IMG/VR virus record: IMGVR_UViG_3300035703_000371
Span: 1 to 27,062 of that record
Length of the DNA stretch: 27,062 nt
From: a virus
Strand: one strand, 5' to 3'
Positions 1-27,062 of this stretch are shown here, piece after piece. The position numbers were made by a program, and so were the translations under genes. The stretch's first letter is position 1. Each line of letters opens with the position of its first letter. A model generated the notes under the pieces. It made no database searches and was not told the DNA's origin. It saw only the letters and a list, made by a program, of their open reading frames with translations.

Positions 1-30
1 GGTCGTTCTCCCGCGCGACGTAAAGTTAGT

Positions 31-57
31 GGTCACTTACCGACCTAGTATGTGACC
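31..57. repeat. Short inverted repeat before the small terminase gene
   Basis: GGTCAC at 31-36 is repeated inverted as GTGACC at 52-57, ending two bases before the terminase start codon. This could be a small-terminase recognition element, an operator or chance. Terminase small subunits often bind DNA near their own gene, so the place is suggestive, but I see no clear cohesive-end site. Confidence 0.3.
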
Positions 58-58
58 G

Positions 59-568
59 ATGAGTCAGATACTGTCCGCCACGGCCTACGCAAAGCATCGC
101 GGGGTTACTCAAGCAGCCGTTTTGAAGGCGATCCACGAGCATCGCATCAAGGAATCTGTCAAGCGTCACGGCAACGGGTACCAGATAACCGTCGACTTGG
201 CCGATCAGGAATGGGCGGCCAACACGGACAGCGGAAGCGGCTTTCCGGCTCACGCCAAGAACCAGCAGACAGCGGCCGCTGAGCCCGACTCCGACCAACC
301 AATTAGCTACGCCGAGGCCCGAGCCCAGCACGAGAGGTTCAAGGCCAGGCTGGCCCAGCTCGAGCTCGAGGAGCGCGAGGGCAAGCTGGTCGAGGCCGAG
401 GCAGCCAAGCGGGAAGCGTTCCGCGTGGCCAGGCTGGTGCGCGACGCGATGCTGAACATCCCCGATCGGGTGGCCGCTGAGCTGGCCGCGGAGACGAACC
501 AGTTCAAGGTGCACCAGCGGCTCACGCATGAGATCCGCAGGGCGCTTGAGGATTTGAAACTTGAGTGA
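59..568 (+). CDS. Terminase small subunit (Nu1-like)
   Basis: A 169-residue protein likely to be the DNA-recognition subunit of the packaging motor. The N-terminus (residues 5-50) reads as a winged-helix-like fold with an AKHRGVTQAAVLKAI segment, like lambda-type small terminases. A charged coiled-coil-prone stretch (about 80-120) follows. The C-terminal part has the MLNIPDRVAAELAAE pattern seen in Nu1-family proteins and probably contacts the large subunit. The ATG at 59 has no strong ribosome binding site. The gene is first in the late block, and the large terminase follows after two small insertions, which is the expected position. The family call is by pattern recognition only. Confidence 0.8.
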   Translation: MSQILSATAYAKHRGVTQAAVLKAIHEHRIKESVKRHGNGYQITVDLADQEWAANTDSGSGFPAHAKNQQTAAAEPDSDQPISYAEARAQHERFKARLAQLELEEREGKLVEAEAAKREAFRVARLVRDAMLNIPDRVAAELAAETNQFKVHQRLTHEIRRALEDLKLE

Positions 569-577
569 CCATCAAAC

Positions 578-1897
578 GTGAAACTATTACACGGTGATTG
601 CCTCGAGGTGCTGCGCACCCTGCCCGACAACAGCGTCGATGCTGTTGTCACCGATCCGCCTTATGGCCTGTCGTTCATGGGCAAGCGGTGGGATTACGAC
701 GTGCCTAGCGTGGACGTGTGGGCCGAATGCCTGCGCGTTCTGAAACCAGGGGGGCACCTGCTGGCGTTCGCCGGTACCCGTACGCAGCATCGAATGGCGA
801 TGCGCATTGAGGATGCCGGATTCGAGATCCGCGACATGATCGCTTGGGTGTACGGGTCGGGGTTTCCGAAGTCGCTGGATGTGAGCAAGGCCATCGACAA
901 GGCGCGAGGCGACCAAGGTGACTGGAAGACTGTGGGCGATTGGCTGAAACTAAAACGCGAAGCCGCAGGGTATTCGCGGCAATCAGTGGCCCCACTTCTG
1001 TCTGGTCATAAGAACCTTGAGTCCGCTGCCGCCAATATGTCGAACTGGGAGAACGGTCTGTCATTTCCCACTTGGGACCGCTGGCAGGAACTGCGCGGCT
1101 TGTTTGGGTTTGGCGAAGAAATGGACGCCGAGGTGTGGCGACTTAACGGGCGCAAGGGGCAGCCGGGAAACGAGCGAGAAGATCGAGAGGTGACGGCGCC
1201 AGGCGGGAACGATATTTACCAGCCGACGCAGCGCGTCATAAACCCCGGCACGCCGGTGCTGGACGCCGCTCGCCAATGGCAAGGCTGGGGCACCGCCCTA
1301 AAGCCCGCGCTGGAGCCGATAACCGTGGCGCGCAAGCCGCTCATCGGCACTGTGGCCGAGAACGTGCTGGCGCATGGGACGGGGGCGATCAATGTGGATG
1401 GGTGCAGGGTTCCAGCAAGCGACGGCTACACCGAAAACGCAGTTACGCAAGGCATTAACATGGCTCAAACGTCCTACGCTCTTGCCGGTGTTCGTAGGAC
1501 GTTTGAGCCATCAACCGCCGGCCGCTGGCCCGCCAACCTGATCCACGACGGCGACGCAGCCGCCACCCTGCTGGGCGATGCTGCGCGGTTTTTCTATTGC
1601 GCGAAGGCCAGCCGGTCCGACCGTGGCGCGGACAACGTACACCCAACGGTCAAACCAACCGACTTGATGCGCTACCTTTGCCGCCTGGTAACGCCGCCTA
1701 ATGGCCTGGTTCTGGATCCGTTCATGGGTAGCGGCAGCACCGGCAAGGCCGCCAGGCTTGAGGGGTTTGATTTCATCGGCATCGAGCGCGAGGCAGAATA
1801 CCTGGCAATCGCTCAAGCCCGCATCATGGCAGTCGACGGGCCGTGCGCGTCAAAAGCTGCGGAACCGCAGCCTGACCTGTTCGCAGGTGCCGCGTGA
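578..1897 (+). CDS. Phage orphan DNA methyltransferase (beta-type amino methyltransferase)
   Basis: A 439-residue S-adenosylmethionine-dependent DNA methyltransferase (N6-adenine or N4-cytosine; the sequence does not decide). The catalytic motif DPPYG is at residues 26-30. The HPTVKP box is at 355-360 and the cofactor loop DPFMGSGSTG at 380-389, so motif IV precedes motif I as in the beta class. Between them, residues about 115-185 look like an XRE-type helix-turn-helix insertion (KLKREAAGYS, then SNWENGLSFPTWDRWQEL). Residues 294-311 are encoded by a perfect 19-bp inverted repeat. No restriction endonuclease lies beside it, so a role in protecting phage DNA or marking packaging or regulatory sites is more likely than a restriction-modification pair. 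Its stop overlaps the next GTG start. Confidence 0.9.
   Translation: MKLLHGDCLEVLRTLPDNSVDAVVTDPPYGLSFMGKRWDYDVPSVDVWAECLRVLKPGGHLLAFAGTRTQHRMAMRIEDAGFEIRDMIAWVYGSGFPKSLDVSKAIDKARGDQGDWKTVGDWLKLKREAAGYSRQSVAPLLSGHKNLESAAANMSNWENGLSFPTWDRWQELRGLFGFGEEMDAEVWRLNGRKGQPGNEREDREVTAPGGNDIYQPTQRVINPGTPVLDAARQWQGWGTALKPALEPITVARKPLIGTVAENVLAHGTGAINVDGCRVPASDGYTENAVTQGINMAQTSYALAGVRRTFEPSTAGRWPANLIHDGDAAATLLGDAARFFYCAKASRSDRGADNVHPTVKPTDLMRYLCRLVTPPNGLVLDPFMGSGSTGKAARLEGFDFIGIEREAEYLAIAQARIMAVDGPCASKAAEPQPDLFAGAA
1460..1511. repeat. Perfect 19-bp inverted repeat inside the methyltransferase gene
   Basis: The left arm is 1460-1478 and the right arm 1493-1511, exact reverse complements around a 14-base loop. 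The arm begins ATGGCTCAAACG and ends CGTTTGAGCCAT. The element keeps the reading frame open and encodes a low-conservation linker between the GINMAQ and FEPS residues. No T-tract follows the stem, so it is not a standard terminator. Confidence 0.9.
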
Positions 1898-2100
1898 CGC
1901 AATCGCGCACTATGTCAGCAGTCGAGTCGGTCGCTAATGTGGCGATCGGCTACGGCGTGGCCGTCGCTACTCAGGCGGCGGTGTTCCCACTGTTCGGCAT
2001 CGATGCAACCGTCAAGGAACACTTGACGATTGGCGCGATCTTCACCGTGGTGAGCCTAGCGCGGTCCTACCTGCTGCGACGGTTTTTCAACTGGCTATGA
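1894..2100 (+). CDS. Small membrane protein (DUF7220-like)
   Basis: A 68-residue protein with two hydrophobic segments (about residues 14-34 and 43-58), separated by a short polar loop and ending in an Arg-rich tail. It opens with an SRTMSAVESVANVAIGYGVA segment that I recognise as the pattern of a small phage family of unknown function (DUF7220). The GTG start overlaps the methyltransferase stop, and the TGA overlaps the ATG of the large terminase, so it is translated in a coupled block. Holin-like or membrane-tethering functions are possible, but its position in the packaging block rather than by the lysis genes argues against a simple holin. Confidence 0.7.
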   Translation: MTQSRTMSAVESVANVAIGYGVAVATQAAVFPLFGIDATVKEHLTIGAIFTVVSLARSYLLRRFFNWL

Positions 2101-3980
2101 ATGACGGCGCACTGGTCTACCGGGAAGCGTTCCGCGCTGGGCTGACGCCGGATCCCGACCACACAGTCAGCAGCTGGGCCGACCAGCACCGCATGCTCAG
2201 CCAGAAGGCATCCGCCGAGCCCGGCCGCTGGCGCACCGAGCGGACCCCATACCTGCGCGAGATCCTCGACTGCCTGGGCTCGAACAGCCCGGTACAGCGT
2301 GTCGTGTTTATGGCCGGCGCCCAAGTTGGGAAGTCCGAGACCGGTAACAACTGGCTGGGCTACGTCATCCACCACGCGCCAGGCCCGATGCTGCTGGTCC
2401 AGCCGACGGTCGACACCGCAAAGCGGTTCAGCAAGCAACGCCTGGCGCCAATGATCGAGGAGACGCCGATCCTGCACGAGCGGATCGCCGCGAACGCGAG
2501 CCGGGACGGCGGCAACTCGATGATGACGAAGGAATTCCAGGGCGGCGTGCTGATAATCACCGGCGCCAACTCGGCCGCCGGGCTCCGATCGATGCCGGTG
2601 CGGTACCTGTTTTTGGACGAGGTCGACGCGTACCCCTCGGATGTGGATGGAGAAGGCGACCCCGTTCAGCTCGCCGAGAAGCGCACGACGACGTTCTCAA
2701 GGCGCAAGGTGTACTTGTGCTCGACGCCGACGATCAAGGACGTGAGCCGGATCGAGCGCGAATTCAACACGAGCGACCAACGCCGCTATTTTGTCCCCTG
2801 CCCGCACTGCGGCCACAAGCAGTGGCTCCGCTGGGCACAGATCAAATGGCACGACGACGACCCGCAGACGGCGGCCTACGCTTGCGAGGAATGCGGCGTG
2901 CTCATCGAGGAGCGGCACAAGTCGGAGATGCTGGCCGCGGGCGAATGGCGACCGACGGCGGCGAGCGACGGACGGACGGCGGGGTTTCACCTGTCCTCGT
3001 TGTACAGTCCGCTCGGCTGGAAATCCTGGTCGGAGATCGTCGCCGAGTTCCTGGCGGCGAAGTCGGACGCGGCGCTGCTCAAGACCTTCGTCAACACGGT
3101 GCTGGGCGAGACCTGGGAGGAGGACTATTCGGCCAAGCTGGGCGCCTCGGACCTGCAGCAGCGGGTCGAGTTCTACCAGGCGGGGGTGGCGCCTGCGCGA
3201 GTGCTTGCGATCACTGCCGGGGTCGATACGCAGGACAACAGGCTGGCCGTGACGCTGTACGGCTGGGGTCGCGGCGAGGAGTGCTGGGTCATCGACCACA
3301 TGGAGATATTCGGCGATCCGTCGCAGCCGAAGGTCTGGCATCAGCTGGACGAGGTGCTGCTCAAACCCGTGGCACACGAGCTGGCCGAGCCATTGAAGAT
3401 CGCAGCCGCCGCGGTGGACTCAGGCGGGCACTTCACTTCGGAGGTGTACGCCTATTGCCGCGACCGCAAGCAGCACGGCATCGTCGCGGTGAAGGGTCAA
3501 TCGCAGCGGGGCAAGCCGCCGATCGGCAAGGCCAGCAAGGTCGATTTCAACTGGAAGGGTCGCACGATCAAGGGCGCCGCTGAGGTCTACCCGGTGGGCT
3601 CGGACACGATCAAGGGCACGCTATACGCTCGGATGAAGCTCAACGAGCCTGGGCCGGGTTACCTGCACTTTCACGGCGAGCTGCCCGAGGGGTTCTTCGA
3701 GCAACTGACGGCCGAGAAGCAGATCACCCGGTACGTCAAGGGCTTTCCGGTGCGCGAATGGATCAAGAAAAGTGGCGCTCGCAATGAAGCGCTGGACTGT
3801 GCGGTCTACGCCTACGCAGCGCTGCAGCTCATGCTGACGCGGTACAACAGGCGCACAGTTTGGGAGCAGTTGGAGCGATCACTCAAGATCACGCCGGAGA
3901 CTGAGAAAGTCACGCCGCAGCAAGAGCAGAAAAAGCCGGTTCAGCGTAGAATACGGGGAAACTTCCTCACGCAATGGTGA
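2097..3980 (+). CDS. Terminase large subunit (lambda gpA / GpA family)
   Basis: A 627-residue packaging ATPase and nuclease that cuts concatemers and drives DNA into the prohead. The Walker A-like loop GAQVGKSE is at residues 74-81, Walker B YLFLDEVD at 170-177 and the coupling motif CSTPT at 208-212. Two Cys pairs (CPHC at 235-238 and CEEC at 263-266) form a probable zinc ribbon, as in GpA proteins. Acidic residues of the RNase H-like nuclease are seen in GVDTQDNRL (D377) and AVDSGGH (D441). The length matches the family (lambda gpA is about 640 residues). The ATG overlaps the preceding stop as ATGA. Confidence 0.95.
   Translation: MNDGALVYREAFRAGLTPDPDHTVSSWADQHRMLSQKASAEPGRWRTERTPYLREILDCLGSNSPVQRVVFMAGAQVGKSETGNNWLGYVIHHAPGPMLLVQPTVDTAKRFSKQRLAPMIEETPILHERIAANASRDGGNSMMTKEFQGGVLIITGANSAAGLRSMPVRYLFLDEVDAYPSDVDGEGDPVQLAEKRTTTFSRRKVYLCSTPTIKDVSRIEREFNTSDQRRYFVPCPHCGHKQWLRWAQIKWHDDDPQTAAYACEECGVLIEERHKSEMLAAGEWRPTAASDGRTAGFHLSSLYSPLGWKSWSEIVAEFLAAKSDAALLKTFVNTVLGETWEEDYSAKLGASDLQQRVEFYQAGVAPARVLAITAGVDTQDNRLAVTLYGWGRGEECWVIDHMEIFGDPSQPKVWHQLDEVLLKPVAHELAEPLKIAAAAVDSGGHFTSEVYAYCRDRKQHGIVAVKGQSQRGKPPIGKASKVDFNWKGRTIKGAAEVYPVGSDTIKGTLYARMKLNEPGPGYLHFHGELPEGFFEQLTAEKQITRYVKGFPVREWIKKSGARNEALDCAVYAYAALQLMLTRYNRRTVWEQLERSLKITPETEKVTPQQEQKKPVQRRIRGNFLTQW
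3947..3952 (+). promoter_or_regulatory. Possible -10 element (TAGAAT) before the 3984 gene
   Basis: TAGAAT followed by ACG lies near the end of the large terminase gene, 31 bases before the next start. It resembles three other AT-rich hexamers at gene borders (6066, 8915, 22023). No convincing -35 box is visible. Confidence 0.2.
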
Positions 3981-3983
3981 CGC

Positions 3984-4544
3984 ATGGGCGTTCCAACGTC
4001 GATTTACGCCGGCGATACCGTCAAGTTCAATATCCCGGCGACGCCTGACTACGCCAGCAATCAGAGCTGGGTGGCTACGTTCGTGCTCAAGCACAACACC
4101 GGGAACGATAGCATCACGGCGACCGGTGTTGCGGACGGGGTGGGCGGCTGGAATTTCACGCTGACCGCTGCGCAGACTGCACCGCTGCACGTCGACTCGC
4201 ACTGGTTCCAGCTCTACGTCACCAAGGCCGGCGAGCGCTACACGCTCGAGCAGGGCGAGGTGCGGATTCTGGGCAACATCGCGGTCGGCACCAACTACGA
4301 CGGACGCAGCCAGGCGCAGATCGACCTCGAGGCCGTGCAGGCCGAGATGCGGGGCCGGCTGAACGGCGGCAACGGGGCGCAGGAGTACACGATCGGCAAT
4401 CGCAGTCTGAAGAAGATCCCGATGGCCGACTTGATCTCGCTGGAATCAAAACTCAAGGCCGACGTGGCACGCGAGAAGCGCGCCGAGCGGATCGCCAAGG
4501 GGCTGGACAGTGGCCGGGCGGTGTACGTCCGGTTCGGGGGCTGA
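3984..4544 (+). CDS. Hypothetical head or connector protein with gpW-like tail
   Basis: A 186-residue protein in the position of lambda gpW, between large terminase and portal. Residues 1-95 look like a beta-rich domain (SIYAGDTVKFNIPA through YTLEQGEVRI). Residues about 118-186 are helical and charged, with GNRSLKKIPMADLISLESKL and a closing VYVRFGG, a pattern seen in small head-tail joining proteins of this neighbourhood. It may combine a decoration-like beta domain with a connector domain. The stop lies one base before the portal ATG. The function is inferred from position and a weak pattern. Confidence 0.65.
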   Translation: MGVPTSIYAGDTVKFNIPATPDYASNQSWVATFVLKHNTGNDSITATGVADGVGGWNFTLTAAQTAPLHVDSHWFQLYVTKAGERYTLEQGEVRILGNIAVGTNYDGRSQAQIDLEAVQAEMRGRLNGGNGAQEYTIGNRSLKKIPMADLISLESKLKADVAREKRAERIAKGLDSGRAVYVRFGG

Positions 4545-4545
4545 T

Positions 4546-6057
4546 ATGGGATGGCGTGACTGGTTCAAGCGTAAGGCCGAGGTGCGGCGGGTTCGTCAGT
4601 TCCAGGCGGCGCAGTATGACCGGCTGGTGTCAGACTGGGTGACGAGCACGAACTCGCTGGACGCTGATCTGCGCAAGGGTCTCAAGACCATGCGCCAGCG
4701 CTCGCGTGACCTGGCGCAGAATAACGACTACGTCCGCAACGCGCTGCGGGTCATCGAGAACAACGTCATCGGCCAAGGCATCACGATGCAGGCGTCGGTG
4801 CGGATGCGCCGCGGCGGGCGGATGGACGACGCGACGAACGCTCAGATCGAGGCGGCCTGGGAGCGCTGGAAGCGGGCGCGGCACTGCCACGTCGCTGGGC
4901 TGCTGTCGTTCTCGGACATTGAGCGGCTGGCCATCCGGTCGGTGGCAGAGTCGGGCGAGGTGTTCGTGCGGATGGTGCGCCAGCAGTTCGGCGGCAGCCG
5001 CGTGCCGCTGGGGCTCGAGATCATCGAGGCCGATCGGCTGGACGTTGACCTGACGGAGATGGCCAAGGGCACCGGGAACGAGATCCGCATGGGTGTCGAG
5101 CGGGACCAATGGGGCCGGCCGGTGGCGTATCACTTCAAGGTCCAGCATCCGGGCGACTATCCGCTGGCGGTGTCGGGCACGCTCGACACGCGCACGGTCC
5201 GGGTGCCGGCCGACCAAGTCATCCACCTGTATCGGCAGGAGCGGCCCGGTCAGACCCGAGGGTTCCCGTGGATCGCCTCGGCGATCATGCGCATGCACCA
5301 TCTCAACGGCTACACCGAGGCCGAGGTCATTGCGGCCCGCGCGGAAGCCTGCCGGATGGGGTTCATCACGTCGCCCGAGGACGACGCGATGCAGGATGGC
5401 ACGCAGGACGACCAGCCGGTGACGACGTTCGAGCCTGGCAAGATCGAGCGACTGCTGCCTGGCGAGACCTACACCGAGAGCAAGCCATCGCGGCCGGGCG
5501 GGCAGTACGAGCCGTTCGTGCGGGCGATGCTGCGGTCGATGGCGGCCGGCATCGGGGTCTCGTATGCGACGCTCAGCCGGGACTATTCGGAGTCGAATTA
5601 TTCGAGCTCGAGGCTATCGCTGCTGGACGACCGCGACCAGTGGCGCGTGCTGCAGAGCTGGATGATCGAGTGCTTCCATCGCCGCGTGTTCGAGGAGTGG
5701 CTGGACCTGGCCGTGCTGTCGGGCGACCTGCAGCTCGCGCAGTACGAGACCAACCCGGAGCCGTTCCGGGCGGTGCGCTGGATCCCGCGCGGATGGCAGT
5801 GGGTCGACCCTGCCAAGGAGATGGCGGCCTACAAAGACGCGGTTCGTTGCGGATTTACAACGCTGTCTGACGTGGTGGCGTCGCAGGGCGGCGACCTCGA
5901 GGATCTCATGCAGCAGCGCCGGCGCGAGCTGGACATGGCCGAGCAGCTCGGGATCGTGCTGGACACGGACCCGCACGAGGTGGCCGCGAACGGTGCAGCG
6001 CAAGCGCCGGATGTCACCGAAGATGCAGCCGAGTCCGACGATGTCAGTGAATCCTAA
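4546..6057 (+). CDS. Portal protein (lambda gpB family)
   Basis: A 503-residue portal, forming the ring at the capsid vertex through which DNA enters and leaves. Family-typical segments include the N-terminal RDLAQNNDYVRNALRVIENNVIGQG, the middle SGEVFVRMVRQQ and IIEADRLD, and RSMAAGIGVSYATLSRDYSESNYSSSR toward the C-terminus. I start at ATG 4546 (MGWRDWFKRK), one base after the preceding stop. An in-frame GTG at 4510 would add 12 residues inside the previous gene and is less likely. The acidic C-terminal tail is poorly conserved in the family. Confidence 0.93.
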   Translation: MGWRDWFKRKAEVRRVRQFQAAQYDRLVSDWVTSTNSLDADLRKGLKTMRQRSRDLAQNNDYVRNALRVIENNVIGQGITMQASVRMRRGGRMDDATNAQIEAAWERWKRARHCHVAGLLSFSDIERLAIRSVAESGEVFVRMVRQQFGGSRVPLGLEIIEADRLDVDLTEMAKGTGNEIRMGVERDQWGRPVAYHFKVQHPGDYPLAVSGTLDTRTVRVPADQVIHLYRQERPGQTRGFPWIASAIMRMHHLNGYTEAEVIAARAEACRMGFITSPEDDAMQDGTQDDQPVTTFEPGKIERLLPGETYTESKPSRPGGQYEPFVRAMLRSMAAGIGVSYATLSRDYSESNYSSSRLSLLDDRDQWRVLQSWMIECFHRRVFEEWLDLAVLSGDLQLAQYETNPEPFRAVRWIPRGWQWVDPAKEMAAYKDAVRCGFTTLSDVVASQGGDLEDLMQQRRRELDMAEQLGIVLDTDPHEVAANGAAQAPDVTEDAAESDDVSES

Positions 6058-6065
6058 CTTCGCGG

Positions 6066-6071
6066 TATAAT
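6066..6071 (+). promoter_or_regulatory. Possible -10 element (TATAAT) before the protease-capsid gene
   Basis: A perfect TATAAT lies in the 39-base gap between portal and capsid genes, 25 bases before the ATG. A purine-rich ribosome binding site (GGGGGA) follows at 6088-6093. No good -35 box is seen. Extra capsid transcription would make biological sense. Confidence 0.4.
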
Positions 6072-6096
6072 TCGCTGCAAGTAGACTGGGGGACTG

Positions 6097-7917
6097 ATGG
6101 ACAAACTCGAACTTCCGGCGCTCACCCGCGCCGCAGCGACGGATTCGATCCAGGTCGACACGGAATCGCGCACGATCGAGTTCCCATTTTCGAGCGAGCT
6201 GCCGGTCGAACGCTGGTTCGGTGATGAGGTGCTCTCGCACGGCGAGAAGGCCGCCGACCTGGCGCGGCTGAACGATGGCGCTCCGCTGTTGTTCAATCAC
6301 AACACCGACGAGATCATCGGCGTCGTCGAGCGGTCCTGGATCGACAAGGACAAGCGCGGATACGCCAAGGTTCGCTTCGCCAAGACCGCACGCGCCGACG
6401 AGGTGCTGGGCATGGTCAACGACGGGATCCTGCGCAATGTTTCGTTCGGATACCGAATCGTCGACATGGTCGAGGAGAAGGTCGACGGCCGCAGTGTTTA
6501 CCGGGCGACCCGCTGGGAGCCCTACGAGATTTCGATGGTGACGATCCCTGCAGATCCGACGGTCGGCGTCGGGCGGGCCGAGACCAGCGAAATGCGTGCG
6601 ATCAATCTGACGCGCGCTGAGCCTGAACCCGCACAGCCTGCGGATCAACCCTCCGAGGAAGTAACCATGTCCGAGCAACACATCGATGTCGAGGTGATTG
6701 CGACGCAGGCTGCCGAAGCCGAACGTTCGCGTATTGCCGCCATCAGCGCGCTGGGCGAACGGCACAAGCTGCCCGAGCTGGCCCGCACCCTTATTGATTC
6801 TGGCAAAGGTCTCGACGAGGCCCGCGCCGCATTTCTGGAGAATATCCAAGTGGAACAGAAGCCTGTCACCGGCAAAGAAGCCGACATCGGACTGAGCCAG
6901 AAGGAAGTCCGCGAATACTCGTTCCTCCGCGCTATGAATGCGCTTGCGAACCCCGGCGACCGTGCCGCGTGGGACGCTGCTGCTTTCGAGCGTGAGGTGT
7001 CCGAGGCGGGTGCCAAGGCTGCCGGCAAGGCCAGCCGCGGCCTGTTCATTCCCAGCGAGATCCTGCGCCACAAGCGCGACCTGACCGCTGGCACCAACAA
7101 CGCGGGCGGCTTCACTGTTGCCACCGAGTTGATGGCCGACTCGTTCATCGAGATGCTGCGCAACCGCGCGGTCGTGATGCGTGCTGGTGCGACCATGATG
7201 TCCGGTCTCGTGGGCAACGTAGCGATCCCGAAGCAGAGCGCCGCCGCGACTGCCTACTGGGTTGCTGAGAACAACGCTCCGACCGAGAGCCAGCAGACCC
7301 TCGCGCAGGTCACGATGTCGCCCAAGACCGTCGGCGCCTGGACCGACATCAGCCGCCGCTTGCTGATCCAGTCCTCGATCGACGTTGAGGCGATGGTGCG
7401 CCGCGACCTGGCCGCCGTGATCGCTCTGGCCGTTGACACTGCTGCGCTCTACGGCAGCGGCGCCAGCAACCAGCCGACCGGCATCAAGAACCAGTCCGGC
7501 GTCAACACCAAGGACTTCGCGGCGACGAACCCGACGTTCGCGGAGCTGGTGGCGATGGAGAGCGAAGTCGCGATCGACAACGCCGACCTCGGCTCGCTGG
7601 TCTACCTGTTCAACCCGGCCCAGCGTGGCGCACTCAAGACGACCGAGAAGGCCACCAACACGGCTCAGTTCGTGTGGGAGCCGGGCAACACGGTCAACGG
7701 CTATCGCACCGAGACTTCGAACCAGGTCACCGCTGGCGATGTGTTCTTCGGCAACTTCGCCGACCTCCTCGTCGGCATGTGGTCCGGTCTCGACCTGATG
7801 GTTGACCCGTACTCGGGTTCGACCGCTGGCACGGTCCGCGTCGTCGCGCTGCAAGACGTGGACATCGCTGTGCGGAACGCGGTTTCGTTCTGCTACGGCG
7901 ACGCCGACCTGGCCTGA
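6097..7917 (+). CDS. Fused prohead protease and HK97-type major capsid protein
   Basis: A 606-residue polyprotein. Residues 1-165 are an HK97-family (U35) prohead serine protease: the likely catalytic His68 lies in LLFNHNTDEIIG and Ser116 in NVSFGYRI, followed by the family-typical WEPYEISMVTIPADP. Residues about 166-260 form an acidic, helical scaffold-like delta region. Residues about 315-606 are the HK97-fold capsid protein (AGTNNAGGFTVATEL, VAENNAPTES, RRDLAAVIALAVD, YGSGASNQPTGI). A cleavage near residues 320-335 would release mature capsid, by analogy with HK97. An internal in-frame ATG at 6667 (Met191) has its own GAGGA ribosome binding site, so a separate scaffold-capsid product is likely too. 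Confidence 0.93.
   Translation: MDKLELPALTRAAATDSIQVDTESRTIEFPFSSELPVERWFGDEVLSHGEKAADLARLNDGAPLLFNHNTDEIIGVVERSWIDKDKRGYAKVRFAKTARADEVLGMVNDGILRNVSFGYRIVDMVEEKVDGRSVYRATRWEPYEISMVTIPADPTVGVGRAETSEMRAINLTRAEPEPAQPADQPSEEVTMSEQHIDVEVIATQAAEAERSRIAAISALGERHKLPELARTLIDSGKGLDEARAAFLENIQVEQKPVTGKEADIGLSQKEVREYSFLRAMNALANPGDRAAWDAAAFEREVSEAGAKAAGKASRGLFIPSEILRHKRDLTAGTNNAGGFTVATELMADSFIEMLRNRAVVMRAGATMMSGLVGNVAIPKQSAAATAYWVAENNAPTESQQTLAQVTMSPKTVGAWTDISRRLLIQSSIDVEAMVRRDLAAVIALAVDTAALYGSGASNQPTGIKNQSGVNTKDFAATNPTFAELVAMESEVAIDNADLGSLVYLFNPAQRGALKTTEKATNTAQFVWEPGNTVNGYRTETSNQVTAGDVFFGNFADLLVGMWSGLDLMVDPYSGSTAGTVRVVALQDVDIAVRNAVSFCYGDADLA
6655..6669 (+). promoter_or_regulatory. Internal ribosome binding site and ATG inside the protease-capsid gene
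   Basis: GAGGA (6655-6659) sits seven bases before an in-frame ATG (6667-6669) at the junction of the protease domain and the scaffold region. Starting here would give a 416-residue scaffold-plus-capsid protein (MSEQHIDVEV...). It fits the nested products of lambda C/Nu3 type head genes. The spacing is ideal, but use is inferred. Confidence 0.6.
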
Positions 7918-7930
7918 TAACTGAGCAGGG

Positions 7931-7962
7931 ACGGGCCGAGGGATAACCTTGGCCCGTTTTTT
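7931..7962 (+). terminator. Rho-independent terminator after the capsid gene
   Basis: ACGGGCCGAGG (7931-7941) pairs with CCTTGGCCCGT (7947-7957) through an 11-bp stem with one G-T wobble and a five-base loop (GATAA). It is followed by a run of T to 7962. It lies in the 48-base gap after the capsid stop. Confidence 0.8.
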
Positions 7963-7965
7963 CAC

Positions 7966-8169
7966 ATGCGCGTGCTGATAACTCGAACGACAATGGCAGA
8001 CGGCCGCAGGGTCCGAGAGGGATCCGTCGAGGATCTGTCCGACCGCGATGCCGCGCTGCTGATCCAGCTGGGCAAGGCGATCGAGGCGGTCGACGTGGCC
8101 GTCACCGCGAGCGAGGAGCCCGTGGCCGAGCCCGTCAAGCGCAAGGGCCGCAAGCGTGCCGCTGACTGA
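7966..8169 (+). CDS. Hypothetical small protein after the capsid gene
   Basis: A 67-residue protein starting MRVLITRTTMADGRR, with a short beta-like N-terminus, a DLSDRDAALLIQLGKAIEA helix and a basic tail (KRKGRKRAAD). Small proteins of this shape, with a conserved DA..L...GKA segment, are common just after capsid genes and may be connector or capsid accessory proteins. The ATG is only four bases after the terminator T-tract, so a message made by read-through or started nearby would be needed. Its end overlaps the next gene by 14 bases. Confidence 0.6.
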   Translation: MRVLITRTTMADGRRVREGSVEDLSDRDAALLIQLGKAIEAVDVAVTASEEPVAEPVKRKGRKRAAD

Positions 8170-8440
8170 GAACCTCGACGTATTCCTGCAGACCGCCGAG
8201 TTCGCGGTGGCCGTCACCAATGGCACGACGGCGACGACGGGGATCCTGGATATGCCCAGCGAGGTGATTGCGGGCGGCATGGTGATCACGACTGACTACG
8301 CGCTGACCGTCAAGGCGAGCGTGTATCCGAATTTGAAATATGGCGACTCGCTGACCGTGGCAGGCGCTGCCTACACGGTGCGCGAGGTACGACTGCAGGA
8401 CGATGGCGCCTTCGCTGTCGTGTACCTGCAGAAGGTATGA
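8156..8440 (+). CDS. Head-tail joining protein (gpFII-like)
   Basis: A 94-residue protein with a GTG start at 8156 inside the previous gene. The sequence is mostly beta strands, with GDSLTVAGAAYTVREVRLQDDG near the end. That pattern (a GD...V.G..Y.V..V..D..G core) is typical of the lambda gpFII / Gifsy-2 head-completion family, which forms the interface between the connector and the tail. The size and position between capsid and tail terminator agree. No ribosome binding site stands out, so coupling to the upstream gene is likely. Confidence 0.65.
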   Translation: MPLTENLDVFLQTAEFAVAVTNGTTATTGILDMPSEVIAGGMVITTDYALTVKASVYPNLKYGDSLTVAGAAYTVREVRLQDDGAFAVVYLQKV

Positions 8441-8443
8441 AGC

Positions 8444-8917
8444 ATGGCCGGCGAGCGGCTGATCCTGGACTTTGTCCAGGGCGATTATGAGGTCTGGACG
8501 GTGTCGACACGCGAGACGATCCTAGCCCGCATTGCGCTGTTGCTCACGCCGACGGTGAACGTCTCCGGGCGCGTGTACCGCAGCCGGGTCGAGCCGCTTG
8601 CGCGTGGTGAGTCGCCTGCGATCGTCGTCGAGCCGGTGTCAGACGCTGCGAGCCAGGACACGCTGGGCACCCTGCAGTGGACGATGGCCGTGCGGGTCGC
8701 GGTGATCGTCCGGGCTCCGGTTCCCGACCAGGTCGCGGACCCGATCGTGCTGGACATCCACCAGCGACTGCTCGCTGACACGACGCTGGGCGGATACGTC
8801 ACGGACATCGTGCCAGGCACTACAAGCTGGGAAATGCTCGAGGCCGATCAGCCTGCGGGCGTGGTCAGCATCGAATACACTGTCACATATCGCACAGCAC
8901 TCAACGTGCTGGGGTAA
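8444..8917 (+). CDS. Tail terminator or tail completion protein (gpU-like)
   Basis: A 157-residue protein with an alpha/beta pattern like gpU and HK97 gp10-type tail terminators, which cap the tail tube and join it to the head. Visible features are ETILARIALLL near the N-terminus, PAIVVEPVSD, a strand-rich middle, DPIVLDIHQRLLADTTLGG and a final VVSIEYTVTYRTALN. Two starts compete. ATG 8444 lies three bases after the upstream stop. GTG 8501 has GAGGT seven bases upstream and gives an N-terminus (MSTRETILARIALLL) more typical of the family. The longer form is listed, but the shorter one may be the real product. Confidence 0.7.
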   Translation: MAGERLILDFVQGDYEVWTVSTRETILARIALLLTPTVNVSGRVYRSRVEPLARGESPAIVVEPVSDAASQDTLGTLQWTMAVRVAVIVRAPVPDQVADPIVLDIHQRLLADTTLGGYVTDIVPGTTSWEMLEADQPAGVVSIEYTVTYRTALNVLG

Positions 8918-8920
8918 AAT
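8915..8920 (+). promoter_or_regulatory. Possible -10 element (TAAAAT) before the tail tube gene
   Basis: TAAAAT followed by TACGCA overlaps the stop of the previous gene and lies 24 bases before the tail tube ATG. A GCGAGG ribosome binding site follows. No clear -35 box is visible. The tail tube is needed in high copy, which would suit an extra promoter. Confidence 0.3.
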
Positions 8921-8944
8921 TACGCATCAGAGCGCGAGGTAAAC

Positions 8945-9877
8945 ATGCCCCTACTCAGTCGCAAGCGAGTGATCCTCGCTAAAACCGAAACAACCTACGG
9001 CACGGACTCGACGCCGACCGGGGCCGCGAACGCGATCCTGGTGCGGAACCTGTCGATCACGCCGCAGAATTCCGAGATCGTCGGCCGCGACCTGGTTCGC
9101 CCGTACCTGGGCGCCAGCGAGCAGATCGAGGCCGGCGTGCATGTGACCTGCGAGTTCGAGGTCGAGGTCGCCGGATCCGGCACCGCTGGCACCGCGCCGG
9201 CTTACGGCCCGCTGCTGCTCGCGTGTGGTATGGCCGCAACGACCTCGGCGGGCGTGTCGGTGACGTATGCGCCGGTGTCCGCGTCGTTCGGGTCGGTGAC
9301 GATTTACTACAACGTCGACGGCGTGCTCCACAAGGTGACCGGCGCTCGCGGCAATGTGCAGATCAGCCTGCAGGTGGGCCAGATCCCGGTGTATCGGTTC
9401 AGCTTCACGGGCCTGTACAATGCACCGACCGACACGGCGCTGCCCAGCCCGACGTACACCGCATTTCAGACGCCGCTCGCGGCCAACTCGGACAACACGA
9501 CCGGGTTCCAGCTGCACTCGTACTCAGGCGCGATGCAGTCGGCCGAGATCAACTTCGGCAACGCGGTTAATTACCGCATGCTGGTGGGCGCCGAGGACGT
9601 GCTGATGACGGATCGCCAGGTGAGCGGCACCGTGGTGCTCGAGGCTCCGACGATCGCCGGCAAGGACTATTTCGCGGCCGCGCTGGCCACGACGATCGGC
9701 AACTTCCAGGTGACGCACGGCACGGTCGCCGGCAACCGGGTGCAAGTCACCTCAAGCCGGGTCTCGCTTGGACCGCCGACGTACCAGGACGCGAACGGCA
9801 TCCACATGCTTTCGGTCCCGATGACCTTCGTGCCCAGCACGGCAGGCAATGACGAAATCTCGATCGTGGTGAGCTGA
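8945..9877 (+). CDS. Major tail tube protein
   Basis: A 310-residue structural protein whose stacked hexamers form the tail tube. It opens with SRKRVILAKTETTYGTDSTPTGAANAILVRN, the usual start of this siphovirus tube family, and continues as a beta-rich fold (FEVEVAGSGTAGTAPAYGPLLLACGM; NVQISLQVGQIPVYRFSFTG; PMTFVPSTAGNDEISIVVS). Length and context, just after the tail terminator, match the family. The start is well supported: GCGAGG lies seven bases before the ATG. A TAAAAT hexamer upstream may add transcription. Confidence 0.88.
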   Translation: MPLLSRKRVILAKTETTYGTDSTPTGAANAILVRNLSITPQNSEIVGRDLVRPYLGASEQIEAGVHVTCEFEVEVAGSGTAGTAPAYGPLLLACGMAATTSAGVSVTYAPVSASFGSVTIYYNVDGVLHKVTGARGNVQISLQVGQIPVYRFSFTGLYNAPTDTALPSPTYTAFQTPLAANSDNTTGFQLHSYSGAMQSAEINFGNAVNYRMLVGAEDVLMTDRQVSGTVVLEAPTIAGKDYFAAALATTIGNFQVTHGTVAGNRVQVTSSRVSLGPPTYQDANGIHMLSVPMTFVPSTAGNDEISIVVS

Positions 9878-9879
9878 TC

Positions 9880-10152
9880 ATGTCAACATACCTATTCTCG
9901 GCACGGACGACGAACGGCAACAGCTCGTCGGTCCTGCACCCTGGTGGGCCTGTCCTGTTGATTATCCGCGGCACCCTCGGTGGCGCTACGGTTAAGCTGC
10001 AGGTGTCGGATGACGGCACCAACTGGGTCGATCTGCAATATGCCGCGTTCACCGCAGAGTCGGCCGTGCTGATGGACCTGCCGATCAATACGCCGATCCG
10101 CGCCGTGGTGAGCGGCGCAGGCGGATCGACCAGCGTCACCGTGGCGATCTAA
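9880..10152 (+). CDS. Hypothetical small beta-rich phage protein
   Basis: A 90-residue protein starting two bases after the tail tube stop. It is beta-rich, with VLHPGGPVLLIIRGTLGGATVKLQVSDDGTNWVDL and a closing VSGAGGSTSVTVAI, which reads like one small beta-sandwich domain. Short proteins of this kind occur near tail tube and fibre genes and may decorate the tail or head. I do not recognise a defined function. Confidence 0.65.
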   Translation: MSTYLFSARTTNGNSSSVLHPGGPVLLIIRGTLGGATVKLQVSDDGTNWVDLQYAAFTAESAVLMDLPINTPIRAVVSGAGGSTSVTVAI

Positions 10153-10154
10153 CG

Positions 10155-10280
10155 ATGATCCGAGCCGCCATCCGGGCCGCAATCGCGGCCGTTTTGTCAT
10201 CCGCCATCGGTCGCGCTCAGTACACCGGTCAGACGCTGGACCTGGACTTCACGACTCAGACGTACCGAATAGAGGTCTGA
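10155..10280 (+). CDS. 41-residue ORF carrying an LDLDFTT motif
   Basis: A short ORF between the 9880 gene and the fibre gene. Its product begins MIRAAIRAAIAAVLSSAIG and ends TLDLDFTTQTYRIEV. The same LDLDFTT.TY motif occurs in the J protein near residue 826. In fibre proteins of the type encoded next, I expect such a prefix directly before the ITFSR.S.ATR segment, so this ORF looks like the detached N-terminus of the 10282 protein, in another frame. The stop (TGA 10278-10280) is one base before the ATG of the next gene, so coupled translation is possible. It could also be a decayed remnant. Confidence 0.55.
   Translation: MIRAAIRAAIAAVLSSAIGRAQYTGQTLDLDFTTQTYRIEV
10175..10195 (+). terminator. 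Weak GC hairpin with a short T-tract
   Basis: GGCCGC (10175-10180) pairs with GCGGCC (10185-10190) around AATC, followed by GTTTT. The stem is short and the T-run is only four. It lies inside the 41-residue ORF. It may be an attenuator before the fibre gene or simply codons for an Ala/Arg-rich repeat. Confidence 0.3.
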
Positions 10281-10281
10281 T

Positions 10282-11991
10282 ATGACGCTGGTATCGAAAG
10301 CATTCTCCGACATCATCACGTTCAGCCGGTCGAGCAACGCCACCAGGGTCGGGCCGACGGGGCGGGTGGAGTATGCGCCGCACAATCTGCTGACGTACAG
10401 CGAGCAGTTAGATAATGCGGCGTGGACTAAAACGGGATGTTCAATATCAGCCAATGTTATAACTGCGCCAAATGGAACCGTAACCGCAGACAAAATGGTT
10501 TCTGACGCTACAACAGGATCAAAACGAATAGAGCAAAACTTTACCGCCACCTCTGGGGTTTCGTACACGGTCAGCGCATATTTCAAGAAGGGAGAGTGGA
10601 AATATGCGTTTTTCAATGCACCTGAAACGGGTTTTACGACGCGAGAAGATTGTTTACTTGATTTAGACAGCGGGACGCTTTCCGGTGGTGGATCATCTTT
10701 TGGGTCAGTCACAAACGTCGGGAATGGGTGGTACAGACTTTCTTACACTAGACAGGCCACAGCGTCTGGATCGACTTCATTTCGGTACGGTTTTTCTAAT
10801 ACTGCTGCAATTTCATCAACCGGCGACGGCACCTCCGGCATCTTTATCTGGGGCGCTCAACTCGCTGTCGGCCCCTACCCTCTCGACTACACGCCCACCA
10901 CCAGCGCCGCAGTCTACGGCCCTCGGTTTGACTACGACCCGGTGACGCTGGCGGCTAGGGGGTTGTTGATTGAGGAGCAGAGGACGAATTCGATTTTGTA
11001 CTCCGAGCAGTTCGACAATGCGGCGTGGACGAAGTCAAATGCGACAATCTCGGCTAACGCCGCTGTAAGCCCTGATGGAACCGCTGATGCTGAAAAGCTG
11101 ATCCCGAACACCACAAATACAACTCACAGTGTTCATCAGGATTTTTCGGCTACGAATGCCACAACGTACACGGCCACCTATTACGTTAAGGCTGATGGTT
11201 ACAGCTATTGCCGGATTGTTGGCCAAGGGTTGGCGTTTTCGGCAGGCCCAGCCGCGTATTTTGACCTTACCAACGGCACAGTTGGATCGGTTTCTGGAAG
11301 CCCGGTAAGTCAGTCGATCGCCGCAGTTGGCAACGGCTGGTATCGCGTCTCGCTTACAGCTACCGCCAGTGCGTCATCAACTGCTGGTTTCCGTCTTTCT
11401 GCCGTTGCTACTGCAAACACAGAAAGTTTTGCTGGCAACGGTACGAGCGGCGTATCTATCTGGGGCGCACAACTCGAAGCCGGAGCCTTCGCCACCAGCT
11501 ACATCCCCACTGTTGCTGCCACCGTCACACGCAGCGCGGATGTTGCGAGTGTGAATACGTTGTCGCCGTGGTTCAACGCGACTGAGGGGACGGTATTCGC
11601 TGAGTACGATATCGCTGGGTATTCGTCTTTCAATCCAATTGTTGATATAGGCACAGATCAAAACAACATCATTACTATGAGCCTCAACAGTTCGATCAAT
11701 TCTCGACTTGTTGTTGTTGACGGTGGAGTTACTCAAGTAAATATTCCGCTCGGTGTGGCGGTTGCAAATGCAACGTACCGACAGGCGAATGCGTACAAGC
11801 TGAATGATTTTGCTGCCACAAGAAATGGCGGGACAGTTGTAACGGATACGTCTGGAACAGTTCCAGCCGTTACGCAGGCAACCCTGGGCGGAACGATTGG
11901 ATTGAGCAGAAGTCTTAACGGTCACTTACGCCGCGTGGCGTACTACCCAAGACGCCTCCTAGACGCCGAACTCCAGACTTTGACCGCGTGA
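10282..11991 (+). CDS. Fibre or spike protein with two carbohydrate-binding-like repeats and a LamG-like end
   Basis: A 569-residue protein likely to be a surface fibre or decoration protein that binds glycans. It starts with a short ITFSRSSNATRVGPTGRVEYAPHN segment. Two homologous beta-sandwich-like units follow (residues about 33-207 and 236-415). They share YSEQ.DNAAWTK, GNGTSG..IWGAQL and VGNGWYR, and are separated by PRFDYDPVTLAARGLLIEEQRTN, a typical linker of phage head-spike and fibre proteins. Residues about 425-569 resemble a concanavalin/LamG-type domain. Long stretches are much AT-richer than neighbouring genes, suggesting separate acquisition. Its place between tail tube and chaperone is unusual for a distal receptor-binding protein. 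Confidence 0.8.
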   Translation: MTLVSKAFSDIITFSRSSNATRVGPTGRVEYAPHNLLTYSEQLDNAAWTKTGCSISANVITAPNGTVTADKMVSDATTGSKRIEQNFTATSGVSYTVSAYFKKGEWKYAFFNAPETGFTTREDCLLDLDSGTLSGGGSSFGSVTNVGNGWYRLSYTRQATASGSTSFRYGFSNTAAISSTGDGTSGIFIWGAQLAVGPYPLDYTPTTSAAVYGPRFDYDPVTLAARGLLIEEQRTNSILYSEQFDNAAWTKSNATISANAAVSPDGTADAEKLIPNTTNTTHSVHQDFSATNATTYTATYYVKADGYSYCRIVGQGLAFSAGPAAYFDLTNGTVGSVSGSPVSQSIAAVGNGWYRVSLTATASASSTAGFRLSAVATANTESFAGNGTSGVSIWGAQLEAGAFATSYIPTVAATVTRSADVASVNTLSPWFNATEGTVFAEYDIAGYSSFNPIVDIGTDQNNIITMSLNSSINSRLVVVDGGVTQVNIPLGVAVANATYRQANAYKLNDFAATRNGGTVVTDTSGTVPAVTQATLGGTIGLSRSLNGHLRRVAYYPRRLLDAELQTLTA

Positions 11992-11998
11992 GGACACC

Positions 11999-12355
11999 AT
12001 GCTTGACGATCTCCCCCTGACCCCTCCCGTGCCGCTCTGGACGGATCTCTATCTCAAGTTCTCATCCGAGCAGGCTGCATACGAGCAACTGCTCGCAGCG
12101 GGTCTGCTCATCGAGACGCAGGCGCTGCTGGCCGAGGATGAGACTGTCATCGTCCCCGCTGGCTACGCAGCCGCTCCGGGCGCGTCTGTCGATTACATCG
12201 GCGTGATCTACAAGCCCACCGACATGGGCGAGCAGCCCGAGATGGCGCCGATCGACGGCTGGCACGTCAACGTGCGCCTGGCTGCCGATCACCTCGTGCC
12301 GGAGCTGGACGCCTTCAAGGTCACACCGGCGAACCCTGTAAGGATCTGGGCCTGA
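11999..12355 (+). CDS. Hypothetical phage protein after the fibre gene
   Basis: A 118-residue soluble protein (MLDDLPLTPPVPLWTDLYLKF at the N-terminus, DGWHVNVRLAADHLVPELDAF at the C-terminus). The start has a GAGGA ribosome binding site. The stop overlaps the ATG of the chaperone gene. Proteins of this size and pattern often follow LamG-type phage fibre genes and may assist their folding or attachment, but this is inference from position. Confidence 0.7.
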   Translation: MLDDLPLTPPVPLWTDLYLKFSSEQAAYEQLLAAGLLIETQALLAEDETVIVPAGYAAAPGASVDYIGVIYKPTDMGEQPEMAPIDGWHVNVRLAADHLVPELDAFKVTPANPVRIWA

Positions 12356-12693
12356 TGTTCAAGATCATTCAACCAACGAGCTACACCTGGCCGGTGACCG
12401 TCGAGCTGCCGGTCGACGGCGGACGGACCGAGAAGGCGACATTCGACGCGGAATTCAAGCGACTGAGCCAGTCGCGCCTTGAGGAGATCCGCGGCCAGAT
12501 CGAACGCAGCGAGATCCGCGACGTGGACCTAGTGCGCGAGGTCGTGGTCGGCTGGTCCGGGGTGACCGATGGCGCGAACCCGGTGCCCTACTCCGAGGCC
12601 GCGCTCGATCAGCTGCTGGACATCCCGATGGTGGCCGCGTCGATCGTGATGGCGCTGTTCCAGTCTCTCGCGGGAGCGAAGCGAAAAAACTAA
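12355..12693 (+). CDS. Tail assembly chaperone, short form (gpG-like)
   Basis: A 112-residue protein that, by analogy with lambda gpG, binds the tape measure protein during tail assembly without staying in the virion. Features are a beta-rich start (SYTWPVTVELPVDGGRTEKATFDAEF), LSQSRLEEIRGQIERSEIRD and a hydrophobic ALDQLLDIPMVAASIVMALFQSL near the end. The last codons CGA AAA AAC TAA contain a slippery heptamer. Most ribosomes would stop here and make this form. A minority would slip by -1 and make the longer G-T fusion. Confidence 0.85.
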   Translation: MFKIIQPTSYTWPVTVELPVDGGRTEKATFDAEFKRLSQSRLEEIRGQIERSEIRDVDLVREVVVGWSGVTDGANPVPYSEAALDQLLDIPMVAASIVMALFQSLAGAKRKN

Positions 12694-13025
12694 CGGACGC
12701 CGCTCGGCACTGGGCGCGGGGCGGCGTCATCGATGAATCAGCGGAGGATCTGGCAGCATTCGGGGCGCCGCTTCAAGTCGTCCAAGGATTGCCAGATACC
12801 GATACAGATTTCGGGGTTTGGGAGGAGAATGCGGACACTGTGGTGATGTTCATGCGCTTGCAGACGCAATGGAACGTCATCGCGGGACCGGCTTACCTGG
12901 GGCTCAACTATCAAGCGGCCGAGGCTTTGTTTAGAATCTACTCTGTGACGGACCAGGCTGCGATGATGAGCGACTTACAGGCGATGGAAATCGCAGCGCT
13001 TAACGTGCTGAACGCGAGGGGCTGA
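12355..13025 (+). CDS. Tail assembly chaperone, -1 frameshift fusion (gpG-T-like, DUF1799 end)
   Basis: Slipping back one base at A AAA AAC (12684-12690) continues as KKLTDAARHWARGG, then DLAAFGAPLQVVQGL and FMRLQTQWNVIAGPAYLGLNYQAAEALFRIY, ending at 13025. The extension matches the DUF1799 family, the usual T-like partner of these chaperones. The fusion is 223 residues. The T frame has no plausible start of its own before 12789, and an ATG-initiated protein at 12789 would lose the conserved ARHWARGG segment. Frameshifted G-T pairs are a known feature of long-tailed phages and sit just before the tape measure gene, as here. Confidence 0.82.
12684..12690 (+). promoter_or_regulatory. Programmed -1 frameshift slippery site
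   Basis: The heptamer A AAA AAC, read as AAA AAC in the G frame and AAA AAA after slippage, is directly followed by the zero-frame stop TAA. It matches the canonical X XXY YYZ form. Confidence 0.85.
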
Positions 13026-13026
13026 T

Positions 13027-15123
13027 ATGGCGATGGATATGGCCGTTGCTCTGCGGATCACGGCGGGCGTGACCGGGCAGCAGGCAATTGATCAGCTCAA
13101 GACCGGCATGGAGCGGCTGCAGGGCGCCGCAGACAAGGCCGGGACCGCGTTCGCTGGGCTGCGGGCAAGTTTCGGAGCGCTCGCTGCGACTGCCGGAGTG
13201 GCATCGCTGGGCCGTCTGGTCACGGGTGCGATCGACGCCGCGGCGAATCTGGCGGACCTGTCGATCAAGACGGGTGTATCGGTCGAGCAGCTCTCGCGGT
13301 TCAATACCGTCGCCAAGTTGTCGGGCACCGACATGGAGTCGATCGCCGACACCATGAAAAAGCTCTCGAACAACGCGGTCGACGCCGCGACGGGCAACGA
13401 GCAGCTGGCAAAGATTTTCCGAGCGCTGGGCGTCGATGTCCGGGACGCCAGCGGCCAGATCATCCGGGCCGATGACCTGCTGATCAAGCTCGCGCAGTCG
13501 ATCGACGGGCTGGACCCGGTGCTGATCAGCAAGGTGATGACCGAGCTCGGCGGCAAGTCGGCCACCAACCTGCTGCCGTTCCTGACCGAGCTCAACCAGC
13601 GGCTTGACGAGACGAAGTCTAAGATCTCGACGGAGTTCGCGGCGGCAGCCAAAGAGTACCAAGACAACATGACCCTGCTCGGGTCGGCCACCGGAGCGCT
13701 GGGCCGAGCGATCGCAAACGACCTGATGCCCTACATGCTGCGGCTGACCGATGCGCTGCTGCAGATCAAGAAGGACGGCGGCGGGATCTTCGATCAGATT
13801 TTTGGCGCAGGTCGGCAGGTCATCATCGAGATGGGCACCGATTTCAAGAACGTCGACGCCTCGATCGAGAAGGTGCAAGGCAGGCTCACGCGGCTGCGGG
13901 AACTGTTCGCGGACCTGACCAAGGACACGCTCGCCAACAAGATCAATCAGGCGATATTCGGCGACGTGACCGACGTGCGCATGCAGATCGCGGTGGCCGA
14001 GGAGGAGCTCCGGCAGCTGCTGGTGATCAAGAAGCGCATGGATGACGCTGCGCGACCGGCTCCAGGCATCGACGCAACCAAGTCGGGCTTGGTCGAGGCC
14101 GCGATCGCCAAGCCTGCGGAGCCAGACCGGGAGGCGCTTCGGATGGCCGAGGCACGGCTGCAGATGCTGAGCCGCCTCGAGGACGAGGTCACCAAGCTGA
14201 CGCAGGGCGAGAAGGCGCTGCTACTGATTCAGGGCATGCGGCTGGGCATGACCGACGAGGAGCTGCAGGCGCTGGGTCGGTTGTTCGATCAGCGCCAGGC
14301 GCTCGCCCAGCAGCAGGAAGCCGACAAAGAGCGCGAGCAGGAAATGGCGCGGCTTACTCAGGACGCAACTCGCCGCGAGCAGCAGCGCATGGACGAGGCC
14401 AAGCGGCTCTATACCGAGACCCGCACGCCGGCTGAGGCTTTGAACATTGAGCTGGCGAAGCTGAACGAGATGCTGCAGCAGGGATACATCGACTGGGACA
14501 CCTACAGCCGCGCGGTGTTCAAGGCGCAAGACCGTTTCGACGAGGCGACCGACAAGATGAAGGACGCCGGCAAGGGGCTATTCGACGACCTGCAGTCGGC
14601 GATTGAGGGCTGGGGCAAGTCGAGCGCGGACGCGATCGCGGGCTTCGTGACCGGTGCGCAAAGCTCGTTCAAGTCGATGGCGAACTCGATCATCCAAGAC
14701 TTGATCCGCATGGCCGTTTACCGGACGATCACGCAACCGCTGTTCGGGGCGATCGGCGGAATGTTCGGCGGCGGGCCTGGGTTCGGTGCAATTCCCGGCT
14801 TTGCGAACGGCGGCGTCATGAGCCTGTCGGGCGAGATGCCTCTCAAGCGCTACGCTCGCGGCGGTGTCGCCACCAGCCCGCAGGTCGCGGTATTCGGCGA
14901 GGGCTCAATGCCCGAGGCTTATGTGCCGCTGCCCGACGGCCGGTCGATCCCGGTCACGATGCAGGGCGGCGGTGGCGATGTCGTGGTCAATGTCAACGTC
15001 GAGTCGGGCTCGACGACCGTGCAGAGCAACGACGGCGCTGGCCAGCTGGGCCGCATCATCGCGGGGGTCGTCAAGTCTGAGTTGATCAACCAGAAGCGGC
15101 CCGGCGGGCTGCTGGCGGGCTAA
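13027..15123 (+). CDS. H: Tail tape measure protein (lambda gpH family)
   Basis: A 698-residue protein that sets tail length and passes into the host envelope during DNA entry. Residues about 55-185 contain the family pattern (LSIKTGVSVEQLSRF, MKKLSNNAVDAATGN, LFRALGVD-like spacing, ELGGKSATNLLPFL). A long charged helical part follows (about 350-530). The gpH-type C-terminal end has FANGGVMSLSGEMPLKRYARGG, QVAVFGEGSMPEAYVPLPDGRSIPV and a final Gly-rich tail. The gene is shorter than lambda H (853 codons), which predicts a tail of roughly 100 nm using about 0.15 nm per residue. It begins one base after the chaperone stop. Confidence 0.92.
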   Translation: MAMDMAVALRITAGVTGQQAIDQLKTGMERLQGAADKAGTAFAGLRASFGALAATAGVASLGRLVTGAIDAAANLADLSIKTGVSVEQLSRFNTVAKLSGTDMESIADTMKKLSNNAVDAATGNEQLAKIFRALGVDVRDASGQIIRADDLLIKLAQSIDGLDPVLISKVMTELGGKSATNLLPFLTELNQRLDETKSKISTEFAAAAKEYQDNMTLLGSATGALGRAIANDLMPYMLRLTDALLQIKKDGGGIFDQIFGAGRQVIIEMGTDFKNVDASIEKVQGRLTRLRELFADLTKDTLANKINQAIFGDVTDVRMQIAVAEEELRQLLVIKKRMDDAARPAPGIDATKSGLVEAAIAKPAEPDREALRMAEARLQMLSRLEDEVTKLTQGEKALLLIQGMRLGMTDEELQALGRLFDQRQALAQQQEADKEREQEMARLTQDATRREQQRMDEAKRLYTETRTPAEALNIELAKLNEMLQQGYIDWDTYSRAVFKAQDRFDEATDKMKDAGKGLFDDLQSAIEGWGKSSADAIAGFVTGAQSSFKSMANSIIQDLIRMAVYRTITQPLFGAIGGMFGGGPGFGAIPGFANGGVMSLSGEMPLKRYARGGVATSPQVAVFGEGSMPEAYVPLPDGRSIPVTMQGGGGDVVVNVNVESGSTTVQSNDGAGQLGRIIAGVVKSELINQKRPGGLLAG

Positions 15124-15124
15124 C

Positions 15125-15460
15125 ATGACGACATTCAGCTACGCACCAGACTACTCGGCCCAGCAGACGGTCAAGCCGCGGGTGCGCATCGCCAAGTTCG
15201 GCGACGGGTACGAGCAGCGCCAGGCGGACGGGATCAACACGCAGGCGCAGGTCTGGTCTCTGACCTTCGCCAACCGATCGAACACGGACACGGCGGCGAT
15301 CACCGGGTTCCTGTCGGCTCGAGGTGCGGTCGAGGCGTTTACCTGGACGCCACCGGACTCGACCGCGTCGATCAAGGTCGTGTGCCGCGAGTGGCAAAAA
15401 ACGATGAACCGGTTCAATCTGAACACGATCAGCGCGACGTTTGAACAGGTGTTCGAGTGA
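15125..15460 (+). CDS. M: Minor tail protein M-like
   Basis: A 111-residue tail tip protein of the lambda gpM family. It shows the family pattern FSYAPDYSAQQTVKPRVRIAKFGDGYEQR at the start, VWSLTFANRS in the middle, FTWTPPDS, and W..T.NRFNLNTISATFEQVFE at the end. It builds the distal tail ring between tube and tip. The ATG is one base after the tape measure stop, and the TGA overlaps the GTG start of L. Confidence 0.9.
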   Translation: MTTFSYAPDYSAQQTVKPRVRIAKFGDGYEQRQADGINTQAQVWSLTFANRSNTDTAAITGFLSARGAVEAFTWTPPDSTASIKVVCREWQKTMNRFNLNTISATFEQVFE

Positions 15461-16200
15461 CGGCTGCGGCGATCAAAACGGAGATCCAGAAGCTCGCACC
15501 GAGCGCGATCATCGAGCTGTTCGTGCTGGACTGTACCGCGTTCGGCGGGAGCCTGCTGCGGTTTCATGCGGGCACCAACCAGCTGAGCGGCAATATCGTC
15601 TGGCAGGGCAACACTTATACCGCGTTCCCGATCCAGGCGAGCGGCTTTGACTACTCGGGCAACGGCCAGCTGCCGAGGCCCAAGCTGGCGGTCGCTAACG
15701 TCGCTGGCACGATCACGGCGCTGGTGCTGAGCTATGACGACCTGCTGGGCGCCAAGCTCACCCGCAAGCGGACGCTGGCCAAGTTCCTCGACGATGCGAA
15801 CTTCAACGCGCAGAGCTTGGATCTGAACTTCACCGCGCAGGATTACCGGGTGCGGTCGAGCACGGCGGATCCGACGGCTGAGTTCTCGGACGAGATTTAT
15901 TACGTCGATCGCAAGACCGTCGAGACAAAGGATTTCGTCGAGTTCGAGCTGGCGGCCGCGTTCGACGTGGCCGGTGTCCAGCTGCCGCGCAGACAGATTA
16001 TTCAGAACGTTTGCGTCTGGAAGTACCGCGGCACCGAATGCGGCTACAACGGCTCAAACTACTGGAACACCTCCGACCAGGTCGTCGGATCGCTCGCGCT
16101 CGATGCTTGCGGCAAGCGGTTGTCCAGCTGCAAGCTGCGATTCGGCCAGTACGCGCCGCTTCCGTTCGGAGCTTTCCCGTCGGCGGGGCTCACCCGGTGA
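15457..16200 (+). CDS. L: Minor tail protein L-like with four-cysteine cluster
   Basis: A 247-residue tail tip protein. The N-terminal part (PSAIIELFVLDCTAFGG, FHAGTN, FPIQASGFDYSGNGQLPRPKLAVAN) is typical of gpL. The C-terminal part carries Cys186, Cys195, Cys218 and Cys225 in the spacing of the gpL family, where these residues have been reported to hold an iron-sulphur cluster. The GTG start overlaps the M stop. The end overlaps the GTG start of K. Confidence 0.9.
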   Translation: MTAAAIKTEIQKLAPSAIIELFVLDCTAFGGSLLRFHAGTNQLSGNIVWQGNTYTAFPIQASGFDYSGNGQLPRPKLAVANVAGTITALVLSYDDLLGAKLTRKRTLAKFLDDANFNAQSLDLNFTAQDYRVRSSTADPTAEFSDEIYYVDRKTVETKDFVEFELAAAFDVAGVQLPRRQIIQNVCVWKYRGTECGYNGSNYWNTSDQVVGSLALDACGKRLSSCKLRFGQYAPLPFGAFPSAGLTR

Positions 16201-16901
16201 AGGCCGACGCCTACGAGCACGCGATGGCCGAGTATCCGCGCGAGGCGTGCGGGCTGGTCGTCAAGGCGAGCCGTGGCGCGGTGTATCACCCGTGCGACAA
16301 CATCTCGAACGCGGCGCAGTGTTTTGTGCTGGATCCGCGGGACTACGCCAGGGCGTGCGACGCCGGCGAGATCCTGGCGGTCGTTCACAGTCACCCGAAC
16401 ATGCCCGAGGCGCCCAGCATCATCGATCGGCAGGCGTGCGAGGCGAGCGGCTTACCCTGGCACATCGTGCGGGTGCCCGAAAACCGCTGGGCCTACCTCG
16501 AGCCAGCCGGTTACACGCGAGACCTGATCGGCCGCGAATGGGTTCACGGTGTATCAGACTGTTACACACTGATACAGGATTGGTACAGGATCAATTGCTC
16601 GCTGTATCTGGCAGACTACGACCGGGCCGAGGAATGGTGGCTGCGGGGCGACGATCTATACTCGCAGCACTTCGCCGATGAAGGGTTTCACGAGATACCG
16701 CTCGCCAAGCTGCAGCCTGGCGACGCGCTGCTAATGCAGGCTGCGAGCAAAGTTCCGAACCATGCCGCGGTCTATTTGGGGGATAATGTGATCTTGCATC
16801 ACGTTCGCGGCCGCTTATCGGGCCGGGACATATTCGACGATCAATGGCGGCGCCGAGTGACGCACGTTCTGAGACATGCGGACAATCATCCTTCAAGGTG
16901 A
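16197..16901 (+). CDS. K: Tail tip peptidase K-like (JAMM plus NlpC/P60)
   Basis: A 234-residue two-domain protein. The N-terminal JAB/MPN domain has a full JAMM motif: Glu16, then H64-S-H66, Ser74 and Asp77. The C-terminal NlpC/P60 domain has Cys122 in GVSDCYTLIQDWY and His189 in PNHAAVYLGD. It probably cleaves peptidoglycan cross-links during tail tip assembly or DNA entry, as proposed for lambda gpK. I start at GTG 16197, overlapping the L stop; the open frame runs further upstream but that part is a shadow of L and lacks domain similarity. It overlaps the I gene by 26 bases. Confidence 0.9.
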   Translation: MKADAYEHAMAEYPREACGLVVKASRGAVYHPCDNISNAAQCFVLDPRDYARACDAGEILAVVHSHPNMPEAPSIIDRQACEASGLPWHIVRVPENRWAYLEPAGYTRDLIGREWVHGVSDCYTLIQDWYRINCSLYLADYDRAEEWWLRGDDLYSQHFADEGFHEIPLAKLQPGDALLMQAASKVPNHAAVYLGDNVILHHVRGRLSGRDIFDDQWRRRVTHVLRHADNHPSR

Positions 16902-17478
16902 GCTGGGAAAGAGGTTCGGCCGGATGCACCGACTCGATGTTCGGTCTCCGGCCGAAGCTATTCGAGCGCTGTGCGCGAACTTCCGGGACTTTGCTGGATT
17001 CCTATCGAGCAGCCACGAGCGGAACGTCGGTTATCGGATCCTGTCGAACCAGGACGCGGTGAACCTGGACCAGTTGCATGATCCAGCTGGGCAGACCATC
17101 AAGATCGTTCCGGTGATCGCCGGCGCTGGTGGCGGCAACCCGCTGGCCAGTATCTTGATCGGTGGCGCGATCATCGCGGCGGCATTCTTTACCGGTGGCG
17201 TCGCACTGGTGGCCGGTCAAGGGCTCGTTTTCTCGGGCCTGATCGGCCAAGTCGCATTCGGTATCGGTGTCTCGCTCGCACTCGGCGGGATCTCGCAGCT
17301 GCTCGCACCGACGCCTCCCTCCCCTGGCGTCGCCGACGCGACCGAACCGTCATTCGTGTTCGATGGCGCGGTCAACACGACATCGCAAGGGCACCCGGTG
17401 CCGATCGGATACGGTCGGCTCATCGTCGGCAGCGCGGTGATCAGCGCCGGCTTATCAGCGGATGACATCGAGGCATGA
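16876..17478 (+). CDS. I: Tail assembly protein I-like
   Basis: A 200-residue protein of the lambda gpI family. Residues 1-85 form a ubiquitin-like domain (MRTIILQGELGKRFGRMHRLDV, LCANFRDFAGFL, VGYRIL). Residues about 90-145 are Gly/Ala-rich and hydrophobic (SILIGGAIIAAAFFTGG, GIGVSLALGGISQLL). The end has the family-typical FVFDGAVNTTSQGHPVPIGYGRLIVGS. It helps tail tip assembly. Its last bases overlap the J start as ATGA. Confidence 0.92.
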   Translation: MRTIILQGELGKRFGRMHRLDVRSPAEAIRALCANFRDFAGFLSSSHERNVGYRILSNQDAVNLDQLHDPAGQTIKIVPVIAGAGGGNPLASILIGGAIIAAAFFTGGVALVAGQGLVFSGLIGQVAFGIGVSLALGGISQLLAPTPPSPGVADATEPSFVFDGAVNTTSQGHPVPIGYGRLIVGSAVISAGLSADDIEA

Positions 17479-20400
17479 GCGACCTACGATCAAAGTCGTT
17501 CGCGCGGATCGTTGACCTGATCTCCGAGGGCGAGATCGTCGGTCTGGTCAATGGCGCCAAGTCGATCTATCTCAACGGCACGCCGCTTGAGAACGCCGAC
17601 GGCACCCGGAATTTCGAGAATGTGAGCTACGAAACCCGGCCAGGGACGCAGGCGCAGACCTACATCCCGGACGCCGCGGCGATCGAGTCGTCGCTCAACG
17701 TGGCCACCGAGGTGACGGCAGCGACCTCGGTCGTGCGGACGGTGTCGAACTCCGATGTCAACGCGGTTCGGGTGATCCTGAGCGTGCCGGCGCTCTACCG
17801 CGCCAAGGATGACGGCTCGCAGGTCGGCACTTCGGTGCAGATCGCGATCGATGTCCAGGCGAGCGGCGGCAGCTACGTCACCAAGGTTACCGACACGATC
17901 GACGGCAAGGCGACGAGCAAATATCAGCGGGCCTACAAGATCGCGCTCACCGGATCCGCACCGTGGAACATCCGCGTGCGCCGGATCACCGAGGACAGCA
18001 CGAACCTCAAGCTGCAGAATAAAACCTTCTGGGACACTTATACCGAGATCATCGAGGCGAAGCTCCGCTATCCGAACTCGGCGATCGTCACGACCCGGTT
18101 TGACGCGGCAGCTTTCCAGGGCGTGCCGACGCGCGGCTACGATGTTAAGCTGATCAAGGTTAAGGTACCGGTCAACTATAACCCGACGACCCGGACATAC
18201 ACCGGGGTCTGGGACGGCACCTTCAAGACCGAGTGGACGGATAACCCAGCCTGGTGCTTTTACGATCTGGTCACGAATGAGCGATACGGGCTGGGCACCT
18301 ACATACCGGCCGCGCAGGTCGACAAGTGGGCGCTGTACACGATCAGCCAGTATTGCGACCAACTGGTGAACGACGGGTTCGGCGGGCTCGAGCCGCGCTT
18401 CACCTGTAACCTGTACTTGCAGAGCCGAGCGGAAGCCTTCAAGGTCGTGCAAGACCTCGCGAGCTGCTTCCGCTCGATGGTCTATTGGGCCTCGGGCGCT
18501 CTGACGGTCGCGCAGGACGCGCCCAGCGACCCGGTGGCGCTGTACACGCAAGCCAACGTCATCGAGGGGCGCTTTACCTATTCGGGCGCCAGCGCCAAGG
18601 CCCGGCACACGGTCGCGCTGGTGACCTGGAACGACCCGGCGGACCTGTACAAGCAGAAGATCGAATACGTCGAGGACGCCGAGGCGATTGCACGGTTCGG
18701 CGTGGTGCCCACCGAGGTTGTGGCGGTCGGTTGCACCAGCCGCGGCCAGGCGAACCGGGTCGGTCGCTGGCTGCTGTATTCCGAGCGGTACGAGTCGGAA
18801 ACGGTGTCGTTCCGCACGGGCATCGAGGGCGCGGTCGTCAGACCTGGTCAGATCATCAAGGTCGCCGACTCGGCTCGCGCTGGCACCCGGCTGGGTGGCC
18901 GCGTGGTGTCCGCCACCACGACGGTCGTCGGGGTCGATGCGCCGCTGGTGTTGGGCGCCGGCACCTGGACCATGTTCGTGATGCTGCCCAGCGGTGCGGT
19001 CGAGTCGCGGACGGTGTCCAGCTCGGTGGGCCAGTCGGTCACCCTGGCGTCGGCGCTGAGTGCTGCACCGCAAGCCGGGGCGCAATGGCTGATCTCTGGC
19101 GCGACCGTCGAGGCGCAGACCTTCCGGGTCGTCACGATCAGCGAGGTCGACGGCGAGATCGAGATCACCGGCGTGCGCCACGACCCGGACAAGTACGCAG
19201 CCGTCGAGGACGGGCTCGTGCTGCAGTCGCGCAGCATCACCTCGCTGGACGACCCGCCGGAGCCGGTGACCGTCGCGTCACTGTCCGAATACCTCTACAC
19301 GACCCCGACCGACGTTAAGGTCGGCGCCTCGATCAGCTGGTCGCCGGTCGCCTACGCGGCGACCTACCTGGTGCAGTACCGGATCGAAGGGCAAAACGTC
19401 GTCGAGCAGGTCGCGACCGCTCCTTCGCTTGAGCTGCTGGACTGCGAGGTCGGGACGTACACGATCACCATTTACGCGGTGAACGCGCTCAGCAAGCGGT
19501 CGCTGCCCTATACCTTCTCGGCTACCGTGCTGGGCAAGACCGCCAAGCCTGCAGACATCACCGGCTTTCAGCTGGTCGCGCAGGGCGCAACGGGCCTGCT
19601 GCAGTGGGATCTGCACCCGGACCTCGACGTGCGAATCGGCGGCCAGATCGTCATCCGCTTTTCTGAGCTGTCGTCCGGCGCCAGCTGGAACACCGCGATC
19701 CCAGTGGCGGAATTCTCGGGCGCCTCAAACAGCGGCACCGTGCCGCTTGCCGCGGGCACCTACCTGGCGCGGGCGATGGACAGCAGCGGCACGCTGTCCG
19801 CCAATGCCGCCGAGGTCGTCAGTCAGACCCTCTCGATCATCCAGTACAACGCGGTCGTCGCGAACAGCCAGCACCCGAGCTTCTCGGGCACCAAAACGGA
19901 TATGTTCGTCGAGTCGAACAAGCTCAAGCTCGAATACATCCCGACGCCATCGCTCGATCTTGATTTCACGACCGGCACCTATCAGGAGGGCGAGGTATTC
20001 CCGGATCCGACCGTGCAGTCGGGCATGTACGAGTTCGACTCGTATATCGACATTGGTGCGGTCTACACAAGCCGGGTTTCGGTCAACTTCGCGGCCGACA
20101 CGATCAACCTGGCCAACGTCGTCGATCGTTGGCCAGCCATCGATACGCTGGGCGACATCGATCTGGGCGACGTGACCGCCGACTATGTCGACACCTGGCT
20201 GGACTGGGACGCGATCACGAACTTCGACGCCGAGATCATCCTCGGCGACGCTTCGGCGACCTTCGAGGTGGCCACGACTAACGACAACCCGGCCGGGACG
20301 CCGACCTGGTCCGAGTGGCGGCAGTTCTACCTCGGCGACTACACCGCGCGAGCGTTCAAGTTCCGCATGATCGTCGATCGCGGGGCGGACACATATACGC

Positions 20401-20687
20401 AGGTCGAATTTTCCGAGCTGGGCGTCACGATCGACGTGCCAGACCGGATCGAGAGCGCGAAGAACGTATCTGTCGGCGTCGGCGGCTTGACGGTGACCTA
20501 TACGAATGCGTTTTACGACACGCCAGCGGTCGCGATCACTCCCTATAATCTCGCGACCGGCGATTACCTGGTCGTCTCCGGTCAATCATCGACCGGGTTT
20601 ACCGTGGCATTCAAGAATTCGGCCGGCACCAACGTCGCGAGGACGATGGACTGGATCGCCAAGGGTTTCGGATACAAGACAACGTAA
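17475..20687 (+). CDS. J: Host specificity / central tail tip protein J-like
   Basis: A 1070-residue protein forming the central tip hub, where receptor binding and genome release begin. The N-terminal half has the J pattern (SFARIVDLISEGEIVGLVNGAKSIYLNGTPL; ENVSYETRPGTQAQTYI; GTYIPAAQVDKWALYTISQYCDQLVNDGFGG; CNLYLQSRAEAFKVVQDLASCFRSMVYW). Residues about 595-690 look like fibronectin type III units. An LDLDFTT.TY segment lies near residue 826, followed by a beta-rich distal domain that probably holds host range. The length is near that of lambda J (1132). Confidence 0.95.
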   Translation: MSDLRSKSFARIVDLISEGEIVGLVNGAKSIYLNGTPLENADGTRNFENVSYETRPGTQAQTYIPDAAAIESSLNVATEVTAATSVVRTVSNSDVNAVRVILSVPALYRAKDDGSQVGTSVQIAIDVQASGGSYVTKVTDTIDGKATSKYQRAYKIALTGSAPWNIRVRRITEDSTNLKLQNKTFWDTYTEIIEAKLRYPNSAIVTTRFDAAAFQGVPTRGYDVKLIKVKVPVNYNPTTRTYTGVWDGTFKTEWTDNPAWCFYDLVTNERYGLGTYIPAAQVDKWALYTISQYCDQLVNDGFGGLEPRFTCNLYLQSRAEAFKVVQDLASCFRSMVYWASGALTVAQDAPSDPVALYTQANVIEGRFTYSGASAKARHTVALVTWNDPADLYKQKIEYVEDAEAIARFGVVPTEVVAVGCTSRGQANRVGRWLLYSERYESETVSFRTGIEGAVVRPGQIIKVADSARAGTRLGGRVVSATTTVVGVDAPLVLGAGTWTMFVMLPSGAVESRTVSSSVGQSVTLASALSAAPQAGAQWLISGATVEAQTFRVVTISEVDGEIEITGVRHDPDKYAAVEDGLVLQSRSITSLDDPPEPVTVASLSEYLYTTPTDVKVGASISWSPVAYAATYLVQYRIEGQNVVEQVATAPSLELLDCEVGTYTITIYAVNALSKRSLPYTFSATVLGKTAKPADITGFQLVAQGATGLLQWDLHPDLDVRIGGQIVIRFSELSSGASWNTAIPVAEFSGASNSGTVPLAAGTYLARAMDSSGTLSANAAEVVSQTLSIIQYNAVVANSQHPSFSGTKTDMFVESNKLKLEYIPTPSLDLDFTTGTYQEGEVFPDPTVQSGMYEFDSYIDIGAVYTSRVSVNFAADTINLANVVDRWPAIDTLGDIDLGDVTADYVDTWLDWDAITNFDAEIILGDASATFEVATTNDNPAGTPTWSEWRQFYLGDYTARAFKFRMIVDRGADTYTQVEFSELGVTIDVPDRIESAKNVSVGVGGLTVTYTNAFYDTPAVAITPYNLATGDYLVVSGQSSTGFTVAFKNSAGTNVARTMDWIAKGFGYKTT

Positions 20688-20698
20688 GAGGCAAGGCA

Positions 20699-21310
20699 AT
20701 GAGCCAACACGACTATGACATCGCCAACGGATCCGGGAGCACGGTGCGGGCTGACCTGAATAATGTGCTCGCTGCGATCCTGTCGCTCAACTCAGGCGCC
20801 ACCGCACCAACGACGACCGTCGCCTATATGCTTTGGTACGACACGACGGCCGCCCAGCTCAAGATGCGCAACGCGGCCAATAACGCATGGGTCACCATCG
20901 GGGCCATCAACGGATCGAACTTCGATGTTACTGGCGTCGCTTCCAGTGGCGTGACCCAGCTAAACGGTCAAGCCGGGGCGATCACGAACACGACGATCGG
21001 GAATATCGGCAACTATGTGGCGGCGGTCTATGTGCCTGGTGCGCATCCTGGCACGAATTCGATGCCGATCAATGTCGGCGATACGGTTGCCGGTTCGACG
21101 CTGCGGTATAACTATTCGGTGTCGGCGATGGTAAACGGTCATTTGGGCGATCTGGCCGGCCGATCGACGGCCAGCGGGACGACAACCTACGGATCCGGCG
21201 GGACGACACCATCGGGAACTTGGCGATGCGTCGCAAGACCGGCGTATTACTACGATCCGGAAGGGCCGGGGTACCACTGGATTCCCGGCCTATTTGTCCG
21301 CGTCTCATAA
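20699..21310 (+). CDS. Tail fibre protein 1, shared N-terminal anchor
   Basis: A 203-residue protein starting eleven bases after J. Residues 1-68 (MSQHDYDIANGSGSTVRADLNNVL, then SGATAPTTTVAYMLWYDTT and NAANNAWVTIG) are paralogous to the start of the next gene and probably anchor it to the tip. The distal half is different and lacks a collar motif; it ends with Tyr-rich WRCVARPAYYYDP and GYHWIPGLFVRVS. It is probably a short side fibre or tip-associated adhesin. Confidence 0.75.
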   Translation: MSQHDYDIANGSGSTVRADLNNVLAAILSLNSGATAPTTTVAYMLWYDTTAAQLKMRNAANNAWVTIGAINGSNFDVTGVASSGVTQLNGQAGAITNTTIGNIGNYVAAVYVPGAHPGTNSMPINVGDTVAGSTLRYNYSVSAMVNGHLGDLAGRSTASGTTTYGSGGTTPSGTWRCVARPAYYYDPEGPGYHWIPGLFVRVS

Positions 21311-21326
21311 CTAACAAGGGTTCAAC

Positions 21327-21983
21327 GTGAGCCAACACGACTACGTTCTCGACAACCAGGCCGGCGCGCAGTTCCGCGCCGATCTCAACAACGCGCTGGC
21401 TGCGGTCGCCACCGTCAACTCGGGCGCCACAACGCCGGCCACGACTTACGCCTATCAGCTCTGGGCGGACACGACGACCGGAATGCTCAAGCAGCGGAAT
21501 GCGGCAAATTCGGCATGGGTTACCCTGTTCCCGCTGGCCACGACCGTCGACCCGTCTGGCACGATCAAGCTGTATGCGGGCGCGAGCGCTCCGACCGGTT
21601 ACCTGATCTGCGACGGATCCGCGGTCTCGCGGACGACTTACGCGGACCTGTTCGCGGTGCTCAGCACGACTTACGGAGCCGGCGACGGTTCAACGACGTT
21701 CAACCTGCCAGATTTCCGGCGGCGCGTTCCGGTCGGAGCTGGCGGCACTGGCACGGCTACGCTGGGCAATACGCGAGGAAGCACTGGCGGGGCTGAGACG
21801 CATACGCTGTCGATCGCTGAAATGCCAGCGCACACGCACGAGTATGGAACAAGCGGATCGAGTGGCGGCGGCATATCGTCTGGCGGTGTGTCAACGACCA
21901 GGGCGACCGGATCCACCGGCGGCGGCGGCGCTCACAACAACATGCAGCCAAGTCTTGTCGTGAATTACATAATCAAAACGTAA
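21327..21983 (+). CDS. Tail fibre protein 2 with tail-collar domain
   Basis: A 218-residue protein with a GTG start (MSQHDYVLDNQAGAQFRADLNN). Residues 1-68 repeat the anchor of fibre 1. Residues about 75-130 form a phage collar domain (PSGTIKLYAGASAPTGYLICDGSAVSRTTYADLFAVL, then TTFNLPDFRRRVPVGAGG). The end has ETHTLSIAEMPAHTHEYG and a Gly/Ser-rich variable tail closing with NNMQPSLVVNYIIKT. This is the classic design of a short tail fibre or receptor-binding protein. GGG at 21318-21320 is the only weak ribosome binding site. Confidence 0.88.
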   Translation: MSQHDYVLDNQAGAQFRADLNNALAAVATVNSGATTPATTYAYQLWADTTTGMLKQRNAANSAWVTLFPLATTVDPSGTIKLYAGASAPTGYLICDGSAVSRTTYADLFAVLSTTYGAGDGSTTFNLPDFRRRVPVGAGGTGTATLGNTRGSTGGAETHTLSIAEMPAHTHEYGTSGSSGGGISSGGVSTTRATGSTGGGGAHNNMQPSLVVNYIIKT

Positions 21984-22022
21984 TTTTCACGCTTTCTCTA
22001 ATCAAATCACGCAGCCTTGCGC

Positions 22023-22028
22023 TAAAAT
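22023..22028 (+). promoter_or_regulatory. Possible -10 element (TAAAAT) before the lysis genes
   Basis: TAAAATTACGCA here is identical over 12 bases to the motif at 8915. It lies in an AT-rich 51-base gap after the fibre genes. The start of the next gene is six bases after the hexamer, where transcription would begin, so the message could be leaderless. No good -35 box is seen. Confidence 0.35.
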
Positions 22029-22034
22029 TACGCA

Positions 22035-22250
22035 ATGGGACTCGATCATCAGGTTGGTCGGCACGATGCTCAGATCGAAGCGCTTGAACGCGAGGTTCAC
22101 GCGCTCCGGGCCGACATCGCCGAGATCAAGCGGATGCTGTCAGAGGCTCACGGGGGCTGGAAGGCGCTGATGCTGGTGGCAGGCATTGCCGCTACCATCG
22201 GCGCCGCAGCCACCAAGCTGGCAACGTGGGTCGGGTGGGTGCCGAGATGA
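22035..22250 (+). CDS. Small coiled-coil membrane protein (lysis-associated)
   Basis: A 71-residue protein. Residues about 5-37 are a heptad-rich coiled coil (DAQIEALEREVHALRADIAEIKRML). Residues about 43-65 form one membrane segment (ALMLVAGIAATIGAAATKLATWVGW). The architecture resembles XhlA-type proteins that work with holins in lysis. It is followed at once, with an ATGA overlap, by the holin-like gene. There is no ribosome binding site before the ATG. Confidence 0.7.
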   Translation: MGLDHQVGRHDAQIEALEREVHALRADIAEIKRMLSEAHGGWKALMLVAGIAATIGAAATKLATWVGWVPR

Positions 22251-22744
22251 TCGAGATGCTGGGCGGGGGTGTAATCGGGTCGCTTATTGGCGGCCTGTTT
22301 CGTCTGGCGCCGGAATTTCTGAAATGGCTAGACCGAAAAAACGAGCGGGCGCACGAGCTCGCCATGTTCGGCAAGCAGTGTGAGCTCGAGGCCCAGCGCG
22401 GGCAGCAGAAGCTCGCCGAGATCGGAGCGCAGCGCGAGGCGGCGCTTGACACCGGAGTGATCGACGCCTTCAAGTCGGCGATCGAGCAGCAGACCCATAT
22501 GACGAAGGCCGCCGGCGGCTGGGCAGCGAGACTATCGGCCAGCGTGCGGCCGGTCGTGACGTATGCGCTGGTCGGCGTTTACCTGGCCATGCAGATCGTG
22601 ATGGCTGCAGCCGTGATCTACCGCGGCGGGTCGATCGACGACGTTTTCCGGTTCGTGATGACGCCGGATTTCGTGGCGCTCGTGGCCGGGATCCTGAACT
22701 ATCATTTCCTGAATCGCACGCTCGAGAAACGATCTCTTTTGTAG
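22247..22744 (+). CDS. Holin-like protein (GTA-type three-segment holin)
   Basis: A 165-residue protein with a Gly-rich N-terminal hydrophobic segment (MLGGGVIGSLIGGLFRLAPEFLKWL), a long charged helix (about 25-75) and two further hydrophobic segments near residues 98-124 and 133-152. This matches the layout of the three-segment holin family that also includes gene-transfer-agent release holins. I start at ATG 22247, overlapping the previous stop, rather than at the in-frame GTG 22226. It should permeabilise the inner membrane so the lysozyme can reach peptidoglycan. Confidence 0.78.
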   Translation: MIEMLGGGVIGSLIGGLFRLAPEFLKWLDRKNERAHELAMFGKQCELEAQRGQQKLAEIGAQREAALDTGVIDAFKSAIEQQTHMTKAAGGWAARLSASVRPVVTYALVGVYLAMQIVMAAAVIYRGGSIDDVFRFVMTPDFVALVAGILNYHFLNRTLEKRSLL

Positions 22745-22752
22745 GGGGTCTC

Positions 22753-23022
22753 ATGAAGTCGATCGCTGTTGCTCTGTGTCTCTCGGTCTCGGTGGCGCAG
22801 GCGGCAGTGATTGCCGAAGCCACCGACGGTAAGGTTCGGGTCGAGCTCCACGACCAGAATGCGCACTGTCAAGATGGCGCAATGCTGGCGCTGTACCATC
22901 AGGACGGCAAAACGACGACGGGGTGCTGGCGCCAGGTGGGCCAATTCATTCAATTCGCGTGGTCGGACGCTGACATCGCACGGGTACCGGCTTCGCTGTT
23001 CAAGAAGGTTTCGCAAGGTTGA
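22753..23022 (+). CDS. Small secreted protein in the lysis block
   Basis: An 89-residue protein with a clear signal peptide (MKSIAVALCLSVSVAQA, with cleavage likely after AQA). The mature part is about 72 residues, with two cysteines (in NAHCQDG and TTGCWRQ) that could form a disulphide in the periplasm. GGGGG lies eight bases before the ATG. It sits between holin and lysozyme where a spanin or lysis modulator might be expected, but it lacks the coiled coil of Rz and the lipobox of Rz1. Function unknown. Confidence 0.7.
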   Translation: MKSIAVALCLSVSVAQAAVIAEATDGKVRVELHDQNAHCQDGAMLALYHQDGKTTTGCWRQVGQFIQFAWSDADIARVPASLFKKVSQG

Positions 23023-23462
23023 CGGATCTGAGCATTGCCGCAGCACTGTGTCGTGAGTTCGAAGGGTTCCGCGCTCGGCCGTATCTGTGCCCAGCGGGGA
23101 TCCCAACGATCGGCTACGGCTCGACCTATTACGAGGACGGCCGTCGCGTATCGCTGCAGGATCCACCGATCACGAGGCAAGCCGCCGACGATCTGCTGAT
23201 GTACGAGCTCCGGCACACTTACCTGCCGGGCACGCTCCGGGCCTGCCCGAACCTGGCGCTGCACCCGAGGCGGTGCAACGCGATCGTCGATTTCGCTTAC
23301 AACCTCGGCGTCGGCCGGCTGCAGACGAGCACGCTGCGGCGGACGATCCTGGCCGAGGACTGGGACGCATCCCGCGAGCAGCTCATGCGCTGGGTGCGAG
23401 GTGGCGGCAAGGTGCTGCCGGGGCTGGTCAGACGGCGAAAGGCCGAAGCCGAGCTATTGTGA
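23019..23462 (+). CDS. Endolysin, T4-type lysozyme (GH24)
   Basis: A 147-residue muramidase that cleaves the glycan strands of peptidoglycan. The catalytic pattern is Glu15, eight residues, Cys24, five residues, Thr30 (EFEGFRARPYLCPAGIPTIGYG), where many relatives have Asp at the Cys position. NAIVDFAYNLGVGRLQTSTLRR is also typical. The start is TTG at 23019, overlapping the previous stop and preceded by GCAAGG. No ATG or GTG upstream of the catalytic Glu fits. There is no signal or anchor segment, so export depends on the holin. Confidence 0.88.
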   Translation: MTDLSIAAALCREFEGFRARPYLCPAGIPTIGYGSTYYEDGRRVSLQDPPITRQAADDLLMYELRHTYLPGTLRACPNLALHPRRCNAIVDFAYNLGVGRLQTSTLRRTILAEDWDASREQLMRWVRGGGKVLPGLVRRRKAEAELL

Positions 23463-23833
23463 AGAACCGACCGACCGCCGAGCAGGTGGCCGAATTCGAC
23501 CGCTATGTTGCCAAGTGGCAGCGGGTGCTGAACCTGCGCGACTGGCGGATCGAGCGCGGCCAGAAACCGGCCCAGCGCGGGGCAATGGCCGAGGTCGAGT
23601 GTCACCCCGGCGCTAGGCTCGCGACTTACCGGCTGGGCGACTGGGCGGGTGAGGAGATCAACTCAGGTTCACTCAGCAAGACAGCACTGCACGAGGTGCT
23701 GCACGTTTTCCTGTACGACTTGATCGTCACCGCAGCTGATCACCGCAGCATCGACGGCGCGATCGAGACCGCCGAGCACCGTGTGATCAATGTGCTCGAA
23801 AACCTCATTGCTCAACTGCCAGATGAAACTTGA
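23459..23833 (+). CDS. Small HExxH zinc-metalloprotease-like protein
   Basis: A 124-residue protein starting with GTG at 23459, overlapping the lysozyme stop. It has a zincin motif H78-E79-V-L-H82 in KTALHEVLHVFLYDL, with a possible third ligand in the ETAEHRVINVLENL helix (E106 or H107). The N-terminus is helical (PTAEQVAEFDRYVAKWQRVLNLRDWRIER). The order of helix, strands and HExxH helix suggests a minimal zincin fold. Phage proteins of this type occur, but their targets are not known to me. The open frame reaches further upstream, but only as a shadow of lysozyme. Confidence 0.75.
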   Translation: MKNRPTAEQVAEFDRYVAKWQRVLNLRDWRIERGQKPAQRGAMAEVECHPGARLATYRLGDWAGEEINSGSLSKTALHEVLHVFLYDLIVTAADHRSIDGAIETAEHRVINVLENLIAQLPDET

Positions 23834-24779
23834 ACTTTCCGACAAGGATTTCATTCAGCTGTGGAATGAGCTCCGGTCTCCGGTCAAGATGTCCAAGGCC
23901 ATCGGCGTCACGCCTCGCAACATCTATCTGCGACGGCGAAACCTCGAGAAAAAGTACAACATCAGCCTGAGCATCAATGGCAGCCAGGCGGGCCGGTTTC
24001 AGTCCGTCGGCGGCACCTACTCAAACCGGCTCAACCTCGGGATCCGAAACGGCACGGTGCTGGTGTTCAGCGACGCGCACTTCTGGCCGGGGCTCCGCAC
24101 GACCGCCTTTCGCGGGCTACTGTGGGCGATCAAGGAGCTGCAGCCGGCTGCAATCGTCAACAACGGCGACGCCTTCGACGGGGCGTCAATTTCCCGACAC
24201 CCGCGCATCATGTGGCAGCAGATGCCATCGGCCGCCGAGGAAATCCAAGCCTGCCAGGACGCGCTCGGGGAGATCGAAAAGCTCGCCAAGCCGAATTGCC
24301 GCCTGATCTGGGCGCTAGGCAATCACGATGCACGCTTTGAGTCTCGGCTCGCCAATGGCACGCCAGAGTTCGAGAAGGTGGCCGGCTTCAAGCTGCGGGA
24401 TCATTTCCCAAAATGGGAACCTACCTGGTCGGTCTGGCTGAACGACGCGGTCGTCGTCAAGCACCGATTCAAGGGCGGAATTCACGCAACGCATAACAAC
24501 ACGGTCACGTCGGGCAAGTCGATGGTGACCGGACACTTGCACTCGCTCAAGGTGACCCCGTTCTCGGACTACGGCGGCACCAGGTTCGGCGTGGACACCG
24601 GCACGCTCGCGGATCCCGAGGGGCCGCAATTCCGCGATTACACCGAGGACAACCCGCTGAACTGGCGCAGCGGGTTCGCGGTGCTCACGTTCAAGGACGG
24701 TGAGCTGCTCTGGCCGGAGCTCGCGCATCGCTTCCGTGACAACGTGCTCGAGTTTCGTGGCAAACTGATCGACGTATGA
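23823..24779 (+). CDS. Metallophosphoesterase with N-terminal helix-turn-helix
   Basis: A 318-residue protein. Residues about 20-46 resemble a helix-turn-helix (VKMSKAIGVTPRNIYLRRRNLEKKY). Residues 78-310 form a calcineurin-like phosphoesterase: D84-A-H86, G-D116, G-N167-H168-D169, H214 and G-H238-L-H240 supply the usual two-metal site. I start at ATG 23823, overlapping the HExxH gene by 11 bases; an in-frame GTG at 23790 is possible but falls within that gene. Substrate unknown; relatives include phosphodiesterases and DNA or nucleotide phosphatases. The HTH may target it to nucleic acid. Confidence 0.85.
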   Translation: MKLELSDKDFIQLWNELRSPVKMSKAIGVTPRNIYLRRRNLEKKYNISLSINGSQAGRFQSVGGTYSNRLNLGIRNGTVLVFSDAHFWPGLRTTAFRGLLWAIKELQPAAIVNNGDAFDGASISRHPRIMWQQMPSAAEEIQACQDALGEIEKLAKPNCRLIWALGNHDARFESRLANGTPEFEKVAGFKLRDHFPKWEPTWSVWLNDAVVVKHRFKGGIHATHNNTVTSGKSMVTGHLHSLKVTPFSDYGGTRFGVDTGTLADPEGPQFRDYTEDNPLNWRSGFAVLTFKDGELLWPELAHRFRDNVLEFRGKLIDV

Positions 24780-24919
24780 GCGGCCCGCTGATCATCCTCA
24801 CCGGCGTGATTTACGCCTACATCGCCATTGAGCAGGCGCTCAAGGGCGGTGTGCCAATGGCGATCGTTTACGCCGGTTACGCGCTCGCAAATGTCGGTTT
24901 ATACATGGCCGTTCGCTGA
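24776..24919 (+). CDS. 47-residue small membrane protein
   Basis: The ORF begins ATG at 24776, overlapping the phosphoesterase stop, and ends TGA at 24917-24919, overlapping the ATG of the zinc finger gene. The product is almost entirely hydrophobic: two segments (PLIILTGVIYAYIAIEQ and AIVYAGYALANVGLYMAV) joined by a short ALKGGVP turn, so it is a predicted helical hairpin in the membrane. The tight coupling on both sides supports a real gene. Function unknown; a holin accessory or superinfection role can only be guessed. Confidence 0.65.
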   Translation: MSGPLIILTGVIYAYIAIEQALKGGVPMAIVYAGYALANVGLYMAVR

Positions 24920-25128
24920 TGGCTGACGAAGTCGACATCGCCAACGACCGAGCCCAGCAGCTGCTCGACGCACAGATCGCGGCCGTTCGCGCCAAGCAGC
25001 GCACCGAGGCGCCGGAGCTGTGCATCGAGTGCGAGGAGCCTAACCTGCCCGCGCGGCGGGAGCTGGGCCTGTCTCTGTGCCTGGATTGTGCCCAGCTGCG
25101 GGAGCGGCTTGCTCGGCTGTTTGCTTGA
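24919..25128 (+). CDS. TraR/DksA-type zinc finger protein
   Basis: A 69-residue protein with a helical N-terminus (NDRAQQLLDAQIAAVRAKQR) and a four-cysteine zinc finger (C35-x2-C38 and C54-x2-C57, in CIECEEPNLPARR and LGLSLCLDC). This is the TraR-like short form of the DksA family. TraR binds RNA polymerase through the secondary channel and reshapes promoter activity without ppGpp, so this phage protein may tune host or phage transcription. Its 3' end overlaps, on the opposite strand, 89 bases of the minus-strand gene that ends at 25040. Confidence 0.85.
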   Translation: MADEVDIANDRAQQLLDAQIAAVRAKQRTEAPELCIECEEPNLPARRELGLSLCLDCAQLRERLARLFA

Positions 25129-25420
25129 GCATGTAACGCAGCTCGACGACGCGGGCGGATTCGCGCAGCGTCGTGACCCTGGTGCGCTTCATCACCTCGA
25201 TCGCGATCGCCACGAAGGTCTCAAGCTCGGCCCGCTCCTCGTCTCCCCAACCAATGAGCTCGGCGACGCACTGCTGCAGCCGCTGATCGCGCAGGGTGGA
25301 CACCTTGTCGACCAGGTACTCGAGATCCTCACGCGGCAGCGCTGCCCGCTGTCGCAGCAGATATTGCATCCGCAGAGCTTGCTCGGCCACAAAGTCGAAG
25401 TCGGGTTTCGGGCGTTTCAA
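25040..25420 (-). CDS. Hypothetical helical protein downstream of integrase
   Basis: A 126-residue, mainly helical and charged protein (KRPKPDFDFVAEQALRMQYLLRQR, LEYLVDKVSTLRDQRLQQCVAEL, ERAELETFVAIAIEVMKRTRV, RESARVVELRYML). The TTG start at 25420 has GGAG seven bases upstream (25428-25431), inside the integrase codons for YLEKI. It overlaps the integrase tail by 92 bases and ends inside the zinc finger gene on the other strand. The composition looks like a true protein rather than a shadow, but no family is recognised. Confidence 0.55.
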   Translation of the reverse strand: MKRPKPDFDFVAEQALRMQYLLRQRAALPREDLEYLVDKVSTLRDQRLQQCVAELIGWGDEERAELETFVAIAIEVMKRTRVTTLRESARVVELRYMLKQTAEQAAPAAGHNPGTETGPAPAARAG

Positions 25421-26606
25421 GGATCTTCTCCAGGTAGTCCGACCAAAGTTTCAGCGCCGCTCGTTTCTGCGGCAAGTAGTCGGCACGGTCGTAATGCCGA
25501 CTGCCAGTGTCATTCATTGCGTGCTGCTGGATCAAGTCGCGGGTAAACCGATCGACACCGGCCGCAGCCGCGAGGGACTTCCAGGTGCGCCGAAGGTCGC
25601 GCAGCTGCCAGCGGGGCGCCTTCGTGCGCTTGAGGTATCGCTCGACCGCTTTGGTAAGGGCGTGGTCGTCGATCGGCATGAGCAGGCCCGATCGGCGAAC
25701 CTGTAGCAGCTCGCGGATGATGGCCATCGCCAAGGGCGGCAGCGGTACCGGGTGGGCAAACTTGCCGACCTTCGTTTTCGGCGCCGGGATCGTCCAGACC
25801 GCGCCATCGAGGTCGAGCTCGGCGACATCCATCCGCAGGGTCTCGCGGGCACGCTGGCCGAGGACGATCATCAGGCGGATGGCTGCACGGGTCTCGGGCG
25901 CCCAGCCTGGCCCAGCGGTGGCCGACCAAAGCGCTCGGAGCTCACCCTCGGTCAGCACCCGGTCGCGCGGCTTGCTGGCTTCGGCATCGCGCTGGACGGC
26001 CTCGACGGGATTGCTGGATACTCCCCAGTCCCGGCGGTGTTCTTCCCGGTAATCGTGGGTGGCCTTAATCGCCCAGTTGAAAGCCGCGGACAGGTAAGCC
26101 CGGATCCGGTCGGCGGCGACCTTGGCGCCGCGCTGGTAGACCTTGGCCAGGTACGCGCTCACGTCGGCCGGGGTGATAGATCCGGCCAGCCGGTTGGCGC
26201 CCAGATCCTTCGCTGCCAGTTTCAAGCACCGGCGGACCTCAGTGGCGCTCGACTTCCCGTCGGCGACCATCCGATCACAGTACGCCTCGAACAGGACCGC
26301 GATCGTCGTCTGCTGGACCGGAACAGTCACCTTCGGGCTCACGCCGGTCGCCAGGGCGCCGCGCACCAGCTGGGCATACTGGTCGCGGGCGTCGGCCAGG
26401 CTCATGTCCGGGTATCTGCCCAGCTGCCGCCGCTGCCGCTTGCCATCGAGCCACCACTGGCCGGCCCAGTTCGCGGTGACGCCATTGGCGCCGCGCCGGA
26501 TGACGAGCACCAGGCTGCCGGTCCCTCGACCGCCTGCCTTGTCGTTCAAGACGGTCTCAGACGTGCAGGTTTTGAGGGCGGCTTGGATCTTGCGGTCGGT
26601 GAGCAT
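25329..26606 (-). CDS. int: Tyrosine-family integrase
   Basis: A 425-residue site-specific recombinase. An arm-binding-type N-terminus (GSLVLVIRRGANGVTANWAGQWWLDGKRQRRQLGRYP) is followed by a core-binding helical domain (about 100-205) and the catalytic domain. Arg252 lies in GQRARETLRM, Lys candidates in PKTKVGKF, Arg339 in RDLRRTW, His362 in QQHAMND, and the nucleophile Tyr372 in RHYDRADY. The first residue of the usual HxxR box is Arg336 instead of His, a variant I recall from related phage integrases. Conserved sequence ends near residue 395 (YLEKI); the last 30 residues are low-complexity and read through the next gene. The gene starts three bases from putative arm sites, so binding there may repress its own expression. 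Confidence 0.93.
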   Translation of the reverse strand: MLTDRKIQAALKTCTSETVLNDKAGGRGTGSLVLVIRRGANGVTANWAGQWWLDGKRQRRQLGRYPDMSLADARDQYAQLVRGALATGVSPKVTVPVQQTTIAVLFEAYCDRMVADGKSSATEVRRCLKLAAKDLGANRLAGSITPADVSAYLAKVYQRGAKVAADRIRAYLSAAFNWAIKATHDYREEHRRDWGVSSNPVEAVQRDAEASKPRDRVLTEGELRALWSATAGPGWAPETRAAIRLMIVLGQRARETLRMDVAELDLDGAVWTIPAPKTKVGKFAHPVPLPPLAMAIIRELLQVRRSGLLMPIDDHALTKAVERYLKRTKAPRWQLRDLRRTWKSLAAAAGVDRFTRDLIQQHAMNDTGSRHYDRADYLPQKRAALKLWSDYLEKILETPETRLRLCGRASSADAISAATAGSAAA

Positions 26607-26608
26607 TA

Positions 26609-26630
26609 GGGTATGGTTCCGGGTATGGTT
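26609..26630 (+). repeat. Left pair of GGGTATGGTT direct repeats
   Basis: Two exact 10-base copies (26609-26618, 26621-26630) with a 12-base period lie directly upstream of the integrase start codon (26604-26606). They are likely integrase arm-binding sites and possible operators for int. Confidence 0.75.
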
Positions 26631-26742
26631 TCGGTGGATCTCGAGCCCTATGAATACCGCAGGCTCCCGAGCCGGTCCACTGAAAAACCCCGGTTTTATT
26701 GATCTTTGATGATGTCGGGTGATTGCAGGTGATGCCTGTCGG

Positions 26743-26792
26743 TCTGACTTTTAATCAGAGGGTCTCGGGTTCGAACCCCGACGGGCTCACCA
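26743..26792 (+). other. 3' fragment of tRNA-Lys(TTT), attachment core
   Basis: The stretch folds as the last two thirds of a tRNA: anticodon arm TCTGA-CTTTTAA-TCAGA (26743-26759, anticodon TTT), a five-base variable loop, T arm TCGGG-TTCGAAC-CCCGA (26765-26781), and the acceptor 3' strand CGGGCTC with ACCA (26782-26792). No D arm and no matching 5' acceptor strand (GAGCCCG) lie upstream, so this is not a complete tRNA gene. Phages that integrate in tRNA genes carry such a fragment to rebuild the 3' end after insertion. The predicted host target is a tRNA-Lys gene with encoded CCA. Confidence 0.85.
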
Positions 26793-26852
26793 CCTAACCC
26801 CCGAAAACTTCTCGATAATCCGACCGGCACCCGCAAGCCGGTAAAGGCTCGC

Positions 26853-26874
26853 GGGTACGGTTTAGGGTATGGTT
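26853..26874 (+). repeat. Right pair of GGGTAYGGTT direct repeats
   Basis: GGGTACGGTT (26853-26862) and GGGTATGGTT (26865-26874) repeat the left pair with the same orientation and 12-base period. The last base touches the stop codon (26874-26876) of the minus-strand excisionase-like gene. Confidence 0.75.
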
Positions 26875-27062
26875 CAGCGCTTGCACCCGAGAGTTCTCGC
26901 GCTTTCCCATTCAATCACGGACTTGACCGGGTAAAGCACCCGACCGCCCACCTTCGTGTATGCAGGACCGTCTCCGGTGCTGCGCCAGTTGGCCAGCGTG
27001 CGGATCGTGATCGTTCCCTTGTAACGGCTCACCAGTTCGACCGGCGTCAGATATTCATGCAC
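26874..27062 (-). CDS. Excisionase-like helix-turn-helix protein (at window edge)
   Basis: A 62-residue or longer protein read from the window end. It shows an AlpA/HTH_17-type winged helix: YLTPVELVSRYKGTITIRTLANWRSTGDGP, then YTKVGGRVLYPVKSVIEWE. These proteins act as excisionases or transcription factors. The first codon in view is a GTG at the last three bases of the window; the true start could be there or outside. It points in the same direction as int and is separated from it by the attachment region, so a role in directing excision is plausible. Confidence 0.75.
   Translation of the reverse strand: MHEYLTPVELVSRYKGTITIRTLANWRSTGDGPAYTKVGGRVLYPVKSVIEWESARTLGCKR

Follow-up and report, generated by a model that had tools for sequence, protein, structure and literature searches.

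The right end of the DNA analyzed here very probably comprises a complete, lambda-type phage attachment site (attP) of a temperate, siphovirus-like phage that targets a tRNA-Lys(TTT) gene, and we propose a mechanism for its integration. The window, i.e., the whole stretch that was analyzed, spans the full 27,062 bp of a linear IMG/VR virus record, and the integration region forms its right end. The window also encodes a lambda-like head and tail module (GpA terminase, portal, lambda-type tape measure, and gpJ-like tip protein), and a DNA methylase gene (N6_N4_Mtase; 578-1897) lies between the genes for the small and large terminase subunits. The following features make up the integration region, with RDF denoting a directionality factor:

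25329-26606, minus strand: int, a 425-aa tyrosine integrase with an N-terminal arm-binding domain (Pfam, catalytic residues, PDB match)
26609-26618, plus strand: arm-type site 1, int side, GGGTATGGTT (2 bp from the int start codon; paired architecture conserved)
26621-26630, plus strand: arm-type site 2, int side, GGGTATGGTT (paired architecture conserved)
26700-26739, plus strand: four 10-bp-phased units starting TGAT (26700, 26710, 26720, 26730), predicted RDF/excisionase binding array (repeats in relatives)
26743-26792, plus strand: attP core, tRNA-Lys(TTT) positions 27-76 including CCA (identical to host tRNA-Lys genes)
26748-26754, plus strand: anticodon loop CTTTTAA, predicted 7-bp strand-exchange region (from arm-to-anticodon spacing and by extension from anticodon-loop integrases)
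26829-26856, minus strand: GC-rich hairpin 3' of the RDF gene, between core and right arms (fold -29.9 kcal/mol, z -6.0; T-tract lost)
26853-26862, plus strand: arm-type site 3, far side, GGGTACGGTT (paired architecture conserved)
26865-26874, plus strand: arm-type site 4, far side, GGGTATGGTT (abuts the stop codon of the RDF gene; paired architecture conserved)
26874-27062, minus strand: winged-HTH (HTH_17) gene, predicted RDF/excisionase (RdfS profile and fold matches; 5' end cut by the contig end)

A preliminary description of this DNA had noted two same-orientation pairs of GGGTAYGGTT with a 12-bp period, bracketing a tRNA-Lys fragment beside a tyrosine integrase, and both the coordinates and shuffled controls agree with it. 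The arm units of each pair (26609-26630 and 26853-26874) all lie on the plus strand with a 12-bp period, and the pair pattern, GGGTAYGGTTNNGGGTAYGGTT, occurs exactly twice in the 27,062 bp; no copy of it arose in 100 shuffles that preserved dinucleotides. A gap of 2 bp separates the int start codon from its arm pair, and there is no Shine-Dalgarno sequence between them (26600-26640), as is also the case in relatives L043 and L045. The integrase itself has the arm-binding, core-binding, and catalytic domains and the catalytic residues that characterize a lambda-type system. Its Pfam domains (Arm-DNA-bind_3, Phage_int_M, and Phage_integrase) all scored above cut-off, residues R252, R336, R339, H362, and Y372 were invariant in nine relatives, and the arm domain of a CP4-like integrase (3jtz) was matched in the PDB (E 0.005). 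Box II reads RxxR instead of HxxR, as in all aligned relatives.

The core coincides to the base with the coordinates that had been proposed for it, and its predicted target, a host tRNA-Lys gene with a matching 3' end, was found. The 50 bp at 26743-26792 are exactly positions 27-76 of intact alphaproteobacterial tRNA-Lys genes (e.g., L009, L011, L016, L024, and L025), i.e., the core is identical to the host attB, as in lambda-type sites. Scanning the whole genome collection for the tRNA-Lys 3' part, with two positions left loose, yielded 19 loci, several with the exact sequence and nearly all in Alphaproteobacteria (Rhodospirillales, Sphingomonadales, Hyphomonadaceae, Rhizobiales, and others). 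ARAGORN called a complete tRNA-Lys at all 18 of the tRNA-core loci submitted to it. Laboratory alphaproteobacteria that have this tRNA-Lys include Stella and Aestuariivirga, with a T-loop one base different. Since the shared block runs from the first base of the anticodon stem through CCA, it supplies what an integrase acting in the anticodon loop needs in order to restore the gene. L013 is a contig filed under Candidatus Kuenenia, where an alphaproteobacterial tRNA-Lys has flanks like those of Sphingomonadales and Rhizobium sp. Q54 loci; its placement is probably a binning error. We rejected the idea that the phage-borne fragment is itself an expressed tRNA, because ARAGORN found no complete tRNA in the 27,062 bp of this incomplete contig and the Rfam tRNA model (26732-26789) scored 29.2 bits against a cut-off of 29, barely at threshold. 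In the IMG/VR relative L007, a perfect 9-bp inverted repeat (GCCCGTCGG/CCGACGGGC) closes the tRNA remnant into a tRNA-like fold, and the window retains this repeat at 26732-26789 with one G-T pair.

For comparison, 80 integrase relatives were fetched. Results showed that in 44 sequences with integrase identity of at least 42%, counting near-copies, a tRNA anticodon element is flanked by two pairs of 12-bp period, with 223-316 bp from pair to pair, while an identical search of 300 dinucleotide shuffles returned no four-site architecture. Several further relatives have arm pairs by looser criteria; arm pairs were not seen in relatives below ~40% integrase identity. The arm motif proved to be conserved, being kept in integrases of only 45-54% identity: GGGTAYGGTT is exact in PPpW-3, MQ-4, PT1, L051, and L052, and others have a variant matched on left and right. 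The variants found between phages were GGGTAYGGTT, GGGTGCACYW, GGGTGCCCYW, GGGTAAGGTT, GGGTGCTGTT, GGTGGCACYA, TTGGTCGCGG, and GGTTGAACCT. Although the motif varies between phages, the left and right pairs match within each phage, as would be expected of a single binding protein, and the N-terminal arm domain of Int is its likely reader. The entire site is kept in L007, whose integrase is 99% identical and whose DNA is 95.7% identical over 4 kb; the close relative L008 also keeps the site, its contig ending at the right arms. Among these relatives, none joined at a different core was seen. Since this layout is common to dozens of related phages, the attP is real, complete, and well conserved, and is of a kind already known.

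It had also been proposed that the sequence represents the unintegrated form, and this is a sound inference. Both pairs are contiguous in the window, which is itself linear, and the circular relatives G765 and G775 have arms on both sides of the core; the unintegrated form is therefore the simplest reading. A contiguous attP alone does not establish a free circular phage, and a contig could also be linear and contain an attP-like junction if it stemmed from a concatemer or from a lysogen with tandem or multiple prophages, since a tandem prophage has one internally. We regard such an origin as highly improbable, given the two circular contigs and the fact that a complete attP in this family is mostly found on virus contigs of comparable length. 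The linear contig L044/G766 (L145, G766:1-400) begins exactly at the last CCA base of the core and has only the int-side arms, which suggests that the assembly broke off at a genuine integration junction. The 19 tRNA-core genomes, 385 Alphaproteobacteria, 398 Pseudomonadota, a further order sample, E. coli genomes (searched with the Alux-21 region), and plasmids yielded no integrated copy; the best matches in these searches were ~36% identical integrases lacking such an attP. An integrase search of genome contigs likewise gave no match. In the circular relative G775, a region (L149, G775:36900-38756) has two attP whose identical tRNA-Lys 3' cores, at 205 and 1469, are separated by 1.26 kb; the interval holds a short run of unknown genes, as would result from insertion of a small element into the attP of the phage itself.

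We also considered that the phage is of temperate ancestry and that the present copy of its attP has decayed, such that it no longer integrates efficiently. In most relatives, 129-132 bp separate the int-side arm pair from the anticodon element, regardless of the tRNA involved (Lys, Arg, Gly, or others); in the window this distance is 116 bp, ~14 bp below the family norm. IHF-consensus sites occur at fixed offsets in many relatives, and the consensus was looked for in the window and found to be absent, although an IHF-type bending site is accessory to a lambda-type attP and not strictly defining. Between the core and right arms, a canonical intrinsic terminator of the RDF operon is present in most near relatives (L043, L045, L046, L047, L050, L051, and L052), and the window keeps the hairpin alone there, without a T-tract; scans of 26500-27062 for sigma-70-type promoters and terminators were negative. 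The lack of an IHF consensus, the shorter distance, and the lost T-tract call for caution about full function, and the absence of an integrated copy from the genomes searched is also in keeping with decay. However, none of the four arm units has been lost from the window, its 50-bp core is complete, and its int is intact with every catalytic residue in place; the same attP is present in a second lineage (95.7% identical), and L045 (106 bp) and L070 (117 bp) also depart from the usual spacing. Decay is thus quite unlikely, and the matched four-site architecture, tRNA core, and near-constant arm-anticodon spacing argue for a complete lambda-type attP.

The HTH gene that the preliminary description had flagged as excisionase-like is real, and the whole gene is visible in L007. 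Its best solved relative by profile was RdfS (8dgl), the directionality factor of ICEMlSymR7A (E 9.9e-6), and RdfS was also the top Foldseek match to its predicted fold (TM 0.74, E 1.8e-3), followed by the GIsul2 excisionase and the filament-forming BldC. Homologues are encoded next to or near int in most relatives. The product is thus a small winged-HTH protein related to known RDFs, with its gene near int and attP and with repeated sites within attP, and we predict from its sequence and modelled fold that it is an RDF/excisionase with a role in excision. A transcription regulator is unlikely but would invalidate the int/xis split discussed below: HTH_17 spans many regulators, its score on this gene was just under the Pfam cut-off (25 vs. 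27 bits), and BldC and terminase small subunits were also matched. RdfS is nevertheless the best match by both profile and fold, the homologues accompany the integrase family even where the gene is on the other side of int, and a phased repeat array suits a filament-forming winged-HTH RDF (PMC11963761). Such an array is present between int and core. In the attP sites of 35 relatives, RTGAW repeats were exactly 10 bp apart in 24 of 39 pair distances and lay mostly at -48, -38, -28, and -18 from the anticodon element, and GTGATG occurred in 17 of the 35 sites vs. 3.0 expected (the top count of any hexamer in shuffles was 11); the 35 sequences are kin, so these counts are not independent events. 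BldC binds as one molecule per DNA turn, and RdfS has been modelled likewise (PMC11963761), consistent with the 10-bp TGAT array at 26700-26739, which is probably the excisionase site.

The position of the core between int and this gene had been described as an uncommon layout that would leave the two genes at opposite ends of the prophage. L007, which extends beyond the end of the window, has an operon directed towards attP that comprises the genes for an exonuclease VIII-like nuclease, an ATPase with weak similarity to Sak4, and the RDF; int follows past attP on the same strand. In a tree of 58 integrases, the window belongs to a supported 11-member clade (97/99). The order RDF-attP-int is seen in nine of these members; the exceptions are L044, whose contig starts at the core, and L042, which has a duplicated attP. 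With this order, integration would indeed place RDF and int at opposite prophage ends. The layout differs from that of the Mano/PPpW-3/Persinger/Mica branch, in which the HTH gene is downstream of int on the other strand, but it is the rule in the window's clade, and int and RDF genes that are not coupled have been described in other systems (PMC2951348, PMC3203893). The split is therefore a trait of the clade, with precedents in KplE1, cluster K mycobacteriophages, and ICEMlSymR7A, and is uncommon only in part. The less usual feature is that the neighbor of int would be the displaced tRNA fragment instead of the intact gene.

In the mechanism that we propose, Int would bind the four GGGTAYGGTT arms via its N-terminal domain and the inverted repeat of the tRNA anticodon stem via its catalytic domain, bridging arms and core and exchanging strands in the anticodon loop of the host tRNA-Lys(TTT). 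The host tRNA would be made whole by the 3' half that the phage carries, leaving the intact gene adjoining the RDF gene and the displaced 3' fragment adjoining int. The predicted RDF-side junction would read intact tRNA-Lys, then CCTAACCCCCGAAAAC and the RDF-side arms, while the int-side junction would comprise the int-side arms and core, then host DNA. Excision would be driven by the winged-HTH RDF bound to the 10-bp-phased array between int and core. Since the arms abut the int start codon, autorepression is likely, as has been shown in KplE1 and ICEMlSymR7A, with Int bound just before its own start codon limiting int expression.

A second mode of integration appears to exist among the relatives. 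Ten of these have only an anticodon-loop core (Persinger, PPpW-3, MQ-4, PT1, Alux-21, Mano, L061, L073, L075, and L080), the short-core attP loci being upstream of int (L002, L003, L004, L005, L033, L034, L061, L073, L075, and L080), and all ten carry, immediately within or beyond the right arms, a whole tRNA with the matching anticodon. No separate tRNA was found near the right arms of relatives with a full 3' half (in L043 and L065, the tRNA that was called overlaps the core). In the six short-core relatives checked, 9-11 bp are common to core and phage tRNA, and the Arg cores have 9 bp in common with E. coli argU. Lysogeny that depends on a phage tRNA is proven in mycobacteriophages with a ~10-bp core at tRNA-Lys(TTT) (PMC10865867) and has been reported for Mesorhizobium-phage-like prophages of Sinorhizobium (PMC12429752). 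A short core with a whole matching tRNA is the signature of this tRNA-dependent lysogeny, which is probable in these proteobacterial phages. In the description of Mano, the attachment site was equated with the whole tRNA (PMC7849712); the geometry of the arms instead favors a short anticodon-loop element. The window lacks this signature, as it keeps the whole tRNA 3' half and has no tRNA gene on its incomplete contig. It seems reasonably probable that one proteobacterial integrase family whose four-arm attP geometry is fixed has, on more than one occasion, switched between restoring the tRNA and destroying it while providing a whole replacement.

The family thus lets tRNA-restoring and probable tRNA-replacing integration be compared under one integrase architecture, and its more than 40 natural variants with matching left and right arms could reveal how integrase arm domains choose DNA. 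A fully delimited attP with an identified target and predicted arm, core, and RDF sites might also serve in integration vectors for poorly studied alphaproteobacteria.

Among known systems, the attP-intS/RdfS module of ICEMlSymR7A is similar in having a heterobivalent tyrosine integrase, several short arm sites, an attP of ~280 bp upstream of int, int autorepression, and an RdfS-like winged-HTH RDF that binds within attP; it differs in having five arm sites with the motif TGKTGGTATC and rdfS in a conjugation operon, and in being an ICE, not a phage (PMC11963761). In KplE1, HK620, and Sf6, the int promoter region likewise overlaps the attachment region, int is autoregulated, and int and RDF are not co-transcribed; however, the target is argW, and int is beside the intact tRNA after integration, whereas that of the window would be beside the displaced 3' fragment (PMC2951348). 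Cluster K and L mycobacteriophages share an attP 5' of int, arm-site pairs around the core, anticodon-loop cores (one at tRNA-Lys(TTT)), and a MerR-like Xis encoded outside attP, and CrimD has a stem-loop terminator between core and arms, but their hosts are of another phylum, their motifs are different, the right pair of CrimD is inverted, and some use tRNA-dependent lysogeny (PMC3203893, PMC10865867). Mano, PPpW-3, Persinger, MQ-4, and Mica have homologous integrases (44-51% identity) and a four-site attP with a 12-bp period, the motif being GGGTAYGGTT in PPpW-3 and MQ-4; they differ in the HTH gene, downstream of int on the other strand, and, in all but Mica, in having a short core with a whole phage tRNA.
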